Shown in pieces: positions 1-64,000 of a stretch of DNA of 64,000 nt (the stretch's first letter is position 1; each line of letters opens with the position of its first letter). The stretch covers positions 796,393 to 860,392 of the forward strand of contig CAUYUJ010015027.1 of NCBI GenBank assembly GCA_963575745.1, given 5' to 3'. The notes beneath the pieces are model-generated. The model searched no databases and was not told the DNA's origin. It saw nothing but the letters and a program-made list of their open reading frames with translations. The translations under genes were made by a program, and so were the position numbers. This stretch comes from Prorocentrum cordatum. Taxonomy: Eukaryota; Sar; Dinophyceae; Prorocentrales; Prorocentraceae.

Positions 1-355
1 CACTTAACCTGTTTTTGAATTTCACCGTGCCTATTGCATTTCTTTCGCCTCAAGGATGAAAGACTGATCCTTCTCAGGACTGAGCTCTCTCTGAATGGCA
101 GGCCCCTGGGGCGATTGCCTTCAGAGGGGTGCTTCCAGGAGTGAGAAGGCATGCGCTCAGGGTGTTATGAGGAGGGGCGTTGGGACGGGGGGGGTACATC
201 AGAGCTTCGTTGGTGCATCCTGGGCGTTCTCTGGTCCTGTTCCCCCTCCTCCCCCTCCGGGAAACGCGCCGCGGGCATGCGCAGGGGTTGGCGAGAATCT
301 AAAGAGGCTTCGCGTTCCGCCTCTGCCGCGTTGCTCCAGGACCACAGGGGGATGG

Positions 356-830
356 AGGCGGAGGAAGAGGAGGAGAGCGTGAGGAGGGAGTGAGGGGGAG
401 GAGGAGGGAGGGGGAGTCAGGAGGGGGAGGGGGAAGCGAGGGGCAGGAGTAGACAGGAGGAAATCAGAGCGATGAGCCAGAAGGAGGAGAAGAGAATTGG
501 GAGCAAGAAGGACGGAGAAGCGACAAGCAGGGGAAGGAGGGAGTGCGATGGATGGCGACGACAACGGCGACAAGGAGGAGGAGAAGGAAGAGGAGGAGAT
601 GGAAGAGGAGGAGGAGGAGGAGAAGGAGCAGCAGAAGGAGGAGAAGGAGCAGCAGACGGAGGAACGAGGACGAGGATCGAGGAGAGAAGAGCATTGAGTA
701 AGAAGCCAGCGATGAGGAGAATGAGGAGGGGCGAGGAGCAGGAAGAACAGGACGACGATGCTTAATTTGGAGGAGGAGATGAGGAGGAGGAGGAGGAGGA
801 GGACAAAGAGGAGGAGCAGCAGAAGGGGGA
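356..830 (+). repeat. GA-rich imperfect GAG/GGA tract
   Basis: The plus strand is almost purely purine, with GAG and GGA triplets interrupted by single-base changes (densest near 565-665 and 770-830). The frames through it give Glu/Arg/Gly runs and are not coding. Bases 1-355 hold nothing recognisable. Confidence 0.9.
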
Positions 831-1034
831 CGAGCTCCGCAGCCACCAAGAGGGACAGGCCGCTTCGAGGGTCGGCATCGTCGCCGCCGCCGTCGCCGCC
901 GTCGCCGTCGCCTTCGCTGGGGGCCGCCCGACGCCTCCGGGCGGGGACCGCCGAGCGTCGCTGGAAACCTTCTGCGGGGCTCCGCTGGGCCTTATCGAGG
1001 GCCTATGAAGGCCCCGCGTGCGCGGCGCGCGCGC

Positions 1035-1220
1035 GCCGCAACCCCCCTCCTCCGCTCCTCCTGCCCCTCCTCCCTCCTCCTCATCCGCCTCCTACCCTTC
1101 CTCCTCCCCCCTCCTCCCTCCCTCCTCCTTCTCCTCCTCCTCCTGCTCCTCCTCCTCTTCCTCCTCATCATCATTCCCCCTCCTGCTCCTCCTCCTCCTC
1201 TTCCTCCTCCTCCTCCTCCT
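1035..1220 (+). repeat. (CTC)n array upstream of spliced-leader copy
   Basis: Imperfect CTC/TCC triplets fill this stretch and stop five bases before the SL copy at 1226. It forms the 5' bracket of the LINE-1 relic; another CTC array lies past its 3' side at 9146. Confidence 0.9.
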
Positions 1221-1225
1221 CGCGG

Positions 1226-1247
1226 TCCGTAGCCATTTTGGCTCAAG
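1226..1247 (+). other. Dinoflagellate spliced-leader sequence (relic), exact
   Basis: T, then CCGTAGCCATTTTGGCTCAA, then G: a full match to the 22-nt leader that dinoflagellates trans-splice onto mRNA 5' ends. Here it is genomic, just before the LINE-1 ORF1 remnant. It is therefore best read as a leader copied back from a trans-spliced RNA. The next bases are GTGATG, so the GT of an SL RNA donor is present, but the following LINE sequence argues against an SL RNA gene. Confidence 0.93.
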
Positions 1248-1365
1248 GTGATGTCTTCCTCAGGGGAGAACGTGGATACCGCAGTCCACGGCAAGCAAGA
1301 CTTCCTGAAGTTTGGCGGGACTTCTCTCCCACGCAACCTGCGTTCGGGGTGGTGGGTAAACGGAG

Positions 1366-2580
1366 GTGTTTCCCGCTCCTGCTGTCCCAAGCGCACAGGG
1401 ACCCATGCCCAATGATGTCGCCCCTGCTTCCAAGCGTGCGAAAGGGCCACAGAAGGGACACAAAACGGCTCGTGGACAGTCAGGTGCACCCGTGGATCGT
1501 GACAGCGTGGGTGATTCTGCAAGCGGCTCCTCGATGCATTCAGATATTGGTGATTATGGTGCTGCTGCCGTTGAAGGCGATCCTTCTGCTGTTGAGGCCG
1601 AGATGCTCGACAGTGACGAGGAGTGGGCCAAAGACGACTACATCAAGCCGCGACGAGCTCGTCCGTGACCTTACCGCCGTCGTCTCCACGACTGTGTCTG
1701 ACCAGGCCAAGGACTTTGAATTTCAGATTGCTGACGACGCTGCTGCTGCTCGCGCACTGGCTCCCAAACATGGCGCGAGAAGCATCTGAACGATTTTGCA
1801 CAGACAAACTGGATGTTTTGCAGCGGAAGCTCCAGGAGCAGCTCGACAGGCACGCGATCAGGCTCCGAGCATGTGAACGCCGACTTGACGAGCATGATAC
1901 TGCATTGCAGACCCTCCGCGGACAGACTGACGAGCTTCGGGGCGCACTGGCCCTCGCCAGCACCAAGCCAAAGCCAGTTCCCGCCAGCGCTGCAGGCTTC
2001 GACAGGGAAATCGACGCGACCATCATCAGGCCCGTGGCCTCTAAGCTTGTGGAGCTCGACGCTGTCAAACAGGTTCTTGCAGATTGGATGGTCGAATGTG
2101 GCGTCGAGGCTGAGTTATTTATCTCGTCGGTCGGGCCCATCTCAAGGCAGTTCGCCATCCAGTTCAATGGCGCCGCGGGCCCAGCTGCCCGCCGCGTCGC
2201 TCAGATCCTCGGAGCTCAGCGCATCGCCCCCGGCCAATGGCAGCGCTTCGAAGTCAGAGCTACCGACAATCAACAGGCCAACCTTCACCTGGGCGCGGAC
2301 GAGAACCCGGGGCAGGTCAAGTTCGAGGTTCAAGGCCGCAAGCTCCGCGAGGCCTCCCGCGAGATCGCCAGCGACAAGAGGTGGTTCTTTGACGGGCGAC
2401 CGCGGGTGCATCATGGCAGGATGGGATCCAGCGCTCCGTCGTTCGCCCAACCCTGGCAACATCGGCTTCGAAGATCGCGCGGGCCGACGACATCGTCCAA
2501 AGGCTTGGCCTTCCCAACGAACGTCTGGTCGCTGCTGCCAAGTCGATCAGCGTGCCTCCTGAGGCAGCCGGGTGGAGCCT
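1366..2580 (+). pseudogene. LINE-1 ORF1 protein remnant (coiled coil plus RRM-like)
   Basis: Probably an RNA-binding ORF1 protein that would package element RNA. The reading starts at 1366 (or at the second Met near 1408) with an acidic segment ending SDEEWAKDDY. It must change frame near 1665 and again near 1775. A heptad-like coiled coil rich in Leu, Arg and Glu follows at about 1795-1960. Next comes a segment with ELFISSVGPISRQFAIQFNG (about 2110-2170) that resembles the first strand of an RRM, as in L1-type ORF1 proteins. Another frame change near 2400 is needed to keep the coding character (ARADDIVQRLGLPNERLVAA). It is clearly inactive. The assignment rests on architecture and position rather than on a family signature. 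Confidence 0.55.
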
Positions 2581-3300
2581 TTAACGGGTTCGCGAATGTT
2601 GTGCATGGACGCCCGCCCGGCACGCCAACCTTCTCTTTCGCATCGTGGAATACCAGGGCCCTACTGCAGTGCCATGGTGCACGCGCGAAGCCGAAGCTAG
2701 CCTACCTCAGGCGCCTGGACTTCACCCGCGGTGCCGTTGCTCTCCAGGAGGCGCACCAGGACGAGAAGCAGTTGGCTGATTTTCTCTCCAAGGCGGCCCC
2801 TGCCGCGCGTCTCTTCGCCAGCTACTGCGACGGGTCTGCAGTTAAACTTGGACTTGATACGATGATTCCTGCGGGTTGCCACGCTGGGGTTTCTCATCGG
2901 TCTCTAGTTCATGGTCGAGTGCTACGAATAGTGTTGCAACTAGAGGGCCCCCGCATCTCCCACTGCAATGTACACAACCATAACCTCACCATCGCGCAGC
3001 TTATCTGGGTTCCGAAAGTTTTTGGCAGCTGGCAAACAGATGGCGATGGCAGATCCGCTGCGCAACGCGGCGGTAGTCCACGGCGACATGAACTACGCCC
3101 CGAAGCCCTCTTCTTCACCTGCCCCATCGTCCTCTTGCTGAGGGTGCAGGCCAGCATGCGCGCGCGGCCCGATGGGCTCACGCTCTACGACTTCTCACGG
3201 AGATCTCCTCGGGCGAGCCCACGCACTGCGACGGGAACTCCCGCTCGGTATCTACACTGGACAGAATGCGGATCAGCTGGCCCGGTTGGGCGTTGACACG
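2580..3300 (+). pseudogene. LINE-1 APE-type endonuclease remnant
   Basis: In intact elements this domain nicks target DNA to prime reverse transcription. The N-terminal motif FASWNTRALL lies near 2635-2665 and the metal-binding Glu motif LQEAHQDE near 2740-2765, both in the third frame. The GDxN active-site motif appears as GDMN at 3082-3093 but in the first frame, so at least one indel separates them. The terminal SDH-like motif was not found with confidence. Decayed beyond function. Confidence 0.6.
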
Positions 3301-3636
3301 ACTTACCGCGGAGCCTGCGGCCAATCGATGTTCTGGAGAATTTGCAGATCGATTTGCCGGCGACCACGCTGCACGCCTCGCGCGGCTTACCCAGAGAGTT
3401 ACAATGCCTCGTCGGTCACATCACATACCGCGACATTTATTTGAAGCTGAAGCTCAGCAGTTCAAGGTGGTTCACCAACAGCTGAACTACGCCGACACGA
3501 GTCCCCCGAGGCAGATCGAGCTACACAAATGGGAGATAAGATTGGTGGCTGCTGATTGTCGTGATCGTCAATTTCAACAGGCTCCTGAATCGAACGCCAC
3601 GCTTCTGCTTCTCGCTCGGCAAATGTCACGAGCTGC

Positions 3637-5285
3637 GTGGAGGAACGATACGAAACTCGAAAGCTGTTCTGCAATCATGCCACGGCTCGGGACTTCTTAG
3701 AGATCTGTGACAACAGGATTACGCTTCGCCATGCTGCTTCATGCCAGCACTGGCGTGACAGCATTCAACGTTGCCATACCGATGGGCTTCGAGCGCGCCT
3801 TGAAGACAGTCTCGCGCGCCCGCGGGCCCCTCGCGCCCTCCAGCACCAACTTGCTGCGGTCGAACGCCGCTCTGCTATCTGGTCACCGCTCAACCGTCGG
3901 CTAGCGCTGCGAGCGGTCAAGCATCCCACTGATCCAACTAGTGTCTCCAGCGACTCGCCCATCATGACTGAGAGGCTGATTGACCACTGGGCACCGATCT
4001 TTCGCGCCATGCCGATCGACGCTCTGCTCGCGCAGTCTTGCATCGAGCAGCGCACCCCCATCCTGGACCCCGCTAAGGTTGCGCCCCCGTCTCCTGCATT
4101 GCTACGAAGAGTTGCTCAGAAGATGCACTACTCAGAGCCAGGCGTGGACTCCATCTCGCATTCTGCATGAGCAGCCACCTCCACGGGCAGCATCGATGTG
4201 CTTTCTGACGCGATGATGTGGATCATGAGCGGTCAGTCGCTGTTCGAAAGCTCAAGCGACGCGCTGCCGGCCTGGCTCCCGACGGGCGAGGAGGCGGAGG
4301 ACTCTTTGGCAGCAGGTTGCGCTTGCGCTCCCAGTGCAGTTCGCGCACTAGGGCTGCGCAGCGCGGAAATTAAGCTCGTCGCTGCCACCGTTCACATTCA
4401 GTTCTGCAAATTGCTGATGGACTGGGCGCCTCGCTCCCAGCGCGGCTTCATTCCCTAACGCAACCTTGGTGTGAGCGTTCTGGAGCTCAACGTGGTCTCG
4501 CGCACCTACTCGAACTCGCCAGCGGCAGGGCGCGACTTGCCCGCCATCGTCGCGCTTGATGTTGGCGCGGCCTTCCCGAGCCTTGCCCAGGTGTTCATGA
4601 TGATGGTCTTTAAGCAGATGCAGACCCCCTTCGCCTCCATGGCCATACTGGAGCAGCTCTACCACATCTTAGACGCCATGGCCATGACCAACGGTACGCC
4701 TACTTTCGCATGGAGGATCTCCTCGAGCATCACCCAGGGGTGCCCCCTCAGCGGATATAGTTGTGCTGCTGCCACGGGCTGCTTCTTATTTGATCTATAA
4801 GTTCAGCTCGAAGGTGCGCGACTGGGCCTGGCCCGCGCGCGCGCCGACGACACCGGCTGCGTCGCCAACCAGCTTCAAGCCCTGAGGGCGGTTGCCGATG
4901 TGATGCAAACTGCGGAAGCCGCAGCCACGCTCTCGTCAAAGCTGACAAGATGCATGCTGGTCCCGTTGCACGCGCAGTTCTCGTCTGAGGTGGCGGCTAC
5001 AGTTCGACAGGTGCTGGCGGCCACGGTATTGTTCATCGCGCAGATCGTGAGCACGCTGGTCTACCTCGGCCTTTCCTTGGGACCTGTTGCGGATGCCAAT
5101 TCCTGCTGGCAGGCGCCGCCGCTCAAGGTAAAGTTTCGCTCTCGGCTGGTCGGCAGCAGTGCCTCGGCTGTTCCCAGGTCCGCGACCAACTACACCACCA
5201 GGATCACACCAGTGCTCTCAGATGTCGCCCAGTTCAGGATGATACCACAGTGGCTGCTCAGGGAAGAGTTGATTGCACTATCGAG
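3637..5285 (+). pseudogene. LINE-1 reverse transcriptase remnant
   Basis: One reading frame carries the linker and the RT core but is broken by stops at 4168-4170, 4456-4458 and 4798-4800. Recognisable RT blocks are PGVDSI (near 4140), a segment ending WAPRSQRGFIP just before the second stop, motif A as ALDVGAAF (about 4552), motif B as TQGCPLSG (about 4732) and motif C reduced to ADD at 4843-4851, where an aromatic residue usually precedes the Asp pair. The stop at 4456 falls where elements of this type normally have a Gln, consistent with a CAA-to-TAA change. Near 5285 the coding frame shifts again. Confidence 0.75.
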
Positions 5286-6540
5286 ACGGTTCGGGTCCCG
5301 TTGGGGGTCTTTAACATCGCAGCATGGCTTCAGCTTCGTGGCGCTGGTGGGCCACCTATCCCGTCTTGGCTCGCTCTGAGCATGGGGACACTTACTCGTG
5401 CGGCGAATGCGACTCTTCCTGGGTTCCAGCGTCTGCATCAGTGGCTCTATCGGCAGCATGACCGACAGGGCGATCTGAGGGCACTCTCTCAAACATCGTC
5501 GGCACGACCATACCCACAGTTCTGGAAGCCAGAAGATTTCGTCGAAGCCCTGGCTAGGGCTCAGAGTGGCAGCTATTCGGGGAACTTCCCCGGCTACACC
5601 ACGTCAACGTGGACAGCGGCGCACGCGGCTGCTGACGAGTGGTTTTCGCGCTCCGCGCGCCCCTCTGGCCTCAATCGCTTTGTCACCGACGCATTGGGAC
5701 TGCTTCGCCACCCGATTCATCAAGGCTTTCCTTGGGATGCTAAGCGGCGGTCTTTCTTGCGTCCCCATTACATCGGTGGGCTCACATTCTTCGACACCTT
5801 CGGAAGTGCTCTTTGCCGTGGGCTTTCGCCTACATCAAAACAGTCGCCAACGGATGGGCTTCTCGAGATCGTATTCTGCAACCCCAATGGTCGCCTAGCA
5901 TGCCGCATTGGGTGCAAGCACTGCCCTGACGCGCTCAAGGACTACCTCAGCTGCGTTCTATTTCGGAAGCAAGTGGAAGGGGAACTTGGCCACGCGCGCC
6001 CAGCTACTGCACTTGGGCGCCTCGGGCTGCTAGGAAGTGTAGTTGAGCTCGATCGCATCGTGTGTGACGCCGTGGTCATGTACTACACCTATGTTGGCGC
6101 GGCCCATGGCTCAGCGGCACGCATTTGGCCACCAGAGACTGTGCGCTCGCATGTAGAGGCCGCCATACGCACTGCTCAACTTGGGGTGACTGCCCCGTCA
6201 TTGGCTCCTGTTGCGTCTGCTTGTCGGGCGCGTCGCTCACGGGGGCCCTCTGCCCCGTCGCGCTCGGCGTCTGCCTCGTCGTCCATCTCGTCTTCCAGCT
6301 CACCGCCCTCTTCCCCTCCAAGCTCGCCCAGCACGTCACCTTCGTTTTCCCATGTCAGGATTGTGGAGGCGGCCTTCGATTTGATCGGCCCTCTTCCCTC
6401 TGATGATCGCGCCGAGGAGGAGGAGTGGAGGATCTTGGGTTGCGGTTGTGTGGCAGGTGAATGCCCCCAGCTATATGAGAGACCGAAGCACGCGCCTGCT
6501 CCGCCAGGGCCCATTGAGGCCCAAGTGCAGCCTCCCCCGA
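5286..6540 (+). pseudogene. LINE-1 ORF2 C-terminal remnant with Cys-rich motif
   Basis: After the frame change the sequence continues as the post-RT region (RVPLGVFNIAAW and onward). It contains a CxxC...C cluster, CKHCPDALKDYLSC, at about 5912-5955, in the position of the C-terminal zinc-binding segment of LINE ORF2 proteins. A Ser/Pro-rich low-complexity stretch follows (about 6230-6350). No RNase H motifs are visible, unlike LINE-2. Confidence 0.5.
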
Positions 6541-6541
6541 T

Positions 6542-7645
6542 ATGGCGGCCCCGTTCGCTGCCATGCCTGGGAGCGGCCTTATCCATGATCTTCCCTGCTT
6601 GCACGCGATTGAAGCCTGTGGCGACCTGCCCCGCCGACCGTCTGCGCAGAATGCTGCCGAGGTCAGCGGCGACCTGCTCCGCCTACCACATCGTTTGCAT
6701 GCGGCTGAGGTCACTGGCGAACTGCTCCGCATACTGACTGCTCTGGATGCGGCTGAGGTCTGCGGCGACCTGCTCCGCCTGCGGTTTTCTTTGAATGTGG
6801 CTGAGGTTTGCGGCGACCTGCCCCGCCTACCGTCTACCCAGAACGTGGCTAAGGCCTATGGCGGCCTGCCCCATCTTCCCGCGGTTCCTGCCGCTGGTGA
6901 TTCAAGTGGCGCACAATTTCACGGTCCTGTCCGCCCGATGGCTGCCTCGGCGCTCGCATTCACTCCACGCGCTGGGGCGACTGGAAGCAAGGAACGCCTT
7001 CGCCGAGGGGAGGCTGATCACGCTCACTGTTTCTGAGACTCCTCGGCGCTTGCTCGCCCACGGCTGCATGCGCCCGGTGATGGTGTAACCCCTGAGCGAC
7101 GTGTTCACCGCATGCGGCGAGAGATGATCAACCGGGCTACGGCGCGGGCTAGCAGTTGGCCACCTTCTCTGCACTACCAAAGCGAGGCGGACAACTTCGC
7201 CACCTGGCTCGACTGGTGCGCCGACTACGTATATGGGTCGTTGTTATACTCCCCCTTCGTTGCCCACATCACCCGCATCATCGAACGCAGGGGAGGCCCT
7301 CAAGAGCGCCATCGTCGGCGCGAGGCGGAGGATATCTGCATGACGGCCCACTACGGCAGCGCTATCACTCGTGAGCGTCTACGTCGAAAGCTGCCTGGCG
7401 CACTGCTCAATCCGACGGACGAGATCGTGAAGCTTCTGGTGAAGCTCTCCAAGCAGCACTACGACATGCTCACCTGGCGCCCTGACCTGTCACGCATGCC
7501 GGTCGACTCGCGCGCCCGCTTCTTGACGCGGGCAGGAAATTGTGACCCTGGGAGGCATGGCAGAGACATGAGAAACGACCTCCGCGCCGAACGCTCAGAT
7601 CGCCAACCTGATCGCCACGCGAGGCTTCGCCGTCGACGACATTGA
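6542..7645 (+). pseudogene. Unrecognised coding-like tract containing the 16-residue repeat
   Basis: One frame is open from 6542 to 7645 except for a TGA at 7034-7036. It begins with the six 16-residue repeats and continues into a less repetitive segment (about 7112-7600) with mixed composition, including WLDWCADYVYGSLLYS and DEIVKLLVKLSKQHYDML. I do not recognise a family. It lies directly behind the LINE-1 ORF2 remnant in a different frame. It may be a further part of that element or an unrelated host fragment. The start at 6542 is only the first available Met. Confidence 0.35.
6611..6898 (+). repeat. 48-bp in-frame tandem repeat, six units
   Basis: Unit starts fall at 6611, 6659, 6707, 6755, 6803 and 6851, exactly 48 bp apart. 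Each encodes 16 residues of the pattern EVCGDLxRLxxxxNAA. The units differ in bases but keep length and frame, with no stop inside the array, as expected if the repeat grew while coding. The last unit is the most diverged. Confidence 0.9.
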
Positions 7646-8310
7646 ACTTGAAACGATGGAGCAGCTGCTAAAGACATGGAATCGTCCGAGGATCACTGCC
7701 CGCCCAACGAGACTGAGGCACACCAGCAACCTGTTACGGAAGCGGATGATCACCCGTCCCTTGCCGATGCTCACTTGGTGCTCATGGGAGAAATTCAAGC
7801 CGATCATGTCCAAGGGTTGCCGCCGCCTGCCGCTTACGAGAGCGACATGATGTCGGATGACGAGCGCCTTGCCTTCATGGCCTGTTTCGAGCTCGCCTGG
7901 GCCATCACCGCCCGGTGCTGACTCCGACGTTTTCACATGGATGAGCCCCGCCGCAGCATCATGTGCGACGCTGCTGCCTGCTGCCACCCCAGTGGGCACG
8001 TCCCCGCCACGAGAATGCCGCCCTGGACTGAACGACCACAGTGGCGAGGGAGAGGACAGCGATCTTGATGATGAGTGGTCTGATGTCGAAGGCTCGGCGA
8101 CAACCCCCGACGTGCCCGCGCCATCATTCCATTCTACACTCGCGCCTGCATCGCAGCCGACTTCGCCTCCAGTGGATGATCACGCAGAGGCTGAACTTCA
8201 TCGCAATTGTGTTCGCGACCCTTCCGATCGGCGGCCTGCCGGACATGAACTCCACGCTGCACACGCTGATGGACAAGGGCACGTGCTGGGCCCCATGAAT
8301 TTCTGACGCT
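7646..8310 (+). pseudogene. Unrecognised coding-like tract with frame changes
   Basis: Peptides of normal composition continue behind the previous tract but change frame: 7676-7921 (with ESDMMSDDERLAFMACFELA) and then 7857-8306 (acidic, with GEGEDSDLDDEWSDVEG). The switch lies near 7910. No family is recognised. Bases 8311-8685 show nothing clear. Confidence 0.3.
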
Positions 8311-8685
8311 GGGCCTTGGAGCAAGCACACGGCCGTGGGCACTACGACTGGGCAGCTGCCGTCAACTTCTCGCGCGACAGCTCGCGTTTGAGGTTATTGC
8401 GCAAGGCGTTGATCCGCGCCCGATTTCGCAAGCTAAAGCGTGGGCAACCTCCGTGGCAGCGAACCTATGACGATGGAACTAACAGGGGGCCCTGCCGATC
8501 CAGATGTGATTTCTGAACAGCAGATCGAGTCCGCTCTGCGCACGCTGGACATCCTGTGCCCTGTGATCTGCGGACAAAAAGGAACTGATCCAGTGGATGC
8601 TAAACAATCCTGCAAGCCTCCTGGGCGCTGACGATGAGCTACCATATGCTGCTGAGCTAGAGCTAGTCCCTGCCCCCCGGTGTTC

Positions 8686-9113
8686 ATGAACATATTGTTG
8701 ACGAGCCTGTCTTTCTCGAGTTCCTCGCGGCCGAGGACGCGATGCTGTGCGACGCGGAGGACGCGGGCGACCCTTCCATCAGCGCCCAGCTGATCGCTGC
8801 CGCCTCGCCTCCTGATGGCGCTCATCTTCATCCTGCCGAAGCCCATGTAGGCACCTCCGCGGTCGTCGAGGGCGCCTTCCCTGACCGCGCGCCCATCGGC
8901 CCCGCGGCGCTGGCGGCGTTCGGCGGCGCCGACGGTGCCCCCACTTCCTTCGTCGCCCACGGCGCGCTCTTCCCCGACTGCGACCCAGCGGGCATTCTCG
9001 TCGGCGAGTTCGACGCGCGCATGCTGGCCATCGACGGCGTCGCCTTCGCGGACGCCGACCTCCCCGCTCCGAGCGGCCCCGCGAGCCGCGCGGTGGGCGC
9101 AAGCGGGCCCTGA
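8686..9113 (+). CDS. Unrecognised coding-like segment before the CTC array
   Basis: A frame open to the TGA ending at 9113 reads EHIVDEPVFLEFLAAEDAML and then an Ala/Asp/Pro-rich sequence. The acidic, alanine-rich composition and the G/C-rich third positions could be coding, but no motif is recognised. A Met is available at 8742. It may be the 3' remainder of the LINE-1-linked tract. Confidence 0.3.
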
Positions 9114-9145
9114 GGAGTTTGGATTATTCGCCTCAGGAGCGCTCG

Positions 9146-9206
9146 CTCCTCCTCCTCCTCCTCCTCCTCCTCCTCCTCCTCCTCCTCCTCCTCCTCCCCC
9201 TCCTCC
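9146..9206 (+). repeat. (CTC)n array, about 20 units
   Basis: Nearly pure CTC triplets. It is the same strand orientation as the array at 1035-1220, so the LINE-1 tract is bracketed by matching triplet arrays. Bases 9207-9967 hold GC-rich DNA with no supported feature. Confidence 0.95.
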
Positions 9207-9967
9207 TGGTTCCTGTCTCCTGATAGCATGGCTGCCGCTTCTCCCAGGAATGGCTGTCTGGCCAGCCCTGGGGGAGCATGATGCAACTGTAGAAGGACAG
9301 GTTTCCAGAAGACAGACTGGGAGGAGGAGGGAGGAAGGAGAGGGCATCACATCGTCATATCATCAAATCGCAGCGAAAAGGTGGGAGAGGTAGCTGGTGA
9401 GACGCTCGCGACGGCAGCAGATTGAAAGGGTTGAGAGGCCCGCGGGCCTTGTCAGGGCCTCCCCTCGTTCGGGTCTACCGGCCCCGTTTGGCCAGCGCCC
9501 TAGAGGGTGCCCAGGGCCCCCCTTTTTTGCGGTGCCCCGTTCTTCCAGGCTGCGTGCTGGGGAGCGTGGATGATGGATGCGTTCTATGCGTGTTCACCCC
9601 TCTCGCGTAAGTACGGTGGGCGGACGCTCCTGCGGCAGATGCTGCGCAAACAATGCTGAGCAAAAAATGGCTGCCTGAGCTGGCGTCGTCGGCCAAGCCA
9701 AGGCCGTCGAGGCCGGCGACTGCCCGCGGCGGGGAGGGAGAAAGAAGTAGTTGGGAAAGCCTGCGCGGAAAGCTGGCACGAGGGCGTAAAATAATAGGAA
9801 GCAAGAGGAGGTAAGACGCAGCACGGCGAGAGGTTGGGCGACGCGGCCGTTCGCGGCTGAGGAGGTAAAGGTGCGACTGCTGCTCGCAGTATGGCGCGGG
9901 CAGCGGCGGCGGTCCCTAGCCGCGCTCGTCGAGTCGGACGGCCCAAGGGCTTCTCCTTCTGCTCAAA

Positions 9968-10292
9968 GGAATCCCCTAGTGGCGCCCCCGAGGTTAAAGG
10001 CGGGATCCTGCGCCTACAGGCAGGTATAGGGCTCCCAGCACTTTGACCTCGGGGCCGCCCTGGGGGGTTTCACCGAACGCGAGGGAGGTTTGGGTCATCC
10101 TGGCGGCGGCGGGCGCCACTCGCCGCAAGCGGTGGGCCAGCCGCGCTCGCCAAATGGGAGGGCAGAAGAGCTTCTCCCACTGCGCATCGGAAATCCCCCG
10201 AAGTGTCCCCCATCCCCGCGACTGGCACCCTCACCTGCAAGCAGGAGTAGGGCACCCAGACTACGGAGGTGAGGGCCACTTGGGGGATTTCC
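9968..10292 (+). repeat. Two 104-bp imperfect hairpin repeats
   Basis: Copy 1 (9968-10071) and copy 2 (10189-10292) are diverged relatives 221 bp apart. Each begins GGAAtCCCC and ends with the inverse GGGG(G)aTTTCC; copy 2 has GGAAATCCCCCGAAGTG facing CACTTGGGGGATTTCC. The loop carries CTGCAAGCAGGAGTAGGG or a variant. Could be a small non-autonomous inverted-repeat element. Bases 10293-10591 hold no other feature. Confidence 0.7.
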
Positions 10293-10591
10293 ACCGTGCT
10301 CGTGGGAGGCATCTGCCTTCCGCGGCGGTGGCCAGGTGACAGTTGGCGCGACGTGCCCCCCCATCCAACATCTTCCGACACATCAGCCCGCTATCTGGTA
10401 GCGCAGGCAACGCGCGGTTGCAACTGCGTGGTTGAGGTGGAAGTAAAGGTTTTGTTTATAAGAGTGATTGGCACAGCGAGGCAATGCGATGGGCCCCTGC
10501 TGGGCGCGAGGCACGGTGCGCGCGACGCTGCTCCTGCGGTGTGCCGTAAGGTGGCTTGGCTGCCTGCTGACTGCGTTGCGCTGTTGGTTGC

Positions 10592-10698
10592 GCCTCCTCC
10601 CCCTCCTCCTCCTCCTCCTCCTCCTCCTCCTCCTCCTCCTCCTCCTCCTCCTCCTCCTCCTCCTCCTCCTCCTCCTCCTCCTCCTCCTCCTCCTCTCC
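10592..10698 (+). repeat. (CTC)n array abutting SL-like site
   Basis: About 35 nearly pure CTC triplets run directly into the SL-like sequence at 10699. Confidence 0.95.
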
Positions 10699-10720
10699 TC
10701 CGTTGCCATGTTGGCCCAAG
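10699..10720 (+). other. Decayed spliced-leader copy (19 of 22 bases)
   Basis: Reads TCCGTTGCCATGTTGGCCCA then AG. It differs from the dinoflagellate leader at positions 6, 12 and 18. It sits immediately after a CTC array and 77 bp before an ORF, the same context as the exact copy at 1226. The last two mismatches are T-to-G and T-to-C. Confidence 0.75.
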
Positions 10721-10797
10721 CCGCATGCTAGGTCAGGGCCTCAAACGCGCCCTACTCTCTGCCGCATGTCTTTGGCTGCTGGCGCCGCTCTTGTGGT

Positions 10798-11847
10798 GTG
10801 CATGGCTCAGTGCAGGCGACGTGGCCCATCAACGTTCCGCTGCAGCGCGTGCCGATCGGGCTCGTCGCGCTCGTCGCCCAGGCTATCTGCATGTTCCTCC
10901 CCCTGGCCACCGGTTTATCGCGGTGCCCGCTGCGCTTTATGAGAGTGCGAAGTGCGCGTGTCAAGGGCTCGCTCTGCACGCCCATCCACAAGCTGATAAT
11001 GGAGTGCGTTCTCACGGGCTTCGTCAGGCCGCTCTCCTTGCCAGCGACCGTGTGGGACCCGATGCGACGGCTGCTCATCTCCGTGCTCACGTTCGTGCTG
11101 GACGAGCCAAACATCGTGTGCCACCTGTACCTGTCCCGGAGGCTGGCGCTGGACCGGGGGCGGTGGCTGCTGGCGCCCCACCGCAGGCGTCGCGTTGTAT
11201 TACACGATCTCCTACCTCCTCGTGCCTGTGCGTCTGGTGACATTGCGGCCCTGCTCAAGTCTGTCCAGCTTCTGGTCAACGTGCGCATGTCCGTGCCGTC
11301 GGTGAACCAGGTGTTCCCCGTCGGCTGCTGCGCAGGCTCTGATCTGCAGAAGGTGTCTGGCTATACCAATTCTCTCGCTAGCTCTTCTGGTCCGCGCAGT
11401 GTCCTCACTGCCTCCTCGCCTACGCCGCCGCGTGCGGCTGTGAATTCGTCCATCGCGTCCGACCTCGACTTCGAGACCGAGCTTTGCTTGTTCGAGGAAT
11501 TGGCTGCTCGTCAGTGTCCTCCCGATCTGCATGCCGAACATCTGCAAGACCGCCGAGCAGGTGGTCTTCCTCATGTGGCCTCGGCGTCGTGCATTTCGGC
11601 GCCCCCTTCGGCGTCGGCGGGTTCTGCGGCATCCCCACCGCGTGCTATCTCGACGCCGAGTGGTTCTTCTGGCGCCCGTTGTTTTCGGTGCGGGGGCTCC
11701 ACGGTGTTCATCCGCAACGATCTCCGGCCTTGCGAGTGCCCTGGAGCGCAGATCGACTGGTCGAGCATTCCTGGTTACGCTGACCTCGTCTTTGTCGAAG
11801 ACTCCGACGGCGACCATGCCAAGGCCAGCAATGACGACAACACCTGA
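10798..11847 (+). CDS. Hypothetical 349-codon ORF downstream of SL-like site
   Basis: Open from ATG at 10798 to TGA at 11847. The first 170 residues are hydrophobic and basic. The rest is Ser/Pro/Ala-rich and ends with a Cys cluster (CFRCGG, then CEC) and an acidic tail. No family is recognised. The DNA is GC-rich, so long frames by chance are common here, and an overlapping frame is also open to 11240. In favour are the SL-like site upstream and the CTC arrays at both sides (10592 and 12327), which mirror the LINE loci. It may be a retrocopied gene or an element ORF. Function unknown. Confidence 0.35.
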   Translation: MHGSVQATWPINVPLQRVPIGLVALVAQAICMFLPLATGLSRCPLRFMRVRSARVKGSLCTPIHKLIMECVLTGFVRPLSLPATVWDPMRRLLISVLTFVLDEPNIVCHLYLSRRLALDRGRWLLAPHRRRRVVLHDLLPPRACASGDIAALLKSVQLLVNVRMSVPSVNQVFPVGCCAGSDLQKVSGYTNSLASSSGPRSVLTASSPTPPRAAVNSSIASDLDFETELCLFEELAARQCPPDLHAEHLQDRRAGGLPHVASASCISAPPSASAGSAASPPRAISTPSGSSGARCFRCGGSTVFIRNDLRPCECPGAQIDWSSIPGYADLVFVEDSDGDHAKASNDDNT

Positions 11848-11850
11848 AGA

Positions 11851-12006
11851 GTAACGACACGGACAAGGACATTGTCAAAGATAAGAACAATAATAAGGAC
11901 AAAAACAATGACCCAGACAACGCCATGGTCAAGGAAGGCGACGAAGACAACGACGGGGACAATGATAATATCAAGGATACGGACAAAGACAAGAACACGG
12001 ACATTG
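11851..12006 (+). repeat. Imperfect GACAA-type low-complexity tract
   Basis: A-rich variants of GACAAnGAC repeat through the stretch. Bases 12007-12326 show no supported gene. Confidence 0.6.
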
Positions 12007-12326
12007 TCACGTACCTGGGCGACGTCGCCGCTCCTCCTGCATGGTCTATGGGAGATCACATCTGGCTTCACGGCCTCAATACAGCCTCGCTGAACGGCAC
12101 GGGTGGTGTCATCTCACAGCTGCACGCTGGCCGCGACCGCTTCGGAGCCCAGGTCCACTCGGGGAAAACCGTCGCCACAAAAATCCACAACCTCATCAAA
12201 GTCATTACTTCGAGTTTTCCTTCGAGGACTTCTTCACCATGTTCGTCGGCTTCGTCGCCTTCGAAGACATGAGCGGCGCCGCGGCGCCGGGAGGAGGGAC
12301 CCGCGCTCCCGAGCACGATCGACTCC

Positions 12327-12385
12327 TCCTCCTCCTCCTCCTCCTCCTCCTCCTCCTCCTCCTCCTCCTCCTCCTCCTCCTCCTC
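12327..12385 (+). repeat. (CTC)n array
   Basis: Pure CTC triplets. It is the 3' bracket of the SL-like/ORF locus. Bases 12386-12912 are GC-rich, with no feature I can support. Confidence 0.95.
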
Positions 12386-12912
12386 CGCCCCGGAGGGGCA
12401 CCCCCATAAGTGGGGTGTCGGGCCAAAGCGCCCCCTGGCGGAGGCGGGGACCGCCGGGTCTTCGGGGGACAAGTCCCCGCGCCCGGGATGGCCCCCAAAG
12501 CGGGGTCCCCTTCCCGGGGGGCCCCCGGCCACGCAGCCTCCCACGGGAGCCTGGCTACTCACCCAGGTGTCCCCCGTGGGAGTCGTGGCTGGGGTGTCCG
12601 TCTTCCCCGTCGTGTCGTCGCCGTCGCTGTCGTCGTCTGTCGTGTCGTTGCGGGCCCCTGGGGTGGGTGGTGGGGGTGTGGTGGGGCCTGGCCCCTGTCC
12701 GTTCTGTCGGGGGCCGGGTGTTTCCGGCTGGGTGTTGTCCGTCCGACAGAACGTGGCGGGGGAGCTGGCCCTGCCACCCCCGTGCTGCCCGCTTGCGGGG
12801 GGCCCGCCCGCGCCGTGAGCGCCCGGCGGCCCGCGGCGCGCCGCGGCCGCGGCGGCGCGCGCGTCTGTTTTCGGGCCTGTGGCCAATCGGCCTTGACTTG
12901 TTCGTCAGGCGG

Positions 12913-13012
12913 CGTCTCATCTCATCTCATCTCATCTCATCTCATCTCATATCATATCCTTCTCCTCCTCCTCCTCCTCCTCCTCCTCCTCCTCCTCCTC
13001 CCTCCGCCTCCA
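12913..13012 (+). repeat. (TCATC)n pentamer followed by (CTC)n
   Basis: About eight TCATC pentamers (12916-12957) pass into CTC triplets (12961-13010). Confidence 0.9.
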
Positions 13013-13034
13013 TTCCCTCTCTTCCCCCTTATAG

Positions 13035-13795
13035 GTAATCCCCCCCTGTCGCACCCCGAGGCCAGTCGAAAGGGCGGACTGCGCTTTTCGCCAGAGATTT
13101 CCTCACCACCCACGGCCCTGGAGCTTAGACTTTGCAAGAGGTTGACGGATGGAGGGCGCGCCGTTTTCAAAATGCGAGTCACGCCTGAGCGCCGCGCACA
13201 TTCGCTATAAAAGTGTGCAAGGATTCCACGGATGGAGGGCAACCCGTTTTCAATATATGTGGAAGTCGCTTCGGTGCCGCTTGTCTTGAAGTTTCGCAAA
13301 AGCTTCACGGATGGAGGGCCGCTTCCTCCAAAAATGTGGCTATCGTTCCACCGCCGCGCACATTTGTTTTAAAAGTTTGCCAACGCTTCACGGACGCAGG
13401 GCGGCTCTTTCTCAAAATGTGGTTCTCGCTATAGCGTCGCGCACATCCGCTTCAAGAGCTTGCAACAGCTTTAAGGTTTCCACGATTAACGTCCAAGAGA
13501 TGGTGAGTCGGCACGACGTCGGAACGCCAGGGCGCAACAGACACGTTGATTCGCGGTGTTGAAGTCCCAGGATGGCTGTTCTGGCACAAGTTAGGATCGC
13601 CAAGGCGCAACAGTTACGGTAATTCGTGGCGCTGATTTCCCTGAAATGGCGTTCTGGCACAATTCAAGAGTTTCAAACGGTTCTTTCCCAAAGGAGCATT
13701 TCCTCGAGTGGGGCTTAATCCGAATAGGGGCTTACGAAGCGGGAATTGAGAGGAAAGTTGATTGCAAGGTCGTTGGCATTGGATTTAAACTGGTC
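13035..13795 (-). mobile_element. Family A composite repeat, copy 1
   Basis: On the minus strand this has the full Family A order. A (GAG)n head lies beyond 13795, followed by the leader (minus-strand GACCAGTTTAAATCC) and units with GTGCCAGAACxCC and CTGGGACTTCAACACCGCGAA (about 13480-13660). Four units of about 82 bp follow with GCCCTCCATCCGTGAA and the GCGAGAGCCACATTTTG-type block (13080-13440), and the tail is near 13060-13110. No protein is encoded. The short frames through it are chance. Confidence 0.85.
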
Positions 13796-14312
13796 CTCCT
13801 CCTCCTCCTCCTCCTCCCCTCCTCGTCCTCCTCCTCCTCCTCCTCCTCCTCCTCCTCCTCCGCCTCCTCCGCCTCCTCCCCGTCCTCCTCCTTCCGCCTC
13901 CTCCTGTATTGGATTTACATTGGTCCGCCTCCTGCTGCTCCTCCTCCTCCTCCTCCCTCCTCCTCCTCCTCCTCCTCCTCCTCCTCCTCCTCCTCCTCCT
14001 CCTCCTCCTCCCCTCCTCCTTTTTCTTCCTCCTCCTCCTCCTCCTTTTCCTCCTCCTCCTCCTCCTCCTCCTCCTCCTCCTCCTCCTCCTCCTCCTCCTC
14101 CTCCCTCCTCCTCCTCCTCCGCCTCCTAGCGGCATCGCGGGTCCCTTTGCCTCTCCTTCCTTCCCTCCCTCTTCCTCCCCCTCCTTATCCTTCCTTCCTT
14201 TCTTCCTTCCTTCTCCTCCTCCTCCTCCTCCTCCCCCTCCTGTTCCTCCTCCTTTTTCTTCTCCTCCTCCTCCTCCTCCTCCTCCTCCTCCTCCTCCTCC
14301 TCCTTCCTCCTG
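13795..14312 (+). repeat. Long imperfect (CTC)n array with Family A head fragment
   Basis: About 500 bp of CTC/TCC triplets. A second fragment of the Family A leader (ATTGGATTTACATTGGTCC, minus orientation) lies inside at about 13905-13930, suggesting an older copy or a duplication through the array. Confidence 0.9.
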
Positions 14313-14634
14313 GGCGCCCAAGCCGTTGCGCCCAGCTTCCCTATGATTTGGTGGTCGGCTGCACTCGCAGCCCGTCACTTCTCCATGTGCGGAGGCCAGT
14401 TTCGTACCCTCGTCCGGCTGTCGAGTCATCCAGCCGTCGTGGTCGACGAACCGGCGTGCCGCAGCAAATTGGCCCTCGCCCCAAGGCGCGCGGCGACAGC
14501 CCACTACGTAGGCAGGCCGCCCCCGGCCCGCCTCAGCAGGGGTCCCGGACGAGGCGGGCCGCCGCGACGCCTCCGCACCGGGCGGCGGCGGTTGCTTGCG
14601 GTCGACGACGCCGGCGGCGGCGGCCGTGGCTGCT

Positions 14635-14635
<1 letters not shown>

Positions 14636-14666
<31 letters not shown>

Positions 14667-14735
14667 ACATCGGATCAATATTTGAAGGCCCCGGGGCCCT
14701 AGATTCCGAAACCCTGGAAAAATGTAGACGATGGG

Positions 14736-14790
<55 letters not shown>

Positions 14791-14793
14791 CGA
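14636..14793 (+). repeat. Two (GAC)n arrays
   Basis: GAC triplets at 14636-14665 and 14733-14793 are separated by about 70 bp of unique sequence. Bases 14313-14635 hold no supported feature. Confidence 0.95.
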
Positions 14794-15039
14794 CGAGTGG
14801 ACGAGCGGACGAAACTATACTACAAACGCAATGGCGATTGGCAGAGCGAGTGGCGGCACAATTACACAAGGTGGACAAGACTCGACGCAGCTTGGAATCC
14901 GGAGGTCCACGACACCCGACCAGTAAAGCGCAGACCTGGTGGGCAACTCAAGCGGTGGCGCGACGACATTTCACAGCTCATCTACCACACCACTGGGGAG
15001 GGCACCAAATGTTGTTACATTATTCCTGTGATCAAATAG
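14794..15039 (+). pseudogene. LINE reverse transcriptase C-terminal fragment (RTE/Jockey-like tail)
   Basis: An 82-codon frame ending in TAG at 15037-15039 carries the signature found at the extreme C-terminus of many LINE ORF2 proteins. It has a WR.....RW segment (SEWRHNYTRWTRLDAAWNP) followed by RRPGGQLKRWRDDI, like the family pattern R+xGRPxKRWxDDI. Upstream the frame enters the (GAC)n array, so only the tail of the protein is present. That fits 5' truncation during retrotransposition. It is unlike the C-termini of LINE-1 and LINE-2, so it belongs to another LINE lineage. Confidence 0.6.
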
Positions 15040-15843
15040 CTGGGAGCACGCCATCCTCCAGCACATGGAGCGAACAGCCCCGACACACCCGCGCTGCCCA
15101 TGAGGGGCCCGGTGGCCGGCCAGCCGGAGGACTCGGCGCGCTCTGCTCCGCTCCGCGGGACCGCCACAGGAAGAAGCAAGCAGAAGAATGAGAAGAAGAA
15201 TAAGAAGAAGCAGAAGAAGAACGCAGAAACAATTCGCGAGGCGCCTTTGAAATCTAGGGGCCCCAACCCTGGAGTGCTGATATCTGTGATGGTTTGTGGT
15301 CCTTTCCGCGGCGGGTTGAGGCGTGTCATTCCAGACCCCGCCGCGTCGTGAAGAAATTACGGCGGAAGGCTTTGGGCAATTTCTGGCTTCTGGGGGCTGG
15401 GGTGAAGGAGTCGAGACCTCCAGGAGTCCACGCTGCGGGAAGAAAACACGACGACGCAGGCCACCTGGAGCATCCAACCCCATCTCAGTGACCGGTTTTA
15501 CGCAGTGCGTCGTTGTTTGCTGGCCTCGAGCACCTAAATGCCCCCCCAACGGCCGAAATCATGGCGATGGACCCCCCCCGCTGTCCTCGTCGCGTCGCCC
15601 GGAGGACCCAGGCAGCGAGGGAGGTCGTCACCGTCACAGTCGCCGTTGCCGTCGCCGACAGCCATCAAAGGCACGCAGGCCCGCAAGTGCACGCACGCGA
15701 GAGAGCTCCTCCCTCGTCGTCCTCCTCCCTCCTTTTCTTTCCTTGCGCGCTGGATATTGGTGGCGGGCAGCCAGTGCCGAAGGGTCTTCTCGCCACGGTT
15801 GGGCACAGCGTCCCCGCTCTTAGGGTCGACGATGTGGGCTTCC
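15040..15843. other. No supported gene
   Basis: Apart from an A/G-rich GAAGAA tract (about 15172-15225), which could be the tail of the LINE fragment, nothing is recognisable. Confidence 0.6.
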
Positions 15844-16494
<651 letters not shown>

Positions 16495-17243
16495 GGGGAA
16501 GCGGCGCGGGTCCTCCGGCGGCAGCCCCAGCCGTGGCCGCGCACCCCGGGGACCCGCGGGCAGCCGCTCGCCCCGGCCGCCGGCCTGTCGCCGCAGGAGG
16601 CGCGCCGCCTCGAGGCCGCGCTGCAGGAGGCGCAGCAGTAGCAGCCAGGCCATGCCGGAGCGGACAGGCGCATGATCCCAGACCCCGTTTGGCCCCCGGG
16701 CCCTGGCTGCCCCCCCCTGGCCTGGTTCCGCCCTCCCGGCCCCCTGGGCCTTGCCGCCCTCCGTCGCCCTCCCCCCCCCCGCTCTCCTTTCCCCCTCCTG
16801 GTCTCCCCCCTGGGCCGCCCTCCTCCGCCTTTCCCCTGCCCTCCTCTCTCCCTCTGCCCCCGGGCCGCCTTGGGCCTTGTTTGGCCTCTGCCCCTGGCTG
16901 GCCTGGCCTGGTCCGCCCTCCCGCCCCGGCCTCTACAGAGCCATCCTGCGCCTCCGCCCGCTGCGCAGCAGCCCGCTCCCAACGGGGCTGCCGGGGGCTG
17001 CCCCCGCGCGGCACTCCACCAGCTGCGTGCCGGGGGGGGGGGCGCCGGAGGGCGCCCTCCCGGGGGGGACGGAGGGCGTGCGCCTCCCGCGTGGCGTCGG
17101 GCGTCACCCTCCATGCCCTCGGCCGTGGGGAGGGCCACCGCGTGGCAGGCAGCCGCCCGCGGAAAGAGACGGCCGCGCCGGGCGGCCTGGCCGGCCGCGG
17201 GGCGTCGACTGGGCGCGCCTCGTGAAGCCGCGCGGAAGGAAGG
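16495..17243. other. GC-rich DNA, no supported gene
   Basis: Extremely G/C-rich with C runs and G runs. Long frames exist on both strands, but none has balanced composition or a motif. Confidence 0.6.
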
Positions 17244-18085
17244 AATGAGGAGGAGGAGGAGGAGAAGGAGGACGAGAGAAAACCCAAGGCGCATAAACGA
17301 TGCTGAAATACACACTCCCTCCGACATCTTCCTTTATAGACCCCATACAACTGACATATTTTCATTGCGGGAGTACCCCATTGGAAAACAGCCGCATGAT
17401 CAAGCAGTGGCGAAGCGTCCTGGCTTGCCTATAATTAGCCCTATAAGCAATGTTCTAAGAACCGATTGCGGTTTCCACGAAATGTTATCAGAACATATCT
17501 GGCGGAGCATTTCTTGTTTTATCACATCGGGCTTGTGTTCTAAGAACAGTGCTTTTGGTTTTAGAACATTTCTAGGTTCTAAAAACATTTCGTGGTAGAA
17601 CTATAGGAATACCGGGACGGTTGGTCCCTGCTCAACATGAGAATCTTCAATTTTGCCGAGACGCCGCGCTTGGGATTTCAACACCGCGCATCAGTGTGAC
17701 TGTTGCGCCCAGACAATCTTACGTCGTGCCATAGCACCAATCCTGGGATTTCAACCGCATGCACCCTATCACAACGAATGATCATGGCGCTAAGGCGAGA
17801 GCCACATTTTGAGAAGGAACCGTTGTCCATCCGCGAAACCGCTGCACATGTTCAAGACGAATGTGGGCGGTACCAAGACAAGAGCGGCATTTTGAAAATG
17901 GCCCGCCCCCCATCCGTGACATTGTTGGAAAATTCCCAAACGAGTGCGCGATCCGCTAAGGCGAGAGCTACATTTTGAAAACCACCCGCCCTCAATCCGC
18001 GGAGCTGTTGCAAATTCCAAGTTTCAAAGCCATGAGTGGTAATGAAGTCGCAGGCGAAACGCCAAGCCCGCCGTTTTTTCCCCCA
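17244..18085 (+). mobile_element. Family A composite repeat, copy 2 (interrupted)
   Basis: A short GAG head at 17244, the leader AAACCCAAGGCGCATAAACG (about 17280), and the conserved stretch through CATTGGAAAACAGCCG (about 17380). An insertion follows at 17400-17640. Then come units of about 73 bp (17640-17760), three of about 82 bp (17780-18000) and the tail with GCCATGAGTGGTAATGAAGT (about 18030). Confidence 0.85.
17400..17640. mobile_element. 241-bp AT-rich inverted-repeat insertion (hAT-like MITE?)
   Basis: It interrupts Family A copy 2 at a point where the other copies are continuous. CATGA occurs at both edges (17395-17399 and 17636-17640), like a target duplication. Termini a few bases inside are CAGTGGCGAAGC and GGTTGGTCCCTG, an imperfect inverted pair resembling hAT ends, although hAT elements usually make 8-bp duplications. 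Internal inverted repeats are CCACGAAATGTT (17475-17486) and AACATTTCGTGG (17584-17595). Much more AT-rich than its surroundings. Encodes nothing. Confidence 0.6.
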
Positions 18086-18144
18086 CATCCTGACTGGGGT
18101 TCTTGTTTTCCCAGAACATCCTCTCCTTCTCCCTCCCGCCTCCC

Positions 18145-18240
18145 GCCTCCCATATCAATACCATGCTTACCACTCCAGCCTCCCATATCATACCATGCCT
18201 ACCATTCCATACCATACCTACCATACCATACCATACCCTC
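18145..18240 (+). repeat. (CCATA)n-like pentamer tract
   Basis: Variants of ACCATACC and CCATATCA repeat irregularly up to the first 77-bp unit. Confidence 0.8.
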
Positions 18241-18445
18241 CAGGGAGGCCCCGCCTGAGCGAGGAGGGTATCGGAAACCCATACCATTTACATGGATTCG
18301 TGCCCTTCCCACCTCTCCAGGGAGGCCACGCCTGAGCGAGGAGGGTATCGGAAACCCATACTATTTACATGGTTTCGTGCCCCTCCCACCCCTCCAGGGA
18401 GGCCCCGCCTGAGCGAGGAGGGTATCGGAAACCCATACAAGGGGC
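18236..18445 (+). repeat. 77-bp tandem repeat, three units (left cluster)
   Basis: Unit landmarks GCCTGAGCGAGGAGGGTAT recur at 18253, 18330 and 18407. The unit also includes ATTTACATGGTTTCGTGCCC and GGTATCGGAAACCCATAC. The same unit reappears at 22868-23335. Confidence 0.95.
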
Positions 18446-18499
18446 ACGCGTGCCAAGGATCATACAATCGCGGATGCGAGACAGACGGCAGATGGCAAT

Positions 18500-20470
18500 G
18501 GCGCCAAGGTCCGGTAGGGGGGGTGGGGGGGCGCGCAGGGAAGCACGGAGGCAAGGGGAGGGGGGCGCAGGGGAGGAGCGGGGGGAGAGGGCGCACGGTC
18601 GGAATGAAGTGAGGGGAGCCCGGGGAAGGCGGGGGAAGCACGGGGGAGAAGGCGCGGAGGCCCGGGAAGAATGGGGGGAGCACCGGGGCAACGGAGAGGG
18701 CGCAGGGGACGGGCGGGGGGAGAGCGCACGGTCGGAATAAGGGGAGGGGCCTCCGGGAAGATGGGGGGCACGGGGGCAAGAGGAGGGAGGCGCAGGGGAG
18801 GGGCGGGGAGGGCGCACGGTCGGAATAAGGGGGGGGGGTCCGGGGAGGGCGGGGGGAGCACGGAGGGGAGGAGCGGGGGGAGGGCGCACGGTCGGAATAA
18901 GGGAGGGGGGCCCGGGGAAGGCGGGGGGGGCACGGAGGAGAAGGCGCGGGGGCCCGGGGAGCGTGGAGGGAGCACGGGGGCAAGAGGAGACAAGCGCAGG
19001 GGAGGAGCGGTGGAGGGGGACACACGGTCGGAATAAGTGGAGGGGGGCCCGGGGAGGGCGGGGCGGGCACGGGGGGCAGGGCGGGGGAGCCCGGGGGGCG
19101 TGGGGGGAGCACGGAGGCATCGGGAGAAGGGCGCAGGGGAGGGGCGGGGGGAGGGCGCACGGTCGGAATAAGGGGAAGGGGCATCCAGGCAGACGGGGGG
19201 CACGGAGCCAAGAGGAGGGGGGTGCAGCGGGGGGATGGCGCACGGTCGGAATAAGGGAGGGGGGCCCGGGGAGGGCGGGGGGAGCACGGAGTAGAAGGCG
19301 CGGAGGCCCGGGAAGACTGGGGGGAGCACGGGGACAACGCCAGAGGGGCGCAGGGGAGGAGCGGGGGGAGGGCGCACGGTCGGAATCAGGCCAGGGGGGC
19401 CCGGGGAAGGGGGGGCACGGAGGCAAGAGGAGGGAGGCGCAGGGGAGGAGCGGGGGGAGGGCGCACGGTCGGAAGAAGAGAGGGGGGCCCGGGGAGGACG
19501 GTGGGAGCGTGGAAGGGGAGGAGCGGGGGGGGGCGCACGGTCGGAATAAGGGGAGGGGGGCCCGGGGAGGGCGGCGGGAGCACGGAGGAGCAGGCGCGGG
19601 AGTCTGGGGAGCGTGGGGGGAGCACGGGTGCAAGGGGAGAGGGGCGCAGGGGAGGAGCGGGAGAGGAGGGGCGCACGGTCGGAATAAGGGGGGGGGCTCG
19701 GGAAAGGCGGGTGGAGCGCGGGGGAGAAGGCGCGGAAGCTCGGGGAGCGTGGGGGGAGCACGGGGCGAAGGGAGCGGGGCGAATGGGAGGAGCAGGGGGG
19801 CAGGTGCACGGTTGGAATAAGGGGAGGGGGGCCCGGGGACGGCGGGGGAAGCACGGGGGAGAAGGGCGCGGGGGCGCGGGGAGGGTGCGAGGAGGACGGG
19901 GGCAAGAGGAGGGAGGCGCAGGGGAGAGCGGGGGGAGGAGGGGGGGGGGGGCGCACGGTCGGAATAAGAAGTGGGGGGGGCTCGGGGACGGCGGAGGGAG
20001 CACGACGGAGGAGAAGGCGCGGGGGCCGGGGGGCGTGGAGGGAGCACGGGGGCAAGGAGAGAGGGGCGCAGGGGAGGAGCGGCGGGGGAGCGCACGGTCG
20101 GAATAAGGGAAGGGGGGCCCGGGGAAGGCGGGGGGAACACGGGGGACAGGGCGCGTGGGCGTGGGGAGGGTGGGGGGAGCTCAGGAGCAAGGAAAGGGGG
20201 GCCATGGGGAGGAGCAGGCAGGGGGGCGCACGGTCGGAATAAGAGAAGGGGGGCTCGGGGAACGCGGGAGAAGCACGGGGGAGAGGGCGCGGGGGCCCGG
20301 GGTGGGTGGGGGGAGCACGGGGGCGGGAGAGGCGCGCAGGGGAGGAGCGGGGGAGGGGGCGCACGGAAGGAATGGGGAGGGCGGGGGGAGCACGGCGGAG
20401 GGCGCTTGTGGAGGCCCAGGGTGGGGGGAGCACGAGTGCAAGGGGAGGGGGGCGCAGGGAAGGAGGGGGG
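18500..20470 (+). repeat. G-rich satellite with GCGCACGGTCGGAATAAGG core
   Basis: Sixteen cores lie between 18591 and 20359. Spacings are 133, 88, 72, 136, 135, 83, 134, 89, 72, 138, 133, 147, 139, 136 and 133. The 133-88-72-136 series recurs as 134-89-72-138 about 648 bp later, so there is a higher-order period. The plus strand is mostly G with many runs of four or more. The very long Pro-rich minus-strand frames are artefacts. Confidence 0.95.
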
Positions 20471-21730
20471 GGCCAGCACGACCATCAGCATGACCGCCAG
20501 CACGACCAGCCACCAGCACGACCACCAGCACAAGAACCAGCACGACCACCAACACGACCAGCAGCACCTCCAGCACTACCAACCACCAGCGAGGGCCGGG
20601 GGAGCACGGCGGAGGGCGCTTGTGGAGGTTCAAGGTGGGGGGAGCACGAGTGCAAGGGGAGGGGGGCGCAGGGAAGGAGCGGGGCGCCAGCGCGACCACC
20701 AGCCAGACCGCCAGCGCGGGCAGCAACCATCACGACCACCAGCACAAGAACCAGCACGACCACCAACACGACCACCAGCACCTCCAGCACTACCAACCAC
20801 CAGCACGACCACCAGCACGACCACCAGCACGACGACCAGCACAACCACCAGCACGACCACGAGCACGACCAGCCACCAGCACGGCCACCAGCACCTCTAC
20901 AAGCACGACCTCCAGCACAACCACCAGCACGACCACCAGCACGAGCACCAGCACATCCACAAGCACGACCAGCCACCAGCACAACCACCAGCATGACCAC
21001 CAGCACGACAAGCAGCACAACCACCAGCACAAGGGAGAGCAGCAGGCCCAGCCAACAGCACCGGGCCAGCAGCACGACCACCAGCAGGACCACCAGCACC
21101 TCCAACAACCACGACCACCAGCACGACCAGCCAGCACCACCAACCACCAGCACGACAACCAGCACAACTAGCAGCACGACCACCAGCACAACCACCAGCA
21201 CAACCACTACCAACCACCAGCACGGCCACCAGCACATCCACAAGCACGACCACCAGCACAACCACCAGCACGACCACCAGCACGACCAGCCACCAGCACG
21301 GCCACCAGCACCTCCGCAAGCACGACCACCAGCACAACCACCAGCACGACCACCAGCACAACCACCAGCACGACCACCAGCAGGACCACCAGCAGGACCA
21401 CCAGCATGACCACCAGCACGACCAGCCAGCACCACCAACCACCAGCACGACAACCAGCACAACCAGCAGCACGACCACCAGCACAACCACCAGCACATCC
21501 ACTACCAGCGACCAGCACGACCACCAGCACATCCACCAGCACGACGACCAGCACAACCACCAGCACGACCACCAGCACGACCAGCCACCAGCACGGCCAC
21601 CAGCACCTCAACAACCACGACCACCAGCACAACCACCAGCACGACCACCAGCACAACCACCAGCACAACCACCAGCACAACCACCAGCAGGACCACCAGC
21701 ACGACCACCAGCAGGACCACCAGCAGAGCG
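20471..21730 (+). repeat. (CAGCACRACCAC)n minisatellite
   Basis: A 12-bp unit with frequent shortened or variant copies. A piece of G-rich satellite sits inside at about 20595-20690. The array ends in AGAGCGCACGGTCGGAA (about 21724), a satellite core, so the minisatellite lies inside the satellite field. Confidence 0.95.
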
Positions 21731-21834
21731 CACGGTCGGAAAGCTGGCCGCTCCCGCCTTGCGGTGTGGGCCGTGCGAGACCTCTCTGACACAGTGTCTG
21801 GCACAGTCTTTGGCCCCCTTCTCCAGTGCCTGGT

Positions 21835-22745
21835 CAAAAACCTCCTGAAAGTCCCTCCGAGGGGGCCCCACTCTGCCGCCGGCCCCCCCCCCCCCTCAAG
21901 GTCTCAAACGGCCCGGGGACGACCCAAGGGCGCCCCAAGCCGGTCCAAGAGAGTCCCGAGCAGTCCAAGAGAGCCTCCACACGGTGGTTCCAGATCGCTC
22001 CAAGACGCCCCAGATGGCCTCCAGACGGCCCAAGACGCCTCCAAGACGGCCCAAGAGGGCTCCAAGAGCACCCCCAAGACAGCCCCGAGAAGCAAAAATC
22101 ATTGATTTTTCAATGGTTTTTGAAGGATTCTCACGTTCACGCCATTTCGGCTTACCCACGCTCCACGACGGCCCAAGAGGCCCCCAAGATCGCCCCAGGA
22201 CGGCCCAACAGGCCCCCAAGACGGCCCCAAGACGGCCCAAGAGGGCCCCAAGACCGCCCAAGAGGCCCCCGGGACGGCCCAAGAGGGGCCCCAGGATGGC
22301 CCCAAGAGGAGGCCCAGAAGGGGAACCCGAATGAACATGTCGAGCTTTCGGCTCCAGAGGCCCCCAGGAGGCCCTAAGAGGCCCCCTGGAGGCCCCCAAC
22401 AAACCCCAAGAGAGCCCCAAGAGGCCCCAAGAGGGCCCCAAGAGGTCTCCAAGAAGCCCCTGGGACGCCCCCAAGAGGCCCCTAAACTGGTCCGCAGAAG
22501 CCCCCGAGAGCTGTCCGAAGAGACTCCTGCAAGCGTCCATGAGGACTCTGAGCCACAACCCAGGCAAGGTGGCGAGACCCAAGAGGCTCCCAAGAAGCCC
22601 CCAGGAAACCCCCAAGAGGCACCTAAACTCCCCCCAATAGCCCCCGAGAGCCCTCTCGAGAGAGCCCACGAAGCGTCCATGAGGACTCCGAAATGAAACC
22701 CAAGCACGGTGGCGGGATGGGCCGACGGCCAATTGATACATGGCA
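21835..22745 (-). mobile_element. Family B repeat (GGCCnnCTTGGGG-rich), copy 1
   Basis: Read on the minus strand it starts GGCCCATCCCGCCACCGTGC, like the copy at 51891. It then carries arrays of GGGGCCTCTTGGG variants. It also has the anchor GCTCGACATGTTCATTCGGG (near 22330), shared with the 47.76-kb copy, and a short AT-rich centre (about 22095-22160). No coding content. Confidence 0.8.
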
Positions 22746-22867
22746 TACGCACCGCGTCACGACGTTCGATGCTGCGCACCACTTCGACAAACTCCAAGGG
22801 AGCGGCCGGTGATGCGCCGCTGGCGTCCTCGATAAAGCAATGCGAGATCACACCGGTAGGTATGATG

Positions 22868-23335
22868 ATTATTTACATGGCTTCGTGCCCCTCCCACCCC
22901 TCCAGGGAGGCCCCGCCTGAGCGAGGAGGGTATCCGAAACCCATACTATTTACCTGGTTTCGTGCCCCTCCATCCCCTCCAGGGAGGCCCCGCCTGAGCG
23001 AGGAGGGTATCCGAAACCCGTACTATTTACATGGCTTCGTGCCCCTTCCACCCCTCCAGGGAGGCCCCGCCTGAGCGAGGAGGGTATCGGAAACCAATAC
23101 TATTTACATGGTTTCGTGCCCTTCCCACCTCTCCAGGGGACCCCGCCTGAGCGAGGAGGGTATCGGAAACCCATACTATTTACATGGTTTCTTGCCCCTC
23201 CAGGGAGGCCCCGCCTGAGCGAGGAGGGTATCGGAAACCCATGCTATTTACATGGTTTCGTGCCCCTCCCCCCTTCCAGCAGGGCCCCGCCAGAGCGAGG
23301 AGGGTATCAAGAAACCGTACTATTTACAAGGCTTC
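22868..23335 (+). repeat. 77-bp tandem repeat, six units (right cluster)
   Basis: Landmarks at 22915, 22992, 23069, 23145, 23213 and 23289 give periods of 77, 77, 76, 68 and 76. It matches the left cluster at 18236-18445, so the two clusters flank the satellite block. Bases 23336-23537 hold nothing recognisable. Confidence 0.95.
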
Positions 23336-23537
23336 GTTTCCTGAGCACCTGTCCTCCCTCCTCCTTTCTTTCGTCTGCCCTTTCGTGCGTACTTACTCGT
23401 TCGATGAGCTTCTCCTTCGTGTTGATGTTGTCGTACCTCATGGGTCCCACGAAACCGTTAATATCGTTATGTGGGGAACTCCGTTAGCATAATTCGACAC
23501 ATCTCGGAGTGCGACAGGGCGTAATGTTCAAGGAGAA

Positions 23538-23775
23538 GGGATGGAAGAAGAGGAGGAGGAGGAGGAGGTCGAGGAGGATGAGGAGGAGGAACAGGACGAC
23601 GACGATAGAAAGGAGGAGGAGGTGGAAGAGGAGGAGGAAGAGACAGAGAGAAAGAGGAGGACGAGGAGGAGGAGGAGGAGGAGGAGGAGGAGGAGGAGGA
23701 ACGACGAAAAGAGAGAGGAGGAGCAGGAGGAGGAGCAGGAGGAGCAGGAGATGGAGGAGGAGACAGTGAGCGCGA
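23538..23775 (+). repeat. (GAG)n-rich array
   Basis: Imperfect GAG/GGA triplets with ACGACG and GCAGGAG interruptions. Confidence 0.95.
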
Positions 23776-25354
23776 GCAGCAGCAGCAGCAGAGCGACCCC
23801 CCTTGGTCGCCCAGGGGCCGCAGCCTCGAGCTGCCCGCCCACAGCCCGTCGCGGCGCCAGGACGCGGCACGCGCCCCGCGGCTGCCCGCCCGGTCGGGCA
23901 CAGTTGCCGTCCTGATTGGGAAGCCGGTGCACGTGGCGGGGCCGCCCTGGCGAGAGTTGGATGCTCATTTGAGCCGTTGAAGATAGGGCCTCGCCCTCGA
24001 AAGTCATAGGGGTTGGTTTCCCTCCCTTGGCCGAAGGCGGGCGGAAGGCGGCGGCAGGAGAACGGGGGCGGCCCTGCTGGCGGAAACCGGCGAAAGCTCG
24101 GCAAAGACGGCAGAAGTAAAAGTTGCCGTCCTAAGCGTTGGCAACTTTGTGGGATCCAGAGTTTCTGGAACCCGCCATGGCGGGGCCTGCTCGGGCGACA
24201 GTTGGATGCCCACAGATCCGACGTCGTCATTGTGTCATGTCATTGTTTTTAAAATGAAAATGATTTCTAGAAGGCCGTCTCGGGCCTCGGGAAAATGACA
24301 CATCGGCTTGGGACGGAAAGCTCTCCCTGGGGAAGTGGTCGATCCCTCCGCAGCCCGCGAAACCCAAAAAAAAACATAGTCGGATTTCTGGGTGCACATG
24401 ACTGCTGCCCGAAACACCGCCAGGTTTCAAAACACGTGTGGGTCTCCACGCTGGAAACGGCGGCTTCACCAGCAAGTGATCATTTAATCAGCGTGCAAAG
24501 AGGAAACCTACCCCGCAAGATGGGCAAGGAATGCCGCCGGACCAGTCTGTACGCAAAGCTGGCCCAGCCTGCGGCTGTGGCGTGGTCCGATACCTTAGCC
24601 CCACTGCCAGGGGATCCCCGTGCTCGACAAGGGGTGGGGACCCGCTCGGACCCCTGGGCCGTGGAAAAGGAGGAAGAGGAGGAGGAAGGGGAGGAGGAGG
24701 ACAAAGGAAAAGAAAGGGGGGGGTCCCGCTTCCGTACAGAATCGGCGCGCTCCGTCGCCAAATGAGGCAGCGATGGGTTCATGTTTCGGGGGGTATCGTC
24801 CCCGATCCGTGGATCTGGCCCCCACGCGCAAGATCCACGGATCCCTTAGTCCATCTTAGCGTGCAGGGGGGTAGGAGGAGGATAGGGGGAAGGCGGAGGG
24901 AGGTGAGAAGCGAGCGGGCACGGCAGCCTCGGTGGGCGGAGTTGCATACCGCGCGTGCGCGCGCCGCACGGCCCCCCGCTGCGCAGGAGATGCGCAGGAA
25001 TGTGTACGTGGTGGCGCCCGGCGGGGGGACAGGCGCGCGTTCCCTGCCCTGGTCGGGGCGGGGATGCGTTCAGGCATCCAGCTCTTGGAGACCCTTGGAC
25101 TTATGTATGCCTGGTGTTGCTGCGCTCGTCCTGCAGGTCTGCATGCATCTTTTGGAATGACTCTTCCCTGTACAAAAGCTGTTCCTCGCCTGCGCGTCCT
25201 TCAACCTCGGCGTGGCTGCTACAGCCCATGTGGCCTCTCGCCGGCCTTCGCGTTGCTGCATTTTCTGGGACAGGACAGGCATAGCCTCATGCCTGCGCAA
25301 AGCAAACAGGACGGCTAGAAGGAGGGCAATGACAACGACGAGGACGACGACGTG
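23776..25354. other. No supported gene
   Basis: Mixed-composition sequence with a short GAG tract at about 24665-24705. Several frames of 70-200 codons exist, but none shows a motif or balanced coding composition. Confidence 0.55.
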
Positions 25355-26030
25355 GTGGAGGAGGATGAGGAGGAGGAGGAGGACCAGACTAAACCCAAGG
25401 CGCATCAACGATGTTACAATAAACCCTCCTTCCCAGCTCCCGCTCCACAGGTCCCTGCAAGAATTTATTGTCATGCCGGGTGGTGCCGCATTCGAAGGCA
25501 ATTGTATGAGGACCTTCAATCGTACCAAGACATGATTGCTTGGATTCCAATGGCGCGGGCCAACGTTATTGCTGCATGCTGGCAACCCTAGATCGAGCAA
25601 GAACGCAATTTCTGCGACGTCAGCACCGCAAATCAACGTGACCACTGCATCGTAACGATCCTAAATATTGCGGGGGGCACCATTCCTGGGACTTCAACCG
25701 TACGAATCCTCCACATTGTTGCGGGCTTAGGGCGAACGCTACATTTTGAAAGGGAGCCGCCCTCCATAAGTGAAACGGCTGCAAACGTTGAAGACGAATG
25801 TGCACGACGTTGAGGCGTGAGCCACATTTGAAAAAATGGCCCGCCCTCCTTCCGTGAAGCTGCTGCAAAATTTCAAATCGAGTGCGCGCGGCGCTGAGGC
25901 GAGAGTCACACTTTGGAAAAGACCAGCCCTCCAGCAGTGACACGGATGCAAATTTCGAGTTTCGGCGCCATGAGTGGCGAGGACGTCTTAGAGGAAACGC
26001 CCGGCCCGCCCACGCGCTTGGGGGTGCGTC
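25355..26030 (+). mobile_element. Family A composite repeat, copy 3
   Basis: A short GAG head, the leader AAACCCAAGGCGCATCAACG and TGTTACAATAAACCCTCC (25390-25430), and diverged 73-bp units with CCTGGGACTTCAACCG (about 25690). Three units of about 82 bp follow (landmarks near 25730, 25815 and 25896), then the tail with GCCATGAGTGGCGAGGACGT (about 25968). Confidence 0.87.
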
Positions 26031-26189
26031 CAGGAGGAGTTATGTGTAGGAGAAAAGGATGGAGGAGGATAGAGAGGACAAGGCACGACGCCTGCACTCC
26101 AGCCCCAAGGCATGAACGGCGCCGTCTATGCAGAGCTGGGTCAGGACGGCAAGCTCTGCCGCGTCCCCGTCCCCGTTCCTCTCCTCCCC

Positions 26190-26255
26190 GTCCTCCTCCT
26201 TCTCCTCCTCCTCCTCCTCCTCGTCCCCCTCCTCTTCCTCCTCCTTTTTTGCGTT
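26190..26255 (+). repeat. (CTC)n array
   Basis: Imperfect CTC triplets with CCCCGTCC interruptions. Bases 26256-26399 hold nothing recognisable. Confidence 0.85.
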
Positions 26256-26399
26256 AGACGGGCATTAGTTGTGATGCCTGTTGCTTTCTTGAACGTGCGC
26301 AGTACAGATCTGCAGGCCTGACGACCAGCAGTCAGAAAAAAGGAACTGCGAATCAGCAAATGAGAGGAATGAGTAGATCATCCAGGGTCCGGCCCCATG

Positions 26400-27690
26400 G
26401 TCTGCAAAGTTGGCCAGGTGCCTCAAGAGCCACCGCTTTGGCCAGGAACTAGGACGCGGAGCAGACCGAACAGCGGGTCTTCATTAAACTGTGCCTCCGT
26501 CTCCCATCCTTTCATCGCTGTGCCTCGGACAGAGACTGGCGGCAGAAAGAAGCGGCCTCCCATACAAGAAGCACGGAGAGATTCCGGCTCCACGATCTGC
26601 AACGATGGCCACGTGCCTCAAGGGCTTACCACCGTGGCCAAGAATCTGGAAACAGAGAGGACCGAAGAGCAGGCCCACACTCAGGTGTGCCTCCACCGTC
26701 GCCCCACACCCCCTCCATACCATCCATCATTAATCCCAAGCCCATCCCCCAAGTCGAGGCACTCACCGAGTGACAGTACCGCAATTGCTGAAACAAAAAA
26801 CCCTCACCGAGGATTTATGTGTAAATCTGTTGGCAGCGTTCCTCCCACCGCCACCTCCGCATCCTCCCATCCGCACCGCCCTCACTGCGCCTCGGGCCGA
26901 GGCTGATGACAGAAAGAATGGCCTCTCATACAAAAATCACCGAGAAGTGCCGACTCCAAGGTCTGCAACGGCGGTCAACACGCACTCAGCGGTCGACCCG
27001 CACATCATCTTTGCAATCCTCCAATCCGCACTCCTCGCCCCGTACCCGTCCCACAAGAGGGGGAGGAGAAAAACAACGAGGTGTAATAGGGTGGACGATA
27101 CAGGAACTGTAAGATGCGCAATGCCGAAAAACGCGGGCATGGCGGCAATTCTTGGGTTGCTTCCCAGGGTGTCGCGGTTCACCCCAAATTTTAAACTTCC
27201 ATGGTTTCGGGACCTCTGTGTGTTGGTTGCAACCCTTCCAGTCTGGTTTAAAAGGAACCCGTGTACCAGTAGGCTGGCGCTGCAATCTAGGCTGGCTAGT
27301 TTAGATTGAAGGATGGTGGCGAGAAGAAACGGCCTCCCACGCACGCGCTGAGAGTTGACAGCACGGAAAGAAGACTACGGCTGACTTGTAGCCTCTAGCC
27401 ACTTCCAGCGCAGAAGTGGCTGCTCGAGGGACCTCCAGCAGACACGCGGCCACATGTCGTTGCGACTCGTTGCCTGCGGGCTCTCCTCCTCAGAAACGGT
27501 CAGAAACAGCCTCCCATACAAGATCAGTGAGTGATGCCGACTCAATGATCTGCAGCGCTGGCCAGGTGTCTCAAGTGCCCACCGCCGTGGCCGCGAATGT
27601 GGAAGCGGAGCTGACCGAAGAACGGGTCTACACTCAACTGTGTCTCTGCCTCCACCCCCCGCCCCGTACCATAACATTCCCAATCCGCAC
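26400..27690 (+). repeat. Family D: diverged repeat units of about 200 bp
   Basis: Shared blocks are GGCCAGGTGCCTCAAG (26412, variants at 26607 and 27560), GCCTCCCATACAAGA near 26556 and 27510 (a variant near 26920), and ACCGAAGAgCgGGyCtACACTCA. The first two units are 195 bp apart and the rest are spread out with unrelated DNA between. No coding sequence seen. Confidence 0.65.
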
Positions 27691-27885
27691 ACACACACAC
27701 ACACACACGCGTGCCCGTCCCACTAGAGGGGGAGAGAAACGAGGTCCTCCTCTTCTTCCCAGTTCTCCTCCTCTTCTTCCTCCTCCTCCTCCTCCCCCCC
27801 CTCCTCCTGCTCATCCTCATCCTTTTCCTCCTCCTCCTCCTCCTCCTCCTCCTCCTCCTCCTCTTCCTCCCCCTTCTCATATCAT
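27687..27885 (+). repeat. (AC)n and (CTC)n arrays
   Basis: A dinucleotide AC tract at 27687-27709, then CTC triplets at 27745-27885. Confidence 0.95.
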
Positions 27886-27889
27886 GGAG

Positions 27890-30800
27890 TTGTCTCGCCT
27901 TTTTGCCTTACTGAATCGTCTCTCCCACCGCAGCCCTTTCTGGTTCTCGGGTACGTAGTCCCGACCTCTTGCGATTCACCCGCGCACTGAAAAGTCCGCT
28001 TCCACCCTGCACTCTTTACTTCTAGTTGATAGCGGAGCTTCGGCCCCCTTCCCACACGCTGCCATGGCGCCTTCCCGTTGCCCTGCCTCGATGGCGATGG
28101 TCCCCCATCTCCACAGCGACGCGCAACCACTTGAAAGACGGCTTCAACAAGGACGCTGCGCTATTCCCCTTGCCGCGCCCCTGGCGAGCAAGACCGTGTC
28201 CACCGTGATCGCGACCCTCTACCCGCTCATCATCGCGGGGGAAGCGCACCGCTAAAATTTCGAGGACAACTACCAGAAAGACCGCGCCCCCCGTCCGTTT
28301 TCTTTGCCCCTCGGGTGTTATCGAACTACGTTCAGGATGCGCGTGGTTCTGACGTCTACATGGCACCCGCCCATGGACCCCGAACTGTGCGCAAGCATGT
28401 TGCGGAAGCCAGAGGTGGGAGAGATACAGGACGCATCGCCCTCATTGCATCCGCAGGTGGGCATAGCCGACCACGTCAAGCTGTCGTTCGATCCGGCTAT
28501 CGCACCGCCGGCGTCGGCAAGGCGCCCCGAGTTGCCCGCAGGCGTGTCGCAGCAGGCCGGGGAGGCGCGTGCACGCGAGAGCGGGAATGCAGAGGAGGGC
28601 AGGGCAATTGCGCTGCCATCCTTCCAGGGGGCCGCTACACAAGCCAGGGTCATTGGATCTCCGGGACACGACCCTCGACGACACCTGCGCACTCCCCGTT
28701 CCCATGCCGATTTGGACCCCCACGCGCGCTCCTCTTGGCTACTGCACAGCCGGCAGCGCTCAGCGCAGCGAGAAGACAACTCACGACGAGTTTTTGTCGC
28801 CACTACGTGGCGGAGTGCTCCGAGCGCGGCCAGGCCGAGGGCCGCTGCCAGCGCGTCGCCGTCGGCTGGCGCCGCGGCCGTCTCGCCTCCTCGACACGTC
28901 GAGGGGGCCCCACTCTGGAAGGAAGGCCGTCGGGGTGGACGCGGTCGCCGCCATCAGCAGCATCGCCCGCGTGGGCGCGGGCGGCGGCGGCAGCGGCAGC
29001 GCGCGACGCCCCCGCGCCAGGGGGCCCGAGCAGCAGGCTCGCGCGCCCTCCCAACGCTGGGCGCCGGATGTAACGAATTGGCAGCGGCGAACTCGGACCT
29101 CAACGAGTTTCGCCAGGCGGCCTATAGCCCCGTTTCGCTTGACCGCCACGGTTCGCGAGCACGCGGGAGAGCGGCCGCCGGCTGACCTCGCCCAAGGTGG
29201 CAATGTTAACGGCAACCCAGCGCCGCCCGCGACCAACCCCGCGCGCAGCTCGGCCGAACGGCGGGGCCAGCTTGGAAAGGGGGAGCGCACTCAGGCGGCA
29301 TCGGCTCGGATGAGCGCGAACCGACTGCCCAGGGGGGGCATCGACAGCCACCTTCACCAGGTTCGACATCCTCCGCAACAAGGCGCAGCAGGCCGTTCAA
29401 CTCGCGATCGGCTACGAGGGCCTCAGCTACCTCTTGCCGCGCGCGGCGGGCGCGTGGAACGCCTGGATCTCCCGCCGTGACCCTGCAGCACTGCGGCACG
29501 GCCTGCCCGACGGGCGCGCCACGGCTGGCACGCGCGATGGGCCAGCCACGCATATTTGGACACACGGTCGAAGGCTCGCCGGGCAAATTCGCCGCGGCGG
29601 CGCATTCGCCCCGACGCCGCGCGTTTCTCGCGGGCGCGCCCACTCGCGATGAGGATCAGAGCGCCAATGGCACCGGGGCCGAATCGAGCTGGGACGGCAC
29701 GGGCCCTTCAACTCCAGGAGCAGCACCGAGTCCACCTCCAGCGCCGTTGGCCGCCAAAACCGACGCGCCAGCTGCACCGCGGGCGGCGCGCCCGGCGGCG
29801 GGTCCAAATTTTGGCACCGACACCGGCGCCGCCAGCTGCTTCGGCGAAGCACTCGCTGCCGACGGCCCCGGACTGCCCGACGCCCCCAGTGCAATGCGCG
29901 GCGCGCTTTGCTTTTGGGCCCGCGAGCGCGCCAGGCCCCGACGGCGCCGCCCCAACAGCAACAACAAGCGCACGCGCCGCGCGAAGAGGTCATCGAACAT
30001 AAGGGCAAGGGCCGAACAGGCGACCGCGCCTTCCCGGCCAACCTGTCCGACAACAACCACCGCGAGACCTTCGCCGGGCTCGGGGGGGGGGGCAGGGGCG
30101 AGGGGCGGAGCGAGCGTCGGAATGGCGGGCCGGGAATTGGCCGACAAGGCAACCCATTGGGCCCCGTCGGGGCGCGTCTCAAGCGTCCCGAGTGCGACTC
30201 AGAGAAGCACCTCGCGCGCGACTGCCCCCGTCGGCGCCAGCCACGGCGCGCCCTCTTCCTCGGCGACCCAGCCTCGGCAGCACCGCCACCGACTGCGGCG
30301 GCATCCGCGCCGCGCGCGCAGCTTGGATACCACGGGGCGCCTGGACCAGCCGCTCAACAACCAGCACCAGGCGCCCATTCTGTCTAGACGACCAGAGAAA
30401 CCCACGGGATGCCCGAACCAATGGCGCTGGGACCCGACAACGGTGACCCGCCGCAAGAAGCCGATCCCTGGAACGGCGGCAAGCCGACTCCAGCTTCGGC
30501 AGCTACGCAGCCAGCACCAGCATCAACAGCAGCAGCTCCCAGCGCTGCGCCCGACAGCTCCCGGCGGGCAGTTGGCCAGAGCAATTGGCCATGCTGGCCG
30601 TGTACGTCATCGCCCCCATCGTCCTCGCCCAACCCTCCTGAGGCTGAACTTCGGCGACTACGCCGGGGGGTGGGCGACCGCGCGGGCAGCTCAACCAGCG
30701 GCTAGGGCCACCAAGTTGCGGGCCCGCGCGGCAAGCGCGAGGACATCAGCGCCCGCAGCTCCAGCAGCACCACCAGCACTGACACCGCAGTGCTGGGCCA

Positions 30801-31690
30801 GAGTGGCCGGCGCTTCTCCGCCGGGGCCACAGCGATGGCGCGACTGGGCAAGCGACATCAGCGCCCGAGTCGCTACGCCAGCAACCCCACCTGCCGATGT
30901 GCAGTTGCCGAGCTGGGCCTACATGCCATCAGCCTCAGCACTCGACATCAGCGCGTCATAATTATGGGTCGAGCTCCACGTGGCCGCTGCAGTCCGCGCG
31001 GGCAGCCGCGCCCCCACCGATGCAGGAGCCCCCCAACGATCTGGCTCTCTTCAACCAGCACGCCCCCGCTGACGTGAGCCAGCCATCTGGGAGAGTGGCC
31101 GATTAGTTTGCTGCGGCCGCGACATCTGGATGTCCAGCGGCGCGCGATCCGAACACGGAGTGGGCTCCGACATTTCGACGAGCTCCACGGCACCCAGTTC
31201 GCACTTGAACTCTTACGTCAACAGGGCGAGCAGCGACGACGAGCCGCACATAATTGGTCAGAAACCCATCTTAATCCACCTCCTGCGCCGGCTGCCGCAC
31301 TAGCCGCACCCCGCGCCATAGTCTTCAACGACGACGACCAGGAACGCCCTATCTGCACCGAGGTTTTCGCTCGATGATCTCCAAGACGCGCGCTAGCCCA
31401 ATGTGTGTCCACCCCTCTCAGCCAAACCAGTCGATCATTACATCGCCTGTGTCGCATTGAAGGCCCTTAATGGACAAACGCGCGTTAGGGCTAACATACG
31501 TCCTGAGGATCATCGACTCGCGCACGGCGATCGAGCGGCGCGCCGCCAGCGCTGCCGCATCTTGCACCAGGCACGCCACCTACAGCTTCTGCAGAACACC
31601 GACGCCCATGGCGCGCGGCCCGGCGCGCCGAGGCCCGGCCGACGTCATCGCCGAACTCGCTGCAGCGAGGCGCCTGAATAAGGAACACTT
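27890..31690 (+). other. GC-rich Ala/Arg-rich tract, possible gag-like wreckage
   Basis: Long overlapping frames rich in Ala, Arg, Pro and Gln run through all three plus frames (for example 28304-29185 and 29477-30961), and none is clearly the true one. Two short retroelement-like signatures occur: LVDSGAS at 28022-28042, like a retropepsin active site, and a defective zinc knuckle near 30190. Their order, protease before knuckle, is unlike a normal gag-pol. I therefore do not call a gene. Confidence 0.35.
30181..30230 (+). pseudogene. Defective CCHC zinc-knuckle motif (gag-like)
   Basis: The frame reads RPECDSEKHLARDCP, matching CxxCxxxxHxxxxC except that the first Cys is Arg (CGT at 30184-30186, one base from TGT). 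Such knuckles bind RNA in Gag nucleocapsid proteins. The surrounding 160-codon frame (29908-30387) is Gly/Arg-rich, as around nucleocapsid domains. Only this motif supports the call. Confidence 0.4.
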
Positions 31691-31849
31691 CTATGTCCAA
31701 AAGGGGCTCGGTTGTTCCTGAGGTTTACACGCGTTTCGCTACCTTCTCGGCGGCGAGCCCCCCATTCGTTCAGATTTGGACGCGCGGGTTCGCTGTCGAT
31801 CGGGGCGGCTGGTCTGTGGAACGGGGCTCCTGGAGGGGCTCGTTTCCTT

Positions 31850-32370
31850 GCGCTTCCTCGACATCATGCGACGGCGGACGCGTAAAAGCCCGGCGCATCT
31901 CCTGGGCCCCCCCGTTCCCTGTGGGGCGCGCGCCGGAGCATTCGCTTTTGTCCGCGCGCCGAGGTAGGGGCATTGAGGCCCAGTTCCTCGCGGGAACACC
32001 CCCCTCTCCTTAGGCCGCGCGGTTCGGAGCTCATGGGGTCGACTCGGCGCATCGGCGGTCGCGTTAAGGCCCATCTCTTCTCCGCGGCCCCCCGGGGCCG
32101 GAGCTTTCGCCCCTATCCGCGCGCCCGGGCGGGGGCATTAAGGCCCAGTTCCTCGCGGGCGCACCCCCCGCTCCATGGGCCGCGCGGCCCGGGGCCCACT
32201 GCCTCGACCTAACGCAGCGGCGGTCGCGCTAAGGCCCAGCTCCTCTCTCGGACCACCCTTTTCCTGGCAGGGCGCGCGTCGGAGCTTTCGCCGTCGTTGT
32301 CCGATTGCAAAGGCAGGGCCATCAAGGCCCAGATCCTCGCTGGAGCAACCCCCCGCCCCATCGGCCGCGC
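31850..32370 (+). repeat. Tandem repeat, 165-182 bp, about three units
   Basis: GGCATTRAGGCCCAGTTCCTCGC recurs near 31969 and 32134 and as a variant at 32316. A related half-unit, GCGyTAAGGCCCA, occurs at about 31880, 32062 and 32228. Each unit thus has two related halves. Strongly GC-rich. Confidence 0.8.
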
Positions 32371-32530
32371 GCGGACGGGGGGGGGGGAGGAAGAAGTGGA
32401 AGAAGAGGAGGGGAAGGATGAACAGGAGGATCGGAGAAGCAATGGCAACGCGCGCTCGGTCACTGTCCAGGAAGAATTTTTTGATATTCGAAAAAGGTTG
32501 AGGACGCACGTTGTTATTTTCGATACAATC

Positions 32531-33435
32531 GGTCACCGTTAAGGCTTCACTTTAGTTTCCAGGCCATCATGGCGACTTTTCCATTGCGGGCAACACAAAA
32601 CTCGCCAGGCGCCCGTCCGCGCGCGCTCGCGCGACCGGCCAACACGCGCGGGCGTTTCACCCGAAATCCCGCCGGTCACCATTCAAGGTTCATGTAAGGT
32701 TCCAGGCCAGCACGGCGACTTGTCCATTGCAGGCAATACAAAATTCTCCACGCGCGCGTCCGCCCGCGCGCGCGCGATCGGTTGACGCACGCGCGGGCGT
32801 ATCATTCGGAATGTCCCTGGTCACCGTCAAAAAGGTTCATGTTAGTTTCCAGGACAACAGGGCGATTTTCTGTGTTTGAAAACGTCGGGCAAACGCATGT
32901 GAATTCCAGAATCAAACCAGTCACCGTGAAGGGTTCACTCTTAGTTGCCAGGCCAACATGGTAACTTTTCATTTTGGACAATTCAAAACTCATCACATTC
33001 TGAATTGTCCACAATGGAAAAGGTGACACGGCCGCGCGTGTGTCACCCGTTCGCGCGCGCGCGCGGACGCGCGCGTGGTGAGTTTTGCATTGTTTACAAT
33101 GGACATGTTGGCCTGGAAGCTGAAGTGAAGCCTTCGCGGAGACAGATTGGGTTTTGATGTTAACATGCGTTTTCGTCGATTCCACAAAAAGAAAAGTCGC
33201 AATGTTGGCCGGGCAACTATAGGGAACCCTTCACGGTGACCTGCTGGGTTTGGAAGGCAACATGGTTTTCACCGCACAAGCATCAGTTGAACGGTTCGGA
33301 GATTCAAATGGCGAGCGGCGCGCGCAAGTGACACGCGTCACCCGCGCGCGCGTGTGGAGTCCGGTAACGCCCACACTCGAAAAGTGGCCATGTTAGCCCG
33401 GAATTTCAAGTGAATCCTCCACGGTGAAATATCTT
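32531..33435. repeat. Inverted tandem array with a palindromic centre
   Basis: Four left units start GGTCACCGTTAAGG or a variant at 32531, 32674, 32819 and 32919. They run on through TTAGTTTCCAGGCC and ACTTTTCCATTG. Right units are inverted (TTGGCCTGGAAGCTGAAGTG near 33110, CCTTCACGGTGACC near 33229, CCACGGTGAAAT near 33419). Between them is GGTGACACGGCCGCGCGTGT followed by GTCACC, flanked by CG-alternating runs. The layout suggests a foldback element or nested inverted-repeat elements. Confidence 0.75.
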
Positions 33436-34575
33436 ATATCCAGCACAGCATGCTGTACTCGTGCGAGACGATGGTACGGCTTGTAGTGTTGCGGTTTTCA
33501 ACGTACGCCCCTTTTTCTGCATACATATATATATATGTATAGACACGCACACACAGATATGTATATAACAAAGTACGAGTTGCGCCGATGATCATCATAA
33601 TCATAATCCTCATCATCTGCCCCATCCCACTCCTCGTCATCATGTCCTCCTCGTCCTCATCCTCCTCCTTGTCGTTGCCCCCGCTGCCGCCATCATCACC
33701 GCCGCCGCCGTCGTCGTCGTCGTCTTCCAGGACCCGCGCTTCAGCGTGAACGTCGTGGGCCAGTCCCGGGCCCACTACGACTGTTACCCTGAGGATTCGC
33801 GGGCGGCGGTGGCTGGCCGTCGTCGATGTCGTTCGAAGGTCGAGGCGGGCTTTTCCATTAGTTCGCGTTCAGTTTACCATCTTCGGCCCTCCAGTCCTGG
33901 GGGCTCTTGGTGCGAACGTTTGAGGACGATCAAGCCCCGCGAGGTGGTTATGAAGCAGATATATGTCAGATGAAGCCCTGGATTAAGACGATTTGCTTTC
34001 ACACTCGTCGCTAGTGTTGCCAACGCGTCTTCTCTTGCACGCGGCCCATGTCAGCAGTAGGAGCACTTAGAAGAACACATGGCATAGCAAGGGTAAACTG
34101 TTTTGGGAATGCAGTAAAACCTCAAATTGCTGTGGATTACCCCGGCGCGCCATAAACGAAAAAATGCCGAAGGAACACCTACCGGCAGTATGATTGCTTG
34201 CGCCTGGAATTGGTTATATCTCCAGTGTAAACACTCGTGGCCGTCTCCGTGGACATCTGGTGGCCTCGGAGACCTTGCGGAGGCCACTGAAGACCTCCGG
34301 AAACCTCCAGGTGGAAGAGGATGCAGGAGAAGGACGGATGAGTTTGATTGTTTATGTTGCCGTTTTGGGTATCTCGGGGGCTCTCGTCGCCACGGCTAGA
34401 TTCGCATGGCATGGTTGCCTTTGCAGCGCGCATCAACGCCCGCGAAGAGGCAGCAGCCGCAGCACAATGTGCGTAAGAAGGTATGCTCTCGTTATGCCTC
34501 AGGGTCCCCAAGGAAAATCCTCCTCCGCCTCCCTCCTTCTCGGCCCCTGCGCCCCTTGCCTCATGTTCCTGCCAC
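33436..34575. other. No supported gene; small AT and GT simple repeats
   Basis: A TATATA/CACACA tract lies at 33523-33570 and CAT/CGT triplets at 33590-33725. The rest shows nothing recognisable. Confidence 0.6.
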
Positions 34576-34579
34576 TCCT

Positions 34580-34633
34580 CCTCCTCGTCCTCCTCCTCCT
34601 CCTCCTCCGCCTCCTCTACCCTACCATCATCAT

Positions 34634-34674
<41 letters not shown>

Positions 34675-34830
34675 GCAGCATGACGATCATCATGATTGTC
34701 ATCACCCTCATCATCACCATCACCATCATCAGTCTCGGCATCATCATCAGCATCAGCACCATCATCATCATCATCACCACGATCATCAGCATCATCATCA
34801 TCAGCATCATCATCGTCGTCAACATTCCCC
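34580..34830 (+). repeat. Mixed CTC, ATC and AGC triplet arrays
   Basis: CTC (34580-34615), ATC (34624-34652), AGC (34653-34680) and imperfect ATC/ACC (34685-34830) follow one another. From 34975 to about 35095 the sequence is GAG-rich. Confidence 0.95.
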
Positions 34831-35108
34831 GTTCTGCTGCAGCTCTCTCGCACCTGGCCTGGGACACAGGACTGGGACCACGGGTGCGCGCCGCCCAACC
34901 TGCAGTCATTCGCGGGCGATTTGCTAAACCAGGCCAGGGCATGTGGTGGGGGCAAAGGAAGTGAGAGAGGCGGGTAAGAAGAGGAAGAAGGACGGAAGAA
35001 GAGGAGGAATGAGGAGGCAGGATGGAGGATGAGGAGGAGGCGGAACGAGGGCAGAGGAGAGGGAGGGAGGAGAACAATAGGGAGGAGGGAGGAGCGCGTA
35101 GCTTAAAG

Positions 35109-35130
35109 TCCGTAGCAATGTCGGACCAAG
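35109..35130 (+). other. Possible decayed spliced-leader copy (17 of 22 bases)
   Basis: TCCGTAGCAATGTCGGACCA then AG keeps the first eight and last four leader bases. It follows a GAG-rich tract, the usual context of the better copies here. With five mismatches it could be chance. No ORF of interest follows. Confidence 0.4.
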
Positions 35131-37119
35131 GCCACATCGAAGATTTCTGACCCCCCGACTCAAAGCCCCAGGCGAGCAGCCCGCCTGCCTGGCGTTAGCG
35201 CGTTTTGGTCACACATTCACGTACGCATCGTTGTGATACTGTTGGCGCTCCGCCGTAACAGGACGGCACCAGAAGAGTTGTTGCACTCATTCCTCCCGCT
35301 GCGCAATGTCCATGCCCGAGTGGTGCAGGCCTCAAGCCCCATGACGGGAGTATGAGTACAGGGACGAGGGCAGTGCGAAAAGTGGTGTCCGTGGCACGAT
35401 TGGACCCCCGGCGCCATGGACCCCGCGGAGCCGCACATAGAGGAGGGGCCAAAAGTGATGGTGGCGAAGCCTGGTGATAGTGCGGGCTCTGCGGTTGCAA
35501 AGAGGCAGGAAAGCACCTGCTCCGCGCAGCTCAGGGGGCGCGTTTCCTCTTGGGCGCCCCCGCCGCGGGGTTGACACAAGGTCGGCACCTGGCTGAGCGA
35601 GGCGAGCCATCTTCGGGCCCGCGAAGACACGCGGGGAGACCTTGGGTCGCGCAGGCCGGTCTCTAGGGCCACGCAGGGCCCGGGCAAACAGGAAAAACGC
35701 GGGGTGGCTGAGCTGGGAGCCGCTCTTCGACGACGCAACGTTGGCTGCTTCCGTGCAGGAACCCATGGAGTTCGAGGGCAAGGCCGGCCATCGCCTCTCG
35801 GCTCGAAAACCCGCACAGGGCCACCAGGCGGGCCAGGTGGGGAGAGCGGGCCCAGGAGGCCGTCACCAATGGAGGCGGGGCCCATCAGCACAGCAAGGCC
35901 TCCATGGAATGGCGCTCCGCCGAAGTCCTGCCAGCCCCCCCCCCACCTGACCAGAAGCCCCCATGGATCAGATGGGAAGTGTCTTGGAAGAGGTCTGGAC
36001 CCCAGCCGCCGAGACTGCCGGTTTCCCTGACGCCATAGGGCTTCGCAACCACAAGATAGGTGAGTTGCAAGGGTCGGACCATCCGGGAGCGGCGGCGCCC
36101 GCTCGGTGGGTCCGACACCATTCGCCCCGGGGACCTCGCGAGGGTGTCGGATGAGGCGCCAGAGGCCCTGTGTGCGAGTTGGATTTGGTGCGAGTCCGTT
36201 GGGCGCGCCCCTGTCCATCTCGCGCGCTTGTGCACGGCCCTTCTCCCCAAACCCGGCGGAGGTTTCAAACCCATGGATTTGCCCCCTGTCACTTGCATGG
36301 TCTTTCGCAAAATCACCTGCGACGTCGCGTTGGCTTGGCCAGCCAGGCAGAACAGGGCTCACCACGACGGCGCCGCTGGCAAGAGCTGCGAGCGCGCGGT
36401 CTGGGAGGGGGGCTGAGCTGCACCTCAACAACCCAAAAGTGCTGAGGCTGCACTCTGCCCAGAAATCACAGGTAGGCCCAGGCGTGACCCTCATCCACGA
36501 CGTCCAAGCTCGGCGTCCCCGGTGTCCAAAAAGTCCGAGCGAAATTCCCCTCCCGCCCCTCCCTGTTCGAACCGGTGCCAGAAGCCCGAGGCCACCGATT
36601 GGCCCGCGTCAACCAGAAGGACATATATCAGTGCACTGTTTGCAGAGTAGCGGGCAGTAGAGGTGGGATTTATAGGCCCGAGTGTCGTGGTATCCCCAGG
36701 ATAGTGAGTCCAGCCCATTTGGCCCGCTCCCTCTGGCTAGGGGGGGAGCGACGTTGCTGGTGCTCCAGGTGTGGGGCCTTCGGGATGGTTCGGCCGAACT
36801 ACCTAACAGCAGCACGCCACTCCCACAGGGTCGGCGTGGACCCGTCCACTTGGAAAGAGCTTGGGCGGAGTGGAGTGTACGTATCGCGTGGTGGATGCAG
36901 GCTCTCGTGTCGTGCTGCCGCTGTCGCTGCCTCTGCCTCGGCGGCTTTAACGACCTCATGGCAGGCGCACCCCCTTGCTCTCTCTCCTATCTTACGGCCT
37001 AGGCATTGCAGTCATGCGGGACGCCTGCCGTTGAACCCGAAGGAATCCGACGGCAGTAGATGCCAGGAGCGCACGAGACGCACGAAAGAAATGGAAGGGA
37101 TGAGGAAGACGGAGAAGGG
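35131..37119. other. No supported gene
   Basis: GC-rich mixed sequence. Frames of 100-400 codons exist on both strands (for example minus 35217-36494), but I see no motif, no balanced composition and no repeat family. Confidence 0.55.
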
Positions 37120-38015
37120 CGAAGGAGGAGGAGGAGGAGGAAGAGGAGGAGGAGGAGGAGGCGGAGGAGGGCGGAGGAGGAGAAGGGCGGAGGTGGAGGA
37201 GAGGGAGGGGAGGAGGAGGAGGAGGAGGAGGAGGAGGAGGAGGAGGAGGAGGAGGAGGAGGGAGGGAGGAGGAGGACGATTGAAGAGGAGGATGAGGGAG
37301 CAGGCAGGCCAAAGGAAGGAAAGAGCAGGAGGGCCCCGGGGGTGGAGGGGTACACGGGCTAGTGCGAGAGGGTGGGGGCCAGCGGATCTCGGAGACTCTG
37401 AACTTTGGGGGGATCCAGATTGATGGGGGCAGAAGGAGGGAGGAGGAGGAGGAGGAGGAGGAGGGAGGAGGAGGAGGAGGAGGAGGAGGAGGAGGAGGAG
37501 GAGGAGGAGGAGGAGGAGGAGGAGGAGGAGGGGGAGGGGGAGGGAGGGGGGGGGGAGGGGGAGGGGGAGGGGGAGGGGAGGGGGAGGGGGGGAGAAGGGG
37601 GGGGAGGAGGGGGAGGAGGAGGAGGAGGAGGAGGAGGAGGAGGAGGAGGAGGAGGAGGAGGAGGAGGAGGAGGAGGAGGAGAGGAGGAGGAGGGAAGAGG
37701 AGGAGGAGGAGGAGGAGGAGGAGAGGAGGAGGAGGACGCGGAGGAGGACGCGGAGGCGGAGGCGGGTGGAAATGTCCAATTCATCACGAAAGGAGAGGAG
37801 GAGGAGGAGGAGGAGGAGGAGGAGGAGGAGGAGGAGGAGGAGGAGGACGGAGGAGGACGGAGGAGGACGGAGGACGACGGAGGCCGGAGGAGGACGGAGG
37901 AGGACGGAGATGGGACGAGGGACGAGGGAGGAGGAGGGGGGGAGGAGGGTGATAGGGTGGAGGAGGAGGCAAAGATACAGGAGAAGGAGGAGGAGGAGGA
38001 GGAAGAGGGGGGGAA
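37120..38015 (+). repeat. Large (GAG)n field
   Basis: Nearly 900 bp of GAG/GGA/GGGA with short unique islands (37300-37430 and 37745-37795). One island reads GTCCAATTCATCACGAAAGG. All long Glu/Gly/Arg, Pro, Ser and Leu frames here are translations of the array. Confidence 0.95.
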
Positions 38016-38384
38016 TTTGAGAGAGGAGGGCAGGGAGGGCACAGGATGAGCAGGAGGCGGGACAGAGAGCGCGAGCAGGGAGGGGCGGGGCGTGAGTGGG
38101 AGCGTGATCCGGGGGAAACGGGAGCAGCAGCGGGGTCGGGGGCCCATGCGAAGAGCTAAGGCAGACCTGTTCGCCCTCCCTCCCTGCTCCTTCGTCCTGC
38201 TCGTCATCCCCTTCTTCCCTCCCCGTCCTTCCCTCCCCGTCTTCACGCCACGCTGGCCCTTCTCCTCCTCTTCCTGCTCGTCCTCCCCATGGTTGGGCCC
38301 GTCTTCCCACCGTATCATGCTCCTCCTCCCCGTTTCATCCTGCTCCTCCCCCCGCACCCCGTCCTCCTCTTTTCCCTCCTACTC

Positions 38385-38505
38385 CTCCCCCTCCTCCTCC
38401 TCCCCCTCCTCCTCCTCCTCCTTCTCCTCCTCCCTCTCATCCTCATCAACATCATCAGCAGCAGCATCATCACCACCATCATCATCAGCAGCAGCAGCAT
38501 CATCG
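38385..38505 (+). repeat. CTC then CATCAT/CAGCAG triplets
   Basis: CTC triplets pass into ATC and AGC triplets. Bases 38016-38384 and 38506-39079 hold no supported gene. Confidence 0.9.
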
Positions 38506-39079
38506 TACTGCTCCGTCGGTTACCAAAAGTTGGTTGAATTAAAGCTGACAGTCGTTTCTTCGGACGGCTTGCTCTGAATTGGTGCAAAAACGCAGGGCAG
38601 AAAACAATCACCGGCACGACAACTGCACCCCGCGCAGTCTCGCGATCCATTTCATCGTCCCAGTTGTCCTCTTCCTCTTCCTCCACAGCTACGTCCGCTA
38701 CTCTTACGCATCATCCGACTGGTTCTTCTCATACTCCTCCGCATCGCCACCAACATAACCACTACCGCCGCCGATGTCGTAAGGGCGTCATGGACGACTG
38801 TGACGTCCTGGTGGTGGGCTCTCGAGGTGGGCAAGTGGTGCCGCCCCCCCGCCAGCTGCGCTGAGATCCAGGGGTGCGGAGGACTTGTACAGCGCACGAT
38901 GGCATGTCGAGGACGAGGAAGATCGGAGGTCGAGTGTGTCCTAACGTTGATTGCACTTTCACACCTCCGGAGACCTCCGTATCATCAGACCCTCTGCACG
39001 AGATCGGCGCGCCCATGCCACGGCCCTCGCCGCGCCGGCTCCCGAGGGAGGGAAGGAAGGCAGAGAGGCTCTGGGACCG

Positions 39080-39830
39080 ACGTCTCGACACGACACCGAC
39101 GACAACGACGACAGCCACGACAACGAGGGCGGGAAGGCTCTGGGACCGTGGAGACTGACCAAGGTAGCCCACGGGTGCACCAAGAGGACCGTGCTGCGTG
39201 GTCTAGGCCAGAGAGCCCCCTTCTCCAGGGGGCGGCGCGAGGGCGCGAAGATGGCAGCGCGAGGCGCGAAGTTTGGCGGCCCAGAAAACCAGAGCGACGC
39301 AGGTTTCCCACTCGGCGACCCGATCTCACTCGTCTGCGCTGGACCTCGACACGACACCGACGACGACGACAACGACGACGACGACGACGAAGGGCGGCGA
39401 CGACGACGACGCCCACGACGCCGACGGCGACGGCGACGACGGCAGCGGCGACGGGGAAGGCGGCGGCGACGGCGACGGCGACGGCGGCGACGACGACGAC
39501 GACGAGGATGAGGACGACGAAAAACGACGACGACGACGACGACGAGCACGAGGACAACAACGACAACAACAACAGCAACAACGACAACAACAACAACAAC
39601 AACAATGACAACAACAACAACGACAACGGCAACGGCAACGACAACGGCAACAGCAACGGCAACAACAACAACCACAACCATAACCACAACGACAATGACA
39701 ACAACACCAACAACAACCACAACCACGACCACGACGACGACGACGACGACGACGACAACGACAACGACGACGACGACGACAGCAGCAACAACAACAACAA
39801 CAACAACAACAACAACGACGACGACTAGGA
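39080..39830 (+). repeat. (GAC)n and (AAC)n array field
   Basis: GAC/GGC triplets (about 39350-39550) pass into AAC/GAC mixtures (39550-39830). A non-repeat insert at about 39130-39345 shows no motif. Confidence 0.95.
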
Positions 39831-40778
39831 TGACGGCAGCGACCGCGGTGGTGGCGGTTGCGACCGCGACGGGTGGCGGCGGCGACGGCAACGGGTGACG
39901 AAGAAGACTACGGGCCGCGGCGGCGGCGGCGGTCGCTGGCGCGGCCGGGCTCCAACCAGCCGGTGCCTCTCGGCCGCGGCCGCCGCCCGAGGTGTTGCCG
40001 AACCTGTGGGCGTGGGGCGCGAAGGTGCGGCCACTGTTCGCTCGCGCGCCCTGCGTGCGACAGCCGCCAGCCGGGGAAGGGAGAATCGGATGAGGGTCGA
40101 AGATCGAGGATCGAGGATGAGGGTCGAACTGTTCGTCGCTTCCTGGCGGTTCTTCCAGCCTCGAGATATTCGCCAGCAGCTGCGCCTCGCCAAGAGCGCT
40201 CCTGGGGTGCCCTAATCGTCCCGATCGGCCGCTGGAGACCCGAGCTATGACACGAAAACCAGACGACGAGGGTCATCCGGGTCGAACGGCAAGGAGGATC
40301 GAGGATGAGGGTCGAAAATGCATGATTCGTTGGCCCGTTCTGGGCCTCAAGGGACGCCCTCATGGCTACCGCTGGATTCTCTTCGAGATTCTGGTAAGGA
40401 CACAGTCGGGTGAGGCGATTCTCGTGCACCCCGAACCCCAGAACCCTCTTCCCGTCGTGACAGACAGAACTGGCTCGGGGCGTCGGGGTCGTCAAACCGG
40501 TCCAATGCGAAAAACCAGCCAGAACGGGAGCAGGGAAGGGTACGGCGACTGATGCTGAGCAGAGTTTGGTCGGGAGGAGGGAGGAGTTCGGAGGAGGTTC
40601 GAGGATCAGGGTTCCGTGTGCGCATGCTTGCGTGTTGCATTCAATTTTTTTAGCGGAAGAGGTTCGCTCTCGCCCCGCAGATCAAAAAGTGTTTCATTCA
40701 AACTCCTTGGGTGCCTCGACGTTCTGGACCAAGCACGCTCCAGGAAAGGTCCAGGCACAGATGTTTGAAGGTAGGGGA
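39831..40778. other. No supported gene; scattered GATCGAGGATGAGGGTCG copies
   Basis: The word GATCGAGGATGAGGGTCG occurs near 40111 and 40297 with related words nearby. Otherwise featureless. Confidence 0.6.
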
Positions 40779-40838
40779 GGAAGGGGGGAGAGGAGGACGA
40801 GGAGGAGGAGGAGGAGGAGGCGGAGGAGGAGAAGGAGG
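40779..40838 (+). repeat. (GAG)n array at the LINE-2 5' edge
   Basis: GAG/GGA triplets end one base before the SL copy region. The last 13 bases (GAGGAGAAGGAGG, 40826-40838) recur at 47337-47349 beyond the element's A-tract and look like the left target-site duplication. Confidence 0.9.
40826..40838 (+). other. Left target-site duplication of LINE-2
   Basis: GAGGAGAAGGAGG. Identical to 47337-47349. The GAA interruption makes the match more than triplet register alone, although the GAG-rich context raises the chance of coincidence. Confidence 0.7.
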
Positions 40839-40839
40839 C

Positions 40840-40861
40840 TCCGTAGCCATTTTGGCTCAAG
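40840..40861 (+). other. Dinoflagellate spliced-leader sequence, exact, at the LINE-2 5' end
   Basis: T, CCGTAGCCATTTTGGCTCAA, G: identical to the copy at 1226. It lies one base inside the left direct repeat and 149 bp before ORF1, so it is the first sequence of the inserted element. It fits a copy of the leader from a trans-spliced LINE transcript. The bases after it (GTCCGG) differ from those after the 1226 copy. Confidence 0.95.
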
Positions 40862-41010
40862 GTCCGGAGGCATTGCTCAAGGACTTTGAGGTTGTGGCGG
40901 GGGGGATTCGCGGCCCCCGACTGCTTTACCTGGCGTTCGCCCGCCAGGATCACATTCACTAATACGTCTCGTGTACGGAACTTCTCTTTTCTTCCCCACT
41001 TCATCCTTCG

Positions 41011-42297
41011 ATGGTTCCTGCGCCCGCATCTTTCTCGTATGCGCCGTGGGTGCGTCCAGATGAGTGGACAGTTGTCCAAGGAAATTGGAAGGGAAAGAAG
41101 AAGCAAGGCCAGGGAGCTGCTTGCCCAGGCTGTGGTTGCAAGAAGAATGCTCCAGATGACACTCATTGTTACCATTGCAGCACTCTTCTGCCTCGCCTCG
41201 CTGTCGGTCATCCACCTGCTGCTCAAGGGTCATGGGCACGTCCTGCTTCGCCCCCAGGCTCGTTCTTCCATCTCGGCCCACTCATGGGGGGCAAGGGCGG
41301 AGGCTTCGCTGGCGGCGGCATTGGAGGCAAGGGGGGCATGGGTGGCGGCGGCAAGGGCAGAGGAGTACATGGCGGTTGGGCAGGTACATGGGCAAGTGGC
41401 GCACTTCAGCCTGGTCCCGCCGCGGCGGGAGCTGGTCAGCTGGCGCCGCTGCCAGTGGGGGCCGTGCCCAATCTGTCCAAGGATGAGGCGTCGGAGTTGG
41501 CTCGGCTGTGTCAGAAGGCTGGAGACAAGGCAGGTGCCACCAAGTATTCGTCCTGTGCGAAGTCGCTGGCGGCTACTGAGGAGCGTGCGAAGCAGCCAGT
41601 CTCAGCACATCAGGCCGCCCAACAGCATCACGCTCATGTTCGGCGGATTGAGAAGCAGCTGGAGGGCGACCTCGCGAGGCTCCTGCGTCTGCAGTCCGAG
41701 GTGCAGGAGCAGGGCGAGAAGGTCAAGCGCGTGCGCTGCGAGTTGCAAGAAGCTGACAGGGTGTACAAGGAGGCGGTCCAGAAGCTTGCTGCTGATTCGA
41801 AGGTTGTGCCCAACGTCGAGACGGCAAAGCTCAAGCTCGAGGATTTGCTTGCAGGCTCTGTGGACATCGGCTCCATCTTCAGCTGCGACATCCTCGATGA
41901 CTTCGGCGATGACGACGAGCTCGAGCTGTCGGCTGAGGATCGCGAGGAGATTCAGAAGCGCACGGCACTCTTGTCGCAGGGCATTGCGGACATGGCTAAG
42001 ACGCTGTTCCAGCAAGCGGTCGACCAGGCCAAGTCCGCCCAAGCAGCACATCAAGCGCATAAAGCTCGTGCGGCAGGCAAGCGTCGCAAACGTGAAGATG
42101 GGCTTCATGAAGCTGGCGGGGGTGACGTCGGAGCTGAGGCCGCTACAGCCGCCGCGTCTGGTGGCGAGGGTGAGCATTCCCCGACGGCTGGGAGCAGCCA
42201 GCAGGCGCCAGCTGAGGCGCCGCCAGCAGACATTCGTGCGCGTGCAGATGCGGCTCTACACACCCGTGAGTCAGGTGGCGCCTCCCCCTCGTCCTGA
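41011..42297 (+). CDS. LINE-2 ORF1: zinc-finger and coiled-coil protein
   Basis: 428 codons, ATG at 41011, TGA at 42295-42297. Residues 38-56 form CPGCGCKKNAPDDTHCYHC, a CxxC-x11-CxxC zinc ribbon-like motif that could bind RNA. A Gly-rich stretch follows (about residues 92-125). Then comes a long charged helical region (about 150-345) with heptad-like spacing, likely a coiled coil for oligomer formation, with acidic DDFGDDDELEL near 300. A basic patch, KARAAGKRRKRE, and a low-complexity Ala/Ser/Pro tail end it. It is the first ATG after the SL copy and has no stops, so it may be intact. By position it would be the RNA-binding ORF1p. It shows no resemblance to the LINE-1 ORF1 protein. Its end overlaps the possible start of ORF2 by 50 bp. 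Confidence 0.85.
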   Translation: MVPAPASFSYAPWVRPDEWTVVQGNWKGKKKQGQGAACPGCGCKKNAPDDTHCYHCSTLLPRLAVGHPPAAQGSWARPASPPGSFFHLGPLMGGKGGGFAGGGIGGKGGMGGGGKGRGVHGGWAGTWASGALQPGPAAAGAGQLAPLPVGAVPNLSKDEASELARLCQKAGDKAGATKYSSCAKSLAATEERAKQPVSAHQAAQQHHAHVRRIEKQLEGDLARLLRLQSEVQEQGEKVKRVRCELQEADRVYKEAVQKLAADSKVVPNVETAKLKLEDLLAGSVDIGSIFSCDILDDFGDDDELELSAEDREEIQKRTALLSQGIADMAKTLFQQAVDQAKSAQAAHQAHKARAAGKRRKREDGLHEAGGGDVGAEAATAAASGGEGEHSPTAGSSQQAPAEAPPADIRARADAALHTRESGGASPSS

Positions 42298-45200
42298 GGG
42301 GGGAGAACTTTTATGCTTCAGTAAAGCTTGTGTTTCTGGAATTCGGTTTGTTTTTGATTTTTTTGCCTCTCGAGCCTCGGTCATTGGTTCGAAATCCAGA
42401 GTCTCTGGCATCAGGCTTTTTAAGAGGTTTCAGTCTGAGTTCCGAGCCGCCACTCCCGAAGCCAATTCCTGGGTCGCGCCCTTGGTCCCTGCGGACGTCC
42501 AAGACACCCCAGGATCCAACCCCTTGGAGCCCCCGAGGCCCGTTCCACTTCCCGTTTCCTCTGGGGCCTCAGATTTCCAGCTGGAGGTGGCTACTGTCAA
42601 TGGGAACTCTTGGGGCACGCTCTACAAGTTTCTGGAGTCTACGTCGGCCCACGTCGTCATTGGCCAAGAGCATCGCCTCAGAGCCTCAGACATCGATCAG
42701 AAGTCGGAAATCTGCCAGAAGGCTGGGTTCAAGACTGTTTGGGCGCCTGGCGTGCTCGGCGAAGGTGGAGGTGTTTCTTCGGGAGTTATGGTGGCGGCTC
42801 GTGGTGGATTTGGATGCTACGAAGCTTCTGAAGTGGTTCTTGTTGAAGGGCGAGCAGCCGCTGCTCTGATTCACGTTCCTGGGTGTGCCCCGTTCGCCGT
42901 CGCGTCGGTCTACCTGGTTCACTCGCAAGGACTGTCGGAAGCTAACATGGACATCCTACGGGCGGTTGGGGCCTTTCTTGATGCCCAGGGTTGTGATTTT
43001 GTTGTCGCAGGTGATTTCAACTTCTCTCCTGGGGTCCTGTTTGAAACCAACTTTGCGGAGCTTCTGAAAGGTGTCATTGTGTCGGCCGATGGGCGCACCC
43101 ACTTCCCCGCTGGAGGTGGGTCTCCCGACACCTTTGATTGTTTTGTTCTCTCGGAAGCCTTGGGGCGGTGCCTGCAGCAAGTCAGAGTGGTCACTGAGTC
43201 GGATATTTCCCCGCACAAGCCTGTGGCCATTAAATTTCACCCGTCCCTCGGCTCTCTCAAAGCTCCCGCGTTCCGCCGCCCCCCTGATTTGCCTCCGTCG
43301 GCGCCGGTGGGGCCTCAACCGTGCCCTGGGGATTGGTCCGAGGTTACTGCTAAGGCCGAAGCCGCTCACAGGGCTGTCCTTTCGGGGGATTTGCAGAAAG
43401 CCAGGGACCTGCTCACGCCTGGTTATCGTTTGTGGGCCAATGCGGCTGAGTCTGACTTGGCTAACGTCTTGGGGGTTGAGCTTCCCGCCCGCGGCATGAG
43501 GGGTAAACGCCCCAAGCTTGTGTGGAAAATGGTTATCAAACCTGCGGGCAAAGTCGAGGATCCCAGCCTTAGGTCCATCACGTGGCTCGCTGCTCAGCTT
43601 CGTGCTCTCAGGAGCTACCTTTTGAGTGATGGCGCGGTGCTTCCACCTGCTGGTCGGGGAGTTGCTCTCGACATCGTCTCTGTGCCCGTCGAGGTCGCTG
43701 TCGAGGCGGACTCCGACTGGCACCAGTTCTCTCAGGCTAGTGCTGGCTTAGCTGCCCGCTGCCTGGATCGTTCTCGTCCCCACGTTTCTTCCCAGCGCGG
43801 TCTCGATGTTAGGTCTGGACAACCTCCGAGCCAAGGCGGCTCAGGGGATGTGCTCTTGTTTAAGTCGCCTGGTCAGTCGGATGTCGAGGTTAGGCTCTGC
43901 GATCTGGATGGTGGAGAGCCTAATGTTGTTGCCGACTCCCTGCGCGCGGATCTTGAAACCCTGCTCGACTCGGTCGATCGGGCCTGTTTGGGGGCTAAGG
44001 TCGCGGCTGCTGCCAGGTCTAAGGCGTCTTGGCAGGAATGGGTTCGAGAAGGATTGAGCAAGGGCAGTCGTAATGCTCAGAGAGCCATTCGTGACCCCGA
44101 GCCTTGGACCCCCACGACCACGCTCGCGGCGGGGGGCATCATTGTTGCGGACCCCATGGCCCTCTTGAGGGCCGAGGCTGTCAAGTTTTCGGCTATTTGG
44201 GGGGATGGGGACGGGAAGGGTATCGATGGCGCGTTACTCGAACCCCTGCCTGTCCTTCAGCCAGCGGAGTTGCGTGCTTTTTCCAAGAAGTATAGGCTGT
44301 CTAGTGCGGTAAGTGTTGACGGCTTTCATTGTCGCCATTTCTCGTTGCTCTGTGATCAGGCGCTTCGCTGCCTCGCTCTCTGGTTTTGTGTCATGGAGGC
44401 CACGGGATCCCTGCCGCAACAGATTTCCTGGGTGCTCATGGCCCTCTTGGGCAAGCCCGCTGGGGGCTTTCGGCCTATCGGGGTTTTCCCCAGTTGGCAC
44501 CGCCTCTGGGGGCGGGCTCGTCGGTCGTTTGCCCAACGCTGGGAAAGCAATAACCCTCGGGACTTCTGGGCGGCGGGGGCCAACAGGGGCGCCTCTGACG
44601 CGGTGTGGCGGCAAGCCTTCAAGGCCGAGGCTGGACTCAGCCGTGGCGATGTGTCCGCCTCCATTTTCTGGGATCTTCGGAAGTATTATGAACGCATTGA
44701 CCTTCGTCTGCTCTATGCCAGGTGTCAGCAACATGGGTTTCCTCTCGGCATCGCTAGGCTTGCCATTCGAGCGTATGCTACCGCTAGGTACCTGGCCCTT
44801 GGAGGCTATGTCGAAGGGCCGTATTTCGTGATCAGGGGCATAGTGGCGGGCTGCTCGTTCGCCACTAGCTTGATCAGAGTTTTCGCGTTGGCCAGCTTCG
44901 ACTCGCTCCCGCGTTTGCCAGGCTTGGACTTCGATGCGTATGTGGACGACCTGGGCCTCAGCTGCACGGGCAGCGCCAGGCAGGTCGTTCGTGCGCTGGT
45001 GGGCGGAGCCCGAGCGCTGCGCAAGTGCATCACTGATGAGCTGCAGTGCCTTCTAGCCATGGACAAAGTGGGGATGGTTGCCAGCAACAATGAAGTCGCC
45101 TCTCAGCTCCTCCAGAAACTTGGGCCCCTGGCTGGCCAGGGTGTGGGTATTGGAAGAGTTACGAACTTGGGGGTTGACTACACTGCGGGCCGTTCCCTGA

Positions 45201-45484
45201 GGGCGCCTGGCCGTGGCCGCGCGGCTAAGTTTAAAGCTCGTCTTGCGACTGCGCTGCGCAAGACCAGGAGGCTCAAAAAGATTGGGGACGTCCTCGGGAG
45301 GCGCTGCTTGAAGGTGTTTGCTGCGGGACCCCTGGCTGGTGCGTCCTACGGGTCTGACATCTTCGGAGTGTCTGACGCCGAGCTCCTGACCTTGCGTCGT
45401 GCTGCTATGTCGTGTGTTAAGCCACGCTCGCAAGGGCGTTCCCTGGCCGTGCTCAGGCTGCTTGAGGGGGGCCCGTGCTGGTGA
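42248..45484 (+). CDS. LINE-2 ORF2: APE endonuclease and reverse transcriptase
   Basis: 1078 codons from the only Met between ORF1's end and the endonuclease (42248), to TGA at 45482-45484. The frame is open further upstream over ORF1, so translation by frameshift or reinitiation is possible. The endonuclease spans about residues 109-331, with ATVNGNSWG, GQEHR, SSGVMVAARGG, VVAGDFNFSP and SPHKPVAIKF, so the active-site Asn, Glu, Asp-Asn pair and final His are present. The reverse transcriptase spans about 677-980, with GGFRPIGVFPSWHRLWGR, motif A FWDLRKYYERID, motif B RGIVAGCSFATSL, catalytic AYVDDLGL (YVDD at 44939-44950) and a later LGVDYT. All catalytic residues are intact. In other elements the protein would run on, and here the same frame continues after the TGA. 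Confidence 0.93.
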   Translation: MRLYTPVSQVAPPPRPEGGELLCFSKACVSGIRFVFDFFASRASVIGSKSRVSGIRLFKRFQSEFRAATPEANSWVAPLVPADVQDTPGSNPLEPPRPVPLPVSSGASDFQLEVATVNGNSWGTLYKFLESTSAHVVIGQEHRLRASDIDQKSEICQKAGFKTVWAPGVLGEGGGVSSGVMVAARGGFGCYEASEVVLVEGRAAAALIHVPGCAPFAVASVYLVHSQGLSEANMDILRAVGAFLDAQGCDFVVAGDFNFSPGVLFETNFAELLKGVIVSADGRTHFPAGGGSPDTFDCFVLSEALGRCLQQVRVVTESDISPHKPVAIKFHPSLGSLKAPAFRRPPDLPPSAPVGPQPCPGDWSEVTAKAEAAHRAVLSGDLQKARDLLTPGYRLWANAAESDLANVLGVELPARGMRGKRPKLVWKMVIKPAGKVEDPSLRSITWLAAQLRALRSYLLSDGAVLPPAGRGVALDIVSVPVEVAVEADSDWHQFSQASAGLAARCLDRSRPHVSSQRGLDVRSGQPPSQGGSGDVLLFKSPGQSDVEVRLCDLDGGEPNVVADSLRADLETLLDSVDRACLGAKVAAAARSKASWQEWVREGLSKGSRNAQRAIRDPEPWTPTTTLAAGGIIVADPMALLRAEAVKFSAIWGDGDGKGIDGALLEPLPVLQPAELRAFSKKYRLSSAVSVDGFHCRHFSLLCDQALRCLALWFCVMEATGSLPQQISWVLMALLGKPAGGFRPIGVFPSWHRLWGRARRSFAQRWESNNPRDFWAAGANRGASDAVWRQAFKAEAGLSRGDVSASIFWDLRKYYERIDLRLLYARCQQHGFPLGIARLAIRAYATARYLALGGYVEGPYFVIRGIVAGCSFATSLIRVFALASFDSLPRLPGLDFDAYVDDLGLSCTGSARQVVRALVGGARALRKCITDELQCLLAMDKVGMVASNNEVASQLLQKLGPLAGQGVGIGRVTNLGVDYTAGRSLRAPGRGRAAKFKARLATALRKTRRLKKIGDVLGRRCLKVFAAGPLAGASYGSDIFGVSDAELLTLRRAAMSCVKPRSQGRSLAVLRLLEGGPCW

Positions 45485-47252
45485 GCGAGTGTGGCGCCTA
45501 TTATCAGATGGTCGAAAGAAAACTGGCTGTGCCACACTCGGGCGTTTCCTTGGTGCTTGTCTTGGGCGGATCTGCGCGAGGGCTGGATACAGACCTTCAG
45601 CCACGACAGCCATTCGTGGTCTAAGGTTCGTGGCCCGCTCTCGGCCCTCCGCATGTGTGTCTACCGTCTTGGGTGGGACATGCCAGACTTCACTACCCTC
45701 AGGGATGACTTCGGGATGGACATCTCGCTGACGCTTCCCCCCCCCCCCCCCCGCCTTGTCAAGGTCTTGTGTCGTGACGCGGTGCTCAGAAACCTGGAGA
45801 GGGATTCTGGGGATAAGTACGGGGTGGGATACAGGCTGTGTTGGGATGTGGTCAAGCAGCAGCTCTCGTCGTCCAAGATCCCCGCCAAGGCCAAGGGTGT
45901 CATGAGAGCTCAAGCTGGTCGTGCCTTTTGGACAGGAGTCGATGCTGAGGCGGCTGGCTATTTCGAGGTGTCGAGTCTCTGCCCGTTATGTGGTGTCGCG
46001 AAGGACACCTTGCACCATCGCCTATTTTGCTGCACGGCGTGCAACGAGCAGCGCAAGGAAGTGCTACCCGAGTGGCTTGTGGAAGCTGCATGTGATACGT
46101 CGGACCCTGAGTATGAGGAAGAGCTCTTTCTGTATGGGGCGTTCCGTCACCCTGGAGATGTTGCCCCAAGACCCCTGTGTGATGGTGGTGTCTCTCTTGT
46201 GTGGCATGTCGAGGACCTCCCTCCTCCTCCTCCTGCGTGTGGTGCTGACAGGGTGGCTCCGAGGGATAGCATGTGGGGATATTTGTTTATGGACGGCTCT
46301 TGCCACAGGCATGTGGTTAAAGAACTGTCGCGTGCGGGCTGGGCGGTGACCATGGTGGGGAAAGATGGCGAGCTCCTAGGTGTCCTCAAGGGGCCTGTGT
46401 GGGCCCCTTGGCCTCAGACCCCCCCAGGCCGCCGAGTATGCTGCGTTCGCGTTCTGTGGGGCCTATGCCGATGCTCCGTCCGCGTGCTTCAGTGACTGTC
46501 AAAATGTTGTGGATCACGTGGCGCTCGGTGCTGACGTGCTCTGTGGTAGGAGGCAGTATTCCGGTCTCGTGCTTCAAGGCAAGCGCCATTTTGGAAGGAA
46601 CCTGCGTGCTCTCCACAAAGTGTCGGCACACAAGGATGTCGATGAAAGTGGCATTTCGGCCAGTGAACGTTTCAGACGGCTCGGCAACCGCTTTGCTGAC
46701 CATGCTGCCAATGAGGCGGCACTGCTGCACCCTTCCTTGACCCCTGTTGAGGCTGATGAGCTCGATAGGAAGATCAAGATAGCGCGTCTGGTCTTAAAAG
46801 CGGGGTCTGTTTTATTACCCTTGTGGCCGCGTCTTGAGTTTCGAGGCACCGCCAGGTCCAGGCTCCCTCCTGCTCCTCGTCACCCTCCTCTGGAAGTTGG
46901 GCACTCGTGGGTGCAAGTTGGGTCCTTCTGGCAGTGCCGAGTTTGCCTTAAGGGCTCTCGGGCGCGGGCCCCTCCTCCTGGGGACTGTTCAGGACACTCC
47001 AGGCTGGACCAAGGTGTGCTGCTGAGGTTGGGGCACAAGGTCGTGGCATTCCCCTGCTCCGAACTTTCGAATTTGTTTGTTTGCTTGTCTTGCAAGTTTT
47101 ACAGCAGCGGCTCGCAAATTCTGAAGCTCGGCAAAGTTTGTGGCCAGCCCACCATCACGTCAATCCGCAACTTGCGCAAGCTAAAAAAGGGCTTGCATCC
47201 TGACAAGGCTCAGGTGACAGTTGACATTGATGACTGTGTCGCGTTGCTATAG
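45485..47252 (+). pseudogene. LINE-2 ORF2 C-terminal part: CCHC motif and RNase H, separated by TGA and a frameshift
   Basis: The frame continues from ORF2 after the TGA with ASVAPIIRWSKENWL, a typical post-RT segment. A zinc motif CPLCGVAKDTLHHRLFCC lies at about 45979-46035. RNase H begins with FMDGSC (Asp codon 46292-46294). The frame then changes by +1 in a seven-C run at 46419-46425, and six Cs would keep it open. In the new frame the other catalytic residues follow: AAEYAAF (Glu 46434-46436), SDCQNVV (Asp 46494-46496) and GNRFADHAA (Asp 46698-46700). A Cys-rich tail with CRVC and CLSC ends at TAG 47250-47252. RNase H would remove the RNA template strand. The TGA and extra C may be real lesions, recoding sites or sequencing errors. 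Confidence 0.88.
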
Positions 47253-47336
47253 GAGCTTGGCTCCTCGGTGCCTGTTTGAGCCTCGGACAGGTGCGTCGGT
47301 TACTGCAGGAGGCATGGGCGTTGCTGCCAGAAAAAA

Positions 47337-47416
47337 GAGGAGAAGGAGGAGGAGGAGGAGAGGAGGAGGAAGAGGAGGAGGGGAAGAGGAGGAACAGGGA
47401 GAAGAGCAGGAGGAGG
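47337..47416 (+). repeat. (GAG)n array, with right target duplication at 47337-47349
   Basis: Follows the AAAAAA tract of LINE-2 and passes straight into the Family A leader at 47417. Without LINE-2 it would be continuous with 40779-40838. Confidence 0.9.
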
Positions 47417-49140
47417 ACCAGTGTAAACCCAAGACCCGCCAAAGATGTTACAATAAGCCCTCCCTCTACGTTCCCTCTTCTTGGGCCCCCACAAGAATTG
47501 ATTCAAGTGGCTTGCGCTATCCCGCCGACCCCCCAGAAAGTGCGAGTGTTTGCGACGATCTTGGAATTTACTTAGTGGGCCAGGAGCTTCTTGGATGCAT
47601 TAGAGGGGCTCGTGGGATGCCCTTCAGGGACCTTTTGGATGGCTCTTGGGGGCAGCTGGGGGCCTTTGGGGCCTTCTTGGGGGCCTCCTGGGGGCTTCCT
47701 GGGGACCCCTGGCGCCTCGGGGGCGTCGGGGGGGCTCTTGGGCCATCTTGGGGAAAGAGGCTCGACATGTCCGTTCGGATCCCCTTCTTGGGCCCCTCTT
47801 AGGGCCCTCTTGCAGCTCTCTTGGGCTTCCGGGGGGCCTCAACGGCCGTCTCGGGACCCTCGTAGGCTGTCTTGGGGCCCCCGGGACGATCTTGGGGCCC
47901 CTTGGGCCGTCTTGAACGTTGCCAAAACGACAAAAGTGAATATGTTGAAAAGGTACGTCTTCCCCAAAGGAGTGGGACGATTTTTGCCTTTTGAGGCCCT
48001 CTCGGCGCTTGGGCCGTCTTGGAGGCGCGTGGCCCTTCTCGAAGCCATCTTGGACCGTCTTGGGGCGACCCTGGGCCGTCTCGACGCTCTCGTGGGCTGT
48101 GTTGGCGCTCCGTTTGGGCTCGCTCGGGTCACATCGAGGCTCTTCGGAGGCTCCGGAAGCTTCGGAGTGCCTGTGGGAGCTCGCCGACTCGCCTCTTTAC
48201 CCCCGCACGGACCCCCCTTGTATTCCGATGTTGGGCCCTCGGTGTGGAGGTAAGGGGGGGGGGCAGCCAAATGTTCCACACGCCTTTTGAATTACCCCTG
48301 GCAAGTGGGGGTCGGCGGATTGTCACTGCTGGAAGTGCCCCGCTGGAAGACATATGCATGAAAACCCAGAAACGTGCCAAAACACCATTCCTGGGAGTTC
48401 AACGCCGCGAAGCAGTCACTGTTGCGTCCTGACGATCCTGAATCGTGCCAGAACGCCAGTCTTGGGACTTCAACACCGCGAATCAATGTGACTGTTGCGC
48501 CCTGACTGTCCTACATCGCACCAAAACGCAACGTGTGGGATGTCAGCCGCAAGAACCCCAGAAATTGCGCCAACCTCCTAAGACGAGAAAGTGCGGCGCT
48601 GCGGCGGCCACAATTTGAAAAGGAACCGCCCGCCATCCGTTATACGATTGCAAACGTTTAAGACGAATGTGCACGGCGCCCAGGCAGCCACATGTTGAAA
48701 AGGAGCCGTCGTCCGTGAAATGCATGCGTTGGTTTAAGACGAGTGCGCGCTGCGCTGAGGCGAGAACCGCGTTTTGGAAACCGCCCACCCTCCATCTGTG
48801 AAGCTATTACAAAAGGCTAAGACGAATGTGCGCGGTGCGATGACGAGAGCCACATTTCGAAAACCGTCCGCTCTCCATGTGTGTAGCCTTTGCAAACTTG
48901 GAAGACGAATATGCGTAGCGCTAAGGCGAGAGCGACATGCTGGAAAGGAGCCGTCTTCCATCCGTGCAACTCATGCTACATGTTAAAACGAATGCGCACT
49001 GCGCTAAAGCGAGAGCCACACTTTGAACACCGCGCCCGCCCTCTATCTGTGGAATTGCTGCAAATCCTAAGCTTAAGGATCGCGAATGGTGAGGAAGTCT
49101 CATGCGAAAGGCCCGCCCGACTGGTGCGACAGGGAGGAGC
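47417..49140 (+). mobile_element. Family A composite repeat, copy 4 (interrupted by Family B)
   Basis: The leader GACCAGTGTAAACCCAAGAC and TGTTACAATAAGCCCTCC (47417-47470) runs to about 47525. Foreign sequence follows to about 48335. The copy resumes at CTGGAAGACATATGCATGA (about 48341). Then come 73-bp units (48360-48545), six units of about 82 bp (landmarks near 48598, 48678, 48760, 48845, 48923 and 49005) and the tail with GGTGAGGAAGTCTCATGCGA (about 49090). This copy has the most 82-bp units. Confidence 0.88.
47560..48270 (+). mobile_element. Family B repeat, copy 2, inside Family A
   Basis: Arrays of GGGGCCTTCTTGGGGG variants, the anchor GCTCGACATGTCCGTTCGGA (about 47759) shared with the 22.3-kb copy, and an AT-richer centre (about 47920-47975). 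The exact ends are not clear. Confidence 0.7.
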
Positions 49141-49589
49141 TATTGATATGGAAAAAGGGCTGAAGATGGCGAGGAGGGGGGGAGGGGGGGGGAACACGGC
49201 AGAAGAGAAGCAATTCCCGAGCAGAGCAGCACGCACCACGACCACGACGATGGCGACGACAACGACGACGATGTGCGCCTGCGATTCGCAACGAAACACG
49301 GATTCGGGAAAGGGCCCATCCTGCGAGGTCTGGTACACAGCACATCGTTGAGCGGTGTTTCGGCCTCCCCCCCCCGGGCACGGGCTTCCTTTGGAGCAAC
49401 AGCCACACACTTCGGGTTTGCTCTCAAAGGCCTTGCTGAGCTCGTGGGCGCGTTCCAGCACGTTCTCCGTAACCTCGTCCGGGCCACCGACATCGGAGAG
49501 GGCAGCGGTGGCCGACGCGTCCCAGAGCTACGAAGCTCTAGGCCCCGCAGCTTTGAGAGCTGCGAAGACAGGCGGACGGACGGACACAA

Positions 49590-49870
49590 TGGGAGGAAGA
49601 GGCGGAGAAAGCGGAGGAGGAGGAGAAAGGAGGAGGCGGAGGAGGACGAGACAGAGGAGGAGGAGGAGGAGGAGGAAGCGGAGGAAGAGGAGGAGGAAAC
49701 TGAAGAGGAGCAGGAAAAGGAGTGGAAGGTGGAGGAGGGAGGGGGAGGAGGAGGAAGAGGAGGAGAAGAGGAGGAGGAGGAGGAGGAGGAGGAGGAGGAG
49801 GGTGAGAGGGGTGAAGGAAGAGGAGGAGGAGGAGGAGGAGGAGGAGGAAAGGAAGGAAGAGGAGAAGGAG
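49590..49870 (+). repeat. (GAG)n array
   Basis: Imperfect GAG/GGA triplets. Bases 49141-49589 contain an ACGACG tract (about 49230-49272) and no supported gene. Confidence 0.95.
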
Positions 49871-49884
49871 AGGGGGAGTTCGGA

Positions 49885-50423
49885 AGCCCCCGCCAGCGGG
49901 GCCGAGGTTCCCCCCGCGGTGGTCATCAACGGGGGCTGCGCCATGAACTTGCCCACGCAAGTTTTCTGGCCCGACCACGCGCCGTCCTCGGCACTCCCTA
50001 ACATCCCTCATGTTCCTTTCTTCTGCAGGTTCGGTGTTCCAGGACCGAGGATCGCCAGAGCCCTTCAGAGGCCTATGGGAACCTCGGGGGTACCTGGTAG
50101 CTTCTTCGTTCTCTTCCTCATTCCTCGCGTGTCCTTCCTCTCTGCATGGCACGCATACCCTCCTGTATGCTGATTGGATGAACTTCACGTTTGTAGCCGC
50201 TGCGGGTGTTGTGCCAGAATATATGCTGACAATTTGGCCTTGGAATGTTTCCAGCTGCAGAATTGAGAAGGGTTTGTGGCCGCACCCCAAAGGGATGCCT
50301 AGAAAGATCCGCGAGGCGTTGCACCAGAAAGATGCGCAGCGCGCTACTGTCGAGGCCAAAAACAGAAAAACAGAGTTAGGTGCCCGTACAGTGTACGTCT
50401 CAGGTAGTCCTTCCAGGTGGTGA
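49885..50423 (+). CDS. Unrecognised possible exon pair
   Basis: Two coding-like pieces lie side by side. The upstream one, in another frame, reads VPPAVVINGGCAMNLPTQVF and on to about 49990. The downstream one is open to TGA at 50421-50423 with IWPWNVSSCRIEKGLWPHPK. Between them, TTTCTTCTGCAG (50018-50029) resembles a 3' splice site. I recognise no family. The downstream piece has no stops and ordinary composition, but only about 130 codons, so it may be chance. Confidence 0.25.
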
Positions 50424-50559
50424 TCCTCATCCTCTTTCGAGGTCTTCGAGGGTCAGATGGGTGGGGATCAAGGATCGATGGCAGGGGATCAAGAGGAATC
50501 CAGGATCGAGGATCCAGGGGGAGGAGGGGAGGCGCGGGGAAGGATGGGACTCAATCCTC

Positions 50560-50920
50560 CACCTCCTCCTTGTCCTCCTTTTCCGCCTCCGCCTCCGCCT
50601 CCTCCGTCTCCTGAGTGTGACGCCCGACACGTTGTTCCACCGCGTCCCAATCCAATCAACCTCCTCCTCCTCCTCCTCCTCCTCCTTCTCCTCCTCTGCC
50701 TCCTCTCCCTCCTCATCCTCCTCCTCCTCCTCCTCCTCCGGCTCTTCCTCCTCCTCCTCCTCCTCCGGCTCTTCCTCCTCCTCCTCCTCCTCCTCCTCCC
50801 CCATCCCTCCTCCTCCCTCCTCTTCCACCTCCTCTCATCTCCTCCTCCTCCTCCTCCTCCTCCTCCTCCTTCGCCTCCTCATCCTCATCCTCATCCTCAT
50901 CCTCTTTATCCTCCTCGTCC
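50560..50920 (+). repeat. (CTC)n array field
   Basis: Imperfect CTC/TCC triplets with GGCTCTTCC interruptions; CATCCT hexamers at the 3' end. Bases 50921-51274 hold nothing recognisable. Confidence 0.95.
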
Positions 50921-51274
50921 CGGGCCATGGGGAGGGTTTGGTAGCTTAGCAGTTGAGTGGGCCATGGCATCGAGGACGTCGATTTGATCGATTAACCGTA
51001 GAGGTGCGCAAGGTGGAAGTAAGAGAATATCAATATGTAAGATCGCTTGGTAGCTCGACAAAGAACCCCTCGTGTTCCCCCCCCCTCCCCCTCGTCCTTC
51101 TGTGAAGCAGCAGGAGGGGCCATGGCTGGCGAGCCGAGGCGATCACATTCCTGCTGATGGGCGGGCAGGACAACTTCCGTGGTGATTTCTCGCACGAGGA
51201 CCCCCCCGTCACGAGGGGGGAGAATGTCAAGAGGGTTGCGAAGGGGTGTCGCGGAGGGGGCGTCAGAAGAGCAG

Positions 51275-51600
51275 GAGGAGGAGGAGGAGGAGGAGGAGGA
51301 GAAGAAGGAGGAGGAGGAGAAGAATGAAGGGAAATAAGACGCGAAGGGAGGAGTAGGGAGAGCGGGAGGGGGCAAGTCAGGAGGAGGAGGAGGAGGAGGA
51401 GGAGAGGAACGACGACGACGACGACGACTACCCTCTCTCTTTCTTTTGTTCGTTTATTGTCTCTCTCTCTCTCTCTTTCTCTCTATCTCTCTGTCTCTCT
51501 GTTTCTTTTTTTTTTTTTTTTTTTCTCTCTCTCTCTCTCTCTTATCTCTCTCCCCCTCTCTCTCTCCATATATTTATACAGATATACATATATAAATATC

Positions 51601-51637
<37 letters not shown>

Positions 51638-51640
51638 CCG
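51275..51640 (+). repeat. GAG, GAC, CT, poly-T and TA simple repeats
   Basis: GAG (51275-51400), GAC (51408-51430), CT dinucleotides (51458-51545) around a poly-T run (51506-51524), then TA and TG dinucleotides (51566-51640). A sudden AT-rich patch in GC-rich DNA. Confidence 0.95.
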
Positions 51641-51709
51641 TGCTTGCACTGAAAAGGGGTCCTAGCGGAGATTGAAAGATTTGGCGAAAGTTTCCCGCCG
51701 ATTTTGGTA

Positions 51710-51830
51710 GCAGGCTGGGTTCCCGGGTTCCCGGTCCCGGGTTCCCGGGTTCCCGGGTTCCTGGTTATTGGTTCCGGACCGAGTTCGGTGGGTTTTGGGT
51801 TCCCGGGCTCCCGGGTTCCCGGTCGATCTC
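51710..51830 (+). repeat. 8-bp GGGTTCCC minisatellite
   Basis: GGGTTCCC repeats, partly as CCCGGG palindromes, in two blocks (51718-51765 and 51798-51822). Confidence 0.85.
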
Positions 51831-51890
51831 CTCAGCGCAAACCATCCATTGTTTGGGGCTTTTCTTTGGTGTAATGTATATAAAATTGCC

Positions 51891-53165
51891 ATCGGCCCAT
51901 CCCGCCACCGTGCCTGGGTTGTGGGTCTGAGGCATCTTGGATGTTCGTTGGGGTCTCGTCGAGGCCTTTCGGGGGCCTCCTGGAGGCAGTTTTGAGGCCT
52001 CTTGTGGGCTGTGCTGGGGCCTCTTATGGGCCTCTTTCGGGCCTCTTGGGCTTTGTGGGGACCTCGTCGTCGTCATCGTCGTCATCGTCCTGCCCCTTGC
52101 GTCGCCGCAGCCGGGACTGGGACCGAAAGCGCTGCTGCGTCAAGTCCGGTTGCGTTGGAAAAGGGAGGTGGGGAGCGAGGGAACATCAGCAGCCATATCA
52201 GTTCCCCTTGCTCCAAACCAAAGTAAGGCGCGAGGGTCCAAGTACAGTTCGCCTCGAGTGGTTTAGAATAGATGTTTATATGTGAATGTACATGCATCTA
52301 TACATTATATACATACGCTTAAGAAGCTAACGCCATTCCGCCGAGACCCAGCGGAGCAGGCAGAGGCGTCAAGGTCGTTCGCCAGCGTCATGTTGGAGCT
52401 GAAGTGATGTGGTTCGGCGCGGGTCCGAGGGCTGGGATGTTGGCACGGGTGGCGTTTAGCTTTGGCGTAGGGTGTAGGTTGGATGCTGTGACAAGAGCAC
52501 GTGTCTCACACGTCCGGGTGCCTTCGGGCACGGAGGTACGATTGGAAGGTAAAGAGGCGGACAAGGAAATGGATGACGACGACGACGACGACGACGAGCA
52601 CGAGCACGAGGACGTCGACAACGAGGTTTTGTAGAAAGCTATTGGGGTCTCTTGCGGTTTTGTAGGGTGGATTTTTGGAGGCCTCGGTTGGATCCCCTTG
52701 GGATCATTTTCAAAACTCTTTGGAGGCTTCGGGGGCCTTCTTAAATTGTTTTGGGAGCCTCCTGGGGGCATGCTGGGGGTCTTCGGGGCCGTCTTGTGGG
52801 TGAGGGCCCATGGGCTTCTTCGAGCCCCCTTTTTGAGCCGACTTGGGACCCTCGTGGGCCGTGTCTGGACTCTCGTGGGCACCTCGTGGGCCGTTTTTCG
52901 GCCAGTGTGAGAGGTTTCTCTGGCCGTTTTGGGGGCTCACAGAGGCTCGAAAAAAACGAGATCTCGAAAATCAGCCAAACATTGAAAACCTTGGGTGTGT
53001 TTTGCCCCTTGAGGCCCTCTTGGGGATCGACTTGGAGCCCGCCTGGGGCGTGTCGGGAGCCTTTTTTCGGGCGGTCTTGATTCGATCTTGGGTGATCTTG
53101 AGGCGCCTCCAGTTTGTTGGAGTATGGTTGGGGCCGTCTTGGGAAATATGCTGAGCAACTCAGAG
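51891..53165 (+). mobile_element. Family B repeat, copy 3 (split)
   Basis: It starts CGGCCCATCCCGCCACCGTG, the inverse of the end of copy 1 at 22.7 kb. GGGGCCTCTTGTGGGC-type repeats fill 51940-52075 and 52690-53150. The middle (about 52080-52640) is unrelated, non-repetitive DNA that may be an insertion. An AT-rich centre (about 52945-53000) resembles those of the other copies. Confidence 0.7.
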
Positions 53166-53179
53166 GCGACGGAGTGTGG

Positions 53180-53560
53180 GTTTGGAATATATGAGGGCAT
53201 GTATACACCTATGCATGTATATATTCATAGGTTCGGATGTGGGTATGCGTGTAGACAGTCATAAACATACGCACATGTCGATCACCTGCCATATACACAG
53301 GTATAGTACATGTATGCGCATGTGTATGATGTATGTATATATACACATGTAGATGTACATATACATATATATATGTATATACACATATGTGTATATGTGT
53401 GTATGCACGTACGGTTCTATGTATACATATGTCCCTCCTTCTCTCTCTCTCTCTCTCCCCCTCCTCTCTCTCTCTCTCTGTCGTCCCTCACTGTCTCTCT
53501 CTACATATATACGGATACACGTGCATATCTTGCCTGTTGGTTCTCTCTCTCTCCCTCTCT
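53180..53560 (+). repeat. TATA/TGTA and CT simple-repeat patch
   Basis: Alternating ATGTATATAC sequence (53180-53430), then CTCT tracts (53435-53560). Bases 53561-54205 are pyrimidine-rich with no supported gene. Confidence 0.95.
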
Positions 53561-54205
53561 CTCACTCTCTCTCCGCTCGTACTCTGGGAACCCTGAAGAC
53601 CAGCCAGTCGTCAGAATCGGCGCATTGTTTCTCCAAGATCGGGAAACCAGGGACCCAGGACTCCAGGGATCACAGACGGCTACAGAAGTCAGCAACAATT
53701 GTTGAGCAAAGTCGCTGCAATACTGGGATCGCAGGATCCTTGCCGCTTCATGAAATCGGTTTCAGATTTTCGCCCAGCCCTTACAATCCTCGCGACGGTC
53801 CTTTTAAGTGCAAGCATCAATGGGGAACATGCAAGTTTGGGAACCGAGGAAAGCAATGTGTCATCAACTTTCCCCATCCCGACTCCCCCTCTCCCGTCCT
53901 TTCCATTCTTTGCCGAAAAGTTTGCCAACCAACCGACCTTTGCCCTCCCGCTGTCCCATCCCATCGCCCCATCCATCTGCCCCATCACTCGCCCCCGTCC
54001 CATTCCCTCTCCGTCTCCCCCCTTCCACTCACCCTTCCTCCCACTTCCTGTGATCAGTCTACTCTCCCGACCCTTCGCCTCCCACCCTCCCACCCCCCAC
54101 TCCATCCATCTCTCCTACCCCTTTGCCCCACCCACCCGCGAGTCTCCTCCATCCCTCTCTCCATTACCCCATCCAGTTTCCCACACACCCCCACACCTCA
54201 CAAAG

Positions 54206-54960
54206 GAGGAGGAGGAGGAGGAGGACGATACAGAGGAGGAGGAGGAGGAGGAGGAGGAGGAGGAGGAGGACCAGTGTAAATTCAAGACGCATCAACGATG
54301 TTGCCAGAAACCCTCCCTCCAAGGTCCCTCTTTATGAGCTCCTGCAAAACATGATTCTCAATGCGGGAATTGCTCATTGGAAGACAACCGTGTGAGAATC
54401 CTCAACCGCGTCAAAACACCGTTCTTGGTACTTGAGCGCCGCGAACCAAGGTTACTTCTGCGCCCTCAAGAGATTTGAATCGCACCAGAACACCACTCCT
54501 GGGATTCCTCCACCACGAATCAACGTAACTGTTGCGTCCTGGCAAGCCTGAATCGAACCAGATCACCGTTCCTGGGACTTCAGCAAAACGAACCCTTGAA
54601 ATTGCTGCAAGCGTTTAACACGAATGTGCGATGCGCTCCGGCGAGAACAACAGGTTGGAAAGGAGCAGCCCTCCATCCTTGAAATTGTTGCAAAATGTTT
54701 GGGCGAATGCGCGCGGCGCGAAGGCGAGAGCCACAGTTTGGCAATTGGCCGCCCTCCTCCATTGAAACTGCTGCAAACTTTTAAAGACAAATTTGCGCGG
54801 CGCGGAGCAAGAGCCACATTTTGAAAGCCATCCGCCCTCCATGTGTGAAACCGTTGCAGGTTGCAAGCGTCAGGGCCAGAAATGGTGAGGAAGTATCAGG
54901 CGAAACGTCCAGCCCGCCCTGCCGACACGACGGTGGGTGCGACAGGGGGGAGTTCATACA
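54206..54960 (+). mobile_element. Family A composite repeat, copy 5 (most complete)
   Basis: (GAG)n head 54206-54268; leader GACCAGTGTAAATTCAAGAC and ACGCATCAACGATGTTGCC (54269-54310); conserved stretch CAATGCGGGAATTGCTCATT (about 54359). Three units follow at 73-74 bp (CTTGG/CCTGGG landmarks 54424, 54498 and 54571). Three units of about 82 bp follow (landmarks near 54640, 54723 and 54805), then the tail GGTGAGGAAGTATCAGGCGA (about 54884). Uninterrupted, so it is the best reference copy. Confidence 0.9.
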
Positions 54961-55524
54961 AGGAAAGGGGGTAGAGGACAATCCAGGTGCGCTCGCGCCA
55001 CATCTGACATCCTAGCCATCCCTCCCCCGTCCCTCACATCTGCATCCGCGGACGCGTGCCATAGCCGGCCTGGAACTCCCCCAAAAGACCCCATCGTGTT
55101 ATGCGCAATCGGGTGAGCAGGAGGATCGGCAGGAGGAAAAGGAGGAGCAGAATGCAGAGTATGCGGAATCAGGAGGACGAGGACGAACAGCAGCAAGAAG
55201 CAGCGGGAGGAGCAGGAGGACCAGGGGAGGGCGGAGGAGGGGAAATGAGGGGGGCGACGACGATGAAAAATGGCTCGGATCCAGAAAAGTGGCCCGCGCA
55301 GGGGCGACAGCGCCAATCTGAACGACGGGAGCAAAGCTCCGATCCGAAATTGAGGCACACGTTGCAGCGATCTTGAAACATTGAACAACATCTGATTGTA
55401 CAACGATATAAGAGAAATCACCACTGTCGAATCCTCGTTGTGTAAAAAAGCTGTAGGCGAAGAGAAGCGGCTATCTTCTGGACGGTGCCAGGCAGGAGAG
55501 GAGAGTAGTATTCATAATGTGCTA

Positions 55525-55755
55525 TTGAGGAGGAGGAGGAGGAGGAGGAGGAGGAGGAGGAGGAGGAGGAGGAGGAGGATAGAGGAGCAGCAAGCACGTG
55601 GGAAGACGCGCCGAGTTCGGATTCGGTGGGGAGGAGAGAGAGGAGGAGGAGGAGGAGGAGGAGGAGGAGGAGGGAGGAGGAGGAGGAGGAGGAGGGGGAG
55701 GAGCAGGAGGAGGAGAAGGAGGGAGGAGGAGGAGGAGGAGGAGGAAGAGGAGGAA
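55525..55755 (+). repeat. Two (GAG)n arrays
   Basis: GAG/GGA triplets at 55525-55580 and 55635-55755. Bases 54961-55524 hold no supported gene. Confidence 0.95.
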
Positions 55756-56486
55756 GCCACCGCATACCTATACGACCACCCTTCGGGTGATAAGAGGATT
55801 GGGGGGAGAGGAAGGAACCAACTGCTGGCAACTGCGAGGGGTGTGATGATGACGATGTTGGTGGCGCGCCCTCGAGTTGGCGACGACGCGTGATGACGCT
55901 GTTGCGCCGCGATGTGGTGTCACGGTCGACCCCGCTATTGATCCCATTCGATTGTTCTCATGACCAGCCTTAGTATCGATGGATCTAGCGATCGATCCCA
56001 TTAGCGATCTGACATTAAACGGCGCTGAGTACGATCGGGACACCATCGAGCCAACTCAGTACCACCGCCCCTGCGCTGTGATGGATGTTTGCTGACTGTG
56101 GTGGTTGAGTGTTGATGGTGGTGTGATGTTTTTTTCTGCACTCACGCCATCGGCTCCTAGTGAACTCGCGCTAGAAGCCCGAGCCCGTCGGAGTTGGCGA
56201 CCGTGTCGCTGCCAACACTGTTCATAACCCGACAGAACCTGGCATTGTTCGGGCCACAGAGTTTGTCAGAACGCGGGCCTAAGAAAGCATTCCCGTTGCT
56301 CTTGCGCGCTCGCTGCTGTTGGAGCGCGCACTGTTTGCGCTTACATACATTGCGCGGCCTGCCTTCATGCTAGACACCACTGCGTCAACACCAGAGGCAG
56401 ACCCACTCCGAAGAAAGATGCTCACCACGTGCGCGGCCAGGCTGGGACACGCTCTTCTCCCTTCTGTCACGGCGGCAGTAGCGCCT
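55756..56486. other. No supported gene
   Basis: Mixed sequence with several GATCGATC words around 55970-56010. No motif seen on either strand. Confidence 0.5.
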
Positions 56487-56976
56487 CTATACCGCGCGCG
56501 CATTACGCAGGTGTTCTGGCTTCATTCCCGAGAGCTCGCCTGGCAGAGCTTGGGCCGGGCCGTTAGCGGGCCACCAGAACCCGAGGTCGCGAAGCTGTCT
56601 TGCAACCTGTGCACTGAATTCGTGCGCGCGCAAGTGCACGTACGGCGTCAGTGTAAAGCGCGGCCCTCCCTCGAAAAGCAAACCTTCCGTGGGGCCACCT
56701 GGCATTGAACAAAACGAGCTTACTTTTGACGACATGCGTTTTGCTTTGGTCGGCAGCGAAGTCGTACACCCACAGGCGGCCACCAGTGAAGCGCCCCACC
56801 GCGATCAGCGCAGTCTGGCCTACGTTCGGGTCTTCATGCGCACCTGACTCCGAGGAGCGTGCGACGGCCTTGCTGCAGAACGGCAGCTGCGGCACATGGT
56901 GGCGAATGTTGCCAGGCGCTTCGCGAGGACAGGCTGGGCCACTGAGTCCCTCGAAAGACACGGGCCCCTGGACCTG
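56487..56976 (-). pseudogene. Double-stranded beta-helix (2OG-oxygenase-like) domain remnant
   Basis: On the minus strand a frame open from 56976 reads QTALIAVGRFTGGRLWVYDF and KSKLVLFNARWPHG. The pattern then needs a frame change near 56695, after which TEGLLFEGGPRFTLTPYVH and RQLRDLGFWWP follow to about 56520. The order GG.LWV - LVxFNxRxPH - F.G.RxT/S - LGFxxP is one I associate with a dioxygenase-fold domain common in dinoflagellate retroelement-type proteins. No Met start is visible and both ends are open, so it is a fragment. The retained PHG His would be the distal metal ligand if the fold call is right. Confidence 0.5.
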
Positions 56977-56989
56977 TTAATTGCTTAGT

Positions 56990-57650
56990 TGCCTCGATAC
57001 GCCCGTTTTGAAACGCAACACGTCCCGTGTTCAAGACGTCCGTGTCAATACGTTGCGTGCTGGCTCCACGTATTGGACCACGTTTTGGCGAATGTATCGC
57101 GTCGGAGCTACGTTTTCAGCCTACGTGTTGAGCTCCGTATCAATACGCTACGTGTTGCGTGTTGCGTATCGGGGCAACTAAGGTTAATTGCCGTCCCCAG
57201 TTGGAGACGCGGCCTCTTCCCTAGCGACGGCCTTGGCCGCCGAAGCGACGCTGGCAGCGCCGCATGGCCACACCAATCCTTGTAGCAGGCACTCGAGTCG
57301 ACTCGGCTCCATACGACCTCTCCGTGCCAACTCGGATTCGTCTAAGTCCAGTGCGCCTGGCATGGGTGGTCGCTGGCAGAGCCTGGCGCCCTGTTGGTCG
57401 CTGGCAGAGCCTGGCGCTCCGGGGCAGCTACACGAGCACTGCAGCGCTGGACATGAGCAGCCCTCCGAAAGAACGGACAGGGCGTATGCGCACAGACGAG
57501 CCGACACAACATCGGCGGCCACCGAAAGCTCAAACACTCCGCCCAATCCAGGGATAGCGCGGACATCGAAGGCCCAAACACTACCAGGACGCCACGGGGC
57601 CATGTCTCTCATTCGATCGATCTCATGTTTGATCTCTCTCTCTCTCCCTC
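56990..57650. other. No supported gene
   Basis: ACGTATTG/CGTGTTG words recur around 56995-57175. The remainder is featureless GC-rich DNA. Confidence 0.5.
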
Positions 57651-57654
57651 TACA

Positions 57655-58130
57655 TCTCACTAGTGACCCTTCTATCGATCACACTATCGATCGCCCTATC
57701 GATCACCAAGGGGCACCGGTGGGACTTCGACGGGGCACCGAAGGGACACCGACGGGACACCCGCGGGACACCAACAGGACATTGACGGGATACCACTGGG
57801 CACCATCGGCACGCCATCGGGACACCAATCGATCTCATGTTCGATCTCCCTCTCACTATCGGCCCCACTATCGATCTAACAATCGATCTCACCTCGGGAC
57901 ACCGGCGGGACACCACGGGACACCGACTGAACGGCGACGGGACGACGACGGGACAGCCGCAGAACACCGACGGGACACCGACGGAACACAGACGGGACAC
58001 CGGCGGGACACCATGGCGGCACAACCCGGCCACCGCCCGCCCACCGCAGGGGAGAGGCGGACAGCGACGGGACACCACGGCGGGACAGTCCGGCCACCGC
58101 CCGCCCACGTGGGAGGGAGTAGGGGCGGTC
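57655..58130 (+). repeat. 11-bp GGGACACCGAC minisatellite with TATCGATC tracts
   Basis: CTATCGATC repeats (57670-57705 and 57855-57885) alternate with irregular GGGACACCGAC units (57720-57830 and 57895-58090). Confidence 0.85.
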
Positions 58131-59219
58131 AACGGCTATTGACCCGCCCTAGCCACACCAGAGTCATTCTTCTCGCACGCCCACGCAGCCCGAATCCGAA
58201 ACTGATTTCCCAGTGGGGGGCTCTCCGTCCCACTTCGATCTTGCCCCCCAACCTCCAATCACATCCTTTCCCCCACCCATCACCTGGCGTCGCGCCGCCC
58301 GTGCCAGGAGTACCTCGAGGACGCGATCAGCCGGGTCCCGCCTGGGAACGGCACGACGGCGATAGCTTCCCGGGGAGGATTGAACGAGAAAGGACGTCGA
58401 GATCCGTACGTCACAGTTTTGTCGCACCGTGCGGTTTGGCCGAGTTACGGGCCCCTCACGTATCGAGCCAGCGCGAGAGACGCCGCGGAATGATGCGGCC
58501 TAGGGGCTCGGTCCTTCAATTCTGCGACGTCGGATCTCATGGGAGGGGATGGGGAGGGAGGATGGAAAAGGAAGCGGACGAGGAGGAGGAGCAGCAGGAG
58601 GCGGCTTGCTCCTCCTTCCCATCTCGCTCCTGATTATTGTTCACGCTATTCATGCTCGTGCCTTTGCTCTTGCCGCTGTCTGATCTCGTCTTGCTCCGTT
58701 CCCCCCGTCTCGTCTGGGACGATTTGGGGCGACGCAAAGGCGATCCTCTACGTGAACGAGATGCAGCACATGCCACAGGCGCGAGCCAGCTCCTTCTCCA
58801 GCCCTCAGGGGCCCTCAGGACTTGAAGGGGAAGGCGGCTGGTCTGACGCGGCGGGCGCTTCGGGAGGGCCTTCACGATGTGGGGAGCTGCGGGGCGGCGG
58901 GGGTGAAACCTCCCCTGCGAAGGCCAAGTCTTATCCGTCTCCCGGGGGGAGGCTGCCACGGTTTGGGTTGCTGGGCCTTTGGGGGTCTGGCTTGGCTGGG
59001 CCCTGTGTGGCCTGGCGTTGGGGCATCTTGGCCACTTTGCGCGTGTGCTGTTCCCGTGTGTGGGGAGGCTCTTCCCCCCTCGGCGCGGGGCGGCAGGGCG
59101 TTTGCTCTGCGGGGAGGGGGCCCTGCCCCCATGTGGTCAGCACACCCTTGTGCGTCCGGATTCCTGATCCATCGTTCCTCTTCCCTCCCTTCTCCGTCCC
59201 CGTTGTTCCTCATCATCAT
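58131..59219. other. No supported gene; short GAG tract
   Basis: A GAG-rich piece lies at 58560-58612. The rest is GC-rich DNA with open frames but no motif. Confidence 0.55.
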
Positions 59220-59490
59220 CCTGATCCTGCTCCTCCTCATTCTCCCTCCTCATTTTCCTCCTCCTCATCCTCCTCATCACCACCGCCACCATCATCATCA
59301 GCAGCAGCATCATCATCACCACAACCACCATCATCATCATCATCAGCAGCAGCATCATCATCCCACTCCCCGCCCCTCCTCCATCCCTTGAGGATTCTGG
59401 AGGCCTCGCAAGGCCCGCAAAGGGTTAGAAACGTCAGAAACAAATTGCCGTCGAACCTCGAACCTCGACACACACACACACACACACACT
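59220..59490 (+). repeat. CTC, ATC/CAC triplets and (AC)n
   Basis: CTC (59225-59275), ATC/ACC/AGC triplets (59276-59365) and an AC dinucleotide tract (59469-59489). Confidence 0.95.
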
Positions 59491-59589
59491 CCTAGAGCAA
59501 GAGGAGCAGGACGAGGCCTGAAAAGGGCCACAGACTTCAAAACTTGCGTCCTCGATCCTCGAAGCGCCTAGAGAAAGAGGAGCAGGAGT

Positions 59590-59900
59590 AGGAGGAGGAG
59601 GAGGAGGAGGCGACGACGACGACGACGTCGACGGCGGCGGCGGCGGTGGCGGCGGCGGTGGCGGCGGCAACAACGGCCACGTCGACGACGACCCGAAGAG
59701 GCGCCCCTGCTCGCCGCCGTCCTTCCGCACATGCTGCTGGCCCTCCTTAGATGGCAGGAGCGCGTCTTCCCCACCGCGCGCGCCTCACTGCGCGCGCCGC
59801 CGCCGACAACGAAAACGACGGGGCCGACGCCAGACATCCGACGGTCCCGACCCCAGAGGTCCCGACCCCAAAGGTCCCGACCCAGAGATGGTCCCGACCC
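59590..59900 (+). repeat. GAG/GAC/GGC triplets and a GGTCCCGACCCC minisatellite
   Basis: GAG, GAC and GGC triplets fill 59590-59690. GGTCCCGACCCCAGA-type units of about 15 bp repeat at 59843-59900. Confidence 0.85.
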
Positions 59901-59984
59901 CTTCGATCGCTCCCTTGGATTCGGTTTGAAAGCTGCTTGTGAAGATGATGCCAGCTACACAGCTGAGGAAGCTGACAAACCATA

Positions 59985-60430
59985 GCGACCGACGTGCAGG
60001 AATGGCATACAGGAGTTGACGATCTTGTATTTTAGGGACTTGACGTGCACTAGTAACTTCGTTGTCGCGGTGCCCTGCCTGGCCGTCCCACCCGGGCTTT
60101 TCACCGCACTTATTTTATTCCTCCTCCGACCCCTTCGATCTATGTTTGACGGTCCCGGGGCCCGATGGCAGGCCCCAAAGGCCGAAGTCGAAGACAACGC
60201 CGTGGCTGAACAAATCATACCGTCCGGTGTTTGGGGCGACGCCGGCGGCGACAGCAGCGGCGGCGGCGGTGGCAACGGCGGCGACAGCGACGATGACTGC
60301 TGCAGCTGCTCGCGGCCGCGCCTCGCCGCGCCTGTGCGCGCGGCCGCCGCCTCCCTGGGGCGGGAGCGCCTCGCTGCACTGGGCCAGCGGCCGCCTCCTC
60401 GCTCCGAGGCAGCGGCTCTTCGCCGAGGAA
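59985..60430. other. No supported gene
   Basis: GGC-rich sequence at 60240-60290; otherwise nothing recognisable. Confidence 0.5.
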
Positions 60431-60570
60431 GTGGGAGGATGGCGACGACGACGACGACGCCGACGCCGACGCCGACGACGGCGACGACGACGCCGACGAC
60501 GCAAACGACGACGACGCAAACGACGACGACGCAAACGACGACGACGCAAACGACGACAACGACGCCGACG
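60430..60570 (+). repeat. (GAC)n and 15-bp CGACGACGACGCAAA array
   Basis: GACGCC/GAC triplets lead into four perfect 15-bp units at about 60494-60560. Confidence 0.95.
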
Positions 60571-60845
60571 ATGGCGCAGGCTGGGGCTTCAGCATTGGGG
60601 CTGGGCCCCCTCGCCAGGAGAGCCGCGCCCCTCCGCTGCACGAGTTCCGCCCGCTGCTGGCAGCGCTGAACCGGGACGGCTGGTCGGACCCCGCTGTCGC
60701 CGTGGCCGCCGCCGCCCGCTGGTCGCCGTGACCGCCGTTGCCGTCGTCGTCATCCTTCTCCGCCTCCTCTTCCTCCCCCTCCTCCTGTATCATCCTCCCT
60801 GCTCCGCTTGCGCACGAACGAGCTCGCGAGGGAGCGCGCGAGGAA

Positions 60846-60890
60846 GAGGATGAGGACCGGAGTAAATCCAAGATACATCCAAGATGCTGC
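60846..60890 (+). mobile_element. Family A leader fragment
   Basis: GAGGACCGGAGTAAATCCAA and the following GATACATCCAAGATGCTGCA match the Family A leader with several changes. The later units are absent, so this is a truncated or decayed copy. Bases 60891-61369 hold nothing supported. Confidence 0.65.
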
Positions 60891-61369
60891 AATATTGGAG
60901 TACGTAAAAAAAAGGTTTGGACAAACCACGACGCCGGAGGCGTAGGATCTTCGATCCGCGAGGTCGCTCCAGGGGTCAGAAAGGGGGGAGAGATCTGCCC
61001 GGCGGCAGGTCTGGCCGCCTGCTACACACGCGGTCGCCGGGGAATTGGGAGGACGTGACCTTCAGCCCGGTGGAGGCCCGGCAACCGTCGTCGTCCTTCT
61101 CCTCCGCCACGCGCGTCCGCTATTCGGTCGGTTCGGTTGCGTCGCGTTCGGTCGGTTTGGTATCGCTGCTGTGCCGCTGCGCCCTTTCAGGCCTGGATCG
61201 CGGCCTGGCTGTTTCGGTCGGGTTCGGTCTCGCTGACCAGCCACAGGACCAGGGAGTCTTCGGGGGGGCACTGTGGTCCCCTCCTCTTGCCGCGCGCGAG
61301 GGAAATGAGGAGGCCAAAAGTTGGGACCGTGGCATCCCATGCCCCTCCCTGTCCTCTCCGCGCTCGCCC

Positions 61370-61900
61370 TGGATCCCTCGAAGCTCTCCAAGACGGCTCA
61401 AGAGGCGCCAAGAGGGCCCCGAGATGCCCGAAGGGGACCCTCAGAGCCCCAGGTAGGCCATGAGGGGCCCTGAACACGTTCCCAAGATACCCCCAGGAGG
61501 CCATTCCTTGCATGCGCATGTGGATTTCCACTTGTTCTTAGGTCCGGAAAGGGTGTGATAATGGATTCGTCGTGGGGTCAGTCTTGTGAGGGCCCCGAGG
61601 TCCTTCGGATGCCTCGAGAGTGCACCACGAGGCCCGCCCCTGTGACAGCCCAAGGGGCGCTCAAGACGGTCCCAAGAAGATCCCAGGAGGGTTCCAAGGG
61701 GCTCTAAGAGACTCCTACGAGGGCCTGCAGACGATCCACGAGACAAGCTCAACGGCACCGAGACCTCAAGGCAGCCCCAACGGGCCCAAGAAAGCCCCAA
61801 AAGCTGCTTACGCGTGTAGCTGGTCACGCGTATCTGGAGCTCTCCGAGCGAAACTTTGGAGAACTCTTCGTGATCAGTTTCGTGGGTCGTGAGCTTTTCT
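61370..61900 (-). mobile_element. Family B-like repeat fragment
   Basis: CCAAGACGGCTCAAGAGGCG and similar CCAAGAGGGCCCC words match Family B on the minus strand at 61385-61500 and 61660-61800. The anchor motif was not found, so it may be a diverged copy. Confidence 0.5.
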
Positions 61901-62104
61901 TGAGTGGGCCTCCGTATAGGTTTGGCTACGACACGTAGTCCTGCATGAAATGTCGGTTGCCAATGCGCCTGGTAAGTATTGGACATATGCGAGCACCGTC
62001 GTGGATGGGGCGGGCATTCACACAGGACACCCCCCGTAGAAAGAAGAGGGAGAGGAGTAAGATAACGAGGTAAAGAAGAATATTGAGCAGGATGTGAGTC
62101 ACGG

Positions 62105-62395
62105 AATGGAGGAGAAGGAGGAAGAAGAGGAGGAGGCGGAGGAGGAGGAGGAGGAGGAGGAGGGGAGGATGAAAATCCAAAGGTGGAGTGGGGAAGGAGG
62201 CGAACCAATAAGGGGGGGCAACACGGCGGAGGAGAAGGAGGATGAAGGCGGTGAGGGCGAGGGAAGGATAGAAGGATGAAACCAAGGGCGAGCATGGATG
62301 TGGAGAGGCAGGGTGAGGCAGGAATGCTAACCATGTGAGAGAGATAAAGAGAGTGAGAGAGAGTGAGAGAAAGAGGAGGGGGGATAAGGGAAATA

Positions 62396-62446
<51 letters not shown>

Positions 62447-62522
62447 GTGATGGTGATGGTGATGGTGATGGTGATGGTGATGGTGATGGTGATGGTGAGG
62501 AGGAGGAGGAGGAGGAGGAGGA
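62105..62522 (+). repeat. GAG array, then (GAT)n and (GGTGAT)n
   Basis: GAG triplets at 62108-62165; GAT at 62397-62444 changing to GGTGAT hexamers (62445-62497) and GAG (62498-62522), the same order of motifs as the array at 15985-16494. Confidence 0.95.
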
Positions 62523-63490
62523 TAATGCGGACTTAGGGTAAGTTCAGCATCGCTATCTGACTGCGACATGCTGCGTGTTCTAGCTGCCCGTGCGTGTTCA
62601 TCCACCGCGCAACAGTACTCCCCCGCGCCGCAGTCAGCATCACATTCGCCCATGCAGCGCATGAGGAAACCAGGATGACTTCATCCATAATGTCCCACTC
62701 GCTGTCAGTATGATCTGAATTGGGGCGGGGTCGACGTCAGGAGCTGATCTTAGCATGTTGCTCCGTTGGCCCTGGCCCACCGCGCTTCGGCGCGACACGC
62801 TCATAATCACGTCCCACTCGCCAAGCGTCAACGTTCCGAGCTCGTCGCAGCCTCTCGCCGATCGAGGCAGAGCGTCACGCTATCTGCGTGCAGGGCATAG
62901 CGTGTCGCCAGGGCCGCCGCCGCGACACGCTAATCAACAGATCCCGACCTTAGAACCTGAGCTCGCGCGAAGCGCGCGCGAGGTACTAGGATGTGTTCCT
63001 CTGTATACCTATTTACTTATGATGTATACATAGTTGCGTATATCCGTGCGCATACAGAACTAAGGCACATACCTACAGCACAAAAGTGCACATGAGCCCA
63101 TCGAGTCGCGACATTCTAAGCTGCGCATGCGTGCAAACACATGCCCGTTTTTGGTGTGTTACAGCGCTACTGATACCCTCATGGATATCAACGCGCTCGC
63201 TTTCACAAAACGAGACGTCATCACGAGCAGCAACACCACCATCAACCCTAAATGCATCCTTCGCGTATATGGTTCAAGGCATGCTGATCCAGCTTGGGCC
63301 TCAGCGTGAGGCCTAGCTACTGAGTCATTGCATCGATTCCCCCCAACAGTGCTTTAGGGTCTCTGACGTGTTTTAGGAGGAACTGGGTCTGCGTGTTGGT
63401 CCAGCGACACTGTCGCCGCCCCGTCGCCGCCTCGTCGCAGCCAGTCGTCTGGGCCTGCGTGTTAGTCCAGCGGCTATTGTCTGCATAGCA
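62523..63490. other. No supported gene
   Basis: CGACACGCT occurs at about 62792 and 62923; otherwise nothing recognisable. Confidence 0.5.
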
Positions 63491-63499
63491 TAGATTGCA

Positions 63500-63602
63500 C
63501 AGCACATACTGCACAGCATAGATCGCACCACAGGTGGCACCACATGTATTGCACCACATCGATTGCACCGCATACATTGCACCACATACGTTGCACCACA
63601 GA
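63500..63602 (+). repeat. 14-bp GCACCACATACATT minisatellite
   Basis: GCACC landmarks at 63525, 63537, 63551, 63565, 63579 and 63593 (period 14, one of 12). Bases 63603-64000 hold no supported feature. Confidence 0.85.
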
Positions 63603-64000
63603 CCTTCCCCTTCGAAAAAGAAAATAGGTTCTACCATCCTCCCCACCCCGGATTTATCGATTCCACGGGAACCCATGCAAAACACGCATGATTCTGACCA
63701 AATGTCCATCATACCTGTGAATTCATACTATCCCAGGCAGGCCGGTATCGGTCCCCCTTCGGTCCCTTTGCAAAAAATACTACGCGCGCATATTCGTTTA
63801 TCAAAAACCATAAGTTTTCAAGAACCCCTTGCAACAAATGGGACGAAGTGCACACACGCGCGTCGTCGCGCGCGCATGCCGAAATTCTTCCCAAAACCTT
63901 CGGTGTCAGAAGGATTTCAAAATCGAGTGTCCAAAAACATAGATAAACATATAAGGGATTGAAACACGGATTATCAGCAAAAGCGTGCGCGCGATCTTGC

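Follow-up and report, generated by a model that had tools for sequence, protein, structure and literature searches.

A LINE headed by the spliced leader

The window, the whole 64,000-nucleotide stretch of Prorocentrum cordatum DNA analyzed here, contains an element that carries the dinoflagellate spliced leader (SL) as its first bases. Two further SL-headed elements, A and B, lie at lower coordinates. The features are as follows.

1226..9145 (end by eye), + strand: element A, a probable decayed LINE, with an exact SL at 1226-1247 and TCC repeats on both sides
10699..12322 (end by eye), + strand: element B, about 1.6 kb, repetitive, with an SL at 10699-10720 (3 mismatches) and TCC repeats on both sides
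40826..40838, + strand: left target-site duplication, GAGGAGAAGGAGG, within a GGA microsatellite; an extra C follows at 40839
40840-47336, + strand: LINE, from an exact SL at the 5′ end to six A at the 3′ end
40840..40861, + strand: SL, TCCGTAGCCATTTTGGCTCAAG, 22/22 identity, the first bases of the LINE
40863..40881, + strand: decayed older SL, TCCGGAGGCATTGCTCAAG, 2 mismatches and 3 bases missing
40882..41010, + strand: remaining 5′ UTR, with predicted hairpins (G-run/C-run and CTGGCG...CGCCAG)
41011..42297, + strand: ORF1, 428 aa counted from the first ATG, with a cysteine-rich start
42581..45484, + strand: ORF2 to an in-frame stop, predicted APE-type endonuclease and reverse transcriptase (RT); frame open from 40847
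45485..46495, + strand: ORF2 frame continued past the stop, with a zf-RVT match that is weak and under the cut-off (E 0.0048)
46380..47252, + strand: C-terminal part, shifted to a different frame in this copy, with an RNase H-like motif by eye
47331..47336, + strand: A tract AAAAAA, the 3′ end of the LINE
47337..47349, + strand: right target-site duplication, GAGGAGAAGGAGG

Elements A and B and the decayed second SL were all absent from the preliminary description of this DNA. In 100 shuffles of the window, the last 21 bases of the SL gave no match with up to 3 mismatches allowed. The preliminary description had the SL starting one base inside a 13-bp direct repeat whose right copy follows the six-A tract. 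The repeat was located on both sides of the LINE as described, but the SL does not start inside it, and the extra C at 40839 sits between the two. Since GGA-rich sequence lies on both sides, with a 17-bp GGA run as the longest string common to the two flanks, the 13-bp repeat alone is weak evidence for a target duplication. It is rescued by four relatives with duplications of 13–15 bp that are other than pure GGA repeat (flanks compared by eye): GAGCAGGTTCAAAAC in C17433, GAGCAGGAGGAAC in C17056, GAGGGGGAGGGTG in C14059, and GGGCACGCCA(A/C)GGGC in C17410.

A Pfam search of the window ORF2 gave PF03372 (E 0.002) and RVT_1 (E 0.005), neither of which reached the cut-off. For the relative P0001, PF03372 scored 28.2 bits, above the cut-off of 24.5, and RVT_1 (E 1.1e-4) was below its cut-off. 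Putative catalytic residues are conserved between the window ORF2 and P0001. Jointly, rather than from the window copy alone, these two sequences identify the element as a LINE with a predicted endonuclease and RT in one ORF. A-rich 3′ ends, target duplications and 5′ truncation of some copies (families 1-2 and the truncated loci) are further LINE features. Pfam gave no match for ORF1 of the window LINE and no RNase H match in the C-terminal part, where the motif was seen by eye only. An AlphaFold2 model of the RT, with a two-sequence alignment as input, had a mean pLDDT of 29.8 and was unusable.

A ribozyme-defined 5′ end was rejected, as Rfam gave no ribozyme in the window at the gathering score and none in 40800-41100 up to E 10. 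RNAalifold predicted pairing between the SL and the UTR (CTCAAGTCC with GGA..TTGAG) within families; it was dropped as a conserved feature, with the distal side lost in several distant copies (by eye).

Endonuclease- and RT-like motifs were seen by eye only in element A, near 2637, 4558 and 4735. Pfam found neither RT nor endonuclease in the pieces of element A or in its relatives P0002 and P0003, which cover the query partially, and no RT was found in the 1.6 kb of element B. Protein-level matches to family 1 were not significant (lowest E value 0.16 with A and 0.041 with B), and A was negative again in a second search. Among six 3′-end stretches of family A, three gave no match, one matched short of the end, and two reached the end.

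5′ ends and targets of copies across the genome

Copies were sought in the window's own 4.13-Gb assembly, and their 5′ ends were tabulated. The probes for families 1, 2, 3, A and B started just past the SL, and therefore did not select for it; the probe behind a set of 19 further ends included the SL. Duplicated loci (C15407/C15343 and C8011/C7901) were given one count per pair, and C170, C9241, C18315, C1225, C21154:40671, C11670 and C1376 were excluded from the 5′-end counts for late starts or gaps.

Among the LINE-type loci (families 1-4, the further ends and family A), 62 of 64 begin at the SL. By group, the SL comes first in 13/14 loci of family 1 that reach the 5′ end, 10/10 of family 2, 8/8 of families 3-4, 18/19 further ends and 13/13 of family A. 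With family B (16/16) the total is 78 of 80, and 45 of these 78 have the exact 22-base SL. The 64 loci were examined for full-length copies with a 5′ end other than the SL; the two loci that do not begin with it have their first bases within the element, roughly 28 and 51 bases in, and look 5′-truncated. Upstream sequence common to copies was sought by an all-against-all comparison of flanks from 33 loci in families 1-4, with duplicated pairs counted once each. Only the two duplicated pairs matched beyond short stretches of 73-85% identity.

A set of 20 stretches comprised 10 with an SL-headed 5′ end, three with a later start (L014, L015, L025), and seven without a 5′ end in the stretch. Two of these seven, C17092 and C16633, are SL-headed at other coordinates. 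Wider stretches gave no family match at C16655, C16389, C13824, C6580 and C20933, and an ORF2 piece only at C14390. An SL-like string with 2 mismatches was noted at C16389.

GGA-rich flanks on the same strand were present at all 50 scored loci of families 1-4. Upstream GGA cover was at least 0.3 at 32/32 and 18/18 loci of these families, compared with 5.4% of 100-base stretches of the window. Families A and B lie mostly inside TCC repeats. Three copies, C18027, C170 and C5424, are 5′-truncated, and C18027 and C5424 are in the same GGA target as the full copies. C170 is in a GAT-type repeat. A tails are present in most family-1 copies and several family-2 copies. Target duplications, documented for families 1-2, bound units that have the SL at their 5′ end, as expected of SL-bearing retrocopies.

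Origin of the leader

In families 1-4, a counterpart of the decayed SL is present behind the fresh SL. Family B copy L139 has two SLs in tandem, and L137 consists of the SL, CCATTTTGGCTCAAG and the body, the 15-base stump being that expected from splicing at an internal AG of the SL. The preliminary description proposed that the LINE transcript was trans-spliced before reverse transcription, and the genomic DNA supports this, since stacked leaders are hard to obtain otherwise. We consider it most likely (probability roughly 0.8) that these LINE families, which start exactly at the SL, acquired it by host trans-splicing before the element's own RT reverse-transcribed the complete RNA into DNA at a GGA repeat. 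Host trans-splicing would supply the 5′ end of the LINE RNA; the element endonuclease would nick the strand opposite GGA, and the A tail would anneal near GAG. Target-primed reverse transcription would then continue to the 5′ end of the SL, so that the new copy would begin with the SL. Expression of the LINE would putatively be tied to host trans-splicing, as the preliminary description suggested, and we regard this as plausible.

The stump occurs in 1 of the 78 SL-first copies. Splicing at the internal AG (between CCGTAG and CC), which would leave such a stump, was therefore rejected as the routine mode in every cycle; if re-splicing is routine, it must occur at a different site. A single clean leader may usually be kept by splicing at the terminal AG of the SL (after CTCAAG, ahead of the body), which would replace the old SL exactly. 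A less likely possibility, which still deserves consideration, is that an ancestor acquired the SL once, that transcription starts at its first base, and that selection for a promoter, translation or packaging function maintains it, with no need for trans-splicing in each cycle. The single clean SL in most copies and the rarity of the stump fit this, as does the T-to-G change in the SL common to the sister copies C20510 and C16633, which is what inheritance would give. A promoter motif TTT(G) in retroposed SLs has been hypothesized (PMC6050394). However, the same 22 bases head families A and B, without a significant protein match to family 1, and the tandem SL and the stump exist. Three SL-first copies (L128, L141, L150) have A at the first base, a position that is ambiguous in the published DinoSL sequence, and this also speaks against an encoded leader. 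The A of L128 could be part of the GGA flank.

A tree of 22 copies favors the trans-splicing account: its internal branches carry 2 changes over the 22 SL sites, whereas the 83 sites that follow would predict 9.3. The 5′ end was left out when the tree was computed, as were two long-branch copies (C20133 and C21154); both rows of the duplicated C15407/C15343 were kept. Against the account, the contrast of internal and terminal changes between the SL and the rest of the UTR was not significant (Fisher p = 0.17).

It is improbable that a foreign RT, such as that of an LTR element, copied the leader RNA with the LINE as a passenger like any retrogene. One review leans towards LTR elements as the cause of retroposition in dinoflagellates (PMC6050394), and family B, in which no RT was found, is SL-headed in TCC repeats like family A. 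Against this, the A tails, the 13–15 bp duplications, the strand-specific targets and the truncated C18027 and C5424 in GGA are typical of target-primed LINE insertion. An assembly artefact, with cDNA or chimeric reads fused to genomic contigs, is very unlikely: a bacterial MAG contig (L002) that starts with a TCA repeat and the SL is probably such a chimera, but the insertions, at many loci, are embedded in contigs that reach 2.1 Mb. Some insertions are bracketed by duplications, and diverged copies carry decayed SLs. Insertion next to an SL copy or SL gene unconnected with the LINE, although two Symbiodinium genomes are each reported to have hundreds of SL copies (PMC8045281), is already refuted by the other copies, 62 of 64 LINE-type loci being SL-first. 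The duplications lie outside the SL, which agrees with the preliminary view that it is part of the inserted unit and not a nearby coincidence. The SL is followed by the element's UTR and not by the SL-RNA intron, and a neighboring SL-RNA gene was rejected on this ground.

Relation to known systems and implications

In the SLACS/CZAR/CRE LINEs of trypanosomatids, the SL-RNA gene is the insertion target. These LINEs adjoin SL sequence, as here, but the P. cordatum element itself begins with the SL, and its target is a GGA or TCC repeat. SL-tagged retrogenes in dinoflagellates were reportedly described by Slamovits and Keeling in 2008. Such tags are already known, and what differs here is an SL-headed RT element with the SL as its family-wide 5′ end. 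In the retrogenes, too, the SL was copied from RNA to DNA and decaying relics are stacked behind the newest leader (PMC6050394, PMC12014239, PMC7245778). Those are host genes, whereas here the RT element itself is SL-headed, and its duplications, A tail and target are defined.

The L1Tc/ingi LINEs of trypanosomatids likewise reside in hosts with SL trans-splicing; they have the Pr77 promoter and a ribozyme, and unspliced transcripts from their own promoter are reported (PMC8190864), in contrast to the LINE described here, for which Rfam gave no ribozyme. Microsatellite-targeting non-LTR elements also insert into simple repeats, but are described in connection with restriction-like endonucleases (PMC4640811), whereas Pfam points to an APE-like endonuclease here, and the host leader is at the 5′ end. 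Another selfish RNA with the host leader is dinoRNAV, an RNA virus whose 5′ end carries a dinoSL and for which LINE-mediated integration was proposed (PMC10235124). That system consists of the virus together with its endogenous copies, and a LINE headed by the SL does not feature in the excerpts of PMC10235124 consulted. We found no description of such a LINE in the open-access literature searched.

The SL-first LINEs offer an answer to the LINE 5′-end problem in a trans-splicing host that differs from the promoter and ribozyme of the trypanosome LINEs (PMC8190864). More speculatively, these LINEs may own no 5′ end, with trans-splicing at the terminal AG swapping the leader in each cycle, so that the SL would be a 5′ module on loan from the host that renews itself. 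In that case, GGA-sense and TCC-sense elements might be the engine of the SL-tagged retrocopies that fill dinoflagellate genomes, with family B as one passenger; we hold this wider proposal only tentatively. SL-bearing (retroposed) genes account for more than 20% of genes in data cited by a review (PMC11453091), and the elements that mediate dinoflagellate retroposition have been called unknown, with LTR elements as a guess (PMC6050394). Given SL-first LINEs whose target is defined, together with family B, which is SL-headed, lies mostly in TCC repeats and yielded no RT, the question of the retroposition agent is now directly testable.

The window LINE and its leader

The preliminary description of the LINE at 40840-47336 (family 1) held that it carries the dinoflagellate spliced leader (SL) as its first bases, and that the SL starts inside a 13-bp direct repeat. 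The SL, the repeat pair and the terminal A tract were all found, the SL being exact; its placement inside the repeat was slightly off, a single extra C separating it from the left copy. The repeat alone is little proof, because GGA microsatellite lies on both flanks; the question is settled by other copies.

Features of the window
1226 to ~9145, element A, with an exact SL at its start
10699 to ~12322, element B, a repetitive 1.6-kb SL-headed unit lying in TCC repeats
40826-40838 and 47337-47349, 13-bp repeat around the LINE
40840-40861, exact SL, 22 bases
40863-40881, decayed second SL (2 mismatches, 3 bases missing), directly behind the first after one G
41011-42297, ORF1 of the LINE
after ORF1, ORF2 of the LINE, with endonuclease and reverse transcriptase (RT)
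45482-45484, in-frame stop in ORF2
between 46380 and 46495, frame change
47331-47336, six A at the 3' end of the LINE

With its stop and frame change, the window copy is broken. Its ORF2 scored under the Pfam cut-offs (PF03372, E 0.002; RVT_1, E 0.005). P0001, an ENA relative with 44% identity across 49% of the query, scored above the endonuclease cut-off and below that for RT, and the residues that we take to be catalytic are conserved between the two. Two hairpins are predicted in the 5' UTR. A run of C inside ORF2 (45737-45752) is possibly a site of sequencing or assembly error. Separately, 36150-36455 matches the RT part of ORF2 weakly (27% identity, E 3.8e-4), and is perhaps a fragment of another LINE.

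5' ends across the genome

The window's own assembly (4.13 Gb, 21,875 contigs) was searched for further copies, with only the best candidates scored in every search, so that copy numbers are lower bounds. A probe beginning just after the SL (best 40 of 109 first-look candidates scored) gave 14 family-1 loci reaching the 5' end. Of these, 13 were SL-first (12 exact, 1 with a single deletion); the remaining locus, C18027, starts ~28 bases in. In the related family 2 (66-69% identity), all 10 unique insertions were SL-first (3 exact), as were 8/8 loci of families 3 and 4 (7 exact), seven of these coming from that same probe and one, C842, from a 3' probe. A family-3 probe that included the SL (best 40 of 843 first-look candidates scored) contributed 19 further ends, a less independent set since the SL was part of the probe; 18 were SL-first (12 exact). 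Among the matches listed, just two did not begin at base 1 or 2: C5424, a 5'-truncated copy located in GGA that begins at base 52, and an additional piece of C15329.

Family A was SL-first in 13/13 copies, 5 of them exact (the window copy and 4 of 12 further copies). RT- and endonuclease-like motifs were seen by eye in element A, and were not confirmed by Pfam in pieces of A or in its relatives P0002 and P0003; element A is for that reason only a probable LINE. In family B, the SL or a mutated SL came first in the window copy and 15/15 further copies (6 exact). No RT was detectable in element B (10699-12322), and a hydrophobic, signal-like stretch opens one of its frames.

The 5' ends of other copies, named beforehand as the check, thus bore out the description: 62/64 LINE-type loci (families 1-4 and A) were SL-first, C18027 and C5424 starting further in. 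All six families pooled gave 78/80, 45 of the 78 exact. As for upstream sequence common to the copies, an all-against-all comparison of 33 flanks from families 1-4 returned two duplicated pairs, each counted once, and otherwise just short matches of 73-85% identity.

Flanks of families 1-4 were GGA-rich on the element's strand at 32/32 loci, plus 18/18 more; comparably GGA-rich 100-base stretches make up only 5.4% of the window. For C170, a truncated copy, the surrounding repeat is of GAT type. Target duplications not made up purely of GGA repeat were found by eye at C17433 (15 bp), C17056 and C14059 (13 bp each) and C17410 (15 bp, one mismatch), and A tails of ~5-11 bases end most family-1 and several family-2 copies. 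A lone C directly before the SL (40839 in the window) recurs in many copies of families 1-4; it is not expected from m7G cap copying. Family A flanks were TCC-rich in 10/13 and GGA-rich in 0/13, and the 3' end passes into TCC repeats in 3/3 copies compared, the window copy included. Flanks of 13/15 further family-B copies were TCC-rich; a TCC-targeting element perhaps carries element B as its passenger.

SLs in other sequences

One SL-like string elsewhere in the assembly (L071, G000:C16389:76000-80000, position 3050, minus strand; 2 mismatches) lies in GC-rich, non-GGA context and matched neither family 1 nor family 2. Outside the assembly, AT-rich L001 (IMGVR_UViG_3300045993_001077), filed as viral, carries two exact SLs on the minus strand (2746-2766 and 2893-2913) at a spacing of 147 bases, and a 267-aa open frame lies downstream of one of them; this is possibly a host cDNA with its SL tag inside a viral genome, or a leader used by the virus. 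L003 (JAKUNN010000063.1), filed under a Dehalococcoidia MAG, has an SL at 4334-4354 (minus strand) followed by GTACG, as in an SL-RNA gene, with an apparent 18S rRNA start a few hundred bases beyond, and is probably alveolate contamination. L002 (CAJXDJ010000191.1, 1-52), a bacterial MAG contig and probably a chimera, has a TCA repeat leading into an exact SL, again adjoining a trinucleotide repeat.

Stacked leaders and proposed mechanism

SL-tagged retrogenes are already described in several papers (PMC6050394; PMC12014239; PMC7245778; PMC3229502). Their agent is called unknown in a review that prefers LTR elements (PMC6050394), LINE involvement is proposed for viral inserts (PMC10235124), and unspliced transcripts are reported for trypanosome LINEs (PMC8190864). 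The literature searched yielded no description of a LINE whose 5' end is the SL.

Directly behind the first SL, a second, decayed leader was seen by eye in 49/49 SL-first loci of families 1-4. In the family-B copy L137 the SL is followed by CCATTTTGGCTCAAG, the stump expected from trans-splicing at the SL's own CCGTAG|CC acceptor; L139, also of family B, has two consecutive SLs, the first without its last three bases, and GCTCAAG is repeated in the family-A copy L099. We read these and the second leaders as marks left by trans-splicing of RNAs with a leader already in place, and the stump in L137 indicates that such re-splicing occurs. Since a stump was found in just 1/78, the internal AG is not the routine splice site.

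Leader history was followed on a tree of 22 copies of families 1 and 2, built with the 5' end excluded and two long-branch copies dropped. For the SL the tree shows 2 internal and 9 terminal changes, and the next 83 sites had 35 internal and 58 terminal changes. From those sites 9.3 internal SL changes were expected versus 2 observed (Poisson P of 2 or fewer ~0.005, by hand); the Fisher contrast of internal and terminal changes between the SL and these sites was not significant (p 0.17). Terminal branches alone predicted 5.5 SL changes in family 1, where 1 was observed, and 34.8 in family 2, a figure inflated by the two long-branch copies, where 12 were observed. One of the two internal changes is a duplicated pair; the other is common to C20510 and C16633, which are sister copies, and points to inheritance or coincidence.

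Host trans-splicing followed by ORF2 copying into GGA DNA is the best-supported origin of the SL-first inserts, and we infer its every step from DNA. Host trans-splicing would put the SL on the LINE RNA; ORF2 would nick GGA DNA and prime on the A tail, and copying would run up to the 5' end of the SL, giving an insert that begins with it. A single clean SL may be kept in either of two ways: an old SL would be exactly replaced if its terminal AG served as the splice site, or it would be copied if transcription started at an encoded SL.
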